This document shows, piece after piece, positions 1 through 64,000 of a stretch of 64,000 bases of DNA. A program made the position numbers and the translations under genes. Where the stretch lies: NCBI GenBank assembly GCA_010015805.1, contig ML978125.1, forward strand, positions 248,001 through 312,000. Direction: 5' to 3'. Positions within the stretch are counted from its first letter, which is position 1, and the number at the start of each line of letters is the position of its first letter. The DNA comes from Rhizodiscina lignyota. Taxonomy: Eukaryota; Ascomycota; Dothideomycetes; Aulographales; Rhizodiscinaceae. The notes beneath the pieces were generated by a model. The model was not told the origin of the DNA. It saw only the letters and a program-made list of their open reading frames with translations, and did not search any database.

Positions 1-1685
1 ACACGACTCTCCTCCGTCGAGTTCGAGACGAGATACAGAAACACCTCTCATTTACACCTAAGGAGACGGATATCTACAAGATCCACCAATCCGGCGATCT
101 CGCGAACCTCGACGGGCTCGACGACTCCTCCCTAGCCCGGCTCCCGTCCCTGCTCAAGCTTCGCGATGCCCTCTATTCGCCCGAGTTTCGGAAGTATATA
201 TCACATATTGCGGATGCTGGACCACTGAGTGGGCAGAAGACAGACATGGCCATCAACGTTTACACCCCGAGCTGCCATCTACTGTGCCACGACGATGTGA
301 TTGGCACACGGCGGGTGAGCTACATTCTGTATTTGACGGATCCAGACAAGCCATGGAAGGCTGAGTGGGGAGGTGCATTGCGTCTATATCCTACGAAAGA
401 ATACAAGGCAAAGAATGGGACGATGGTGAAGGTTCCAGATCCAGAGTTCAGCTTCTCAATACCGCCGGCATTTAACCAGCTGTCATTCTTCGCAGTCCAG
501 CCCGGAGAGAGCTTTCATGATGTTGAAGAGGTGTACAAGCAGCCAATTGGAGGCACAGATGATGACGGAAGTAGAGTCAGAATGGCGATAAGTGGCTGGT
601 ATCACATTCCGCAGGAAGGAGAAGAGGGCTACGAAGAAGGACTAGAGGAGCGGCTAGCTGAAAAGAGCTCTCTCAGCCAGCTGCAGGGAAGGTCTGACGA
701 ATTCGACCTGCCTCAACCACACTGGATGGCCTATGCCGAAGAGTCGGAAGAAGAAGACGAGGGCCTGACGGAGAAAGACTTGTCTTTCTTACTGAAATAC
801 ATGAGTCCGAGTTGGCTCACACCAGACACAGTTGAAGAGGCCGCTGAGAGATTTACCGAGGAGTCGACCCTTATGATCAATGATTTTCTGTCCAAGTCCT
901 TCGTTCGGAAAGTGAGGAAGGACGTAGACCTTCACGAGATGCAACGGCTCGTAGGAGAACCAGAATGGCAGACTGCTCGTCCTCCGCACAAACACCGCTT
1001 CCTCTTCCGACAGTCTCAAGGCCCCACATCTCAGCCAAGTTCAACGGTCTTCCTCGCCGAGCACGAACTGATCAATGAATTCCTCCCTTCTCCGCAGTTC
1101 AAGAAGTGGCTTAGTCTCGTAACAGGCGGCCTCACAATCACCAGGAGCAACGTCCTTGCCCGGAGATTCCGTAAAGGCAGCGACTACACCCTTGCAACGG
1201 GCTACGATGAGCAGCAGCCTCGTCTTGAACTCTCGCTTGGCATTACGCCGAGCAAAGGTTGGGACGGAGATGACAACGGCGCAGATGAAACTAACGCCAC
1301 GCCCGGCGCCGAAGCTAATGGTTCAAGCGCAACACTGAACGGCTCAGAAGGCGACAATGTGGGTGGCCATGAGGTGTACATGGCTGGTGACGACGATGAA
1401 GATGAGGTGGAGTTGAAAGCTTCAAATACTGGTGCTGGACAGCGGCGGAAAGCCGACCCAGCGGTGTACCGTACTGCAGCTGACGATGAAGACGACAGCG
1501 TACTTTTCACTACGCCGGCGAGTTGGAATACGCTGAGCATCGTTCTGCGAGATAAAGGTGTCTTGCGCTTCGTGAAATATATAAGTAAAAGCGCACCTGG
1601 AGATCGGTGGGATGTGTTGGGCGAGTACGATGTCACGGGTTTGGACGAGGAAGAAGATGATGATGAGGATCAGGAAGAAACATGA
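1..1685 (+). CDS. TPA1: Tpa1/Ofd1-type prolyl hydroxylase, 5' part outside window
   Basis: The reading frame is open from base 3 without a start, so about 560 C-terminal residues are visible and the N-terminus lies off the window. The family consists of Fe(II)/2-oxoglutarate prolyl hydroxylases that modify ribosomal protein uS12 and link oxygen to translation termination or, in fission yeast, to SREBP control. The HxD iron motif is seen in LLCHDDV (visible residues about 91-97). The distal His and the 2-oxoglutarate Arg fit the stretches PGESFHDVEE and RVRMAISGWYH. The second half matches the degenerate C-terminal double-stranded beta-helix domain of the family, interrupted by a long acidic, low-complexity stretch around bases 1260-1500, and the protein ends in an acidic tail. 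No intron is needed in the visible part. The gene converges on the mannosidase gene, with 88 bp between stop codons. Family assignment is firm; the exact substrate is inferred. Confidence 0.9.
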   Translation, partial: TTLLRRVRDEIQKHLSFTPKETDIYKIHQSGDLANLDGLDDSSLARLPSLLKLRDALYSPEFRKYISHIADAGPLSGQKTDMAINVYTPSCHLLCHDDVIGTRRVSYILYLTDPDKPWKAEWGGALRLYPTKEYKAKNGTMVKVPDPEFSFSIPPAFNQLSFFAVQPGESFHDVEEVYKQPIGGTDDDGSRVRMAISGWYHIPQEGEEGYEEGLEERLAEKSSLSQLQGRSDEFDLPQPHWMAYAEESEEEDEGLTEKDLSFLLKYMSPSWLTPDTVEEAAERFTEESTLMINDFLSKSFVRKVRKDVDLHEMQRLVGEPEWQTARPPHKHRFLFRQSQGPTSQPSSTVFLAEHELINEFLPSPQFKKWLSLVTGGLTITRSNVLARRFRKGSDYTLATGYDEQQPRLELSLGITPSKGWDGDDNGADETNATPGAEANGSSATLNGSEGDNVGGHEVYMAGDDDEDEVELKASNTGAGQRRKADPAVYRTAADDEDDSVLFTTPASWNTLSIVLRDKGVLRFVKYISKSAPGDRWDVLGEYDVTGLDEEEDDDEDQEET

Positions 1686-1773
1686 GTTGCGTAAGGCGAG
1701 AATCAAGATGGATGAATGGAATTTGATGAGCCTAACAGTGAGCTATATACATATGCTCAACTTTCCAGTGTGC

Positions 1774-4700
1774 TTAGAGCTGCAGTCTGAAACTCACGAC
1801 CTCAAATGCCCTCACCACGATATCCATCCCCTTGTCCCCAATCTCACATTCCTCCAAGTCATCTTCCAGCACATTACATCTAGATGCCTTTCTTACCTTC
1901 AGGCCTCCCCAATTCAACCTCGCCTTACACTTCCCGCCCAACGCATCATACAGTCTCACCACGATGCTCCGGCCCTTCCTGGGCGGTAATCCGCCCCGCG
2001 ATACGTCCTCGTCATCTTCACCGCGCTTGACGGTGTCGATGACCAGAGACGCGGCATCTGGGCCGCTGATGTGGAACGCGGAGAGCAGAGGTGCGACGGT
2101 TAAAGGCGAGGGGTGTGAGTAGAGTTTGAGGGGGTTATTGAAGTTGAAAGCTGCGCGAACGGTCGCTGAAGAGAGCGGTCCGGAGTGAGGGAGAATTGCG
2201 TAGCGAATGTGGTGCCGTCCTGTTCGAGGGTCATGTCAGCCACTGTGTTCTTGGAAGGCGCCGTTTCGAATGAAGGAAAAAGAGAGTAAAGAGAGAGAGG
2301 TAATGGAATAGAAGCGTACCCATATCAGCATGCGCATCTGGCGCCTTCGGTGCACGCAACAAGCTCAACCGCATAAGATTCCCGCATGTCGCAAAGCCAT
2401 ACTTGCTGTCGTTTAAAATGCTGACACCATAATTGCTCTCGCTCAAATCAGCCCATTTATGGCAGCACACTTCGAACTTCGCCATATCCCAGGTAGTGTT
2501 ATAATGCGTCGGGCGTTTCACAATGCCAAACTGCGTCTCGTAGCTGGCCTCAGTATTTATGACATCGACCGGGAACTCAACCTTGAGGAATTTCATCTTC
2601 TCGCGCCACTCGACCTCAGCTTCCATCTCGACCATGCTCGGGACATTTTCTGAGGCTGCAGAGAGGCTGATGGTCGTGCGGACCCAGCTGTCCTCGCTGA
2701 CCTTCGTCTCCGTCACAACTGCGACGCGATGTGGGCCCCTCTCGGTAACGGAGGACTTGGTCGGATACAATTCCTTTCGCGAGTCAAGATGGAAGACTTC
2801 GACATCCCACGCTTGCCAGTACAGTGGCTTGTCGTCAAAGACAACGAGCTGGTTCGCTTTACTGCCCTTGGGCACAATCTCGCGCTGAGCCACAACGTCA
2901 TATATGGACGTGATCGTGCCTTGGGAGATGCCCACTACGAGGCTGGAATTGGACAACTCGAAAGCTTCATTCCCAAGTTCTTTGACTGAGGCAGTGGAGA
3001 CCCCAGCGGCAGTCAGAGGTGACACATGCACCAGTCCCAGATCGCCGGCTGCAATGCCGTATCGAGGTAATCCAGCTGTCTTAGGCAATTCGACCATTTC
3101 TGAACGAGGCCAAGGGAGCGTATTTAGACCGACCAGTTGCCCATCCGCCCGAGAATCATCAAAGCCAAGCGCAGACAATGCATCAGCCAAGACGCGTTCT
3201 CCAGTCTCAAAGACCTCCTTATATAGCTATAGCCTTGTCAGCCAAGTACGTTCAAATGAAAAGAATCAGACCACTTACCTTGTCAGTGTCATCGTAACAC
3301 ATCTCAATTGAGCTGCCCGGCAAGCAGTCATGGAATTGACACAGCAGAACGGCCTCCCACATTTCATCGATCTCTTTCTTCGGGTACTTGTAGTCCGACT
3401 TCTTGCCTTCTTTTATGCTTGCAAGAGTTGCTACATATTCAATGTCATGCAGCAAGATCTCTGACTTTCTGTTGTTCCGCTTGTTGTTCGCTTGCGTAGT
3501 GTAGGTACCTCTGTGGAGCTCAAAATAGAGCTCGCCATACCATGTCACTAGATCAGTTCCTGCTTCTATTTTCTTCTCCAGACCAGCAAAGAAGTCGTCA
3601 ACGGAGCCTCCCATCTTGACGCGTGGGAGCAACCCTGTCTTGTCGCTCAATCCTCGGCAGCGACGTAGCTTCTCGATGTGCTCGAAAGTCGGCCCACCAC
3701 CACCATCACCCTTGCCAAAGATAAGAAGTGAGGTACGGTCCTGATCTAGCGATTTGTGTTGCGAAACGCTCCGCTTGACGTCCCCGAAGTGAGCTTCGGC
3801 GGTGTATGTCTCCGCTGGTGCCATGTGACATATGACTTGGCTCCCATCAAGTGCCACCCAATTGAACGTTGTGTGTGGAAAGTTGTTGATATTGTTCCAG
3901 CTCAACTTTTGCGTGAAGAACCATTCCATACCAGCAAGCCGACACAGCTGTGGAAGCTGAGTGGAGTAACCAAACGTGTCGGGCAGCCAGAATGTCTTAC
4001 ATCGCTCTCCAAAGTGGCTCTCAAAGAACCGCTGGCCATATAGGAATTGTCGTACCAGCGACTCTCCACTTGGCATGTTCGTGTCGTGTTCCACCCAACT
4101 GCCTCCAATAGGTTGGAACGTTCCCTTCTTAACCTTCTCTTTGACACGATCGAACAGCGAAGGATAGTATTCCTTAAGCCACTTGTATTGCTGAGCTTGA
4201 GAGCAGCAGAAGCGTAGCTCTGGGTAGCGGTCCATCAGATCACACTGGCTCGACCAAGACCTTGCGACCTTGCGCTTGGTTTCTGCCCATGGCCAGAGCC
4301 AACATGTATCAATGTGACAGTGGCCAACACCGTTCACGATCGCTTCCTCGTCGCCATCATAGACCTTCTCCGAGTCAACATTGCCAATGTATTTTCTGGC
4401 AAGCTCCCGACATTGAACGATTGATTCCTTGCTCCCATCGCCCGCGATGAAAGCGTCCATAATCTCATTGCAAAGCTGCAGTGCCTCATGGGATTCCCAT
4501 CCGTCCTCTGGAAATTCTCTCGCCGCATCTCCAATGATCCAGAAGTCGAAATACAACGCACGAGCTTCCAGATTGATCGCAACGATCTCCGCTTTGGACA
4601 GCTGGAAGTAGCGGTTTGGATTCGGCGGCTGAATGACGTCTCCAGGGGCATTCCCAAACATATTGTTGCACGCCATCTCGACGTAGAATGTGTGCTCTTC

Positions 4701-5293
4701 ACCGTCGAGCATATTCTTTGGCAGGATCCACTCCGTCCTCTCTCCACCGCCTGTAAGCCCATGCACCACATCTCCCTTCTCCGTCCAAATCATCGCCTCG
4801 CTGTTCGAGTCCCAGTGGAATTCAATATGTTCGTGCTTCCGGAGCTGCGAGGGGACAGCAATCTGCACTTTGAACCAGTGCGTAGACCAGCTGGGGCCGA
4901 AGGATTCGCCGACATGGGTGGACTGGAATTTGTTCGACGTCGCTTCTTTGAACGATGGGCGAGATTGGCCCTTAGGAGAGTACACTTGGAGTTTGACATG
5001 GTCATCGCCTGAAGCTTTTGCTTCGACGATTTTGCTGGACAAGGAGATGGATCAGCTCGAGCTCCTGGATGCGCACCAATTGAAACACCACGTAGGCGGG
5101 ACTCACTCCATCAAACCCTGAGCATAGTATTGTCCGCCGTCTGTGAATTGCCTCAAGCGATCACGGTAGATGTTCGTGATCTGGCATTGGTTCGTTAGCT
5201 GAGCTGTACCTGTAGCGTGACGTATACAAGTAAACATACCTGCTTGCCCTTTGGGCCAGCGGCCAGCTTGGGGTAGTGAGACAAGCTCGGCAT
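1774..5293 (-). CDS. AMS1: Vacuolar-type alpha-mannosidase, GH38 (Ams1-like)
   Basis: Five exons join in phase: 5293-5240, 5180-5107, 5034-3279, 3226-2320 and 2219-1774, giving 1,078 residues, the usual length for Ams1. GH38 class II mannosidases trim alpha-mannose from free oligosaccharides; in yeast Ams1 reaches the vacuole by selective autophagy and has no signal peptide, and none is seen here. Catalytic zinc ligands are visible in GHCHIDTCWLW (about residues 281-291). The nucleophile Asp lies in WLPDTFGYS (about residue 395). The beta-rich C-terminal part carries the family signature around HADMGRHHIRYAILPH, which is formed only when the last intron is removed; this supports the splice choice. 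Introns are 52-71 bp with GTATGT, GTGAGT, GTAAGT and GTACGC donors, apart from the last, which is about 100 bp. It lies in the same orientation as the beta-glucosidase upstream, another glycan-degrading enzyme, but with a separate 830-bp gap. Confidence 0.93.
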
Positions 5294-6123
5294 GGTCGGT
5301 TTAGTCTCTCCTCCCATCTTTGACGAGTGTAGAATGTGACAGAGGGATCAATGGCTTTATGTGAGGAGTCGTCGTTCGTTCGAGCTGGGATGAGCTGTTG
5401 TGCCTTGCAGATGCAGCTGGAAGCTCCCGCCTCCGCCTGCCTGCCCCACTTCTACAAGCGGTACTTATAATGTTGCGGTAGATCCAAGCACGGCCACGCG
5501 CAAAAGAAATAGGAAGATTGTTCAAGGCAGAGTTGTGATCAAGGAGGCTCCGGGACTGAGTGTACTCGTGCTTGTGCAACAGTCAGAGGGGAGTGTTAGC
5601 CTCCTCCAAATTAGCAAGAGCATCGCCCTAACCTTAAAATGGCTGGCATGATGACCTTGCTGCTCTGAGTAACCGCAGACCTGGATTGCATTGAGTCTAA
5701 CTTCAACTTCGACTACGATTAAAATCACTGTTCCGAGTATCTTGTCCGATCATAGCTTCTCGGAGCAAGGAAGGGTCATCGGTCGCTAGCTAAGCACGCA
5801 GGCTACGATTTGAAGTTCCAGAAAGCACCTTCCGACCCAGTCTCTAAGCTAGCATAAGTTTTCTTGGATATTAATCTTCTGTACCAAGCGAACGAAGGTA
5901 GAAAATGGATGTATAAGGCCTAGAGAATCATCTTGAACACCTAGAGTAAAAGTGGAATTAGAACGACCTATTGATGAGGCCTGACATTTCATCTGCTACA
6001 TATCCGTGGAGTAACGCATTAGTTTGAATCCTAGAGAAACGCATCTTGAAAGTCATGGTTGAACTCCAGTTCCCCCGCATACTGTACATCTCATCTAGTG
6101 CCGAACGAGGGTATCTGAACCGG
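5294..6123. other. Intergenic, upstream of the mannosidase gene
   Basis: About 830 bp between the mannosidase start codon and the beta-glucosidase stop codon. It should hold the mannosidase promoter and the beta-glucosidase 3' UTR. Only short unsupported reading frames are present. Confidence 0.6.
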
Positions 6124-9100
6124 TCATGCCTTGACTTTTAATTCCAAGACGCCGCGTCCGCTCAATACAGACTCAAAAGATCCAGCTGAACGACTCGCAA
6201 ACCTCAAACTGTATTTCACGACTTATTAAAGTTAGCGAATACTGAGAAATACAAATGCAAAGGAGCGAAATGGACTTACCGTATGTCTGTTGACGATGCA
6301 CCAATCAGGACGTCGAATCGACCCTTTTCAGCAACCCATGCACGTCGTTCCGTGTCATAGTAGCTCACGGAATGCTTGTCGAGCACCAAAAGAGCAATCT
6401 TCGTGTCGTTGGGCGGTATGAAGATCTTCGCAAATGCCTTGAGCTCCTTCGCTGGTTTGGCAACTCGAGCATCAACGTCTCTGACGTACGCCTGCACGAT
6501 TTCGCTTCCGGCCATTTCGCCTGTATTGCGCACGGGGACTTCGATCGTGAGTATATCGTACTCGCTCAGAACCGTATTGCTAATTGTAGCTTCTCCGTAC
6601 GAAAATGTAGTATACGACAGTCCGTGGCCAAAGGGAAAGAGCGGCTTGATATTCTCCTTCTCGAAGAATCGATATCCGAGGAATATGTCTTCTTTATACT
6701 CGACTTCCAGCTTATCTCCGGCCCAGCTGCCGTACGCTGGCGTATCTTCGATGCTCTTCGGAAATGTGGTCGGAAGCTTCCCATCTGGACTGTGGATGCC
6801 GAATAGCACGTCTGCCAAAGCATTTCCCGCCTCTTGCCCTTGGTACCAGGCCTGGACAATCGCTAGAACCTTGTCTGCCCAAGGCATGCAGACTGGGCTT
6901 CCAGATTGGTTGACGACTATGGTATTTGGATTGGCATCCACCACTGCTTCAACGAGCCGGTCCTGGCTGCCGTCCTTTGGCAACGCCATATCCTTTCTGT
7001 CGTATCCTTCCGATTCCCACTCTGCATCCAAGCCTACGACTACAATGGCGACATCAGATGCCTTGGCAGTTTCCACTGCCTCTTTGAGTAGGTCGATTTC
7101 GGGCTCTTCGTGGTAACCTATGCGACAGCCACCGTAGTGGTAGTCTGGTCCGTTGAGGGGCATTTGGGCTCGAGGTCTGATTTCGTTGGTGCTTTCGATT
7201 ACGATATCAATGGGGACATCTTGTTCCAGACGTAACTTCTTGATGACTTCAGCGGAATTGCCAAACATGGCTTCGCCCTGCTTCGTCCATTCCCAGTTGT
7301 CGATAAAGACTGAGCCATTGAGGAGGAGACGTCCTGGCCCGACACTCGAGAATCCGAGCGTTTGCAACCCTGTAGAGGTTGGCGTGATTCGTGTGCTGAC
7401 CCTAAAGGAGTATAGTTTGTTGCGTAGGGCTGCTGGTGGTGAGTCCCAGAGGTAAAGGTCGGTTGTCGTTTGTTGCATTCTTCGAATCGGCGGCCCTTCG
7501 AAATTTGGGCCGTCATAGTATTCGAGGACGACACCTGTCTTCCCATCTGGTGTGGTGCAGAAGTCCGTTGCTAACGGGACCCATTTCCAAGAATCGCAAC
7601 CTTGAGCAAAGCGGATCTCGGCATCGGTTCTTGATCGTATGCCCTCCAGAGGTGAAACCTTGTATTCTGGGTTGAGACTGGCACTTCCACCTCCGTTTGT
7701 GACTGCGCGCTTTGCGTTTGGCCCGATGACTGCGATTGTATTGGGCCGTTTCAAGGGCAGAATGCGTGAATCATTTTTCAGTAGCGTGATACCTTCGACA
7801 CCAGCTTCGCGTATTATTTGGCGTGTCTCTGGATCATTCAAGGATCTCTCGTGGCGGTCTGAAGCACTATGGAATCCCCTCGAGCGTTTTATCAATTTGA
7901 TAACGTTGGCTGCTGATCTTTCAATGGCCTTTCGTAGTTTCTGCCTGTCGCAGTCTTCTGAGCAAGTCGTTTCAACAGAGTCTGGCCCTCGCCTTTTGAG
8001 ACAGTCTGCCTCCAAGGCTTGGAGTAAGTGCGACAAATTCTCTTGCCTCCATTTCCCTGAATTTGGCATTTCCAGATCGCAACCAGCGAGAACCGAAGGG
8101 CCAATTGAGGTCGTTCCACCCCAGTCGGACATGACAAGCCTTGCATCAAGTCAGCTACTTCTTAGCTTCGGACGGTCACTAAGATCTCAGGGAAGGGTGA
8201 TACGACACACTCAGATTGGGACAATCTCACCCATCAAAGTCCCATTCGCCTCGAAGAATTCCATTCAGCAAGTACTCGTTCTGATCACAGTGGGTACCAT
8301 TCAAGCGATTGTATGCAGTCATCACCGCCCAAGGTTCGCTTTCGCGAATCGCAATCTCGAAAGGCTTCAGGTAAAGTTCGCGCAACGCTCTCTCGGACAT
8401 CTTGGAACTGACTCGCATGCGATGCGTCTCCTGCTCGTTGCCAACAAAATGCTTGATTGTTGCTGCGACATCCTCACTCTGCAGGCCGCGCACATATGCA
8501 GAAGCGAGCTTGCCGCTCAGAAAAGGGTCTTCCGAAAATGACTCGAAGTTCCTGCCGCCGAGCGGAGACCGGTGCAGGCAGACCGTCGGAGCCAGCAGAA
8601 CATGTGCGCCTCGTGCTTTCGCCTCGATACCCAGGCGTTCTGCAATGCGCTCGATGAGGTCTACATTCCATGTTGCCGCAAGAGCAGTGCCGCAGGGAAA
8701 TAGGGCCGCCTATGCCAGAGTCAACTATCGCAACTGTGCGGGGCCATTTATGACCACACATACCGGAGTACCGTTGGTGAAAAACTCTCCACGAGCTCCA
8801 TTCGGTCCATCTGTGGTTTTTAAGGCTGGGATGCCATGTTTGGGTAGCGCGGTTGTTCGCCAGTAGTCTTGGCCAGTGAGGAGGCTGATCTATGCAAGAA
8901 TTTTAGCAATTGGACATGCCGACACATGCAGCGTGGAGTCTAATTCGATAAAGAGAGGAAACGCGAGTCGCGTCAAGGGACTGACGATCGAGATCCAGGA
9001 AACCCCTGCAGATCTTACTGACCAGCACAGGGAATAAGCAACGCACTGTCTACGAAACCAACGGACAGATCCGAGCTGACCAGGTATGATGCGGAGACGA

Positions 9101-9299
9101 AAGTCAAAAAATTGGTGTAACGAAGAACTCGGACTGTCGGCTTGAATGTATTTCTGCTCATCTGGCCGGCTTTGGCGAGGGAAAGAACAGTGCGTAAATC
9201 ACTCACCTGGTCTTCAATTGAGAGGCTGGCGAGCAGCGACTTGGTCGTTTGGTGGTCGCTCAGACATACCCCAGAGTCTTCTTTGGTCATGGCGGCCAT
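6124..9299 (-). CDS. GH3 beta-glucosidase with PA14 insert, intracellular type
   Basis: Model of five exons: 9299-9207, 8889-8764, 8709-8231, 8139-6280 and 6208-6124, giving 880 residues. GH3 enzymes release glucose from the non-reducing ends of beta-glucosides by a retaining mechanism. The nucleophile Asp is in LVMSDWGGT (about residue 238), a motif assembled across the third intron. Upstream, FVGNEQETHR and the LAPTVCLHRSPLGGRNFES stretch are typical of the TIM-barrel domain. Residues about 435-580 form a PA14 insert, and the fibronectin III-like C-terminal domain follows. There is no signal peptide, so the protein is probably intracellular, as in the BglF/BglI-like subgroup. The last exon is my inference: TAA follows directly at 6278, but that TAA lies inside a GTAAGT donor, and a 71-bp intron leads to an in-phase 28-residue tail. 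Without it the protein ends 27 residues earlier. Confidence 0.9.
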
Positions 9300-11518
9300 G
9301 GTGCAGCTGGTGGACAAAGGGGTAGTACGGAGTAGAAAAAGTAGGGATCAATTGCATGTACGCCGTGGGAGGCGAGGCAGGTGATGTATTTATTGTGTAG
9401 CAGCTTCATCTCGCTACAGCTTTCTCAGCCTTGGAATCTTTCAGGTGATCTCGACGCAGTAGTGGCAGGTGCGATGCACTCGCAGAGCGAGGCTCTTGTG
9501 GGGTGCGTGTACATGGCAGTGAGGAGCGAGGGCGGATGCCCGGTACGACGTCCCGCTGGTCGGCCAGGCGTTACAGGCGTGACAGGCGCGGATAAGGTTG
9601 CAAGCGCACTACACACTTATCGAATGAGGTTCGCCCGGCGGCTGAGTCGTCAGAGTCGAGGCTCACAGCATGGAACACCATAGTGCACTTGCGGTCGAGC
9701 AACCACGTGGTGGGCATCGAAATGAACTCGGGAGCTGTGATATCCAGGCATTGGACTGTTGCACCGCAAGTAATGTTCTGCATAATACTAGGATCTGCAA
9801 CCAATCTTCGACAGGGCACGTCCCGGATCGAAGCCGACTGCGCCGTAAACTCGCATCGTCGTCGATCTCTGCGCCGCGCTCTGGTTCGCATACCGGTAAC
9901 TCGACCTATATTGGGGGACAAACCCTTGTCCCATTGGAGATTTGAAACTCGGGCCGCAACAATGCGGCGAATTAGCAGGCGTGCATGTGACAAGGTGTGG
10001 AAAAGCCAATTGAGAAACTGCCCAAAGTTTGGTACCGGCGCTGGAACTGGAAAATGAGGATGCAATTTAGTTCAGAAAGGGCCTGCTCGTGGAGGTACAG
10101 AGCGCGTAAGGCGGCACAGCACGATAACCTGCGGCCCTTCTCATCGGCAATAGGATGCGCTCGGGATGATTAAGATTGCTCCTCTCCGTCGACCAAAACA
10201 TAAACGCAAGCTTCAGTATGCTGTCGAACTGCTCCATGTCGCACAAGCGAAATTGATTACGTCCAGTCGAGTGTTTCTGTACGCCAGAGAAGCCATTAGG
10301 TCCGCCAGAGTCTATATGGTGACGGCCAATCGCTGTTGGAGCAAGAACATGTCGTGTAACGCAGAATTGGTATAGAGGGGTATGGGGAAACTGCAAGTAT
10401 AAGAGGGCGTTTCAAGGGCGTTTTATTGACCCTCTCGTGCGGTCTTGGCCCGATAGTGTTCGGACTCTGGAGTCGCTAAACCTAAAATTAATCTGGGGCA
10501 AGTATACGGAGTAGTTCATTTTGTGGCGTCTGCCTTTCTCCAAATCGCACCATCTGCCGAGACGAATAGTGATTGCAGCATAGAGTCGGATCGAATCGAC
10601 GTGCACAGGTAGGCGATATCCTGGCATAAGTCTCGTAAATGTGGATTTGGAATAATTGCATAGACCATACACATGCAAATCAGTGATAAAGATGTAAGAC
10701 CGTTGAGAAGGCCAGGTTGCTAAGATGGCAAACTGCGGTTTGCCCAACCCCAGCCCTCATCACCAATATGTGCAAATTTCTTCGTATTGCAGCAGTCAGC
10801 ATTCCGCCTTATCGGTTCTACACTGAGACTTATTATACATACTGGTATCTGTCCTTTTAGACCGGGTGTGCACCGAAAATGAGGCACGTTCCAATTCCAG
10901 TGTATTGCCTCGAGCTTCTGTCTCAAAAGTTGGGTATCAGCCTCACGCGGCTCGAGCAGAACCTTACTCTGTTGATCTTGCAGGTTTCCATTTACATTTT
11001 GAAAGAACTGTGTATCTCCATCGCCAATACATATGATATTTCTCAATCGCCGTCTTCCGACTGTCTTCATTATCGCGTAGAAGAAACGCCGTTGAGCCCG
11101 AGCCGACACCGGCCCGACTTCAGTGCAGCAAGCGCGATCATTGGCTGCGAGCACCGAGCTCGGCCTGTCTGTCTCTCCTAGACTTCCCCAATATCACGTT
11201 CCAATCCATGAAGCTCACTGCGGAGGAATGCTTGGGATAGGGCTGACAGCAAGATGTACGGGAATATCGGCGGACATCACCCCATTCGTATATGTTGACG
11301 TCTCCTTTCCATTTTCAGAAGTCTCGATGTACACTTCTTAAGGTCAGGAGCTCACCGGAAGCACCGGTCTTGTCTTGTCATGTCATGAGAGCAGTTTAAT
11401 AATCTTCACTCCATTCAAGTTCTCCTTTTCATTATAAGTCATTGAGCGTTGAGCTCCAAAGTATCCTCAGTTACTCAATTCAAAGAACTCAAGTTGAATT
11501 ACCGCTGAGAGAGGAGCC
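9300..11518. other. 2.2-kb region without a supported gene
   Basis: Divergent promoter space between the beta-glucosidase and the PEBP-like gene, but long for this window. On the minus strand an ATG at 11070 opens a frame of about 116 codons ending at 10720 with no family match. Another minus frame (9571-10065) lacks an early ATG. I recognise no RNA gene or mobile element. The leader just before 11519 is AT- and CT-rich, as expected for a 5' UTR. Confidence 0.5.
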
Positions 11519-12094
11519 ATGGCGCCTCAAGCTGCCTCAGTCACCAATCTCCTCTCTTCCCTCGCCAACCAAGAGCATGCGCCCCTCCGCATCCATTTCC
11601 CAGAAACAACCATCCAAAAACCCGGCAGCAGCGTCACAAAGCCTGCATCCAAACCCTCCCCAACTCTTTCCATCTCCTCCACCATAACAGCGAACAAGCC
11701 TGCCACCCAAAAGTACGCAGCCATAGCAATCGACCTCGACGCGCCCTTCCGCTCCTTCGCCTTCCTCAGCCCCATCCTCCATGGGATCCAGCTCAACCTC
11801 GTCGCCGCCGGCTCTGCGGATCCGGAAGGCTTCGTGAAGCTCGAGGCCGAGGAGAACCAAGCACCAGTCGTGCCGTGGGGCCCTCCAAACCCACCGCCGA
11901 TCTCGAGCGCGCATCGGTATGTATTTTTAGTGTGGGAGCAGCCGGATGGGATGACCGTCGAGAAGGTCAAGGGAACGCTGAATTTGAAGGAGCCAGTTTC
12001 ACTGGGAGCGAGGATCAGGTGGGACGAGGCGGGCTTTGAGAAAAAGCTTGGACTGGGTGAGGTTTTAGCAGGAAACTTCTTCACTTGCGGTTGA
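11519..12094 (+). CDS. PEBP-like (phosphatidylethanolamine-binding) protein
   Basis: Single exon of 191 residues starting at ATGGCGCCTC. PEBP family proteins bind phospholipid head groups or act as inhibitors of proteases and kinases; yeast Tfs1 inhibits carboxypeptidase Y. The DPDAP-type motif is represented by AIDLDAPFRS (about residues 69-78). The GPxPP-type motif appears as WGPPNPPPISSAHRYVFLV (about residues 123-141). The final segment with FEKKLGLGEVLAGNFF fits the family C-terminus. No signal peptide is evident. The first Asp-Pro of the consensus is changed to Asp-Leu and the His usually following the ligand pocket is not in its standard context, so ligand binding may differ. The gene converges on the phosphotransferase gene, with about 290 bp between stop codons. 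Confidence 0.85.
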   Translation: MAPQAASVTNLLSSLANQEHAPLRIHFPETTIQKPGSSVTKPASKPSPTLSISSTITANKPATQKYAAIAIDLDAPFRSFAFLSPILHGIQLNLVAAGSADPEGFVKLEAEENQAPVVPWGPPNPPPISSAHRYVFLVWEQPDGMTVEKVKGTLNLKEPVSLGARIRWDEAGFEKKLGLGEVLAGNFFTCG

Positions 12095-12386
12095 GGAAAT
12101 AATACGCAGGAGCGCGCGGACAGCAGACAAACGGAGAATGATGCGTCCATTCCGGCGGAGCGCGGAGTCTTGATTCTATTCGCTAATGAGTACCTATACC
12201 CGCGGCAGCAAGTCCAGTCATTTCTGGTCAGTTCAGTTTTGTTATACAAACGCCTTTGCTCCAATTATTGCCATATGCGACGTTCAGAGTCGTTTCTATC
12301 AATGCTCTTCGTAATCTGCTGGAGTTCGTTCGGTTCGAGACCACCATCGTACACTTTCCCTGCGAAATAACAGAGTGTGGGGTATA

Positions 12387-14086
12387 TCAATCCACTTTCC
12401 TGGTTGTAGGCCCATTTACAATCTTCTCATTCGGTCCTGGCAATGCACTGCCGTTAATGGAGTCATTCTGTGCTGCTCTCTCCGCCTCCTGTCGTCGCTT
12501 AGCTTCTTCGACCTTCTCCTTTGGGATAGTGAGAGCATTGATGCCCAGATATTTGCAGATGCTATTTATGACCAGGTATGCCCATCGTCCATATATGATT
12601 GCAGCAAAGACAAAGTAGACCTGGAGATAGCGAAGTTCGAGAGTATCCGTCCAAATTGGCTTGAGGCCAAGCAGTGGATAATTCGAGACAACGGCACCGA
12701 TCAGAAGAGGGGCAAGAAGGGCCGTCCAGTATGGAAATGGCTGTCGAGTAAGGTGGGCAAGAATGATCTTGGTCGTCATACGTCCGAATACCAGGCTCAT
12801 AGTGAGCGAGAAGAGGACGAGGTGGTTGTTCCTCAGCAACGAGCTGTATGGACTACCAAGCCAGCCGACACACCCACCAGTGAACAAGACCATTGGAGTC
12901 CACTCAAGAAGCAGCGGAAGTGTAGGGAGGCCTTTTGCACTCCGAGCGCGGTAGACGTTGGACACGCATTCTGGAAGGTGGGCGACCAGAAACGCAACGA
13001 GGATGAATACAACCCAAATGTCCTTTAGATTCGTCGTCGTTGTGAAGTACTTGGCGGTGAGAGGATGAAGGGACGGATCGGTGAGGGTTTGGATGGCTTC
13101 TGGGAGGTAAGGGTAGAACGGTATTGACCATATCTGAGCTCCGTATATTCCGGAGGCGATCATGAAGATACAGGCAATGATGAGTCCCTCTGTCCCACTG
13201 TGTCAGTAAGAAGGATTTGTGGTAAAAATGGAAGGCCATTACTCACCTGTTGGTCCATTGAAGTAACCCAGATAGAGAGTGTGCGTGTGGTACGTCTCCC
13301 AGGTTGAGAAGAACATGGGTAGACAAGGAACGAGAGCTGTGAAGGCGCCAGTCTTCGTCGGTCCGAATCCCATTGCAGCCACTTCAAAAAGAGAAGCCAG
13401 GGTGCAATTGAGGGAATCAATGCCATGACTGCCAAATTTTAGCCTGTCTCCTTCTTTGTCAATCCTTGGGGAGGGTCATACTCGAACAGCTCTCCCAAAG
13501 GACTTGACGTTCCAGTCCTCCGTGCTTGCTTCCCATCCACATTGTCCATTGTAGAGTACCTGCGGTTCGAAGTTGTCAATAGGCGGTGGTAGGAAAGGCG
13601 CACGTAGCACAAGCGTACATCCAGATGCCCACGGCGAAGCTATAATACACCCAGCTAGGAGCCTGCCGGAGAATTTCGTTAATAACAGCTCGACGGCTCC
13701 CAAGCAGAGAGCGGAGGAAGACTAACCGGTCCAACCATATCCGGAACATAAATCTCTAGTAATATTACATTTCCGAGAATGAAAAAGAATCCGATGAGAG
13801 TGACTAGGTTCGGAGCGAGCCATAGTGGAAGCAATTGGACGAACCAATTCCACTACAACGTTTGTGAGCGGATGTATTCTGGGTATTTCGATGGACGTAC
13901 GTAGTGTCGGAGGATGTAGTAAGAGACTGGAGACTTGTCCACGCTCGAATACTTGTAGGATTTGAGATGTACGAGAGCATCCTCCGAGATGCACTCGTGT
14001 GCCGCGGTTTCTGCAGGACTGTCAGTAACGCGGTCTTCATGGAGTAAATTTATATGCCGGCGGGTAGGGTACCAACCTTTGCGCAT
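12387..14086 (-). CDS. CPT1: Choline/ethanolamine phosphotransferase (CDP-alcohol phosphotransferase)
   Basis: Seven exons join in phase: 14086-14077, 14010-13901, 13852-13727, 13662-13619, 13559-13482, 13428-13247 and 13189-12387, giving 450 residues. The enzyme transfers phosphocholine or phosphoethanolamine from the CDP-alcohol to diacylglycerol, the last step of the Kennedy pathway, in ER or Golgi membranes. The signature D-x2-D-G-x2-A-R-x8-G-x3-D-x3-D is complete: Asp102, Asp105, Gly106, Ala109, Arg110, Gly119, Asp123 and Asp127. Asp123 is created at the exon 5/6 junction, which confirms that splice. The N-terminal [12 protein letters not shown] block and several hydrophobic helices are typical, and a polar tail of about 50 residues follows the last helix. 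The 10-nt first exon (Met-Arg-Lys) is the weakest part; an ATG further upstream is possible. Choline and ethanolamine specificity cannot be told apart here. Confidence 0.92.
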
Positions 14087-15102
14087 AATGTGCAGCGACT
14101 GGGGATTGCTCTCTTGCGAACGAGGGACAGAGTACACGGAACCAGATAGTATCAGCGTTCATGTGCCATGAAGAAAGAGAATTGGACGGAAAAGGGGGCG
14201 CCTTGAGTTTGCTCAAAAAGTGAACATGCGCTGGCGCGTAACTGTCCTTTCCGGCAAAGCTCGTCAGGGTCTGTTTCGACGTTGTACGCACGTGAAAAGT
14301 AGCGTGGCCGTCGTTACTGGCTTCGATTGGTCAATGCTCCCGCCCAGTATAAATGGGGGAGAGCAGGGTGCTTCTGCTCTCAACTTCCAACTTCAACTTC
14401 AACTTCATCGTACTCACGCGAGATATCGACAGGTACAGCTGCACACCCTCAAGATGAGTCCATTCCGTTCGCTCCGGCTAGTGCCGCTGTATAGTGTGGT
14501 CGCTCTTTAGCGTCCTCAATGTTCCATGTTCGATGATGGAGTTTCAGCTGCAGAAGGGCACGTTGCTGTGCTTTGGAGACAGCAGATTACGAAAGCTCAT
14601 CCCCCTGCGACTTCCTTCTTCAGCATCACCAAATGTCCGATTACGACCCAGACTCGGCGATTCTCTAGCCTAGCCGCATGCTTTCGCTCGTTTCCACGCC
14701 GAGCCCGCGGAATTCGCAAGGTGTAACGTCCCTACTGTTCCCTTTCCATGAGGGTAAATGATAACCTGCCGCTACTGGCTGTTCCCCCGCCGTAGCTAGA
14801 GCTTGCCATGCCATCCGCACGATGACTAACGACAGAGTAATCCTGGACCACAAGAGACAGCGAATCACGCTTCTCGTAAATCGGATTACGGCGGGGCGAT
14901 GCGTTCGTCGTGTCCTAAGGACGCGATGTCGCGTATGTCGCACGAAAGCACGAATAGGTCGCTATCAGCTCTGTCACCGCGGAATTGATTAGAAAAGAAA
15001 GTAGTTAAAAGGGCAGGTGCCTCTTTCCCACAGCTCTCAACTTCTCGCAGCTCAAAGCAACTTTCATTCACTGCTCTCGCATTTCCACAGCGATCATTCA
15101 CG
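14087..15102. other. Intergenic with an orphan promoter-like block
   Basis: Divergent space between the phosphotransferase and the catalase-like gene. A TATA-like AGTATAAATG lies near 14346, followed by a CT/CAACTT-rich leader (14380-14410) and an ATG at 14453 that opens only 18 codons. A second unsupported frame of 46 codons starts near 14527. The pyrimidine-rich leader at 15018-15100 belongs to the catalase-like gene. Confidence 0.45.
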
Positions 15103-16110
15103 ATGCCTCTTCCAGATGACCAACAAGCCGTAGAGGTTGCTAAGGACCTCATTAGCACTCTCAAAGGAGCTTTTGGCACCCCGCCTGGTTATCGTCCTGG
15201 TACCTATGTTCAAACTGCGTTTTGATTAAGGTCTGGTTTCTAACCGCTTCAACTAGCTCATGCTAAAGGTGTCCTCCTGACCGGCACCTTTACACCATCT
15301 TCGACAGCTTCCTCTCTCTCAAGCGCATACCACCTGAACAATGTGACACCAGTGACCGCGCGTTTCTCGTCCAGCACGGGTATCCCAACGATCCCAGACA
15401 CAGATGCAAATGCCGATCCACGCGGATTCGCAGTCCGCTTCCACTATCCTGAGAAGAACGGACGTCGCGTGCACACGGATATCGTCTCACACAGCGTTGA
15501 CAAGTTCCCCACGCGCACGGGTGCTGAATTCTTGGAATTTCTTCAGGCCGTCGGAGCAAGTCAAGGTGCACCTGAGCCCACTCCAGTGCAGAAGTTCCTT
15601 GGCTCTCATCCAGAGACCCTCGACTTTGTGCAAGCACCAAAGCCACCCCCAGCCAGCTTCGCAGAAGAGCCATTCTTCGGTGTCACCGCATTCAAGCTGA
15701 TCAACGGCGACAAGGAGACCTTCGTCCGCTACCGCATCGTCCCAACTGCTGGTGTTCACCAACTCTCGGCTGACGAGGTCAGCTCGAAGGGCCCTAACTA
15801 TCTCATCGAAGAGATTCACGAGCGTGTTGCCAACGGCCCAGTGACGTTCAAACTGAACGCTCAAGTTGCAGAGGCGGGTGACACGACCGACAACAACACA
15901 GTACACTGGCCAGAGAGCAGGCAGGTTGTGGAGTTGGGAGAGATCAAGCTGGACAAGGTCGAGCCTGATGACAAGCAGGCCGCTGAGCAGAAGAACATCA
16001 TCTTCGATCCCATCCCGAGGGTGGAAGGGCTTGCGCCGAGTGCGGATCCGTTGTTGGACGTGAGAGCAGCCCTCTACCTGATTAGTGGCAAAGAGAGGAG
16101 AGCAGCGTAG
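15103..16110 (+). CDS. Catalase-related haem peroxidase (SrpA-like)
   Basis: Two exons, 15103-15199 and 15257-16110, give 316 residues, the size of the short catalase-core proteins rather than of full catalases (about 500-750). These proteins use haem to reduce peroxides with an organic donor. The distal His segment is present as RPAHAKGVLLTGTF, formed across the single 57-bp intron. RGFAVRFHYP and the DIVSHSVDKFPTRTGAEF stretch correspond to the conserved catalase core. The C-terminal NADPH-binding and flavodoxin-like parts of large catalases are absent, as normal for this subgroup. No signal peptide or peroxisomal C-terminal signal is seen. It lies 0.5 kb before the double Zn2Cys6 regulator in the same direction, but a functional tie is only a guess. 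Confidence 0.88.
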
Positions 16111-16651
16111 GCTAGTCTTCATGTGCGGACCATGCATACCTGGTCCTAGTTCTACGGCTGCTTAGAAGCTCTTTGTGGAGTGCGAAAGCATGCTGGATGT
16201 ATAGAAGCTCAGACCCAAAGCGGAAATCATCCAATAGCCATATTGGGTTAGTCTTACTTCGAAAGTGAACGATGAAATATGACCTTGCTTTATCCCTGCA
16301 TGAGCCCGTAAGGCGGCATATCATTTCCATATCATTAGATAACGAGATGCTCGAGTCCATGTCGTCGCCTAACTTGGTGGCTGCGCAGGTGAGGGGCTCT
16401 AGCTGTTAGAGGGATGGCGCGGATCTCCGATATCGTCGCAGCAAAAAGGCCAGCCGCAGAGGAGAAGCGCGCCCAGTTCCGACAGTTGGAGACATCCATG
16501 CTCTCCATGTTTCAATTTGCCTTGCACTCGTCAAAGACTACTCCCAATGCTTTCAGCAGCTCCATTGCCTCCATGCTATGACCTCGTTGAGCGCCCTGGA
16601 GGCGACCGGGATCTCGATAGATGCCCGCTTTGAGCGTTGCTGGGTGGTGCC
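16111..16651. other. Intergenic, promoter of the double Zn2Cys6 regulator
   Basis: About 540 bp holding the 3' UTR of the peroxidase gene and the promoter of the regulator. A CGG-N4-CCG pair lies at 16420-16429. No further gene is seen. Confidence 0.45.
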
Positions 16652-19600
16652 ATGAAACGGAGACAGACCTTCGCGTGCGCGCGATGCTTTCGGAGGAAGA
16701 AGCGATGTATTGCTGCATTTCCTTCTTGTGTGGACTGCCAGAGGGCCGGGGTGAAATGCGTCAATCTAAACCGTGACTCTGACGCCGAGTACCCAAGAAG
16801 GTTTGCAACGACAAGCACGTGCGTTATCTCGATCATGGGCTTACAGCAGGATAGTGTCGTTGCCTTCCTGGAACGTTCAATTACTGAGCTCCAGGCAGAG
16901 ATCGATCAGCAAAAAAGCTTGTCTGCTCCCGGTTCAGTTGCAGGAACTCGCTTGTCTGCCGCTGCTTACGAGCGCTTCTCAAACGTAGTGCAGAACTGTA
17001 TGAGGCATGACTGCAACGCGTCTATCAAGGGCCAACCGAGAGCCATCTACAGCGATGTCTTACTTACTAGTTCTACACCTCCGAGGCCAGCGGTTCTACC
17101 TACCGTGGATCGAAACAGGTCGTCTCATACTCCGAGGACAAGTCTGGATGATATTCCTCCCTCCGTGGCTGAAATACTTTTGGACATATACGTCGAGAAG
17201 ATTCTGCCTCATAATGCCATCTTTCTAGAAGATGAGGTACGCGAACTATATCGTAGAGTATGCGTGGATATCTCTGCACAACAACGAGATGCTCGAGATC
17301 TTTTCATGATATTGATGGTGTTCGCCATCAGTACAATGTGTTCTAAATGCGACGACTTTCGCCGGCCGGCTTCGTTGGCGGAATCTCTTCATGCTGAAGC
17401 TGTACACTACTTTGACTGTACAATCAGCAGCACCACTTCGCTGCAGTGTCTCCTACTCGCAATCCAACTTGCATACGTTCTTCCTGACACCGGTAACATG
17501 GTGAGCTTGGTTGCAGAAGCCATGAGGATGGCCGCCGAGTTACGTCTGCATACTGATCCTTCCGACGGACATGGCCGACATGATGCCGAGAAACGTCAAA
17601 GGCTATTTTGGCAGGTTAGCGGAATACATCTACCCCCATTGCTTTCAGCAAAGACTAACTTTACTTCTAAAGACATATATCATGGAGAGATCTGTCAACT
17701 CATCTGCGAGACAACCTTTGGTCATTGGTGATGATGACATAGACATACCGTTCCCACAAGCTGCAGATCTACAGGGAACCGAAAAATGGCGAGCAAATTT
17801 CGCAACCATCATCCGCTATCGCCACTTCCAGGGCGAAATATTTAGCAGACAGTATCGCAATGCAGATCTAGCTGAACAACCTTACGACGAGTGGATGGCG
17901 CAAAAGGAGCTTGAGGTTCTGTCTTGGAGAGGACGAGCATTAGGAGCTAGTGACACACTCCCGGATTGGTTCAAATTTGGGACTTCGTACATCTTACTCA
18001 GCCTGCATCGTCCTTCTCCCGTCAACCCGACGCCTAGCTTAGCATCGGTGCGAGAATGCATCGTAGCTGCGGGCCATCTAATCTCTGGCTTTCACCATGC
18101 TGCCCGAAACAGTTTATTCAAGTTCACTTGGCATGCTCTGCATAACTGCTTCGAAGGCGGGGCCATCCTCCTTTACAATATCCTACAGTACAATGAGGCA
18201 TTCCGATGCCTCTCAAACGACCTCTTCCAACAGACGGGAGATGTTTTGCGCGAATTGACAGATTTCTTCCCAATCGTTTGCGAGCGATGGCCGAGAGCAA
18301 GAAAAACTGTCGACTTATTCGAAAGCTTAAAAGCACGCGTACTACAAGTCCATGCATTATCATTGCAGGGAGCCGTGGAGCCCGATTTGGAGCTGCATCA
18401 GTTTCTTCGCGACGTCATCTTTCAGAAATCCATCGGAATATCAAACATACATCACGGCTTGTCACTCGGTGTCAATCAAAGTCACACCGCCCTCTCTATT
18501 GATCTAGCATCGACAGAAGAATCCGATGGTGTAGCAAGCTGGCTGGACGCGATTCCGAATCTGGACATCTTTGATGACTTTCATTTTCTAGAACTGCCAA
18601 CCTCCATGTCACCATGGTTGTTGCCAGAGTCGTTCGACACACCCAGTCCGAGGCCACCAATACCAGCAAGTCCAGCCCAAGATGCTGCAGGAATGTATGA
18701 GCCACACATGGACCCGAGCGATCACGCTGATGCCGCATCCTCTTTCATAGAGGAGGCCTTTGATCAGCTCCCTGCCTGTTTAAAGTGTCGTCGCCGGAAA
18801 ATCAAGTGCGACCGTAAATTTCCCTGTTGCGGATATTGTGCACGCACGAATCAAGTTTGCACCATCGTCGATCCGGTACTCGATCAAGAGATCCCACGGT
18901 CACGTTTACAACAGCTGAAGCAGAGATACGATGACCTCTCTCAGAAATTGATCGAAGGAAAGACTCGAGAGGACATCAGCTTCAAGGGAGAGGATGGCCG
19001 TGCGAGTAGCTCGGCATCTACAGAACATAATGACACAATGGCATCAAGCTTACTTGATTCATCATTTGATACCTTCTCAAAGAATCCAAAGGGTAAGACC
19101 GTGTATGTTGGCCGCTCCAGCCCCTTGTTTTCTTTAGGAAGAGCCTTGGATGCCGCGAATATCGGGAAGGCGAGAAGTATCATTGCTTCTATACAGAATC
19201 CCCTCGAACGGGCCTCTGGAGATCTTTCGATTGACTTCCGAAGAACCCTCACTGCTCCTGAAATCGCAGTGCTTATTGATGTATACCATAACAGCATCGA
19301 AGTCTTGTTTCCTGGTCTAAAACAGCAGACACTGGGGCTGATGGCGCCGGGAAGCCCCGAAATAAGTCAACACTCTAATCTCTCAACGCGACAAACGACT
19401 TCCACCAACCTCGTCCTCGCGGTAGCAGCGAGAATGCTTGCCAAGAGAGATTCGCGGATGATGGCAGTCTCCACCGCGCTCCTTGGCGCTGCGATGCAAG
19501 ACTACTCGAGTTTTTGCAGTGAGGTTCAACAGCAGAACGAGGGAGGCCTAACCGCGGTATTTCTGCTCTGCTTGTACTTTTTGCTGGATCCCTCTTCTGG

Positions 19601-20554
19601 AGATGTATGGCGTCTACTTGGCTACGCCTGTAGGCTCTGTACCGAGCTGAGCTGGGACTTTTCTGGAACACTTGGACCAGAGAAAGCTAATTGGCCCTTG
19701 CGATGCTCAGTATTCAGACTGGAGTGGTATTCGCCCCGCACCAACATTCATCTGTATTAAGCTGATCTTTTATCAGTGATGTGTCTATTGCTTACGGTCT
19801 CCCTCCACAGCGTTCCATGCTTTGCATTGACCGTTCGGTGAGCTTACCACACTTACTACTTAACACCTTCTGAAGAAATTACTAATCCTGACTCACGTAG
19901 TGGATCAGCGCCTATGAGACAGACCAAGGAGCGCAATGGACAGCTTACTACCTTCACCGACTAGCCGTGATTAAGCTGTCGATCCATGCTCATATCCTCA
20001 CGAAACATGACGCTCTTGCTGACTGGGAAGTTCTACAAGAGAGACTCCATCGGTGGCAGTCGGCGTGGAAACTCCATATCGAAACAGTGCGGACATTGTC
20101 GAGCACGGATCACGGGATGATATCCTGGTTAGAGCGATGTGGAGAGTTCTATTTCTGCGAGGCTGCTCTTTTCTTTTACAGAGCGGCAGGGGACAGCTCG
20201 ATGCCACTCGCTGACGCTCACGACTTTGCGATCCGATACATCGAGGCATTCTCAATCCTGTATAAGGGCCATCACCATATCTCACCCACAGCTGCGATAG
20301 ATGGACAGAGTCATCTAGCGGATTCGAAATTAGTATTTCCAATATGGTGGACAGCAGTGCACAGCTTGTTCCATGCCGGCATTGTGCTTATCCACCGCCC
20401 GGAGAACGATAAGAAAAGAAGCAACGATTCCCGGCATCAACAGGCAGTACAAACGACGCTCTGGCTACTGGAGTGTCTGAGTATAGACAGAGGGAATCTG
20501 TGTGACGGTCTCGCGGATGAGCTGCAGTATCTGAAGGATCATGTCGGCGCCTGA
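16652..20554 (+). CDS. Fused regulator with two Zn2Cys6 DNA-binding domains
   Basis: Four exons join in phase: 16652-17614, 17673-19726, 19777-19837 and 19901-20554, giving 1,243 residues. The first Zn2Cys6 cluster is at residues about 9-36 (six Cys with spacing 2-6-6-2-6). It is followed by a fungal-specific regulatory (MHR-type) domain, recognisable at DAEKRQRLFWQ|TYIMERSV across intron 1. A second complete cluster starts near residue 690 (CLKCRRRKIKC and five further residues in register), with basic linker, coiled-coil-like stretch and a second MHR domain whose LECDVSIAYGLPPQRS signature forms only after splicing. No stop codon lies between the two halves, and the second cluster sits inside the 2,054-nt exon. 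The parsimonious reading is one head-to-tail fusion of two regulators. An internal ATG at 18708 could start a 577-residue second protein. Targets are unknown; the neighbouring oxygenase and transporter are candidates. Confidence 0.82.
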
Positions 20555-20677
20555 CGGCACTTGATTTATCAGGAGCAGGAGAGGGTTCAACGCATTTTCA
20601 TTAAAACATTAACGAAGACTTAATAACTAAGACTATGACTACATCTCAACATGGCTTCTCTATGCTTCTCAAGCTTC

Positions 20678-22059
20678 TCACTGCCCGATCCCCCTGGTCT
20701 TGAATCTATGACGCTGCATGCTGTGGCGAAGCTCGTAATACTAGAGACTCATCAGTGAAATCTAACAGATCCATAGCTCGATCCAAAAACTTACATCTCC
20801 AACTGTCAGTGGCTCGTACGCCGCCGGGCGGTCGGCTGAGCAGCACTCCGGTAGACACTGCAAGAGTCAGCATTCGCTTTTGTCAGCGACTAGTGGCGGA
20901 CGGCCTTGCCTTTACGACAGCATCGAGGTTTGGGCTGAAGAAGAATGGAGTGGAGTATCGCTCCTTTCCACTTTCGTTGACGACGCGATGAACGGTAGAT
21001 ACAAAGCGGTTATTGGCCATGCGCATCAGAAAATCGCCAACGTTAACGACGAATGTGCCTTCAATTGGTGCAGCAGGAACCCAATGTGCGTTAGCATTAA
21101 GGACTTCGAGACCGCCAACCTTATCCTGGTTGAGGATGGTGAACACTGTGCTGGTGAGAAAGCTGTCACAACAAGCGAGATCAGATCTCCAATCACTCAC
21201 GAGTGAAATCGGTGTGCGCTCCGATTCCGGTGTCATCTTTGATGTCCGGATCCTGTGGAGGATAATGGAGGCTGAATACACATTAGTCTCGATGAACGTC
21301 TCCTAGATATGCCTTGACACTAACATCTTTTGATTAGTATTGGGTGCATCGACCAATTTGTCAAGCGCCGTCTCTTCAGCACCCAATCCAAGCGCGAAGC
21401 AGCGCGTAAGCTGGCGGGCGAGAGTGATGAAGCGCGAATGGTACGCCATTATCTGCTCCTTGAACTCAGGCCATTCGGCGGGCCACTGGTTGAGGTTCAT
21501 CATCCTCTTCGATGCCTCTGAGAGCGTTGGTGGGACCGGGTCGTACTCTGGATCATATGAATTGAGGAACGACTCTTTCCGATCTGAGACATGGTCAGCA
21601 GAGCAATGAGGACAGTTCCGAATGAAGATTTGTACCTCCTCGGGGCTTTGTGTCATCCAACCTTGCACCGTGAACGGGCTCATATCCCTTCAAGTCTTTA
21701 TTCTTGTAGATGTAATGCTCCATTTTCTTCTCCAATGGCATAGCGAAGTACTCCTTCATGATCTTCCACTGGTCGTCAATCAATTTCTGCTCCACGCCAT
21801 GGTTCTTCATGTAGAAGAATCCAACATCTTCACATGCTTGCGCCACTTGCTTTGCAACCTTCATGCGGTCCTCCAACTTTTCACTGAACATGCCCCCAAC
21901 ATCAATAATGGGGATCTCAGTGAAGGTAGATTTCATTTCCTCTCCTGTAAGGACCTTTCGGCGTTCGCCAAATCGGCCATCATAATGGAAATACACATAA
22001 TCCCCCTCGATCTTTGTGGCGACCTTTGTCGGGGTCTCGGTCACAGTGGTGGTAGACAT
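20678..22059 (-). CDS. 2-oxoglutarate/Fe(II) dioxygenase, IPNS-like family
   Basis: Six exons: 22059-21636, 21583-21325, 21271-21201, 21145-20910, 20857-20795 and 20740-20678, giving 371 residues. Members of this DIOX_N plus 2OG-FeII_Oxy family hydroxylate or desaturate small molecules, often in secondary metabolism or nucleobase use. The iron ligands are His247 and Asp249 in GIGAHTDFT and His304 in VSTVHRVV; Arg314 followed by Tyr-Ser binds 2-oxoglutarate. The DIOX_N domain (about residues 46-160) includes EIPIIDVGGMF and VGFFYMKNHGV. The family C-terminus EPLTVGD|YYELRH forms at the last splice. The fourth intron fits only with a GC-AG border (AAG|GCAAGG); no in-phase GT donor gives the family-like CLPECCSADRP continuation. 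The gene converges on the regulator (123 bp apart) and diverges from the transporter, which suggests shared control. Confidence 0.9.
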
Positions 22060-23198
22060 GATGGTAATAACGAGGCCTGAGGCGAAGGATCACGCAGACG
22101 GTTTCGACTTCCAATATAATGGATCCCTTCAGGCAGTATTTATGAAGACCCAAGTTCTCGGTGCTCTTTCTAGCAACACCAAGGACGGAGATACCCCATC
22201 ACAAACCGTTGCGTCGGGCGTTTAGCGCTCACCAAGTCAACAATCACGCGCTATTCCGACGAATAGCCTCCCCGAGCCGTATCATCGGGTTTAAACGCAC
22301 GAGTGTGCAGCTTTCACCATCCTAGCATTATCATCAGTCGGATGCTTTAGCGCGTCTTCGATTCTGCAAAGCATATCAAAAGCGAGAAGCTGCATCTAGA
22401 CTTTATCGCTGGAAGTTCGGACGAGCGAGCAAATGTACTTTGATTGCCGAATACCGCGTTGTCAGTGTAGATATTAGTGAAGACTAGCCCAAGCTTTTTA
22501 GTTCAGCCTCCCGGCGGGACCCCGCGGGACAACATATGCTTCACCAAGTCTTAGCAAGATGAGAAGATATGGTTGGGCACAGCGGTCGTCAAGCCTTGCC
22601 CAGGGACTGACTTGCGGCGAAGTGGACTTACGTAAGGATCAACTCCAAACGTCGGCGAACATCCCTTCCTCCTGAAAAGACGACTCCTGGAGAATTTCGA
22701 GAATATCTTCATTCAAAATTCCGTTTTGATTGATATCTTCGCCATCAATGGCGCGCTACACTATTCGGTTAGAGACTTAGAAGAGGTAGAGGTACTTATC
22801 AGAGGTACTTATCATGGATCGGGATTATGCGTCCTCAACAGGCACCAGGTTACCTGTGTCGGGATAATGCGCGGTCGGAATCCGTCTGCCACACCTGTTG
22901 ATAGCAGCTGCCGTGAGAACCGCGGAGTCGATCCTGAATAGCTGTACAACTAGCGGATCCACACTTCCACTCTCCGAGTCAGGGTTGAAAGATGGGGACG
23001 GTGCAATTGGACGGCGACCTCCAAGGTTGTGATAACGAGAATACAGGAATACCCCTCAGTAATAGTCTAGATTGATAGAGCGCCTCATGAGGCGGGCAAA
23101 AGTTCAGCATAAAATGTGCTGCATGTCCACCTATGACCATGCAGACATTGTTTCTCAAGTTGATTGCTCGCACGCATATTCTTCCCTGAACGTCCATC
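22060..23198. promoter_or_regulatory. Divergent promoter with two CGG-N7-CCG sites
   Basis: This 1.1-kb space separates the start codons of the dioxygenase (minus) and the transporter (plus), so it likely drives both. Two palindromic half-site pairs with the same spacing are visible: CGG at 22512-22514 with CCG at 22522-22524, and CGG at 22872-22874 with CCG at 22882-22884. Such CGG triplets in inverted order are the classic recognition pattern of Zn2Cys6 dimers. A GC-rich inverted repeat surrounds the first. A short direct repeat (AGAGGTACTTATC twice) lies at about 22785-22813. Binding is an inference. Confidence 0.45.
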
Positions 23199-24931
23199 AT
23201 GGGTTTCAACTGGAAAACCAACTTTCGCTGGCATAGGTGAGCTTCACTCTCACCCACAATGGTGCTTTCACTAACAATATAACAGCCCATTTTTGCAAAC
23301 TTGCCTCTGCTCACTATGTCTGGGTCTCACTGCCGGTATTTACGTCGCCCTGTCTTCCTTGGGCGCTGGAGGCGGGCGAGCGGAATCACAGCACATGATT
23401 GATATTGCTCAGTCGTGTCTTGATGGCGCTGCTGTCTTGACTGGTCTCTTTACCGGTGTACTCCTGAACAAGATGGGCCCTGCGTTCTGCACTGCCGTTG
23501 GCGCACTTGGTTATCCTTTCTACGTGGGCGGCTAGTAAGGCCATTCTCTGACAACCTGTTGCTGCGCTCTGTGCTAATGATGTGCTAGCTGGTACTTTGG
23601 CGAAAACGGCCGTCTTGCCTTCCCAATTGCCGGAGCTACTATTCTCGGTTTGACGTGCACACTCATTGAAGGTAGCGTGGGCTACGTTGCAATGTGTTAC
23701 GCCGAAGAACGCCACAAGGGCATGTACGTCGGTATCATGCAGGTACGTATCTTATGTATAAACCAGAAACTGACAGTATCCGCTAATTACTGCACCTGAT
23801 ATAAAGGTTGTACTATATTGCTGCAGTTTTATTGCATCATCAATCCCTCTGGGAATCGATGCCGGCAACCCTGACGCAGATTCCGTGCCCACGGCCGTGT
23901 ATGGAACCTTTGTCGCACTTATGGCCTGCGCTGTCGTAATGGGATCCTTTGTTTTACCTCCAGAAAAGGTTCAGAGAGATGATGGAACGACAATCGCAAA
24001 AATCCCTGATATGACGTTCAAGGAAGCCATCATAGGAGCGGCAAAGTGTTTCGCGGATTGGAGATTGATTCTCTTAGTCCCCGCGATGATGTCGACAGAG
24101 ATCCATCTCGTCTATCTTGGCGTGGTAAATGGTATGCATCTGCATCATTATGCAAAGACTCTGGCAAAGCACTGACATATCATTTTAGGCTGGCACAACA
24201 ACAGCCGCGCGCGTGCTCTGAATGGCTTTATTGCCTTGCTTATTTCCATTCCCGTCAATGTCTTCCTCTCTTGGTTGCTTGATAACAAGCGCTGGAACCG
24301 CAAGGCTCGCGGATATGCCGGCACGATATTCGTCGGCATTTTCCTTATTTCATCTTTCATCGCCGAGGTCGTCCGAGTGCGAGATTGGGATCGGAATGCC
24401 ACTCCACTGTCAGAGGACTGGAACAATTCAAGTTTTGGAGGGGAGCTTATTCTCTTCATCATCGCGTGGAACTCGTCAGGCTTGGTGTTGAACCTGGTCA
24501 CATGGTACTTGGGAGCAATGTCGAACGATCCAGTCATCTGCGCCCATTATTCTGGACTCAGTCGATGCCTGCTCGGAGTCGGGCAAGGTATGATGTTTGG
24601 AATCGATGCGTCGGGCGTAGCATTCGTCGGCGAAGCTGGGGCCATGCTTGCATTGTTTACCTCTTCCATCATCGGGCTGCTACTTTTCACCTACTATTGC
24701 ATGGAGGAGACGAGATACTTCAAGGAAGACCACGTAAGTCTGAAAGATTATTGATCAGTTACAGGATGAACGCTAACACGTACCTCGTTCAAGGTCATCG
24801 TGCCCATTTATGCTCGGGAGCACCGAGCAGGCAGCATTGTCGATCCTGAGGCGGCACCATCTGAGAATGAGAAAGTGCCGGCCTCTAAAGAAGCCAATGC
24901 CAGCGAGACCGCGATCTCTGACTCGATTTGA
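23199..24931 (+). CDS. UNC-93-like major facilitator transporter
   Basis: Six exons join in phase: 23199-23236, 23286-23534, 23589-23742, 23807-24131, 24189-24733 and 24794-24931, giving 482 residues. It is a polytopic membrane protein with about 11-12 hydrophobic helices in the arrangement of fungal UNC-93/DUF895 proteins. The N-terminal block with LGAGG and the following QHMIDIAQSCLDGAAVLTG stretch, and the CLLGVGQGMMFGIDA and SGVAFVGEAG stretches near the end, are characteristic. The tail after the last helix (from EDHVIVPIYAREH) is polar, Glu/Ala-rich and predicted cytosolic. Substrates of this family in fungi are not known; Caenorhabditis UNC-93 regulates a potassium channel. Its start lies opposite the dioxygenase promoter, so export or uptake of a molecule handled by that enzyme is plausible but unproven. 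Confidence 0.88.
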
Positions 24932-26490
24932 TCTTCACTGGTCTGGTTTAGGATGCGTTTATTTCAAGATATCTTCGGCCCAGATGAACTGGAGCTAGCG
25001 GACTGCATCCGGAGTCTGTTTGCCCGCGGATCGTGTGGTCGGTTCGACAATTGGAATAGTCTTTCAACTCGCTTTCTAGATGTTGCAGATTATGGTATCG
25101 CAATCGTGACATTGTGCTTAAATTTATACAATGACCTTCATCGCACACTTTTGAGACGGCTAGCCACGAAGAAAGAATAGATAGAGAAAGTAATGAAGAC
25201 AAGGCTTGTTTTAACAATGAATAGAATATGTTCTAATATTAATTCTCCTTACCTTGTGGCCATTGCAAGAGCCAGGCGCCCTGCTTGAGGCGACGGCAGA
25301 GTATTTGATCGCCCTCCGAGGAATTCAGTCATTTGAAGAAACTGAATCGCGTGGAGGAAGTAACCGTTGGAGCATGACATAATTTTAATTAAATCGCACG
25401 ATCGAGTACTCCCGTACTCCTTGGCTGTTTATTTAGGCTACAACCGGCACCTTGTCCTATTCGCGATCTCACGTTAGATGTTATTCCCCGGATCTCATCC
25501 CTGTCCATGCGGAGAGCACTACACAACTTCCAGGTACATTTGAAGCTTTGGAATACGGGTGCAACTTCCCTTCCCTCTTCGGGACTTCGGTAGTCTATAG
25601 CAAACTCCGCACGAGAAAGAGGATTTAAACCTTGGGCTCCTGCTTTTGCCTGTGATGTACGTCATCCGAATACTCCGCTATTTCGTAAAAAAACAACCAG
25701 AACGAGTTGTCTCCTCCTGTACAAAATACCTGCAATGTACCTTCTTCTGCATTGCAGTAGTGTCTCCTTCGGAAGGCGTTCAAGCCGTTACTAGCCTGTT
25801 GGAGATTATAGCTGAGGAGATTGGCATGGCTGTTCTAATTCTGAATTGAATCATGAATGGAAGTCTCTACGCCCCTTCATTGAAATGAGCCACTAGACTC
25901 AATTGGTATGTAAAAATATGTACGGACTGTAGTGAATGAGTAAAAGACTGGACTTGGATAAATAATTGAGACTCTGATGGCTCAATTACTCCGTTTGCAC
26001 TGAGGGTGACCAAGCAGTAGTACTTCCGTGTGAACTACCCAGATCCTGGACACCCTGCATTTCGGATTCTACCATATAGAGCGACGGCCGCTCAATCGAA
26101 CGATGTACAACTTGTGGAAACGACCTTACATCTCCGATCGGACCGTGTCTTGAAACCGCGGGGGATTTCTATCAAGGGCCAGACGGACATGTACCCTCCG
26201 CTCGGATCTGTTCAGTTTTGAGGCATCTGGGAAGAAATATGAATATAAAGAGACAAAGATTGATGCGGGGTGTAAAGAGGGGGAAATGGAATGAAGAATC
26301 CCGTAATAGGTCTTTACTCAGGAACGATGAGGAGTGCGGAAGGTGCACCCAAGCGAAGAAAGTGACTTGGGAGTATAAAACGTGAGCTGCTATTGATGGA
26401 ATCAAGATTCAGACAAGGCACTGGTTTGATGGGAACGTCGGACCCGGAAAGAAGGCAAAACGAATTCTTCATATCTTTCAATCAGCAGTG
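24932..26490. other. 1.6-kb intergenic region
   Basis: Between transporter and hydrolase, both on plus. It holds a short unsupported frame (25646-25849) and AT-rich tracts near 25380 and 25960. A TATA-like GAGTATAAAAC lies near 26371, about 120 bp before the hydrolase ATG, and is a reasonable core promoter. No other feature is recognised. Confidence 0.5.
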
Positions 26491-27705
26491 ATGGCGATTC
26501 AAAAGCTGCTGCTTGCGCTCGCATGCGTGATTCAACCGATTATCAGCCATGCCATCCCTTCTCAGGAGAAAAGGTATGGGCCAGCCGACGCCATCTCTAC
26601 CGTTGAATTGCCGTACATTCGAGAATACTTTTACTCTGGTGGAAAGTATGCCGACGATGGAAGCGGAGAGGGCACGCATATCTTCAAGGAACAAATGTAT
26701 GTTGAGCAACTTACGCCGAGGACTGGGACGATCAAAAAGTATCCCGTGGTCTTGATACATGGCGCGGCTCAGTCCGGCACAGTAAGTCACACTCTCTATG
26801 AAGAAGTTAGTAGAAGAGTCTGAGCATTGCAGAATTGGTTGAACAAACCGGATGGTGGCCGAGGATGGGCATCTGCTTTTCTCGAACAGGGCTATACGGT
26901 CTACATAGTGGACCAGACACTTCGGGGGCGCTCTCCGTGGCAGCCGGATAATGGAACCATGATAACCATCTCGGCAGAGCAAGCTGAAAAGCAGTTCACC
27001 GCGGTCCAAGATTACAACCTCTGGCCGCAGGCTAAATTCCATACCCAATGGCCGGGATCAGGTCGAATTGGAGATCCGATATTTGACACCTTTTACGCCA
27101 CTCAGATGCAATACCTCAATCAAACTCCGTATCAGCAATCCACAATCCAGAATGCTGGTGCCGCCTTACTTGATCGCATTGGAAAACCTGTGATCCTCTT
27201 TGGTCACTCGCAGGCGGGCCCGTATCCGCTGCTCATCGCCGATAAACGACCTCATCTTGTGCGGGCCATCGTTGGCCTCGAGCCATCTGGCCCACCGTTC
27301 AAAGATGCCATTTTCGACACGAATCCTGCTAGGGTTTGGGGTGTATCCGACATTCCCTTCACATATGATCCACCAATCACGGACCCTTCGCAATTGGTGA
27401 AGGTGGAGCATCCAGCACCCTCCTCAGATTTTGTCCCGTGTATCTTGCAAGCAGAGTCGCCGCCGCCCAGGAAGCTCATCAATCTGGTGGACATTCCGAT
27501 TATTGTGCTGACCACCCAAGCTTCGTATCATTCAACATACGATTACTGCACTGTAGAGTACTGGAAGCAAGCTGGCATAAAAGACGTTACACACCTCGAA
27601 CTGGCAAAGGTTGGGATCAAGGGGAACGCCCATATGGTTTTCATGGAGAAGAACAGTGATGTCGTTCAGGCGGAGATTGAGAGACGCATTAGCAAGTTCG
27701 AATGA
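26491..27705 (+). CDS. Secreted alpha/beta hydrolase (esterase/lipase-like)
   Basis: Two exons, 26491-26781 and 26833-27705, give 387 residues. The start is the ATG at 26491 because it opens a clear signal peptide (hydrophobic [16 protein letters not shown], cleavage near residue 21-22). The oxyanion motif LIHGAAQSG ends at the exon border and continues as [13 protein letters not shown]. The nucleophile elbow GHSQAG places Ser223 at the centre. The acid is probably Glu in VGLEPSGPP (about residue 250), and the catalytic His is His364 in GNAHMVF. Related fungal proteins are annotated only as secreted alpha/beta hydrolases or esterases, with unknown substrate. The intron is 51 bp with a GTAAGT donor. 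It follows the transporter on the same strand after 1.6 kb and may or may not belong to that group. Confidence 0.87.
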
Positions 27706-28372
27706 TCTTGAGAGTTTCAAGTAGCCCTGGTAGGGAAGTCTGTGATGTGGATACATCCAGCTGAGAAAAAGAAATATCATAGCGCTATTCCGCTTTTGGA
27801 CCTCTGCACGTGAGGCACTCTATTCTTCTACTGGACACTACTCATAATTCGCTTGTTTTTGAGACGGGGATAAAACCAAATATCCGTACTGTACTGAATG
27901 CTTCTAGTCATTAATAATTGATATCTTTTGCAATAATGATGGCTGTGATAAGTCATGTGCAATGTCTCCTCTCGGGCACTCAGCTTGTTCGGCAACGCCA
28001 GACCAGGAAGCGTTTCAGTTGAGGTGGAGAGCAACTCAACTCCGATGCACTTTGTAGTTGATCTTCGAGAAGCAAACACCAGACAATTCTCTCACCATCG
28101 TTCTCGAAGAACCCTATCATACAAGCGCATGTCCGATGCTTCCCGCTTGCCGCATCGTTGCGCGAAAACTATAAACTATGCCATTATACCGTCGGCGAAG
28201 ACATGCTGCATATGCAGCATCGCTGCTCTTGGTAGTTCGTACTATTGCGGGGCCGGTCAAAACGCTTGAGTATATCCAACCCGAATACCGTATATTCCAT
28301 AAACATGCCCAACGTGTCCATCATAAATACCGAAATCATCGCTGTGAACGTGAAAACGTACCGTCAGATATT
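27706..28372. other. Intergenic between convergent genes
   Basis: About 670 bp between two convergent stop codons. Only 3' UTR-like, AT-rich sequence and short shadow frames are seen. Confidence 0.55.
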
Positions 28373-30905
28373 TTACAAGCTCGTCACGCGCTGCCCAATG
28401 TTGTACATGCTGTACGGGCGTCTTCTACCTACAGGGTTCACCCCCTGCCCGCTCTTCCGTCTTGTCACTGTCGAGCTGGCATCGCCGTTCGGGCCACCAC
28501 CAGGTCCACCCCCAGATCCAATGACAGCCTCAAGCTCTTTTATCATTTGCCCACCCACATCCCTCTTTTCCCTCACAATGTTCGTCCTCTTTCGTTCCTC
28601 CATTAATCTTTGAACACGTTCCTGCGGCGTTCCCGTCAACGCTCTCGGTGGTCGCGGCGCGGCAACAGCCTCAAAGACTTCCTCCATCCCAACCCCCGAG
28701 TCGGGCGAATCGCTCGCATCCGTGCCTGTGGATACTCTTAATCTCGGGCTCGCAGACGATCTCCTCATCCGGCTGCCGAGGGAGGTCAGTCTGAACGAGG
28801 ACCGATCCGGTGAATCGCCGTCTCCTTCAAGAGCCTTGAGCGCATCACTCGGCGTCCCTGCGAGTCCGTTTAGCACCTCATCGACGGCCGTCAACCCGCC
28901 CAAGCTAACCGCTGGACTGCGTAGTCCAGAACTGCTCATCCCACTGGCCCTGCTGATGCGACGCCCCGCTCTCTCTAGACTGAGGGCTAGACCCGTACGG
29001 CCGGCCTCCCATGCTTGAACCAGGTTCTTCAGATCCGCACCAATGGCGTCATAGTGGGCGAGGAGGCTCGATCCGACCTCTGCGAGTTGCATGTCGTCGT
29101 CGGTAGCGCCGTCCATGCTATCGAAAGGAAAGGGGGATTGGGGATTGTTCTGCGTGGGTGTTGCTGTGAGTGCAAGTGCACTCTCTTCGCGGAGGATCTG
29201 CATTTTCGCTTGGAGTGAACGGATTCCTTGGCTCAGGGTTGCGAGTTTTCGGAATTGTGTACGGAGTCGTTCTCTTGTTGGGGTGCTGGACACGGTACTA
29301 CTCGAATTTGAATGTCCTGCATTTGTCGTAGGAGATGGTGAAGGGAGAGTGAACGGTTCTTCCTCAGAGAGGATATTGCACATCTTCTCTGCTGCTTCTC
29401 CAACCACTTGGGCGAGCCTTATCAACAGCTCACCCGCTACTCGCCAACGTGGATAGTCACCACTGGTACCATCGGCTTCCAATGCCATTAACGCACATAA
29501 GAATAACCGCCTTAGTGTGATGAGGCGATACTGGTGTATTCTGAGAGCCTTGAGACTCTCCATGTCCTCGAACTCATCTTCTTTCCACCCAGCAGTGGCT
29601 TGCTGAACATCGTCATTATTCACATCGTATACATCAAGATATCGTTCGAGGTCATCTTCGTCGATAATTTTTCGTAGAGTGGAGTAGGCTTCTGCGAGAG
29701 CGGGAATGGTGGCGGCGAAGGAATTACGGAGCGCTTTGCGCAGACGAACGCAGCGCTTTGTACTCGAAGACTGTTCGAGCCGAGTGATTGGAGGGAGAGG
29801 AACGCTTCTGCTTAGCGGATTAGCGAACATGTATGAGCAGCGATCCAAACAGTAGCATACAGCCTGTATCCTCTGCTGACTAGTTCAACTTCTTGGATGA
29901 GCAGAATAGCAGAAGAGCTTGACGCATCGAAGCTATGCAAATTTGTAGCGAGAGTAGACACAGACGTGACGGCCTGATGCCTAAGGTATAGAAGTAATTG
30001 TCTTCTTGCATAGACATAAAAAACCGTTGCTACGATTGTCAGCGCTACCAGCACTATAGCAGCCTTGCTTTTGTTGAAGGTATGAGCTCTCAAGCTCCCT
30101 CTTGACCAGTGCACTAGCCATATGAGCGTGAGCGCTGCGACTCCGGTCGCAATTGCGCTTGCTGGAGTTATGATTTTGAAGTCGATGGGTGATGGAGCGA
30201 GAGTTGACTCGTTGGGAGTAGAATTAGCTTTGAACGGTGCCTGGTTGGTATGTTCCTCGAGGAGTTCTGAGGCGACGAGGATGTAGCGGAAGTGCTCTAT
30301 AAAGCGCGCATTTTCCGCAGCTGAGGGTTTGGCTTTAATCGCGCGCTACAGACACGTTAGCATCACGATCTCCATTCCACAGCACTTTCACGACTTACCG
30401 CGCATGCGCTACATAGCCCAGCAATTGGCCCTTCTCTGGATATTTTCGGCTTTAAAGGTGGTGGTATCATGCTTCGAAATGCTTTCCTAGGTTTTGGAGG
30501 GCCACGCGGCGCGTACTCAGGTTTTGCTCTGCTTTGTACCGTAGCGGCCGCGCCATCTTGTGGATCATCCTGTGAATGATCTTTGTCCCCCTCTTCGTCA
30601 GCTGAGTAACTGGGGTCCTCCCATTCATCCTCTGCGTGTCCGGCTCCTATCCGCGACGTCAGTGTATTCACAACCGCAGCGGCGGTGAGCGCGTAAATTG
30701 ACGAGCGCTCCTTGCACAGCACGACGACCATTGGGTTCGCGGTATGTGAAGAAGCGCAAAGAGGGTCATGTTTTGACGCGACGGCGGACGCGCGGGTTGG
30801 AGTGGCATGGATGTCCTCTCTTCCTTGCCTCGGTGGTTGAAATAAATGACACGTACCTTCAAGGTATTCAGCCAGCGGAGAGTCTTCGTATATGATGTTT
30901 TCCAT
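28373..30905 (-). CDS. Vezatin/Inp2-like membrane protein with myosin-binding domain
   Basis: Exons 30905-30399, 30345-29861 and 29810-28373 give 809 residues. The start MENIIYEDSP is chosen as the family-like N-terminus. Two hydrophobic segments flank a short loop (from ITPASAIATGVAALTLIWLV to AAIVLVALTIVATVFYVYA), followed by the SRGYRL|RSVPLPPITRLE block that joins across the last intron; this arrangement is typical of fungal proteins with the vezatin/myosin-binding domain. In yeast the related Inp2 ties peroxisomes to class V myosin; vertebrate vezatin acts at cell junctions. The C-terminal half is Ser/Pro-rich and likely disordered, ending in a basic tail. Within exon 1 a possible 210-nt intron (30856-30647, GTACGT to TAG) has a length divisible by three and no stop, so spliced (739 residues) and unspliced forms are both open. 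Confidence 0.72.
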
Positions 30906-31794
30906 CGCCTCCACTTCGGTCGGATATCGCACCCGGTAAACCTTGGTTCCCACGGATGTGAGAATGATGAGCGGAGGTTAATGAGTAGAGGCGCCCCAAT
31001 CACTGTTCATGATTGAATTGGACAATTTCGCCAGTCGACGGGTCCTGAGGCCTGTGCACGCGTGAGTCCAGGGATTGGGGCGTTCGCACGTGGGCACGGG
31101 GAATGATCCGCGGATGTTTTGCTTATGACGAGACTCGGCGGCCTTTCACGGGCAGGGGTGCGTGGATGCGGGTTGAAGAAGAAGAATGAAGTAAATTAGC
31201 AATAGCAGTGAAGAATTGAAGCGGCGTGAATGCAAGCTGGCGCCAGAGATGGCTCATCTCATTACTGGGATGGGCAATTTTCGAACGTTGGCAGTCGCTA
31301 AAGACGCGCTAAGGACGAACGCGCCTATTTGCGCCAAGCCTTCAGCCACGAGACACGGTCACGAGCCACAGCGCGGACTGGAGATCTGCCCGCTCCGTCG
31401 CGTGACTTTGACGACGTCGTGGCTTGGAAGGAGATCCTCTGCATGCCGCAAACAAGCGCGAGGCGTCCGCCTCGTCCCGAACGAACGTTTCGCAAAGCAC
31501 ATCACCAGCCTCAAACATGCCACTTCGCCTCCCTGCCGTTACGCCTTATAGGGCTAACATCAGTGGTCCATGAGACGGAAACATCGGGACAAGCAGACAA
31601 CGCAGATTTATTAACTTCTCAGCGGAATACGTCCGCCCGAGTCAGTTTACTACCGTAATGCTTTGTAAAAATGGCCCAGCAGTGATATCGAACGAGATCC
31701 CAAAGGTTTCCAGAGGCAAATCCGACGCTATGCTCCCAAGCTTGTAGCCGTCCAAATCATACGCCAAAAAGAGACAGTGCGTACATATGCCGAA
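30906..31794. other. Intergenic upstream of the vezatin-like gene
   Basis: About 890 bp between the vezatin-like start codon and the methyltransferase stop codon, both on minus. Frames on plus (31216-31658) overlap in two registers, have no family match and are not called. Confidence 0.5.
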
Positions 31795-33116
31795 CTAGGA
31801 TTGCCACGGTCTTCGTCCATACACGACAGTACTGGATCTGGTCAGCATCTTATCTTGTTTCCTGGGGACGTGAGAAGTGGCTAGAAGCAAAAGAAACTTT
31901 TTTCCGCCACTCACCCTTCAAGATACGCATGGGTATCGTAGTCCTTCAAGTTCTTGCGCATCTCATGCAGGAACAGTTGGGCGCGTTGAAAGGACCACTA
32001 TGTATGCATGTCAGCATGCCGCATCAAACCAAAGCGCGGCAAAGTTGCCATTTATGAACCAACTCCACTTACACCTCCAGCCACAGTCAGTAATCGCAGC
32101 ATCATGCCCTCCACGCCCTCATGGAGACGCAGCTGGTTCCACCTGCCTATTTCTCTCATTTTCGCGTCTGAGCTCCACCCGTTCATTGGCCATTTGTACC
32201 TTATTTCAGTGACTTCGACGAAGCCCGCCTGCTCCATCTTTTCGCGGCTTTCCTGCCATATGTTAAACGTCTTTCCGAAACGTCCTCCCATTTCAATGAC
32301 AGTCCTCCCCCACAGCCTATAGAAGTGATCTTCTGGCACCGTCTCATCATCGGCGGTTGGCTGAACGCTGTGCTCCACAATCTCCACCCAACCGCCTGGT
32401 CTCACGCAGCGGAAGCACTGCTGGAAGAAGTAGTCCCAATCTGGTATGCTGCCGAACATTTCGCGAATATGGATAAAATCGAAGTGGTCTTCAGGGTACG
32501 TCCACTCGAGCGTAACATCATCCACCTCAAAGGAGCAGTTCGGTGGCACAAAGTCCGGCTGTATAGCGCTCAGATCTGTCCCAACAACTGCAGCAGACGG
32601 ATACTGGTCTGCCATGTCGATTGCCCAAATGCCCGTCCCTGTTCCAACGTCCAGTATGCGATGTGGATTGTTCTCTATTGGTGCAAGGTGTAATTTGCCG
32701 TCCAGCGTGAGCAAATACATGTGGTGCGCGAGGTCCTGTGTCTCATTCGCAGGCTCATCATTCGGGCCCCAATATGCGCCGTCGCGATACGCGTGGTATT
32801 GCCTGCCATTCTCCGTACGGTATTCTGTGATGAAACTCGCCAATGTCATTGTGTCGTCGCCAAGCAGGGACTCGCTGTCGTAGGCCGAGTCTCCGGACGG
32901 GAATGCGTCCTCGTTGTCGGAGTCATGTTGGGCGGCCACGTCAGGATTGGCATTGAAGGATAGGGTTTCGATAGGGTTTGATGTAGGTACTGCTGGTACC
33001 TCTGGTGCGTTGGAAGGTGATTTGGGGGGAGAGGGGACGTCGTCTCCCTCATCGGGGGGTAGATGCACGGCGCTGTCGCGGCCAGTGGGTTGTTGCTCGG
33101 GCCCAACCCCCGCCAT
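31795..33116 (-). CDS. LaeA/UMTA-like SAM-dependent methyltransferase
   Basis: Exons 33116-32073, 31997-31915 and 31831-31795 give 387 residues. The family includes LaeA, a global regulator of fungal secondary metabolism, and many related methyltransferases of unknown target. SAM motif I is HRILDVGTGTGIWAIDMA (about residues 152-169), followed by the acidic ribose-binding VVGTDLSAIQP. Then come NCSFEVDDVTLEW, the FDFIHIREMFGSI block and RPGGWVEIVE. The first 110 residues are Pro/Ser/Asp-rich and disordered. The short last exon supplies TVVYGRRPWQS, the usual family ending, which supports the two small C-terminal exons. It is divergent from the FAD monooxygenase with 577 bp between start codons. 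It is a LaeA relative by fold; orthology to LaeA itself is not shown. Confidence 0.87.
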
Positions 33117-33693
33117 TGTTGAATTACATGCGCAATTGACTCTAGCCTTGGTGTCGTGCTAAGCCTCGGCGCATAGACGCATCGCAACACTGCCAACAGC
33201 GAAGAACGAGGAGGAGATGTGCTGAAACGCAAACCGCGGTGCGGTTCGAATCGCACGGATGCACTTTTGAGCGTGCGAACAGCCCTGCCGGGCGTGGGAG
33301 GATGCGTGGAATGACGAACAGGGTCTAGCCCCGAAGCCACCACGGGCGCCAAACTCCGTTGAGATCGGCGCTGCCGGGAAGCGAAGCGAAGGGCGTCTAG
33401 CGGACGATGCAGCCGAGGGTGACGCTGGTGCTGACCAGTCGCGGTTTTAACGTGGCATCTCTGAGGTGGAAGCGGGACGCAGGAATGCAAATGGCATGTC
33501 ATCTTGCTTTTTGGTCTCGCTCGGCGTTCGCGCGCATCCTTTGTTCCATATCTGCGGTGTACACCACGATGACAGGCTCGCATCTCAAGTCTCATTCATC
33601 CGCGGTTCTGGCTCTGCGTCTGCTTCGGTGTTCTCCGGGCCAATACAGCGCGACGACAAACCTCTGTAGCCTGATTGGGCCAGATCTCTCGAT
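33117..33693. promoter_or_regulatory. Shared promoter of methyltransferase and monooxygenase genes
   Basis: The 577-bp space lies between two start codons of opposite strands. It contains a short hairpin-like palindrome (GTGCGGTTCGAATCGCAC, 33244-33261). No gene or tRNA was found inside. Confidence 0.45.
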
Positions 33694-35116
33694 ATGACGG
33701 ATCACCAAGATGTGGGCGATAATGCGACTGTGCTGATCATAGGATCTGGTGCGCATCGTCCCCGGTCGTTTGACAATCAGTGGCAACTTTCGTGGACAGA
33801 TACTCACCTTTTCTATCGTGTGCAGGCAGCACCGGATTGGCGCTCGCTCAGGGGCTGCTAAAAGTATGTCCGAAGGCAGACACCTTACGTTTTGTCTCGT
33901 ATATTATCGCCACTCAGATATCTGACGACGAACGGTGTAGGCAGGCGTGAAATGCATCGTATTCGAGAAAGATGCCAGTCAGACCGCAAAGTCGAGAGAC
34001 TGGAACATGGGCTTGCACTGGGGCGCAGCGCCTCTCGAGGCCGTTCTCTCAGCTGAGGGCTGGAGTAAGCTACAGACAGTTCAGGTGGATCCGAACGTCC
34101 CAGCCAAGCCGAATGATACCCTACACTTCCTCAACTCGCAGACAGGCGAGGTGATGGGAGGCGCCACAGTTGACCTGTTCTATCGTCTGCGGCGAAGTAA
34201 GTTGCGAGCTCTGCTAGCGGAGGGACTCGATGTCCGTTACGGGAAGCGGTTCAAGGACGCCGATTTTTCGGATTATGAGCAAACAGTGACCGCATACTTT
34301 GAAGATGGCAGTTCTGCTGTCGGTCGGATGTTAGTCGGCGCGGACGGCTCTCGATCATCTGTTAGACGTGCTCTGATACCGGACAACTTTGAGAATCAGC
34401 GCTTATCTTATGCTGCGACGTTTGTACAAGCCAGTTTCACGAGAGAGCAAGCGCAATTCCTGCGCCAATTTCACCCTCTATACCTCGCTGGGATCCACCC
34501 TGTCGGTCAGTTCTCATTCTTTGGCATTCAAGATGCATCCGATGAGACTCGTCCGGAAACGTGGATATTCTTCTTCTACATTTCCTGGCCATCTTCGCTT
34601 GAAGAGCAAGATGCTACAGAGGATTGGTCAGATGCCCAGCGACTTCAGCAGCTCAAGGACTTCGCCAAAGACTATGCGGATCCGTGGAAAAGCGCCTTGG
34701 AATGGGTTCCGCAGGACCATCCGGTGTGGTATCTCCGATTGAGTGACTGGGATCCAGGAGCAGAAGGTCATCAATGGGACAACCAGCGTGGACGAGCGAC
34801 TCTTGTAGGAGACGCAGCTCATACTATGACATATCAACGCGGCCAAGGCCTGAACCATTCGATTACCGACGCCGCGAAGCTGACCGATGCCTTGAAGCTG
34901 TTCATGGTCAATACTTCAAACGATGTCTCGGCTGGGGCGGAGAGTGGTGATGTACACCTTCAAGAGGAAAGTATCAATGCCTTTGAGGTGGAAATGATAG
35001 CGAGGGGTGGGGCCGAAGTTCGAATGTCTACAACAAATACGAAAATGCTCCACGATTGGGAGAGCGCACTTCGAAGCCCCGTCATGACTAAAGGCATGCA
35101 TCGTGAGAAGAAGTGA
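33694..35116 (+). CDS. FAD-dependent monooxygenase (UbiH/salicylate hydroxylase-like)
   Basis: Three exons, 33694-33748, 33826-33863 and 33941-35116, give 422 residues. The N-terminal dinucleotide-binding motif LIIGSGSTGLALAQG is assembled across the first intron. The second FAD motif is VGADGSRSSVRR (about residues 220-231 region) and the third is LVGDAAHTMTYQRGQGLNH. These are the hallmarks of class A flavoprotein hydroxylases that use NAD(P)H and O2 on small, often aromatic, substrates. No membrane anchor or signal peptide is apparent. The C-terminal 70 residues are divergent. Its divergent arrangement with a LaeA-like methyltransferase would fit a two-gene tailoring unit, but no polyketide or peptide synthase is nearby. 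Confidence 0.88.
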
Positions 35117-37189
35117 CGAGGGTAAGCGAAGGTATATGCAATCTTGCGAGAAGAAATGGTTTTTTGGAGTAGTCTATGAAGCCAAAGGCATGATGGAAAA
35201 GGAAAATGTACGCATGATATGGTGAATAGAGTCTCGCCCCCGACTTAGGCATGTTAATGGTCCGGAATTTGCATATCAGCTACGGGGACTAAATTACGAA
35301 TATCAAAAGAACATTTTGAAATATGTTCTGAAGCTTCTATACTGCTCTTGGGTTATTGTCCGTTGATTTTTCAGCATTGCTTCGAGGCTGTGAAAAAAGG
35401 TGATGTTGAGTTTGAGTGTGCACACCCATGCAATGCAGGTCACTGAATCAGTGGGACAAGGGCCTGTACCGTGGTTGTGGGGATGAGAAAATTGTCATCA
35501 ATGTTTCAGCTGTCGCGCTGGAAAAATCCAGTTAAATAAGGGGACGGTCGGATAAGAGAAAAGACTGCGGAAATAAAAGATTTGATTAGGTTCGTGCCCG
35601 CAAGGATTGGTGATGTCGTGCAGCTCGTCGACGTCTTTCGATGAGGAATCTTGTGCCCAAGCCACAGCTGAGGCGCACTTTCGCTTCTGCTGCTTAGTTA
35701 ATGCCTCGCCAAGTTAGTAAGGCGTTCACCCGCCCTCCAGATCGATTTGTGAGGAGGCCGACTCCATGACACTCGCGTGTTGACTCGTTGGCGTTGGTGT
35801 TGGTGTTGGGCAGAAGGCGCGCGGATCTGCTCGATCACAGAGATCGCAGGAGACGCAATATAAAGGGGGGCCAGAGCACACGCATTGAGGCAAAGATAAC
35901 GGCTTGAAGCGCAGCATCGCGTCGTGAATGGAGGAGGGAGAAAGTAGAGACATGGATTCGTGAGGTGCGGCAAGATTACAAACTGGTGGATCCACGGCCA
36001 CATCCGTCCGCTGGCCAGCCTCCAGCCCTACGGCCAATCCTTGGCGGCTTCATGTCAGCGCAACTGGACGAACGAGTGGTCGTGGGGGATTACTCATTAA
36101 TGACAGCGCCGTACAAGAAGATTCCATTTGCTGGCCCAACTGCTGCTTGGGGGGCAGAATGGCGGCGATCATCTTGGGGGTTCCTGCATTCACTTCTGCG
36201 ATGCACAAATGGAGTGCATGCCCGATTCATTGCATGGGCTAATCCGGAGCCGCCATACCGAACGGCACGACCGGGCCTGTACCGGGCTCTGCTTACAGAC
36301 CGCCTGCTGCGAATCTCCCAGAGAGAGCAGGGCGGCCGTCATGGCGCTCGAATTCGCTGCGAGCGCGGCTGCCTGAGCCGTTTCCAGTGTGGACATCCAG
36401 CGCCAGTTCCAGATCCCGCTCTCGAAAGAGGCTCACTCGGATGCGCACGGTCACACGGCCATTCAGAATCATCACAGCCACGGCGCGGGTGACTGGCGAG
36501 ATACAGATACTCGCCGGCCTGACGTCGTGCTGTCTTCACTCTAACGCTCCAAGCAGCACTCGCATCCTCGCGTTCGCGCTCTTTCGCTTCGTCCCACCAA
36601 CGGAGGCCTCCCAGCCAGCTCCCCCATGACTGACTCACCTCCACGAAATCATTATGCAAGTTGCCACGGCTCTCTGGTTCGACCGCAGCAACCGCTACGA
36701 CAGCCTTAACCCGCTGACGTTGGGGTCGTGGCTCAGGCACCGCGCCGGTCACCATTCCCTTCCAAGTATCTACATACATGCGCGTGCTTCCGCCTCTCCG
36801 TTCTCGAATCCTGTAGACGATACTCCAAGCTCCATCCACCATGACACGCCCCGTTGGCGCGGCTGGTGGCGTGGCAAGCTGCAGAGCCCTACCACCTTGA
36901 GCCAGGGCCTTTGATATGTCCGAGCGTAGGTTCCAATATCACCTTCATACTTATACCTGAATATCATTTTGGACCCCTTGGCCCTTCCCCAGATTGTCGT
37001 CATTCAGCTTCACTCGCGAGACTTTTCACTTTGTTCTCAGCCATTCCTTTGATTACGAATATTTGTCTACAACAAGAACTGGCATCTGGAGTCCCGGCGA
37101 CTTGCTATTGGCTTTGCTCACAAGCGTAGTCCACCCCGTCTGTCAACCGTCTTAAGCTTACTCCAACATCAACTCTGCTCCCTGCGTCC
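35117..37189. other. 2.1-kb intergenic region without a supported gene
   Basis: No recognisable protein family on either strand. Several overlapping frames near 35.7-36.9 kb are GC-rich shadows without consistent coding signal. A short GGTGTT-type repeat lies near 35785-35810. The 5' UTR of the next gene likely starts near 37.1 kb. Confidence 0.5.
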
Positions 37190-38311
37190 ATGAGAGTTAT
37201 ATCAGCCTGCTTCAGGAGCCCAGAGGTTCGACATCGCCGCAAGATTTGTTTCCGTGCATTCTTACGCTTCCGCAACCGTCGACATAAAAAGGGGACGGAA
37301 CCCGCTACGCCTGCAGAGGAAGTCAATCACGACGATTCCTCCGACAAGAGCAGTGAATATCTATATACCAACCTAAATACGGACGACTTGGTCCATGACA
37401 TCACTATGGCTTTACAAGATGCCAACCGCGACTGGCAAACAAACATCGAACGCGCCAGACAGCTTATGAGCGTCTCAGACCAGACCAACTTGATGGACGA
37501 TCGAAACGCGCTAGAACGGCAGATATCCGTGGTGGAGACGTTACAGAACCTCGCGTTTCATGATGCCGATGCGGGAGGGATTTCTGACATGGCAGACTGG
37601 TGCCTCCGGAGTTGGTTGAGGATCCTCTCGCACCATCCTCAAGAAGTACGCGTTCTGAGCGGTGAGTATGACCCCAGCTGATGAACATGCGGCTGGATCA
37701 CTAACACGCTTGCAGCGATCGGGCGATGGTGGCTTGCAAGAGCTCAACCTTTACTCGCGCGTATTGCGGTCCATGACAACACATCTTCGTCAGGGAGCTC
37801 GCACAGTCCAACACGCACATTGGCATCTCGAGCACGGACGACAGCATCAAGCGAAGAACGACAAGCAGATCGCGCAGCGCATGAAGCGGAGGCACGAATG
37901 CATCTACCAGACTATGTCGAAGCGAGGGGGGTCTTACTTCCAGCAACGGAATATCTCCGCCAGGCTGTCGCAGCCGCGACTGAGCAAAGGATACTAACGG
38001 GGGATTTGCTGTTGGCGGTGCGTATTTGCCACCTTTCCTTACCATCAGAAATCAAAAACGGCAGCTAATGAACGTTTCTAGGCAGCGGAGGCTTACATGA
38101 GTTTGGGCAATGTTTCCTATGCTCGCGTGGGGGAGGGAATTTTCGAGCACGCAGTGTTGTATCTGCGGGCCGCTTCCAACATTTCAGGGTTTACGCTTCC
38201 TCGCCACCTTCGACGGTGAGTGCGGGCCCTGTATTATGCAAAGGTTTTCCTCACTAAGCACGCTAACTGGAGTGTAGGTGGCTGGACGACTATGGAAGAT
38301 TCGTCTCATAG
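37190..38311 (+). CDS. Conserved-looking protein of unknown function
   Basis: Four exons, 37190-37661, 37716-38017, 38082-38215 and 38278-38311, give 313 residues. The last exon contributes only WLDDYGRFVS, and the third has the helical AAEAYMSLGNVSYARVGEG stretch. The middle part (MHLPDYVEARGVLLPATEYL, then AVAAATEQR) reads like paired helices of a TPR-like fold and resembles a fungal family without assigned function, as far as I can recall. The N-terminus is strongly basic (RRKICFRAFLRFRNRRHKK), followed by an acidic segment. No signal peptide or membrane helix is clear. Splice phases agree at all three introns (54-64 bp), which argues for a real gene. The function is unknown. Confidence 0.72.
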
Positions 38312-39465
38312 TTGTGTGCGATATCACGAGTGTACGATTCTTATGACAGTACGCGAGCAGGTTCTCGCGCGTAAGCGACTTTCTTTCGGCATCATTCTTC
38401 GCTACTGGTCTGGGGCCAAGAAAGAGCGTTTGCTGTGTTCGTTTCTCGTGCGTGTGAATAAGGTTATTCTGCGAAGTTGGTTCGGCCGTAGGGAGCTTTT
38501 GCATGACGCCTTTGACAGGCCAGGAGTCGTATACCACGGGTGGTATGTTTTTGGGTGTGCTGGTCAGTTTTCGCATAGCTCGCGTATCAAAAGTTGGCAT
38601 TTCTAGCGAAGAGATGAACCCTCCGTTGTTCCTCGCACGTATGCGGTTTGCATTGGTATGATCACAAAATGCATTCTCGGCGCGGTTCAGCGGAGGCTTG
38701 GCGCTACAACATTGTCGAAACTCGGAATACAGCTGTACGGTAATCTCGTTACGATCAGTAACACCGAACTAGCCCCGCTTAGTTCACGGAGCCGGGGTTT
38801 AAAATCGTGCGAGACCGAGGAGAGGGCAGAATTAGAAAATGAGGAGAGATTCCTCTTAGTTCCATCCTTAGACTCCCAACAATATGATGACGATCATGAC
38901 ATCGCGAGCCGGTTAACCACCAGAAAAAAGCGCGGGAGCAAACGGAATATTATCGCTAAAGATGGGACAAGACGGGGAAATCTTCGAGTGACGATGACTT
39001 GGAGTTCGGCTTTCGGAGGTCGGATCATTTTGAGCCGATTTTACGACGTCAGAACAGGGAAGGCATCCTCCTCACTTCCTTAACCAACGACATCCATCTC
39101 CTGCCCATGTCCCGCTCCGCCAGTCCGCTCCACCCTCTAGACTTCTCGTCCGCACGCAATGTGACTGCAAGGCTGTAACTCAGCCCGGCACAGCCTCGTT
39201 GCCTGTGATCAGCAACTTGCAATCTTCTCAACATCAGATGAGTCTCATTCTTTCATTCCACATCTCTGAATTGTTCGGCGGTCAAATTGCTTGAGTCCAT
39301 GCGCTTCTCTGTTTCGTAATGTCTTGAAGGCAACCAATTAAGGCTCTCCGCATTGCTGTAGCCACCCTCTCTACGCTCAATCGGGGCATTTCTTTCGTCA
39401 ATGCTGAACATTGCGCCACCACTCTGTCCCAGTAAATCAAACGGCTCGGATCGTAGCGGAACGGT
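38312..39465. other. Intergenic, 1.15 kb
   Basis: Between two plus-strand genes. Frames at 38220-38606 and 38658-39083 have no family match and overlap antisense frames; not called. Confidence 0.5.
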
Positions 39466-42429
39466 ATGGATCCATTGTCTCTCATTGGAGGCGTCAGTGC
39501 CGCTGGCGCAATTGTAGCGGCGATCGTTAAGACTTTGAAAACACTATCTGACGCTCGGGGCAAATTTGATAATGCGGACACCACCATCTACCTTCTAATT
39601 AGTGAGCTGACGGCCATCAAGGCGGCCATTGAGCAGATCAAGGACTGGGCGACCTACGTGGCACAGAGTCCCAGTCGACAGGAGCTGGTGGAGGCATTCA
39701 AAATCTCATTTGATGGATGTAAAATTGCTATGGATACGTTGGCTGATGATATCGCTGGACTGGTCTCGAACAATCCATTTTTTGCGCGAGCAAAATATAC
39801 ATGGAACGAAGTTGAGATGAAGGATCACGCTGACAGGCTTCGGGACCAAGTTAGAGCGCTTCAGCTGTTGATTCAGGCAGTTCATTGGTATACACGGAAC
39901 GTGCACTCTTTCGCTGCTCATAAACGCTGATATTGCAACAGTCGCAACGAAATACAACAAGCAGCCCTACTTGAAGAACCCAGCAACGTTCGTATCATTC
40001 GAAAGGTGGCAGATGACACCGAGACTCTTTGCGCCAGTCGGAGAAGTTACGCTCATCTTTCCAGCGGTACACCCAGTGCGGCCACAATTACTGATGCAAC
40101 CGAATCTAATCTTGGAACCGCGTTGGATGAAGCAGACCGTAAAACGGTCAGTACAAACCCATGGCGGCGGTCCCCGGGGCTGAAAACTCCTGAAAATCGC
40201 CCTCAGGGGCGGGCCGCGTCCATAAACTCGGAAACTTCGGAAATTCTGAGCCCACCCGTGAGTCTGGGGTTCGAGAAACGCAGGCTCACGGTCCGCACAA
40301 ATGTAACCAAAGACAGCGGGTTCTACGATGCAGATGCGGACCAGGTTAATCCCGAAGCTTACCGGGAAGCGGTGGCGGCCGACAAAGCACGAAATGTGCA
40401 TAGGACTGTCTCCGCTCCGCAGGCGAAGCCCGTACAGGCAGCTGCGTTCTTTGACGAGGCGCGAGATCAGTTGACTCCAATGGAACGTTTCAACACAGAA
40501 TGGCAAACAAGACCGCTCGATCTAGATCCATTCGACACCCAGTCTGCTGTGCGTCCTATCCGCCACCACGCATCCCACTCAGAATCTTCCCTGTCTCCTG
40601 TTTTGCACGTGAAAAGGTCGGAAGAGTTCAGAAAATCTCCGTGGGGGACGATAAAACGCGGCTTTAGCCGAGCAATCTCTTCGCCTTCCGGGCAGATCGG
40701 GTCCGCGAGACCGAGTGATGCCACACTAGCAATAATTGGGACCAAAAGCGTCAAGCGAAGAAGTGAAACAAACATTCACCACAGCATCGACTTCGGCAGC
40801 GAAGATGGATTGTTGGCGCCGCCTCTCGTTCGAGCGGCACAGTCCGGCTCCAGAGTTGAAGTCGAACGATTACTTGAACAGAGAGCCGACATTGAAGCCC
40901 GCCACCTCAGTTCTGGAAGGACGGCACTGGCTGTGGCATCACATTGCGGCAATGACGGCGTCGTCATTTCATTACTGTACCATCACGCGAGAAATGATGT
41001 CAAAGATGCACTTGGCATGACCCCACTCCATCTCGCAGCGTCACGCGGCCACTATAGAGTACTGAATCTTCTACTAGAGAACGATGCCGACGTCGACGCG
41101 CGAGGGCCGGATGACAAGACACCGCTTCGACTCGCCTCTGACAATGGACACTCCGAGTGCTGCGAGCTGCTTTTAGAACACAGGGCGAGAGTGAATGCAA
41201 GAGACTGCCACATGGTCACACCACTTCATGCAGCGGCGAGGATTGGAGATGCACACCTTATCGATCTGCTCATCAACAACAAAGCTGATTTTGAAGCGAA
41301 GGATGCGTCCTTGATGACGCCCCTTCACTACGCCGCGCATGGCGACTTCGATTCCGTAGTTGAGGTCTTGCTTGCTCACAAAGCAGATGTCAACTCTATT
41401 GGCTTCCAAGGCAAGACGCCTCTTTGTTGCGCCTGCGAATCTGGTGCGACTCACACGGCGGCACTCCTCATCTCTCGTAAGGCCAACATTCGTCATCAAG
41501 GCGAAGATAACATGACGCCCCTCCACTGGGCATGTCAGAGCAACAGGCCGGAAGCAGCGGACCTACTATTACAACAAAAGCGGGCCCAAATTGATGCGAG
41601 AAACAGTAAAGGCCGAACGCCGCTGCACCTTGCAGTATGGGCGAAGAGCTTCGACGCCGCAGACCTCTTGATTCGCAAAGGCGCATCGATCGAGCTACAA
41701 TGCTATCAAACCCTTAGACCTCTACACTATGCTTGCAAGAACAGCGATGCGGCAATAACACGGCTTCTTCTGCACTCTGGTGCAGACGTCGAAGCAGCGA
41801 CTGCGACTGGCTTGCGGCCTCTTCACCAAGCGGTTGCTAAAGGGACGGAGGCTGTCATAGCCATGCTACTTCAGAAAGGCGCTCAGACCGAATCCCGTAT
41901 GTCCAACGGCGAGCGCGCGCTTTGCATAGCATGTTCGTGTGGGCACATAGGTGCTGTTAGGATGATACTAGACGCTGGAAGTCCTATGCAAATGAAGGCA
42001 TCGAAAGGACCTTCCCTCGAAGACTCGCCTCTTTGTCGGGCTGCACGGTACGGCCATGCCGACATTGTTCAAGAGCTAATTAGAAGAGGCACATCAGTCC
42101 GACAACGCGACGAGAACAACTGGCAGCCACTTAGATACGCAGCGTATTTCGGACATCCTGCCGTAGTCGAGACACTTCTGGCCGAAAAGGCACCTGTCTT
42201 CACATTTGATGTGGGCCATAACATGGATGCCATGACCACAGCTTCAAGCATCGGCTTTGCTGCAGAGGTCGACGCTACGAGGAGAGTGCAGGTGCTCAAT
42301 ATGCTGAACACCGCACAGGAGAGAGAGCGGAATGTGCCGCGGAGACTCTCAGATACAGATCCCTACTTGACGATGCCACCTGCAGATGCGATAGCATCGG
42401 AAGCTGTTCGCATATATGAGGTTGCGTAA
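39466..42429 (+). CDS. PigL_N-like N-terminus plus ankyrin repeats
   Basis: Two exons, 39466-39887 and 39942-42429, give 969 residues. The N-terminal 140 residues start MDPLSLIGGVSAAGAIVAAI and match the helical domain seen at the N-termini of fungal STAND/NLR-like and ankyrin proteins (PigL_N-like). Residues about 160-420 are Ser/Arg-rich and probably disordered. From about residue 440 to 910 there are roughly 14 consecutive ankyrin repeats, recognisable by TPLHLAASRGHYRVLNLLL, TPLHAAARIGDAHLI, TPLHYAAHGDFDSVVEVLL and similar units every 33 residues. No nucleotide-binding (NACHT or NB-ARC) module lies between. Such proteins are thought to take part in self/non-self recognition or stress signalling, but the role here is unknown. 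A short 54-bp intron separates the N-terminal domain from the rest. Confidence 0.88.
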
Positions 42430-42571
42430 CTTGTTAGTTTTACATTATATATATACCCATATTCTGGAGTTATCTTACGGCTTAGCACGGCTACATGTCT
42501 GTATCAGCAGAGCACCAATATTAAATATTTCGTTCATTAATTATCTACAGAGTGCTACATCAAAGCTCGTC

Positions 42572-43447
42572 CTATGCAGTCGATGTCGGACTACTTGCAG
42601 CGCTGGACGTTGAACTTGTCGAACTACCACTCTTAGCCACTGTTGCTTGCACCACTTGGCCCGCGGCGTTGAAGATGATGTTCACCAGCGCATTGAGTGG
42701 TGAGTAAGAGTACGTCTTTTGTGTCAGCCCGTTCTGTAGCGTCTGCACCTCTCCCGTGAAAGTCATATTCTGCAGGTAACTTCCAACAATCGTGCTGACA
42801 GTGTTGCCGGCGGTGCCCGCGACCTGCGACACGATATTGCCCAAATTATCGATGATGAACGACACTGCATTTCCGCCTTGTGTGATGGTTCCCAGCAGAC
42901 CGTCCACCTCACCGACTACCGTATCCACCAGGTTCGTGACGTCGTTGATCGCGGAGATGAGGAGGGGGTTGAGGTCGAGCGACTTGAACACGCGGTTCAC
43001 AATGTCGACGAGATGTCCGAGACGCACAATGAGTTCGAGCTCAGCCTCCACGTCGGAGATCGTGATGTTGACTTTCTCGATTGAAACTTGTACGCCTGCG
43101 TTGATGGTGACGATGCCGGCCACTTGGGCATTGAGATTGATGTTGGCTTCTAGGTCATCGACATCGAGCTCAATCCTGCCAACGGAGAGGGTGGGCACGT
43201 TGAGATAGACATCGGGAGCTGTGGAGGTCGCCGCGTTAGAGCCGCTACTTGTGCGAGTGCGCGAGGTAGAGGAGCTGTTTGAGGCGCCGGTGATGGTCGC
43301 GCCGAAAGTTACATCGGTTGCACTAGAGGATGCAGGTACGGACGAGGTGACTGATGGTGTATCGGACGTTGCGGATTGAGCGCTGGAGCGCTGGATTGCG
43401 AGTGCGAGGATGCATATCCAGAAAATGACGAGGAGACGAGACGACAT
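42572..43447 (-). CDS. Secreted protein of unknown function, paralogue A
   Basis: Single exon of 291 residues with a clear signal peptide (LLVIFWICILALAIQRSSAQ). Residues 25-75 are Ser/Thr-rich, probably O-glycosylated. The core from PDVYLNVPTLSVGRIELDV onward has repeated beta-like segments with valines, and the SLDLNPLL motif is shared with the protein encoded at 44481-45416. The C-terminus is again Ser/Thr-rich but has no convincing hydrophobic GPI tail. There are no cysteines in the mature part, unusual for a secreted fungal protein. I recall similar unnamed proteins in Dothideomycetes, but no function. It is divergently paired with its paralogue. Confidence 0.82.
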   Translation of the reverse strand: MSSRLLVIFWICILALAIQRSSAQSATSDTPSVTSSVPASSSATDVTFGATITGASNSSSTSRTRTSSGSNAATSTAPDVYLNVPTLSVGRIELDVDDLEANINLNAQVAGIVTINAGVQVSIEKVNITISDVEAELELIVRLGHLVDIVNRVFKSLDLNPLLISAINDVTNLVDTVVGEVDGLLGTITQGGNAVSFIIDNLGNIVSQVAGTAGNTVSTIVGSYLQNMTFTGEVQTLQNGLTQKTYSYSPLNALVNIIFNAAGQVVQATVAKSGSSTSSTSSAASSPTSTA

Positions 43448-44480
43448 GATGGACAGTCTGCAGAGCTTGACAGCTCACACAAGAAACGAGAGACGTGAAG
43501 GACGGAAAGAAAATATTGTCTGCTGCCTCAGTCTGTCAGAAGTTCATCGCGTACCAGGAGGCCCACTCTCTCATGAAGGTGGAGAGGTGGGAGTAAATAC
43601 GACCAGCCGGGGCCTACGCGAAAGCGGACGAGGATCGTGCCACGATTTCTTCGAGAAGTTAGAACTGCATTTCGCGCAAGGGCCTCAGTCAGAAAGCAGG
43701 AGAATGTCATCATGGGTCTTTCCTCTAGGGCTATCTCTTCATGGTATGGCGCGGGCGTTTTGCATGTCACCCCGGACAGGGTGAAACAAAAGCGAATGTG
43801 GCTCACGGCCGCACTCTGCCTGATTTGGCCATTCAGAAAGTGTCAAGTCGACAGGTTCGTAATGCGTCCTATGCATGCGAGAGTGGCATTCTAGAAAAAC
43901 CGGTTTTCCATGCGCCGAATACGGCCAATTGGTCAGATGAGGTTGAAATTAAGATTGCGCGATGATATGGAAGAAAAGGGGTCGGCCAGAGCTCGTGGCT
44001 GCCGCGTGGGGCTGTGGACCTTCGCTCTTTTCCCCCGCACCCTCATCCAACAGCAAAGTGAAGGAGGCATTCGAGCTCATCTCGTGGTGGCAGGTCAAGA
44101 CCTCTTTCTGAAGTGATTTCAGAAGACGAAAAGAGCAACGCCGCCATTTGCTTGGGACGGCAAACTTTGCAGCAACTGCAGGGCGAGGAGCCGCAGATGG
44201 TTCGCGAGCTCGCGCCGTTGCCCTCGTCTGGACATGGTCGATCCATGCGCTCAGGGGTGTGGAAATTGCGATGCATTTGGCATTGCGATGACAACAGTGC
44301 ATGCACGATGCATGGAATTTGGACAGGGAAACTGGCAAGGTCATTATCAAAATGTCGTCCACCTATGTCCGCTCGCCCCGCGATGTGATGTTGTGAGCTT
44401 AACCTCCTGCTCTTCGACGCCGGAGGCAAGAGTCTCGTCTCCGTCCGCTCGCTTTCATTTCTGTTGAAGTCGCTTTCAAA
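43448..44480. promoter_or_regulatory. Divergent promoter of two secreted paralogues
   Basis: About 1.0 kb between the start codons of the two paralogous secreted-protein genes. Short frames in both directions are not supported. Shared regulation is an inference from the arrangement. Confidence 0.4.
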
Positions 44481-45416
44481 ATGTTCCAATCCCTACTTCT
44501 GTCTATCGAGGTGATTGCGATCGCGCTCGCAAATATTGTATTCGCGCAATCTTCATCAACCTCCGCTCAGAGCACTGGCTACTTTGGATACAACCTCACA
44601 GAAACTGGCGACCCGACCGCCGCAACATACGACACATTAGATACTCCGGCAAACGTATCGCTCACAGTACCGGAGCCCGACGTTTATCTACATGCTAATG
44701 TCCATGTGGGCGAGATCGATATTCTAGTCGCAAACCTCTCGGCAAAGATCAACCTCGACGCACAAGTCCTGCAACTACTGCAATTCAATGCCGGAGTCGA
44801 CGCGTCGATCAAGCGCGTCTTCCTCACCATCCAGAATGTCACTGCAGAGGTCTATCTGGAGGCAAGATTGGGCAATGTCGTTAAGATGATCGGAGACGTA
44901 CTGGACTCACTGGACCTCAATCCTGTACTGGCAACCCTCGGACAGAGTTTAGACAACATCACAGACACCGTCGGCGGGGCTCTTGGTGGAAGCGGCAGCG
45001 GCGGCAGCAGCGGCAGTGGCAGCAATGGTACTTTGGCGCGCAGGAATCCAGGCCTGCCACAGCAGTCCTTCGAACTCCTCCAAAACATCCTGTACTCAGT
45101 CAACGACTACACCGGCAACAAGCACACGAACCGGATCCTTGCGCAGAACGGCGATATTGTGGACGAGTTTCTGGACAATGATGGCCGTATTCGCGGCACG
45201 AAGGTCGTCGGAAATTTCGAGAACGACATGACGTTCACTGGCCACAACAGCAGTGCAGTGAAAAACGGACAGACGGTAAACGAGCTTGAGTACACTTATA
45301 CCCCATTACCTGGTGTGCTTGCATGGGCCGCTGTCTTTATGAATGCGGCAGGAAGCGTCGTCGCGACGCAAGTCCTTGCAGAAGGGTTTGGAGGTGGAAG
45401 TAGTACTATCGACTAG
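44481..45416 (+). CDS. Secreted protein of unknown function, paralogue B
   Basis: Single exon of 311 residues with a signal peptide (LLLSIEVIAIALANIVFAQ). It shares with the gene at 42572-43447 the order PDVYL, VGEIDILVANLSAKINLDA, NAGVDASIKRV, TIQNVTAEVYLEARLG, SLDLNPVL, a Gly/Ser linker and a C-terminal block MTFTGHN and YTYTPL resembling MTFTGEV and YSYSPL in the paralogue. Paralogue B has an extra insert (about residues 180-245), with a Gly-Ser run and a segment FELLQNILYSVNDYTGNKHTNR, absent from A. Several N-x-S/T sites suggest glycosylation. Again the mature protein has no cysteine. The pair looks like a local inverted duplication that has diverged strongly. Function unknown. Confidence 0.83.
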   Translation: MFQSLLLSIEVIAIALANIVFAQSSSTSAQSTGYFGYNLTETGDPTAATYDTLDTPANVSLTVPEPDVYLHANVHVGEIDILVANLSAKINLDAQVLQLLQFNAGVDASIKRVFLTIQNVTAEVYLEARLGNVVKMIGDVLDSLDLNPVLATLGQSLDNITDTVGGALGGSGSGGSSGSGSNGTLARRNPGLPQQSFELLQNILYSVNDYTGNKHTNRILAQNGDIVDEFLDNDGRIRGTKVVGNFENDMTFTGHNSSAVKNGQTVNELEYTYTPLPGVLAWAAVFMNAAGSVVATQVLAEGFGGGSSTID

Positions 45417-45578
45417 AGCAGGAGAGCAATTTAATCAAAGTTCACGCACTACGAAAGGCATTTTCTTCTGCTTGGAGTGAAAGTCGTTCAACCGTTTGAC
45501 AGGTCCATCTCTCTTCTATGACAGCGGGTACACGATGTTGGAGGCATATATTCAGCAAGGGCTCCAATTTCTATGCAC

Positions 45579-46500
45579 TAAGTTGCCCCGGTTGCCGAGC
45601 ATCTATTCAATTATGCGGGGAAGCTACTTGAGCAATTTACGCCCACTTGCAAAAATTCACATATGCCGGTACGTACCTTTCAGGATCCACTGCTACACCA
45701 CTCATTGAGGCGCTCATTTCCTTGACTCTCGGTTTGTATACATCAAGCTGCCTTAGTCGCTGAGCATCTATTCGATTATACGCCATGCCCACTTCTGCAA
45801 TTTGCGGGAACTTACAGAAATTCATGTATCTGGGTACACCGCACTCAGTATCCGCCGTTACACAGCGCATTAAGTTGTTCATTTACTCCACGTTCAGTTT
45901 CTACACATTGGGTGTCTCCATTCGATCTCCCTCAAGAGAACCGCTTTCTTGTTGCTGACGGATAACAGCTTCCAGAACTCCGCTGTAATCTGCATCCTCT
46001 CCAATGCGCTCCAACTCGGCTTCTTTCCAGTACATTATATATACAGACAGTTGGGTCTCTTCCATGCTTAACTGTGACACGGGAGTTCAGGATACGGGAG
46101 TTCAGGTACATTCCGCAAGTCATTCAATCACTTTACACCTAACGCTTGCACTTAGCCGAGCGTCAATTCGTTATGCTGAGGATCTGAACCTTGAATTTGT
46201 ACCGACTTGTCAAAATCCATTCGCTTGGGTGTTTGGCCGCCTAGGAAGATGACTTCCTTATACGGAAAGGCGAAGTTTCTAAGTCTCTCGATTCAAATTC
46301 GCTTCACCGCCGCTAACGGAGGAGGATATGTTTAATTATGCCGAGGGATTTTGAGCTGGATCATGCTAAGCCATAAACATGTGAAGACTCGATCAGAATG
46401 TGAATTCAACCCTTAGGATACTATTTAGAATGCTTCTCTTTCATACGTCATTCAAGCTCGGTGAGTTGGCTATCGCTAGCGGTGGAGGACCCCATTGAAC
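45579..46500 (-). repeat. Degenerate ~170-bp repeat array, probably old coding repeats
   Basis: Two adjacent units of about 165-175 bp (45579-45744 and 45745-45919) align along their whole length with many substitutions. More divergent relatives of the central part appear near 46140-46215, 46310-46370 and 46450-46490. On the minus strand the units encode related peptides: YMNFCKFPQIAEVGMAYNR in one and YVNFCKWA in the next, each preceded by a VxEM-like stretch about 20 residues earlier, with stops between. A further minus-strand frame (46034-45903) opens with MYWKEAELERIGED. This suggests a decayed gene built from repeats of about 57 residues. I do not recognise the family. Confidence 0.45.
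46081..46110. repeat. 15-bp tandem duplication
   Basis: The unit GGGAGTTCAGGATAC occurs twice head to tail, the second copy with minor change. It lies within the decayed repeat region. Confidence 0.7.
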
Positions 46501-47219
46501 TATATTTAAACTTCCTTTATGCATTTCTCGCTAACGTCCGAAAGTTTTTTGAACTGAATCGATGTGCATGAAAAAGGCTGAGTATGAACAGCTGAACGTA
46601 CGTACGAGAGTGCTCTGATGGATCCCGGTAGAAGAGTTAGTTACTCCGTAGAAGCGGAAATGTGGATAAGAAGCTAACCAGGACTGGCAAAGATTGTAGA
46701 TGAATCACGTGAAACAGCCTCGAATTTCTTACGGCCGAGTCTCGTTTGGTGAGCCAGCGTACGGGCATCGGCGAGACTCATCGAAGACTTACGACGATCT
46801 CCAACGTCCATTATCGTCATTCATCAAATTTCCATGTTTTAGCCACACAACAGATGCGCACATCAGTTCACAATGGCCGTACAGCGCACTGCTTGCGACG
46901 ACAGGCAAGAAGTACGTGGCTAGCCTTTGAATCCAGATCTTTCATTCCGTGACGATCGTATTCTCCCCGCGCTTGATTCGTACGACACCAATCGTGGAGC
47001 ATGAAAAGGCAAGGCAGACTCGCACGTATTGAGGCTGTCCCTGTCACCATGATTATATCTTAATGTCTATTTAAACTCTCTGATATTCTGCTCAGTTCGA
47101 ATAATCAAGTCCATCTCATTGTAACACATCCAATCATAACAATCCAGGCAAAGCAGTCAGAAGTTTAGACATATATTTCTCTCTCAACGATCCATTTCTA
47201 TAACCGAACTTCAACCAAA

Positions 47220-47513
47220 ATGTGCTGCCACCACCACTGCCGTCGCCGTACACCTCTTGTCGTCCGCCTCTATCGTTGGAATCAGCAGCGACAAGCAGAC
47301 AAGCGAGTCGCACCGATCAATGAAGTAAACACCACATCAGAGAGGGCGAATGGCGTCCAACAGCAGTTTCCAGCTTCGCCGCAGTATGCGCAGCCTCCAC
47401 AATATACTCAACCGCCAGAGTACACGCAGCCTCCGGCCTATCGCGATGTGCCCCATGGTGGCTTGACACCGACTGCAACAGCACAGGAGAAGGCTCCTCT
47501 CCAGAAGAATTGA
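47220..47513 (+). CDS. Small PPxY-rich micro-protein
   Basis: Single exon of 97 residues. The N-terminus MCCHHHCRRR is Cys/His/Arg-rich and could be palmitoylated or bind metal. The C-terminal half has three PPxY motifs in close tandem (PPQY, PPEY, PPAY), the classic ligand of WW domains, for example in Rsp5/Nedd4-type ubiquitin ligases. No signal peptide and no other domain. The leader before the ATG is AT- and CA-rich, like other fungal 5' UTRs, and CCAAAATG is a fair start context. Whether it is expressed is unknown, but the compact motif composition is unlike random sequence. A possible role as an adaptor that brings cargo to a WW-domain ligase is inference. Confidence 0.6.
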   Translation: MCCHHHCRRRTPLVVRLYRWNQQRQADKRVAPINEVNTTSERANGVQQQFPASPQYAQPPQYTQPPEYTQPPAYRDVPHGGLTPTATAQEKAPLQKN

Positions 47514-48510
47514 GAATCGCGATGACGTATGATAAGGTATGCTATATATATTTCCTCTTATGCACTGTGTCATCCGCCAACTAAATTCCCAGGGACGGCG
47601 AGCTCTCTTGTGCTGAAATCGCCGTTTGGCATGGGAATAATGTACGATGCATGAGAGCGGAGTCTCGATGCTTGCGACGAATTGATATTTCTGTTCAGAG
47701 TACTTGTAGCCACAAATGAAATGAAATCACTTTTATCAATGTCCTGTCAGCTCTCGGATGTTTTGTGCCTGTTGAGAAGACATAGTGCACATGAAATAGA
47801 TGGCTGTGACCGAAACCGAAGTAGAAGGGCTGTCGTGGAGTATGTGTAGAGTATCAGGTTAGCCTGAAGAATTCTCCAACGGCTCAAACAGTAAGCTCGG
47901 CATGTGTTGACGGTTTCTGTCAGAAAAGGTGGGAGACACTCCAAGAGAACCTATTACTATGTGGTCGAAGCATGCTGTGCGTAGGTGAGAGGACTGCTTC
48001 AAAAGTAACTTCCAAAAGCCAAATGCATGCTCTATCGTTGCGTCGAAGGCGCTTGAAGACTGGTCGCCTGTGATAATATCGTTGCTTGAATGTTAGGGTG
48101 AGGAGGTTAGAGGAATACTCGTCAACAATCAAACTGATGCACGAATATCAGTGCGAAGCCGCCAGAAGAAATACAGGATCATACCGCAAGGTTTGTAGCG
48201 GCAATTATCTTCCGCATCCTCGCATTTATTAATCTTTCCGTGTTGAACAAGACGATTCAAGCTCCACAGGTCGTTGCCATTGCTACACCAACAAATTCTC
48301 GCGCTTGCGAATACTCGTATAGCCTATTGCTACGTCAAGGACAAGGTCTGTTGTGACTTCATTGATCGTGATGCATGTTCGCGTTTCACCAATCAGCGAG
48401 CGCTTGCATGTATGCGATGGTTAATTTCATCATCATCATCATCATCATCTCTTTCTTATCTGAAAACTCTCTAAGCTTTTGCTCTCGCAACAACGCTCTT
48501 AAAGTTCAGA
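47514..48510. other. Intergenic, 1.0 kb
   Basis: Holds 3' UTR and promoter space only. A trinucleotide run lies just before the next gene (see separate entry). No supported gene. Confidence 0.5.
48427..48450. repeat. ATC trinucleotide microsatellite
   Basis: About seven consecutive CAT/ATC units, followed by a pyrimidine-rich leader, 60 bp before the start codon of the SDR gene. It probably lies in the promoter or 5' UTR. Confidence 0.85.
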
Positions 48511-49332
48511 ATGGCATTTCCTTACAAGAAAATACTCGTCATTGGAGCTACTTCGGGAATTGGCGAAGCATTGAGCGCCCGGTTCGTTGAGAATGGCATC
48601 TTCGTGATTGTCACTGGGCGCCGCAAAGAGCGACTTGATTCGTTCGTCGAGAAACATGGCAAGGACAAGGCGGCAGCAGAAGTTTTCGACATCGCGCAGC
48701 TCGACAAGATTCCACACTTCGCACGCGAGGTAACTGCTGCGCACCCGGACATTGATGCAGTGCTTGTCAATGCCGGCATGCAACGCGGCTTCGATTTCTC
48801 CAAACCTGAGACTGTCGACCTCGCCGATGTGGACATGGAGGTCAAGACCAACTACAGTGCTTACCTTCACATCACGCATGCATTCCTCCCATTCCTCCAG
48901 AATGCATCAAAGAGTCGAGACGTGGCGCTCATGTACATGTCGTCTGGTCTGGCACTCCTTCCCATGATTCATATTCCTGGATACTGTGCGACCAAAGCCG
49001 CACTACACCATTTCATCCTCGTGCTCCGCGAACAACTCAAAGGACCATTCCCAAGGCTCAAAATTATCGAAATATTCCCTCCGGCTGTGCAAACTGAACT
49101 TCACGACTGGTTTCCGGACCTCGAAGTTGGAAGGGGCTGGGGCATGCCTCTGGATCAGTTTACGGACATTGCTTGGAGCAAGTTGAGCTACGGTGAGGAA
49201 CAACCAAACATTGGCTTAGCTGAGATGGCATTCAATCGATTCGAGAGTGCGAGACAGGCGGCCTTTCAGCAGCTTGCTGAGAAGTCGAGATCGGAGCCAG
49301 GTAAAGATTCGAGTCAGCCGGGTTCATCATAA
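48511..49332 (+). CDS. Short-chain dehydrogenase/reductase (DltE-like)
   Basis: Single exon of 273 residues. The classical SDR features are complete: cofactor motif GATSGIGEAL (residues 12-21), Asn-Ala-Gly in LVNAGM (about 87-89), catalytic Ser144/145, Tyr158 and Lys162 in GYCATKAA. The Arg-Arg at GRRKER after beta-2 suggests NADP(H) preference. The region after the active site (FPPAVQTELHDW) resembles the DltE-like group of fungal SDRs. No signal peptide or peroxisomal tail; the C-terminus is Ser-rich. The substrate is unknown, and neighbouring genes give no pathway clue. Confidence 0.9.
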   Translation: MAFPYKKILVIGATSGIGEALSARFVENGIFVIVTGRRKERLDSFVEKHGKDKAAAEVFDIAQLDKIPHFAREVTAAHPDIDAVLVNAGMQRGFDFSKPETVDLADVDMEVKTNYSAYLHITHAFLPFLQNASKSRDVALMYMSSGLALLPMIHIPGYCATKAALHHFILVLREQLKGPFPRLKIIEIFPPAVQTELHDWFPDLEVGRGWGMPLDQFTDIAWSKLSYGEEQPNIGLAEMAFNRFESARQAAFQQLAEKSRSEPGKDSSQPGSS

Positions 49333-49729
49333 GGTATCCTCGATGAGAGATGCAGGACAAAGATCTTAAATAAGTCATTGGTGCAGGGATTCCTAGAAGG
49401 TCCGGGACGGCGTTGTTGAGTCGAAGGACATTAGATCAGACATGAACTGATATATAGACAAAACTCGAGAAGTCTGCGTGGGAAATATCCAAAAGGTTCG
49501 CTCGGCGCAAACATGCGGCGACACGGGCACAGCCACATGTGAACCTCCTCCTGATTGCATAAATCCGAGACACGCGGCGCATCGCTCCGACTTTAACCTC
49601 CACCTCGCTCTTCCACTCCCACGCCCATATTGCTCTTATAGTCCATCCCCTTTACATTTCGAGTCTGATCGTATCTCGATACTGCTTACAGCGTAAAAGA
49701 GAGTCGAATTCGAACACGAAACGAGCACA
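49333..49729. other. Intergenic, promoter of the SH3 gene
   Basis: About 400 bp. The stretch 49590-49660 is pyrimidine-rich, as in promoters of housekeeping fungal genes. No gene. Confidence 0.5.
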
Positions 49730-50525
49730 ATGGGGTATGAGGAGTTCAGTACAGCAATGACCAACCGGTCATTGCGCACCATCAAAACAGTATGTCTCAT
49801 GCGAGCTCTTCTCCATAGCGAACATTGTTCTAACGTACGTCCTTCAGGAACTCGTTTTTCTCACCGAATCCTCTATCATCTCCGAGTCCCAACTTGAAAA
49901 CATCCTGAAAGAGCTTCCCACGGAGAGCGACACTATAATCCACCCCACCCAGCCTACTCCTACCCCAGCGGCGGCGATGAGTAACCTCTCCCTCCAAAAC
50001 ACAAAGAACAGCTACAACGAGAAGCAAGAATACGAAGCGCCTCAGGGTCCACCCCCCTCATATCCGGCCTACCCAACGCCACCACCAACAGCCGCAGCTC
50101 TCTGCCACGCCACTGCCCTGTACGCCTACAACCCTACCGACGCAGGCGATCTAGCACTCATCCCGAACGACCGGGTTGCCGTAACTGAGTACATGAACGC
50201 GGAGTGGTGGAAGGGCAGCAACGAACGGACCGGCCAGGAAGGTATCTTCCCACGCAGCTACGTTAAGGTGGAGGAGAAGAGTACTGGCGCGTTGGCGACG
50301 CCGCAGCAAGCGTTCGGCGGCCCGGTGCAGAACCAAAACCAGGGCACAAGCTATGGCAACATGCCATTGGAGGTGGCCAACGGCACGCAGCAGGGTGAGC
50401 AGTCGAAGCTTGGTGGAGGCAAGGCGCAAGAGGCGGGTAAGAAGATTGGCAAGAAGTTGGGAAATGCCGCAATTTTCGGAGCAGGTGCCACGATCGGGTC
50501 GAACATTGTCAATGGAATTTTCTGA
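49730..50525 (+). CDS. SH3-domain protein, Lsb1/Pin3-like
   Basis: Two exons, 49730-49789 and 49848-50525, give 245 residues. The N-terminal helix-forming segment MTNRSLRTIKTELVFLTESS, joined across the intron, is the hallmark of the Lsb1/Pin3 family. It is followed by a Pro-rich linker (QGPPPSYPAYPTPPP) and one SH3 domain at about residues 105-163 (ALYAYNP at the start, then the Trp pair in EWWKG and IFPRSYVKV at the end). In yeast these proteins bind Las17/WASP, control actin patches and affect prion formation. The tail is Gln/Gly-rich with a Gly/Ala hydrophobic end. The start at 49730 is supported by the conserved N-terminus. Function in this species is inferred from the family. Confidence 0.9.
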
Positions 50526-51009
50526 GCTTGTTCGTTGCAGCAGTGGATGTTCAGAATCATCGGCATGGCATAGGCGTATTGGCGTTTCGGATTCGAGTGG
50601 AATAAGCGCTCTCGTAGGGTGAGAGATTATCGGATCAAATAGTGCTTTCTTAATAGGTTTCACAAAATGACGCCATCTTCCTCTCACTGATTATGCAGTT
50701 CTTCACAAAATGTAGGTATCCGATGACGGCAAGTTCTCCTTCTCGTTGGCAACCGAGAGGAACCGCGTGTCATGAGAGCAGTGGTTCACACTTAGGCTCG
50801 GGCGTGCTCGCACTACTCCCTCTGACGTACAGGCGAATCCTTTTCATATTTCATTTCACCTACCTGCATGTAGTACTTTCACCTCACTTGTTTCCCATGC
50901 TCAACCACGCAATCGTCTAACCGACTGGGGCAAGTTCATTCTATCTTAATTGCATCTATTGCAAGCTGTTTCATCTTTGCGCCAATCTATTGCTATATCG
51001 CCCCCAGTT
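50526..51009. other. Intergenic, promoter of the MCT-like gene
   Basis: About 480 bp of 3' UTR and promoter space. Nothing else recognised. Confidence 0.5.
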
Positions 51010-53344
51010 ATGTCGCGTCGGGAATCACGCCCGCCTGAACTTCCACAGCTTCACTTCTCCCCACGTCCCCTCTCTGGCATTTGGCGATGGGGATCGGGTT
51101 ACTTCGGCAAGGACTTCAGAGGTAGCTGGATTGAACTCGATGGTCTCGAATCCGGGTCGAAAGACATGAATGAGAGCATCATAGATTACGGCCACCGATA
51201 TTCACGCACACCGAAGCAGGCGCTTGAGGTGATTCGAGATTCCACATCCACAGCAACAGAGGATACCCAATCGAGAACGGATTTGGGCGATATACCTGAC
51301 GTTACTCGAACTCAAACATTACCTACGCTTGCGAAGAATACTAGGAGCAGCAGCCGCGGCCGACGCCACGATTCTCAAGCGGCGAATAGCAGACAAGAGA
51401 GGTCGAAAAGTGAAAGTCAGGCCCACAATCACATCAAACGCCAGTATGAACCACGCGTGCCGTGCCATGCATCTCACCTCGCGCAGGTAGACAACACTGG
51501 CGTTGGTGTTGCCCGTGATCCGGCCTCTCTCGCATCACCATGGGTTCGCCGCTTCGCCATCACACCAGTACCACTGCCACCGAGAGCGCCGACGCCAATC
51601 TTCATGACACACGAATTCGATGCTGGTCACTTGAACGGACCAAATTTGCACGAACCTACAATGGAGCGGACAGAATCCAACATGAGCCGCTCTCAGAAAG
51701 AAGCTGATGACCTAGGAAACTCGTTTAAAGACTTCAGCGAAATTCACGCCCGCACCTCGAAATCATATTCTTCGAAGGTAGAGTCCCAACACGACACGAA
51801 CAGTACAATGGTAGAGAACAAGAGCGATACATTCCATCAACCATTCTCAAATACTCACAATCGAATAAGCATGGCCTCTAAGGCGGTATCAGAGATGTCT
51901 CGGTACCACGACGTTGACCTCGAACGCGGTGCCAGCGACCACTACAATGTCCCAGATACTGCCACAAACAACCGCTTCTCCAGGGCCACCATGTCCACCG
52001 ACCCGCTTGCCCTCTGTGACCCGCAACCACCTGGCGACTTCGAGCCGCCACCCGATGGTGGTTGGCTCGCTTGGCTACACGCTGTCTTCGGCGCGTTCGC
52101 CATCTTCAACTGCTGGGGCCTCAATCTGTCGTTCGGTGTGTTCGAAGCCTACTACAAGACGATCTACATTCCGAACCACTCGCACTCAACAATCGCATGG
52201 ATCGGGAGCATACAGCTCTTCCTGATCTTCTTCACAGCGATCGTTGTGGGAAGATGCTACGATTTTGGTTGGTCCAGAGTGTTCTTCACCGGCGGGAGTA
52301 TAGGATTGGTGATTGCGGTGTACTTGACGAGTCTGTGCAAGAGCTGGGGCGCACTTTTTGCTGTGCAGGGTATCCTGACGGGTATGATGCAGGGCATGGT
52401 GTTTTGCTCCGGCATCCTCGTCGTCACCGAGTACTTTGACAAGAATCTCGGATTAGCCATTGGCATTAGTGCAGCAGGGAGCAGTGTTGGAGGAATTGTG
52501 TACTCGCTCATGGCGCAGCATCTGCTTCTGACCGCCGGCTTTGAGAAGACAATTCAGTATATGGGCATTGTGGTCATCCTTACGATGATTCCGAGCAACA
52601 TCGTCTTGCGATCCAGAAGGAAGAAGAGATCGGGAAAGGCACAGCAAGCTGTCGTAGACTTCGGCTTCTTGCGAGATCCTTCGTACCTGATGCTGCTATG
52701 GGGAATGTTCTTTAGCTTCTGGTCCTTGTATTTCGGGTTCTACTACGTGAGTTTCTCCAATTTCGATCCTTTTGCTTACCACCAGCCCCTAGAAAAATCT
52801 GGATACTAAATCTTTATAGATCGTGTCCTACGCCTACAACGTCCTCCAACTCCCCCCAGAGCAAAGCACTAATGTTCTCCTTGTTATGCTCGCTGCGAAT
52901 CTCCCAGGCCGCTTCGTCCCTGCTCTGCTCTCTGACCGATGTCTCGGCCCGATCAACACCCTCATTCCCTCTGTCCTGATCACAGCTCTCGTCATCTTCC
53001 TCTGGATCGGCACCAACACACCGTCAGGCCTGTACATCCTCGGCGCATTCTACGGCTTCGCGTCCGCTGGCCTGCAGTCGTTATTCTCGCCTGCTATAAC
53101 CGAGTTTTGCAGGGGTGATGATGGCACGAAGGGCCTTAAGAATGCGGTGGTGTTTGTAGCAATCGGGCTGGCATGCTTAACAGGGACGCCTATTGGTGGC
53201 GCTCTGATCGATTCTGGAAACACGCCAGAGGGACTGCCATATCTTTGGGCGCAGATCTTTGCCGGAGGCGCGATGACGTTAGGAGGCATTTGCTTTATAG
53301 CAAGTAGGGTCATGAAGGTTGGATGGGGGCCGGTAAGGACATGA
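51010..53344 (+). CDS. MFS transporter, monocarboxylate-permease-like, long N-terminus
   Basis: Two exons, 51010-52746 and 52820-53344, give 753 residues. The transporter part starts at about residue 340 with PPDGGWLAWLHAVFGAF, the signature of the MCT/Mch family, and has 12 predicted helices. The motifs AIGISAAGSSVGGIVYSL (helix 5) and LPGRFVPALLSDR (loop 8-9) fit the family. Substrates may be carboxylates or related small molecules. The first 340 residues are hydrophilic, Ser/Arg-rich and probably cytosolic and disordered, much longer than in most family members (usually 40-100). The ATG at 51010 is the first in frame after upstream stops. The intron of 73 bp has a GTGAGT donor. Confidence 0.9.
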
Positions 53345-53727
53345 GATGGTGTGTGTTGCAGTTTCCTCTAGTGGCACATGTGCATAAGAATGGAGTGGGA
53401 TCTACGGAATTTGGGATGTTTACTGCCGATTGTGAAACGGCAATGTCGGACTGGAAGCCCTCAACGGCACCGTTGCTGAATCCCTTCTCGAACTTCGACA
53501 TGGGACTGCACTGACTGGAGTTCTATAGCTGCACGGCTCTGTGGAAATGCCCACGGCATACGATAACGGGATAGCCCTCAACGGCAGAGTGTGGCCATGT
53601 TAAGGAGTGCATTTTGGGGTTATTTATGAGCTTCCTTTGCTTCAGTTTGATACCACATCTGCAGGCCCATGAAAAGGAGTAGTTTCTTAATAATAACGGA
53701 AATGATTTCCTTTAAACTTTCAAAATT
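53345..53727. other. Intergenic between convergent genes
   Basis: About 380 bp between the stop codons of the transporter and of the small secreted protein. No further feature seen. Confidence 0.5.
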
Positions 53728-54076
53728 TCAACGTTTGCATAGATACTGCAGACTTCGCGTAGCTCCACATCCATGCCCGCCTCCGTGTCCGCCTCCGTGT
53801 CCGCCTCCGTGTCCGCCTCCGTCATTCGCGAAGCTCTGCATCGGATACTTCATAAGTCTTCCAAAAAGAGCCAACGTGCTTAACACATGGTTACTTACAA
53901 AACCTCACCATCCTGCGCTCATTGCAGAACTGGACGCAGCCAACACTGGCCTGGCAGCACTCGGTGGCTTGATCGTTGAGTGGGCACTCTACCTCACCTG
54001 GAGGGCAGTTGCCTTGAGATTGTGCTGAGACAAAGACAGCAGCAAACAGAAGGACGGTTGCGGCGAAGAGCTTCAT
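53728..54076 (-). CDS. Small secreted Cys-rich protein with GGGH repeat tail
   Basis: Model of two exons, 54076-53909 and 53835-53728, giving 91 residues. A signal peptide (KLFAATVLLFAAVFVSAQ) is followed by a Cys-rich part with the order C-C-CC-C-C (residues about 24-51). The 72-bp intron has donor GTGAGG and acceptor GCAG; exon 2 then reads SFANDGGGHGGGHGGGHG and on to LCKR. The spliced form has eight cysteines, an even number suited to disulfides, and four GGGH units that could bind metal. Unspliced, the frame stops after 61 residues with seven cysteines. Small size, secretion and cysteine content fit an effector or antimicrobial type of protein, but there is no family match. The splice is inferred, not shown. 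Confidence 0.6.
53774..53821. repeat. 12-bp minisatellite, four units
   Basis: Four head-to-tail copies of TGTCCGCCTCCG, the first with one change. On the minus strand each unit encodes Gly-Gly-Gly-His, in the frame of exon 2 of the small secreted protein. Confidence 0.9.
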
Positions 54077-54947
54077 TTTGAGCTGAATAGGCAATGAAAT
54101 TTGAAGAGATCGTTCAGTGCTTGATAATGGTGTATTGAGATTTCCCATGCGCTTGTTCCGCATAATGACTCCTACATTGGACTTATATATTTGTTTTATG
54201 AAGATACCGTTCTAGTGTCTGCTCCATCGGCCGCTCACCGTTACAGACTACAGTCATTGCGCTTGATGGTTACTGTGGTAGGGTAACGGCGTAGGCATAT
54301 AGTGAAGATGTGGAATCTTTTAGAGTTATTACTTCAAATGGACGTGTGGAGAAGTGAGACAATGACATTTAATCACCGAATCTGCCAAGCGATGTGACAA
54401 TTCGATGTCACTATCTCTTTTAGAATGAAATGTGGAAAGGGATGGAGAAATTGCGGGGAATTTGTGGAGGCGGATACGAGACCTACGAGCCGAGCCGTGA
54501 CACTCAATGTCAGAGCATGGTTTAACTGGACCGTTCAAATTTTAGCCGAACTGCCTTTATGTATTTCGAACATATCTGGACCTAAAACAATGAAACGGTA
54601 ATATATCCGGGAGAAGAGAAAGCTTTATGGATTTGCAAGCGCCTCATGGGCACCGTTCAACAGATACCGAGTGGACTATCGTTTAAAGGAATAAAAGGAA
54701 TCGTCGAAAACAAGATTACTAGCTGAAAAGGGCTCCCATTTCGCAAATGCCGTGCATAAGATCGGGCTGACTGACCGGCTACTTCTGACACGTTATGAGC
54801 GTTTGAGGAGAACTCGATGTTACCGAAAAGTCAGCAAGGAACAAGCCCCATCTCAAATCCCGCAGTTTAAGAAATCGCTCCAATTGAAGACGTCTGGAGG
54901 GGACTCAGAGGAAGACAGTGCCCAAGGATATCAGGTCCGTGTCGAGT
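54077..54947. other. Intergenic, promoter of the small secreted protein gene
   Basis: About 870 bp. A TATA-like stretch (TATATATTTG) lies near 54184, about 110 bp upstream of the minus-strand ATG. A 69-codon frame on plus (54752-54961) overlaps the next gene's 3' end and is not supported. Confidence 0.5.
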
Positions 54948-55783
54948 CTACCGAAAGATGATTGCATTTTCCACACATGCCTCATCACACGCAACTGGTG
55001 GTAGTCCGTCCCTTCTATTGTCAGTTGGCAGCACCCTGGTCTGCTTGGCCAGCGTAGTGAGATGCGGAACACACAAGTCTTTGATAGCCTTGATGATTGC
55101 TGAGTAAGTCTCATCTCTTGGGCCATTCTTCTTGCGATAGTTGATGTCCAGACACGCCGCGTATCCCGAGGTTGCGTTGCTCGGTGGGACTGTAGTCTCA
55201 TACGTGACAAACCACTCAACGCTGTCGGTGTCGAAGCCCCATGCCAACATCTCTAATGAATTGGCGACTTCGCTCAATCTTCCCGTTCCTCTGAAATTAA
55301 TGACATTCGGGACGTCGGAGCGGAGATAGTCGTAGCCAAAACCTGTGAAGATCTCGGGGTTGCTCGTATTGATCGAGTTCCAAGATACCAAGTCGATCGT
55401 AGGCGGATTAGAAGCATTGATGTTTGCGTTGGAGGGAAGACCAGGATAAGAGCCAGATGGAAAGACAGGGTATGAGTCATACTGAAAGTTGGCAATCTGG
55501 AAATAGGCTGGGTTACTGGAGTGAGTGACCCACCAATGGCCATATGTGAAACCGATGGGAGCTGGAATCCACTTTTCGTTTGCCGGAGATTTTATATCAA
55601 GCGTCGGTGGAGGACGAACGAGCACAGAGTTTGAAGATGGGCATTTCTTTGAGAGTCCATCATACCCTGTCGAGGCAGCATGAGTGCCAAGAAGAGTAAG
55701 TACTATAATGATTGTCAGTGATTATCTGCGCACATCGTCACCGTACGGATATATGTACATGCTAGCAGAACTGTAAATGGCAT
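54948..55783 (-). CDS. Secreted protein of unknown function
   Basis: Two exons, 55783-55759 and 55702-54948, give 259 residues. Splicing creates an excellent signal peptide (MPFTVLLALLTLLGTHAAS), which supports the 56-bp intron. The mature part begins with a Cys-containing segment (KKCPSSNSVLVRPPPTLD). It continues with aromatic-rich stretches (GFTYGHWWVTHSSNPAYFQ) and a region that looks like a beta-sandwich (FDTDSVEWFVTYETTVPPS). Four Cys are in the mature part: one near the start, two in the last third and one near the end. I do not recognise a named domain. It lies upstream of the small Cys-rich secreted protein on the same strand, so two secreted proteins sit side by side. Confidence 0.75.
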
Positions 55784-56645
55784 TGTTGAGATTGATTGAT
55801 AGTGAACCTTGAGAATAATGCTGGAATTGGTGGAGCATATGAAAGAAGATATATTACTAGTGATGCTTTAATTGAGAAGAAAATGGTCATCGTAAGCTTG
55901 TGAGAATTGCTGGATTGGGATAACAGCTGCATAGAAAAAAGACCAATCATGCCAAGACACATCTTTTGTACTACAAAATGAATGAGAATATTATCGAAGT
56001 GCAGTATGGCCATGCAAGCCTCCATCGATCCTCGCCTATTCGTGAGAGGTACGCAATCAAAAGGCTTGTAAGGCTCTCCGGGAAATTCAGATTCTAGGTG
56101 TCAAAAGACTTGAAAATACGTCAATCGCTGGAAACAGAGTTTGAAGGAGAGGTCTCAAAACATCGAAGGATGGCCTGGACGCAATACCTAGCATCCACGG
56201 AGTGACCGCCGCTTTGCGTGATGATGCTCTTCGTCCGTTACCTCCATCTTGAACCCGGACAAGGGCTTGCATACGCCCTATGCACCCCAATATCGTTCGC
56301 ATGTGCGTTCACGATAATGCTTTTACGCCACGTTTGCATTGAGTGAAGACTGTTGTCGTTCCGCGGAATCTCTCCCTGATGACATGGAGTTAAGAGAGGT
56401 TGAGGAAGGATACGTACGAAACGGGAAAGGCTTGTCTGACTTCGGCTGGGCCGAGGCTGCTTCAATGTCTCAACATCAACCTTCAGCAGCTTGCCGAACA
56501 GTGCCGCCTTCCAAGTCTACCTTCGAATTTTTTTCCCTTAGGGTTGCGTACTAATGTCGAGATCTTGAGTCAATGTATGAAAATCCTTCTTAATCCTTAG
56601 AAAATACGTTTTAAAGAGGCGCGTGGGATTACGACTGCAGGGAAC
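55784..56645. other. Divergent intergenic region
   Basis: About 860 bp between the start codons of the secreted protein (minus) and the isomerase (plus). AT-rich near the minus gene. No other gene supported. Confidence 0.5.
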
Positions 56646-58010
56646 ATGGCGCCTACAAATTACAACTACGACTACTTTAACGTCTCCTTTCCTGCCGAAT
56701 ATGTTGCATACGTCGAGATTAATAGGCCGGAGAAGTTGAACGCGTTCATTGAAGTGTAAGTGATAGTGAACATACTTTCTTTACAATGCAGTGGATGGAA
56801 CGCCCATAAAGCACCCTTGTAATGTCCGGCTGAGGGTCTGCTTTCGTACACGAATTCTTATTCTCATGGGCGTCGAATTATTCTATCAAATTGTTCAATC
56901 TGTGCACACCTAGTAGTTTCCGGCTTTCCGCATGCTAGGACAGCGTCGCCACTCATGGCACGGCAGTACACTTACTGACCACTTTCAGGATGTGGATAAA
57001 CCTTGGCAAAATCATCAATGGTCTCTCCCACGATCCAGATGTTAGAGCGATAGTCCTCTGCTCCGCTGGAGATAAGGCGTTTACAGCAGGTCTGGACGTT
57101 CAGGTATGCGGGGCGGGGACGACAACACGTGCACTATCTGACAACCACAGGCTGCCTCAGAGGGCATGTTGAAACGTGACGGAAATGATGCTGCCCGAGT
57201 GCGACCGCCTTACTTCCGTTCTGTACATACTGCAATACTAATAGTGTGACAGATAGCCAACACTATTCGCCGCCACATACTAGAATTCCAAGACTGCATC
57301 ACAACGCTAGAAAAGTGCGAGAAGCGTAAGTATTCGCTTGCCCTTGGATTTCTCCGTTTTTAGAAATGACTAACTTCTACTCAGCTATCATAACCCTACT
57401 CCATGGATATTCATTTGGCCTCGCTATCGACATGTCCGTCTCGACAGACATTCGTCTCTGCGTCGGAGATACACGCTTCTCCGTCAAAGAAGTCGACATT
57501 GGATTGGCTGCAGATATTGGGACCCTCACTCGGCTTCCCAAGGCTGTAGGGAACTACAGCTGGGTCAAGGACGTCTGTCTCACTGCCCGTGTCTTCGGTG
57601 CTGACGAAGCGCTGCGAGTCGGGTTTGTCAGTGGCGTGTATCCATCCAAGGACGAAGGCATGAAAGCCGCGATCGAATTGGCCAAGCTGATTGCTTCGAA
57701 GAGTCCGGTGGCCACCATGGGCACAAAGGAGATCTTGAACTTCAGTCGGGACAGGCCCGTAGAAGATGGTACGTACGATCTCGATGCTCTGCCGAATGGA
57801 CCTGCGACATTGGCGCAGTGACAGATTGCCGTGCGCATGTGCAGGGCTCTCGACACTCTCCGCGAAATTCTTTGAAACTGCAGCTGACTTGCACTCCCAG
57901 GTCTTCGCTATACGGCCATATGGAATGGAGCGATGGTCCAGACACAAGATGTAAAGGACGCTGTACTGTCCGGCTTGCAGCGGCGTAAACCTACTTTCTC
58001 TAAACTCTAG
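56646..58010 (+). CDS. Peroxisomal delta(3,5)-delta(2,4)-dienoyl-CoA isomerase
   Basis: Six exons join in phase: 56646-56755, 56989-57103, 57151-57198, 57253-57325, 57385-57768 and 57901-58010, giving 279 residues. Crotonase-fold enzymes of this type (ECH1/Dci1) move double bonds in dienoyl-CoA intermediates so that odd-position unsaturated fatty acids can be oxidised. The CoA/oxyanion block is KAFTAGLDVQAASEG, the LHGYSFGLAIDMSVSTDIR stretch forms the second oxyanion region, and the acidic residues in KEVDIGLAADIGTL fit the catalytic positions of the family. The last exon supplies YTAIWNGAMVQTQDV and a C-terminal Ser-Lys-Leu, a perfect PTS1 signal, which supports both the last splice and the location. 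Intron 1 (233 bp) is longer than the others. Confidence 0.92.
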
Positions 58011-58829
58011 GACAGGCGGAGCATTCCAGGGGTGCGTATTCAGCGTGGAGCGACTTCGATTAAGAGAGTAGGACCGAAATGACTTTGTTACGCCTTCAAT
58101 GGCAAATCAATGAAATCATGGCGACCTCAGAGTCTCCGATGCACATTACTGTACAAATAGTCGATTTTGGAGAAATCAATGGGATCAGCTTGTCATAATA
58201 CCTTTACAATTCCTTAGGTCAATCCAGGTGAGGACTTGGGGTGTGTCTATATTCGGGCCGTATCATCATCGGGCCGAAGTCAGCATCATGTCCTATGCCA
58301 CCTAGCATGGCCGCTCTCTACAATACACAGGTAAAATGGCTTCTCTCTGCATTGCATACATTAATCCAATGAAGGCTTGTAAAGCTTGATCGAGAACATC
58401 GCTATGATCTGCAACGCCCTGAATATCACTTCGGACTTTGGAGAACAACTCGGCGAGCCGAAGCCGCGTCCCATGACTAATTATCATGCACCTCTTCAGC
58501 TGTACCAGAAGCAGCACCACTGATCCGGATTCGTTCTAAACTGCTTCTCAATGTGAACCCTGCCGGAATTTTGGGCATGCAGTAAATCCGGTGTAGATTC
58601 CGAAAGTGCAATCATGTTCCTCTCGTAGAGTAAACAAATTCGCCACAGGGCAGATCTGCCACTTGCTCGTGGACAGCATCGATCTAATACCCACCTGAAG
58701 CCTGTAGTAGTTCCTCTATATATATCCTCATAGTTCAAAGCCATCCTCTACTTAATATTCTTCTCCACTTTCAAACTCGGTTCTTTCCAATCAGTGCAGC
58801 TACATACTCCCAGACATACCGCTTCCACG
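58011..58829. other. Intergenic with weak minus-strand frames
   Basis: About 820 bp. On minus, a frame starting MALNYEDIYRG (58744-58496) and an overlapping one (58520-58302) run one after the other, which could be a small broken or spliced gene, but there is no family match. The last 100 bp before 58830 look like a pyrimidine-rich 5' UTR of the SDR gene. Confidence 0.4.
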
Positions 58830-59789
58830 ATGGCAAATTCTCAAGAGCACCCAAAGCGTTCACTTATGGGTTCGTGAATCCTTAGTGTAGCTTCAGGCTA
58901 AGTCAACACCAGCTGACTCCCTCAAGGGTTTGACTTCACTCCGACGATCCACAATGATACCTATCCCTTTATCGACCCCAGGTCGCAAAATATGAGTGGC
59001 ATCTCAGTCCTCGTGACCGGCGCCTCGAGAGGGATCGGCCGTGCAACATGCCTATCCTATGCCCGCGCTGGCGTCTCTAACATCGCCGTGGGGGCTCGCT
59101 CTTCGCTGGACTCGCTAGTCGAGGATATTAATGCCGCTGCTAAAGAAGCAGGCAAGCCGGAACCAAAGGTCCTCCCCCTGACTCTCGACATCACCGACGA
59201 GAGCAGTGTTGAGGCCGCGCGTGCTTCTGTAGAAAAAGAGTTTGGCCGCCTCGACATCCTATATAACAACGGCGGATACCTTGAACCATTTTTGCCTGTT
59301 ACGGAAAGCAGAACGGACGAGTGGTGGTACACTATGACTGTCAATATCAAAGGTCCCTATCTCGTGACAAAAGCATTCATCCCTCTGCTGCTCCGTACCT
59401 CGAACGGCTTGAAAACCGTGCTCAATGCGGCGTCCGTAGGGCTGCACACGGTGCGGGCAGGGGGATCTGGGTATCAGGGGTCGAAGTTGTGGGTCATGCG
59501 TTTCGGCGAGTATCTCATGAAAGAGTATGGAGATCAGGGATTACTAGCATTTTGCATTCATCCTGGCAGCGTCATGACGGAGCTGGCATCGGGAATGCCG
59601 AAGGAGATGCATCATGTTCTTGTTGACACGCCAGAGTTGAGCGGTGATAGCATTATGTGGTTGACGAAGGAGAGACGTGAGTGGCTTAACGGGAGGTATG
59701 CGAGTGTTGAGTGGGATATGGCGGAGTTGGAGGGTATGCAGAAGGAGATTGTTGAGAGGGATTTGCTCAAGATGAGGATGACTGTTTAG
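58830..59789 (+). CDS. Short-chain dehydrogenase/reductase with N-terminal extension
   Basis: Two exons, 58830-58869 and 58927-59789, give 300 residues. A 35-residue extension (MANSQEHPKR..FDFTPTIHND..) precedes the SDR core; the first exon is supported by an in-phase 57-bp intron and a fungal-like leader. The core has the cofactor motif VLVTGASRGIGRAT (about 41-54) and an Asn-Asn-Gly-Gly variant of the Asn-Ala-Gly motif (LYNNGGY). The catalytic residues are Ser183, Tyr196 and Lys200 in GYQGSKLW. An alternative start at 58992 would drop the extension. The extension FDFTPTIHNDTYPFI is reminiscent of other fungal SDRs. The substrate is unknown; nearness to the peroxisomal isomerase may be chance, and no PTS1 is present here. 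Confidence 0.88.
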
Positions 59790-59977
59790 AAGCCTCACAG
59801 TAACGAGGACATGCACAGAATCAACGAATATCTCCCCTCTTCATCAAAAATACCTTATTTCGGTATGCCTGTTCGAGCCTAGCTACACAACCTGTGCGCC
59901 GGAACAGTGCCCCCTGGAAAATGTGTAATGCAAAGTCATTCGCTTCGTCCCCATCGTCCGATGCTAAACGTGCTCTC

Positions 59978-61177
59978 TTAACCTCTCGACATGACTCCCC
60001 AAGCGCGGATCTTGTTGTCCGTGTATCCAGCGAACAGCGTTTGGCCATCCGCGCTCCACGCCAAGCTCACGCACTCAGGCTCTCTGCTCTTCTTGCCAAC
60101 CTCAACATATTCAGGCTTCAGCTCGTCGACCTTGCTTTTCTTCTCGAGGTCAAAGATTATGATGCTGCTTGCAGTCGCAGCGCAGAGCCAGTATCGGTTC
60201 GGGGAGAAGACGAGAGCGTGAATTTCGTCGCCAGCGGTGAGGGAGTACAGGTGCTTGGACTCGTTCAAGTCCCACAACATCGTCGTACCATCCTTACCTC
60301 CAGATGCGCAGAGCGAGCCGTCGGGAGAGATGGTAACAGTGTTGATGTAACCGGTGTGACCGATGTGGTCAGTCTGGATCTTGCAGGTTGCGAGTTCCCA
60401 GACCTGATTGGGGATTCGTCAGTCTTGATCCCAAAGTTTATCCTTGAATATCAAGAGAAAAGATGGGGGAACTCGAATCAGTGCGCCGGTGTAGTTTGTC
60501 TCATAGCCAAAAGGCTCTGAAGTAGCAAATACTTTAAAAAAAATTGCATAGCATCATTTGGGCAAGGCTATTTCTATGAATGAAAGGGCCGCAACTAACC
60601 TTGACCAGCTTATCCCAGCCTGCGCTCACAATCACTGGGTTCTGCGGGTTCGGAGAGAACCTAACGCAGCTTACCCACTCAGTGTGGCCGTGGTCCGTGA
60701 TGGTAAACTTGCAATCACCCAAGGTGTTCCACAGCTTGATCGTGCGGTCACGCGAGCCAGACACAATCTGGCGGTTGTCGGCGGAGAAGGAGACGGAGAG
60801 GACATCGTTGGTGTGGCCAACGAAACGGCGAGTAGTGATACCGGTGGAGAGTTCCCAGAGACGAAGGGTCTTGTCCCAGGAGGAGGAGAGTGCGTATGCG
60901 CCGTCGGAGGAAATTACGCAGTCGGAGACGATGTGAGAATGGCCGTGTAAGCTTCGCTTTGGGTAACCGTAGGAAGATTCATCGCGGGTGAGGTTCCAGA
61001 TGATAAGAGTCTTGTCACGACTACCAGAAAGAAGCATGTTGGGGCTATGATCGCTGTTAGCTTTTTGACGACTTCCTTGAAGCCGACTTGAACGTACTTC
61101 TCCAAGGATGTCGCCAGCGATGTGACCCATCCTGAATGGCCCTCGAGGGTTCCCCTCAACACCAATTGCTCAGCCAT
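59978..61177 (-). CDS. cpc-2: RACK1/Cpc2 ribosome-associated WD40 protein
   Basis: Three exons, 61177-61098, 61044-60600 and 60403-59978, give 316 residues, the exact size expected for RACK1 (Asc1 in yeast, Cpc-2 in Neurospora). It is a seven-bladed WD40 propeller bound to the head of the 40S subunit near the mRNA exit and links signalling to translation. The repeats are visible as [95 protein letters not shown] and the last blade near [15 protein letters not shown]. The blade-4/5 junction LVK|VWEL is joined across intron 2, which is 196 bp, long for this window, because it contains a snoRNA. Intron 1 is 53 bp. The gene converges on the SDR gene (about 190 bp). Confidence 0.97.
60473..60563 (-). 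ncRNA. snR24: Box C/D snoRNA, U24/snR24-like, in RACK1 intron 2
   Basis: Within the second intron of the RACK1 gene, read on minus. A C box AATGATGC (60551-60558) is followed by the guide TATTTGCTACTT. This guide is complementary to the conserved large-subunit rRNA segment GTAGCAAATA. A D'-like CAGA follows. Next come a small hairpin (AGCC, TTTT, GGCT), a C'-like ATGAGAC (60498-60504) and a D box CTGA (60478-60481). In yeast, snR24 also lies in the intron of the RACK1 gene (ASC1) and has the same guide-hairpin-C' order. The guide next to the D box differs from the yeast one. Ends are approximate. Confidence 0.82.
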
Positions 61178-62477
61178 GTTTGGAAGACAAGCGAAGGAGC
61201 GTGAAGTTGAGGTGTAGGTCAATTATTTCTCTCGCGCAACAGCTCGAAGTTTGGATAGCACAACGCCTGAATTCTGCGTGGGCCGGCCGGCGCCGGAAGC
61301 ACATTATACCGAAGGCTTGGCATCGACCTTGCACGTGATATGGCATAATCACGTTATTAGCTTCCAGTCTGGTGAATCAGCATTTACCAAGTGCGGCGGT
61401 GCGATTAATATTCTTGATGGGCGTTTACCTTGTTGGCCATCACTCTTGAATTCAATTTCAACCTCACTCCATCTTTCATTCCTGCCACCTACCATTTCCC
61501 GACCTTTTTCTAACTTAAGAAATCCTGGCAACGCCTGCAAATTGACCGCTTAATTTGTAGCTGCCGCCTTCATGCCCCACAGGCTCACACGTCCCCGCGC
61601 TCGGGCGACATCGCGTCCTTTGGAGCGACATCCCACTTTCACCCAGTGAGCCGTGGACTACGGAATACCGAAGAACTGCGGTGGCTGACCAGCCACGGCT
61701 TTGAACGATCTGACTACTTACTCCTCGGCGAGATTGCAGAAACGATTTTGACTAGAGCGGGCACATCAAGTGAGATTCTCAGTGGAGCTGATGTTGCAGA
61801 GGACCAGAAGTTGCGGCCGTAAATGTTGCTCGACTCGTTAAGCTTTGTTAAGGACCTTTGCTTCAATCAGCCTCCATTTAAGGATATTGGTCAGTAAGTA
61901 TAGCATCAATTGCTTCTCGGATTCAACATATTTGAATTTTACATGTTCTTGTTTCCGCATCTGGAAACTTGGCCTATTCAAGTTGTTGTACTTTTGATTG
62001 TTTCCAAATCATTCGGCAGGAAGGACTGGTTCAAGTTCGCCGACCTCGAGTGGATCAGCCAAGGCTTGACAGGCGCGGGAAGCTTATCTCGCCGTTTCGC
62101 ATCGGAATGTCTGGGCCCTCCATATGTCATTAGGCCAGTGGAGCACTTATTTCAAATTCCTGCCCTGCGCCGGCCGGTGCTCCTTCCGACCCAAGATCCA
62201 AGACGAGCTACGAGGCGAGGTAGCTAGGGAGGGCATTGTGTTGATCAACCCCGCATAGCAGCGCCGCTCCAACCTCCGGTGACGCGGATAATGTGTGTTT
62301 GCAATGCCCTAAGTATAAGTGCAGCAGGTATAAGTACCGGAACGTTCCCAATTCAGGTTCTGAACATTTTCTGTTACGTTGTTAATCCACAACTCTCCAA
62401 TTGAGCCATCCCACGACACTTAAGTGCAAAATATCTATTGTCCCAATCGTCTTGTCCAACTTCTCAATTCAACCAAA
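61178..62477. other. 1.3-kb intergenic region with an anonymous frame
   Basis: Between RACK1 (minus) and the GFA gene (plus). The first 100 bp are the RACK1 promoter. A frame without ATG is open from 61514 to 61822 on plus and encodes a coding-like stretch (LRWLTSHGFERSDYLLLG). It may be a gene remnant or an unannotated exon. No family match. Confidence 0.4.
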
Positions 62478-63052
62478 ATGCCTTCCGGGTCCTGCTTCTG
62501 CGGCGAGACAGGCGTCTCCTACACCGGTGATGTTGCTATGAAGGTTGGTGTAATCTGTTTCTAAAGAATCTCCAATTCTTCATCTCAATTTGCCCTCGCC
62601 ACAACTGCTCGAATGTCAATGGGAAGGTCCTGACAACTAGATGTAGGCGCTCTGTCACTGCAACGATTGCAAGAAGATCACCGGTTCCGTGTTCTCTACC
62701 AACATTGTTGTGCCAGGCGAGGGATTCGAAGTTAAGGGTAGCCCTAAATCGATCTCCAAGACCGCAGATACAGGGAACGAGATTACGAGCTACTTCTGCG
62801 GCAACTGTCCGTTCCCATCTCTCCAACTGCAACCCGGAGCTTTGCTGATATTTCACCTTTGCACTAGGCGGTACAACTCTATATCGTGACGGCGCAAGTT
62901 TCGGAACCATGAAAGTCATCAAGGCCGGTGTCATGGACGATGCGGATATCATAAACGGCACCGCAAAACCCGATGTTGAGTTGTATGCTCCATTGAGGAC
63001 CGCTTGGCAGCCAAAGCTGGATGGTTCGGCGGATAAGCAGAGCATGTCATAA
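62478..63052 (+). CDS. GFA/CENP-V-domain protein
   Basis: Three exons, 62478-62543, 62647-62806 and 62868-63052, give 136 residues. The GFA fold binds zinc through cysteines and includes enzymes such as the glutathione-dependent formaldehyde-activating protein. Zinc-binding cysteines are seen in GSCFCGETGVSY (about residues 5-8), in LCHCNDCKK (about 24-29) and in FCGNCG (about 73-77), the last joined across intron 2. The donor of intron 2 is GTCCGT, a weak but in-phase site; the more usual-looking alternative GTTCCC breaks the frame. The rest (TTLYRDGASFGTMKV) fits the family. The substrate is unknown: many fungal members have no demonstrated formaldehyde activity. Confidence 0.88.
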
Positions 63053-63606
63053 ACCTCGATTCTTCGCTGATCCAACAAATACTTGTGAGAGAGGTGATTG
63101 GAACGCGCGCAAATGTGGAGGACATATGTCACCATATTAAACACCAGCTTTTTGAAAAAGGAATATCAAATATCTAAGATTATGAATCTGCGGGATGTCG
63201 CACAGCTATATTTCAAATTGCGTTCCGCGCCCGCGATCCGCCTAATACGACGATTTCCAAAAAGAAAAGCACTACAATTCCAAAGATTGAGTTAACAGCT
63301 CGTTAATGGACATGGTAAATCAAATGGGTTCGCCGCATCACGGGTTCGCAAGTATTTTATATGCCTTTCTTATTTCCAGTTCTCCTTCAAATGGCCATTG
63401 CACGTATTCATACTAGCAGAGATTTCGGTATGGAGCTTCTTGTCCTCTGCACGACAGTATTACGTCTCGAATAACTCGTACTAAGAATAGAGACACACCA
63501 AATCCATTTTCATCATAAAGGTAGCCACGGCGCGGCCATCGTCAAAGCACCATGCCCAGATCGCCACAATCCAACACAACACGCAGTAAGCCAACAAACT
63601 CTGTCA
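63053..63606. other. Intergenic between convergent genes
   Basis: About 550 bp between the GFA stop and the stop of the last, minus-strand gene. Contains a longer AT-rich part (63100-63440). No gene. Confidence 0.5.
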
Positions 63607-64000
63607 CTACACACTCTCGCTCCCATCATCCTCAGGAATATCTTCGAACTCGACAATACGTGACCTCAGTCCTCCCCCACGTCCGGCGCTCACAGGAATA
63701 TTACTCGATCCGTCCTTCCGTCCATGTACAGGCGTCATACTTCCTTTCCCTCTGGACCCAGCTGTCCCACGAGCAGAGAACCCCTGAGCTCTGAGTTTCC
63801 GCTCAAAAGGGGTGACGCCGGGCGTGTCCGGGCCAGCCAGTCCTCCACCTGTAGCAGCAGGTGGCGCCGTGCGTGCCCCCACGCGTCCGAACATGCCAGA
63901 TGTATCGATCGTGGATTGTCCCGGCGTTCCAGGGCCAGTAACACCGCCCGCACTCAGCGCAAGAAGCCGTTCTCGAGCTTTACTTCTGGCAGTGTTGCGT
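63607..64000 (-). CDS. 3' end of a disordered Gly/Arg-rich protein, truncated by window
   Basis: The frame is open from the window edge to the stop at 63607, about 130 residues, and no start codon is needed inside, so the gene continues beyond 64000. The visible part is Gly/Arg/Pro/Ser-rich, with GTPGQSTIDTSG and TPGVTPFERKLRAQGFSARG stretches and an acidic end (EFEDIPEDDGSESV). No domain is recognised; it reads like the disordered tail of a nuclear or RNA-related protein, but this is only an impression. Confidence 0.6.
   Translation of the reverse strand, partial: RNTARSKARERLLALSAGGVTGPGTPGQSTIDTSGMFGRVGARTAPPAATGGGLAGPDTPGVTPFERKLRAQGFSARGTAGSRGKGSMTPVHGRKDGSSNIPVSAGRGGGLRSRIVEFEDIPEDDGSESV

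Follow-up and report, generated by a model that had tools for sequence, protein, structure and literature searches.

The forward strand of the window (the whole 64,000 nt stretch of Rhizodiscina lignyota contig ML978125.1 that was analyzed) probably carries, between 16652 and 20554, a single gene for a tandem-fused regulator with two complete Zn2Cys6 units in one chain. In filamentous ascomycetes no regulator family is larger than that of the Zn2Cys6 proteins, which normally act as dimers of two chains. The first half of the predicted protein (residues 1-643) would consist of a zinc cluster, a short coiled coil, a Fungal_trans domain and an acidic tail, and a divergent second regulator of the same build (residues 644-1225) would be fused to it in frame. 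The first-pass annotation had proposed a head-to-tail fusion of two regulators within a single open frame, and at the DNA level the frame, the domains and the alignment of the halves bear it out; layout, open frame and homology can all be read directly from the letters. Translation of both halves as one protein is probable and no more than that, given the intron candidate located at the joint.

The gene was modeled with five exons, which splice in phase into one protein of 1225 residues with a terminal stop only:

16652-16800, 16855-17614, 17673-19726, 19777-19837 and 19901-20554 (+): exons of the predicted gene, splice sites inferred from sequence
16801-16854 (+): intron 1, 54 nt, which leaves the frame; once it is removed, the PRS linker is restored and aligns to PPR1 without gaps
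17615-17672 (+): intron 2, 58 nt; its removal restores RLFWQ-TYIMERS
19727-19776 (+): intron 3, 50 nt, with the weak donor GTATTC; required to get past the stop at 19758
19838-19900 (+): intron 4, 63 nt

One uninterrupted reading frame runs over both units, and their joint lies within the single exon 17673-19726, open for 684 codons. The stop-free run across the joint reaches 744 codons, and no run exceeds 334 codons in any of 60 order-2 Markov copies of the window, which serve as a null for chance and not for genes. The coordinates and layout proposed earlier were right, in that the exons splice in phase and no stop lies between the clusters; the length of the protein had to be corrected from 1243 to 1225 residues with the addition of intron 1. 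With this intron left in, the frame is likewise open (1243 aa) and the second cluster falls near residue 690. Intron 3 is the weakest of the called introns, in view of its donor and of the four residues that half 2 lacks beside it when aligned with half 1.

The two zinc clusters have the same spacing:

16676-16759 (+): first Zn2Cys6 cluster, residues 9-36, C-X2-C-X6-C-X6-C-X2-C-X6-C; Pfam PF00172, 26.2 bits (cut-off 21)
18777-18860 (+): second Zn2Cys6 cluster, residues 672-699, spacing as in the first; Pfam PF00172, 30.8 bits

Both copies combine a Pfam match with the pattern used for the Zn_clus class (C-X2-C-X6-C-X5-12-C-X2-C-X6-8-C). The general Zn2Cys6 pattern occurs twice in the six frames of the window and in none of the 60 order-2 Markov copies. 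The first cluster was found where the first-pass annotation had put it, near residue 9, and the second, also present, begins at residue 672 and not at about 690 once the 54 nt of intron 1 are removed. The cluster sequence is canonical in half 2 (RRRKIKCD) and divergent in half 1 (FRRKKRCI); the lysine that we take to correspond to Lys18 of Gal4 is present in both. Among PDB structures, PPR1 is the best match of both halves (E values of 2.8e-07 for half 1 and 2.1e-09 for half 2), with the matches confined to the cluster and linker. After the removal of intron 1, the half 1 linker (PRS-VVAFLER) aligns without gaps to PPR1 over 57 residues. The PRS linker of half 2, unlike that of half 1, carries no intron. 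Compared with each other, the cluster and linker of the two halves align without gaps over 64 residues.

The regulatory regions are less alike in their Pfam assignments:

17273-17798 (+): half 1 match to Fungal_trans (Pfam PF04082, 59 bits, cut-off 23), residues 190-345, containing intron 2
19257-20395 (+): residues 832-1173, the regulatory region in half 2, containing introns 3 and 4; its counterpart in the alignment is half 1 residues 152-471

Beyond Zn_clus, no Pfam match, Fungal_trans included, was obtained for half 2 at E values up to 1, and the second regulatory domain claimed earlier stands as a region that aligns with half 1. In a comparison run with the clusters left out, residues 152-471 and 832-1173 align colinearly with a score of 119 versus a shuffled mean of 63, a score reached by 0 of 200 shuffles. 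A second run gave a z value of 7.5, compared with -0.7 for the reversed control and at most 2.4 in 24 comparisons with 12 other proteins of the window; 73 of the 307 aligned residues (24%) are identical. Since this colinear alignment lies well above the controls, half 2, as judged from the alignment, probably has the same kind of regulatory domain as half 1. On the same grounds the halves are old, divergent relatives. A recent tandem duplication is ruled out by the identities of 33% (64-residue cluster and linker) and 24% (regulatory regions). The intron positions differ between the halves, with intron 2 in half 1 and intron 3 in half 2 lying near each other in the alignment. At 19690-19790, where the weak intron 3 (donor GTATTC) is located, half 2 is about 4 regulatory residues shorter than half 1; a small deletion or a mis-set splice site is possible there. 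The most likely origin of the gene is that two neighboring regulator genes on the same strand became one when the stop of the first and the DNA between them were lost.

The region of the joint comprises the following features:

18558-18776 (+): acidic tail of half 1, rich in proline, and the approach to the second cluster, same frame, open
18693-18695 (+): Met 644, likely the former start codon of half 2
18695-18750 (+): intron candidate on the joint, GTATGA ... CTGAT ... CATAG, 56 nt; outside the favored model

Met 644 is located 28 residues ahead of the second cluster, and the other in-frame methionines near the joint are Met 615 (at 18606) and Met 649 (at 18708). The intron candidate starts at the last base of Met 644. 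Its splicing would take away both Met 644 and Met 649; half 1 would then run through five new residues to the stop at 18761, and half 2 would be cut off. No frame-keeping variant of this intron was seen ahead of the second cluster when the sequence was inspected by eye. Under a strict rule (donor GT[AG][ATG]G, branch CT[AG]A[CT], pyrimidine-AG, 45-80 nt) it is the single candidate in the 3,468 nt of the three long exons of the gene, and 2 candidates, one of them probably a real intron located where the second vezatin stretch begins, are found in 17,937 nt of Pfam-supported stretches (~0.1 per kb); the rule also misses introns, as among the four called ones intron 4 alone has a strict donor.

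The composition of 18695-18750 suggests that it is exon-like, by a test that is weak. Its GC content is 0.55, as compared with 0.40-0.50 in five introns, with 86% of the 56-nt windows of the exon no higher, and its codon score of 0.250 falls in the upper fifth of the in-frame blocks; the test separates introns from exons only loosely, with the called intron 1 at a codon score of 0.058 and a GC content of 0.50. The 46 codons up to 18695 have a mean codon score of 0.068 (38% of the leave-one-out in-frame blocks are no higher, and 5.6% of the off-frame blocks reach it), and the 27 codons up to 18776 have a mean of 0.288, which is above 90% of the in-frame blocks and is reached by no off-frame block. 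The codon score at the joint falls in the range of the Pfam-supported stretches. The open frame is the best of the six in 20 of the 26 blocks of the long exon, a count that favors the open frame in that stops are penalized. The codon test is weak for this gene because several of its own exons score low (-0.174 for exon 1, -0.021 for exon 2 and -0.033 for 18777-19724).

The same stretch could be read as two overlapping tandem genes, of which gene 1 would splice out 18695-18750 and end at 18761, and gene 2 would start at Met 644 or nearby, driven by a separate promoter within the final part of gene 1. The donor of the candidate is better than those of three of the four called introns, CTGAT and CATAG follow as branch site and acceptor, and the 56 nt of the candidate are similar to the size of the called introns (50-63 nt); the scarcity of strict candidates and the distance from Met 644 to the second cluster, like that in a free-standing regulator, point the same way. 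However, the start codons of gene 2 would then sit in the last intron of gene 1, without any intergenic space, and same-strand gene overlap of such a kind is rare. The frames of the two halves would also agree without need, and the exon-like GC content and codon score of the candidate argue against its splicing, although the values of intron 1 blunt this test. Two genes are considered rather unlikely.

A splice switch within one gene would produce the double regulator when the 56 nt are retained, and half 1 alone, with half 2 untranslated, when they are spliced. Both readings are open and have sensible ends, as splicing reaches a stop five codons on, but at the observed density of strict candidates a chance match is conceivable, and such a switch appears quite improbable. 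Hardly credible is the reading in which an error of sequencing or assembly, or the decay of half 2, makes two genes appear as one: the missing Pfam regulatory match of half 2, the weak donor of intron 3 and the short deletion relative to half 1 would fit it, whereas the second cluster has the higher Pfam score of the two and no stop interrupts the exon over 684 codons. One fused gene is the preferred reading. No relatives were matched in viral contigs (whole protein, first 338 residues and last exon) or in prokaryotic genome contigs (middle exon and first 338 residues), both being collections without fungal genomes as such. The structure predicted for the 684-residue exon from the single sequence (mean pLDDT of 39.2, pTM of 0.27) was too poor to use.

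Zn2Cys6 proteins of the Gal4/PPR1 type dimerize through the coil that follows the linker and bind CGG half-sites in this form. The corresponding segments in the fused protein are:

16799-16921 (+): half 1, residues 50-72, split by intron 1; linker and a short coiled coil, predicted from the heptad pattern only
18900-18968 (+): half 2, residues 713-735; linker and a short coiled coil, predicted from the heptad pattern only

The same register was chosen independently in both predicted coils, and the cluster-to-PRS distance is equal (12). The net charges of the coils are -3 in half 1 and +1 in half 2. In the g-e' count, the mixed pair scores +1, half 1 with itself +2 and half 2 with itself -4. 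The charge cycle favors mixed pairing by 4 units, and the self-pairing of the half 1 coil, which scores above the mixed pair, counts against a built-in pair. Both clusters would bind CGG-type half-sites, and the two short coils may pair within the chain, so that a single chain would supply a Gal4/PPR1-like unit whose two clusters differ; alternatively, they may pair between chains. It is plausible, from the predicted coils, that the protein acts as a built-in dimer that binds two half-sites alone. The matched linker geometry and the opposite coil charges are compatible with this reading, and each half may also form ordinary two-chain dimers. A self-contained heterodimer with pairing of the acidic and basic coils, combined with retention of the 56-nt intron (18695-18750) as a switch between a single- and a double-cluster regulator, is highly improbable. 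CGG pairs are not in excess over shuffled copies in the 541-base promoter (16111-16651), and self-regulation is for this reason without support.

In respect to known systems, the cluster spacing, the PRS linker and the following coil resemble those of ordinary Gal4/PPR1-type regulators, PPR1 in particular, and half 1 has the Fungal_trans domain; those regulators have one cluster per chain and dimerize, whereas here the whole unit is present twice per chain. Two C6 clusters in one predicted protein are described, in the accessible part of PMC6471507, for CCG_02279 of Tolypocladium guangdongense and CCM_00582 of Cordyceps militaris. Compared by description, these are DUF3468 proteins that lack the fungal-specific transcription factor domain, and their cluster spacings are X5 and X6, as opposed to X6 in both clusters here. 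PoZCP55 of Pleurotus ostreatus is likewise a predicted protein with two zinc cluster domains, both of which, in the portion of PMC7295025 available, are C-terminal in a septin-domain protein, unlike the layout here. A two-Zn2Cys6 protein of Alternaria brassicicola is cited in PMC10305253, as far as the available text goes. Dual-specificity fungal regulators, with two DNA-binding domains per chain as here, are listed by Shelest 2017 (PMC5415576) and in PMC8637145; among the table rows examined in these two sources the domains are of different kinds, e.g. C2H2 and a Zn cluster, and no pair of two Zn clusters is found. The present protein is not a dual-specificity regulator in the published sense, which implies domains of different families, as both of its domains are Zn_clus. 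In the open-access literature, searched in a way that leaves bracketed names such as Zn(II)2Cys6 unmatched and may miss an earlier report, no paper was found on a cluster-regulatory-cluster-regulatory chain. Two clusters per predicted protein are already in print, and a tandem of whole regulator units is unusual, not unheard-of.

Domain databases contain further double layouts, some of which come from fused gene models. A natural chain with two full units, if true, would show how regulators merge; it would also be a heterodimer fixed at 1:1 and a tool to read asymmetric sites. Should splicing occur at the joint instead, the gene would be a warning on gene models that fuse neighboring regulators.

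The regulator is preceded by a catalase-family gene (15244-16107, +) and followed by a convergent gene for a 2-oxoglutarate-type oxygenase (DIOX_N, 21598-22089, -). Farther out are a series of membrane-protein-like ORFs near 23.3-24.8 kb, an alpha/beta hydrolase and an FAD-binding protein. Between the end of the regulator and the convergent oxygenase (20555-20882), 5 everted CCG-N-CGG pairs are present versus 0.76 (sd 1.09) in base-shuffled copies, and 5 direct CGG pairs versus 1.64 (sd 1.72), small counts set against shuffles that did not keep dinucleotides. Elsewhere in the window, 29808-29860 (-) is probably a 53-nt intron of a vezatin-domain gene, joining the stretches 29815-30345 and 28376-29884. 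A long ankyrin-repeat protein, open over 832 residues and matching Ank_2 with 275 bits, is encoded at 39931-42426.
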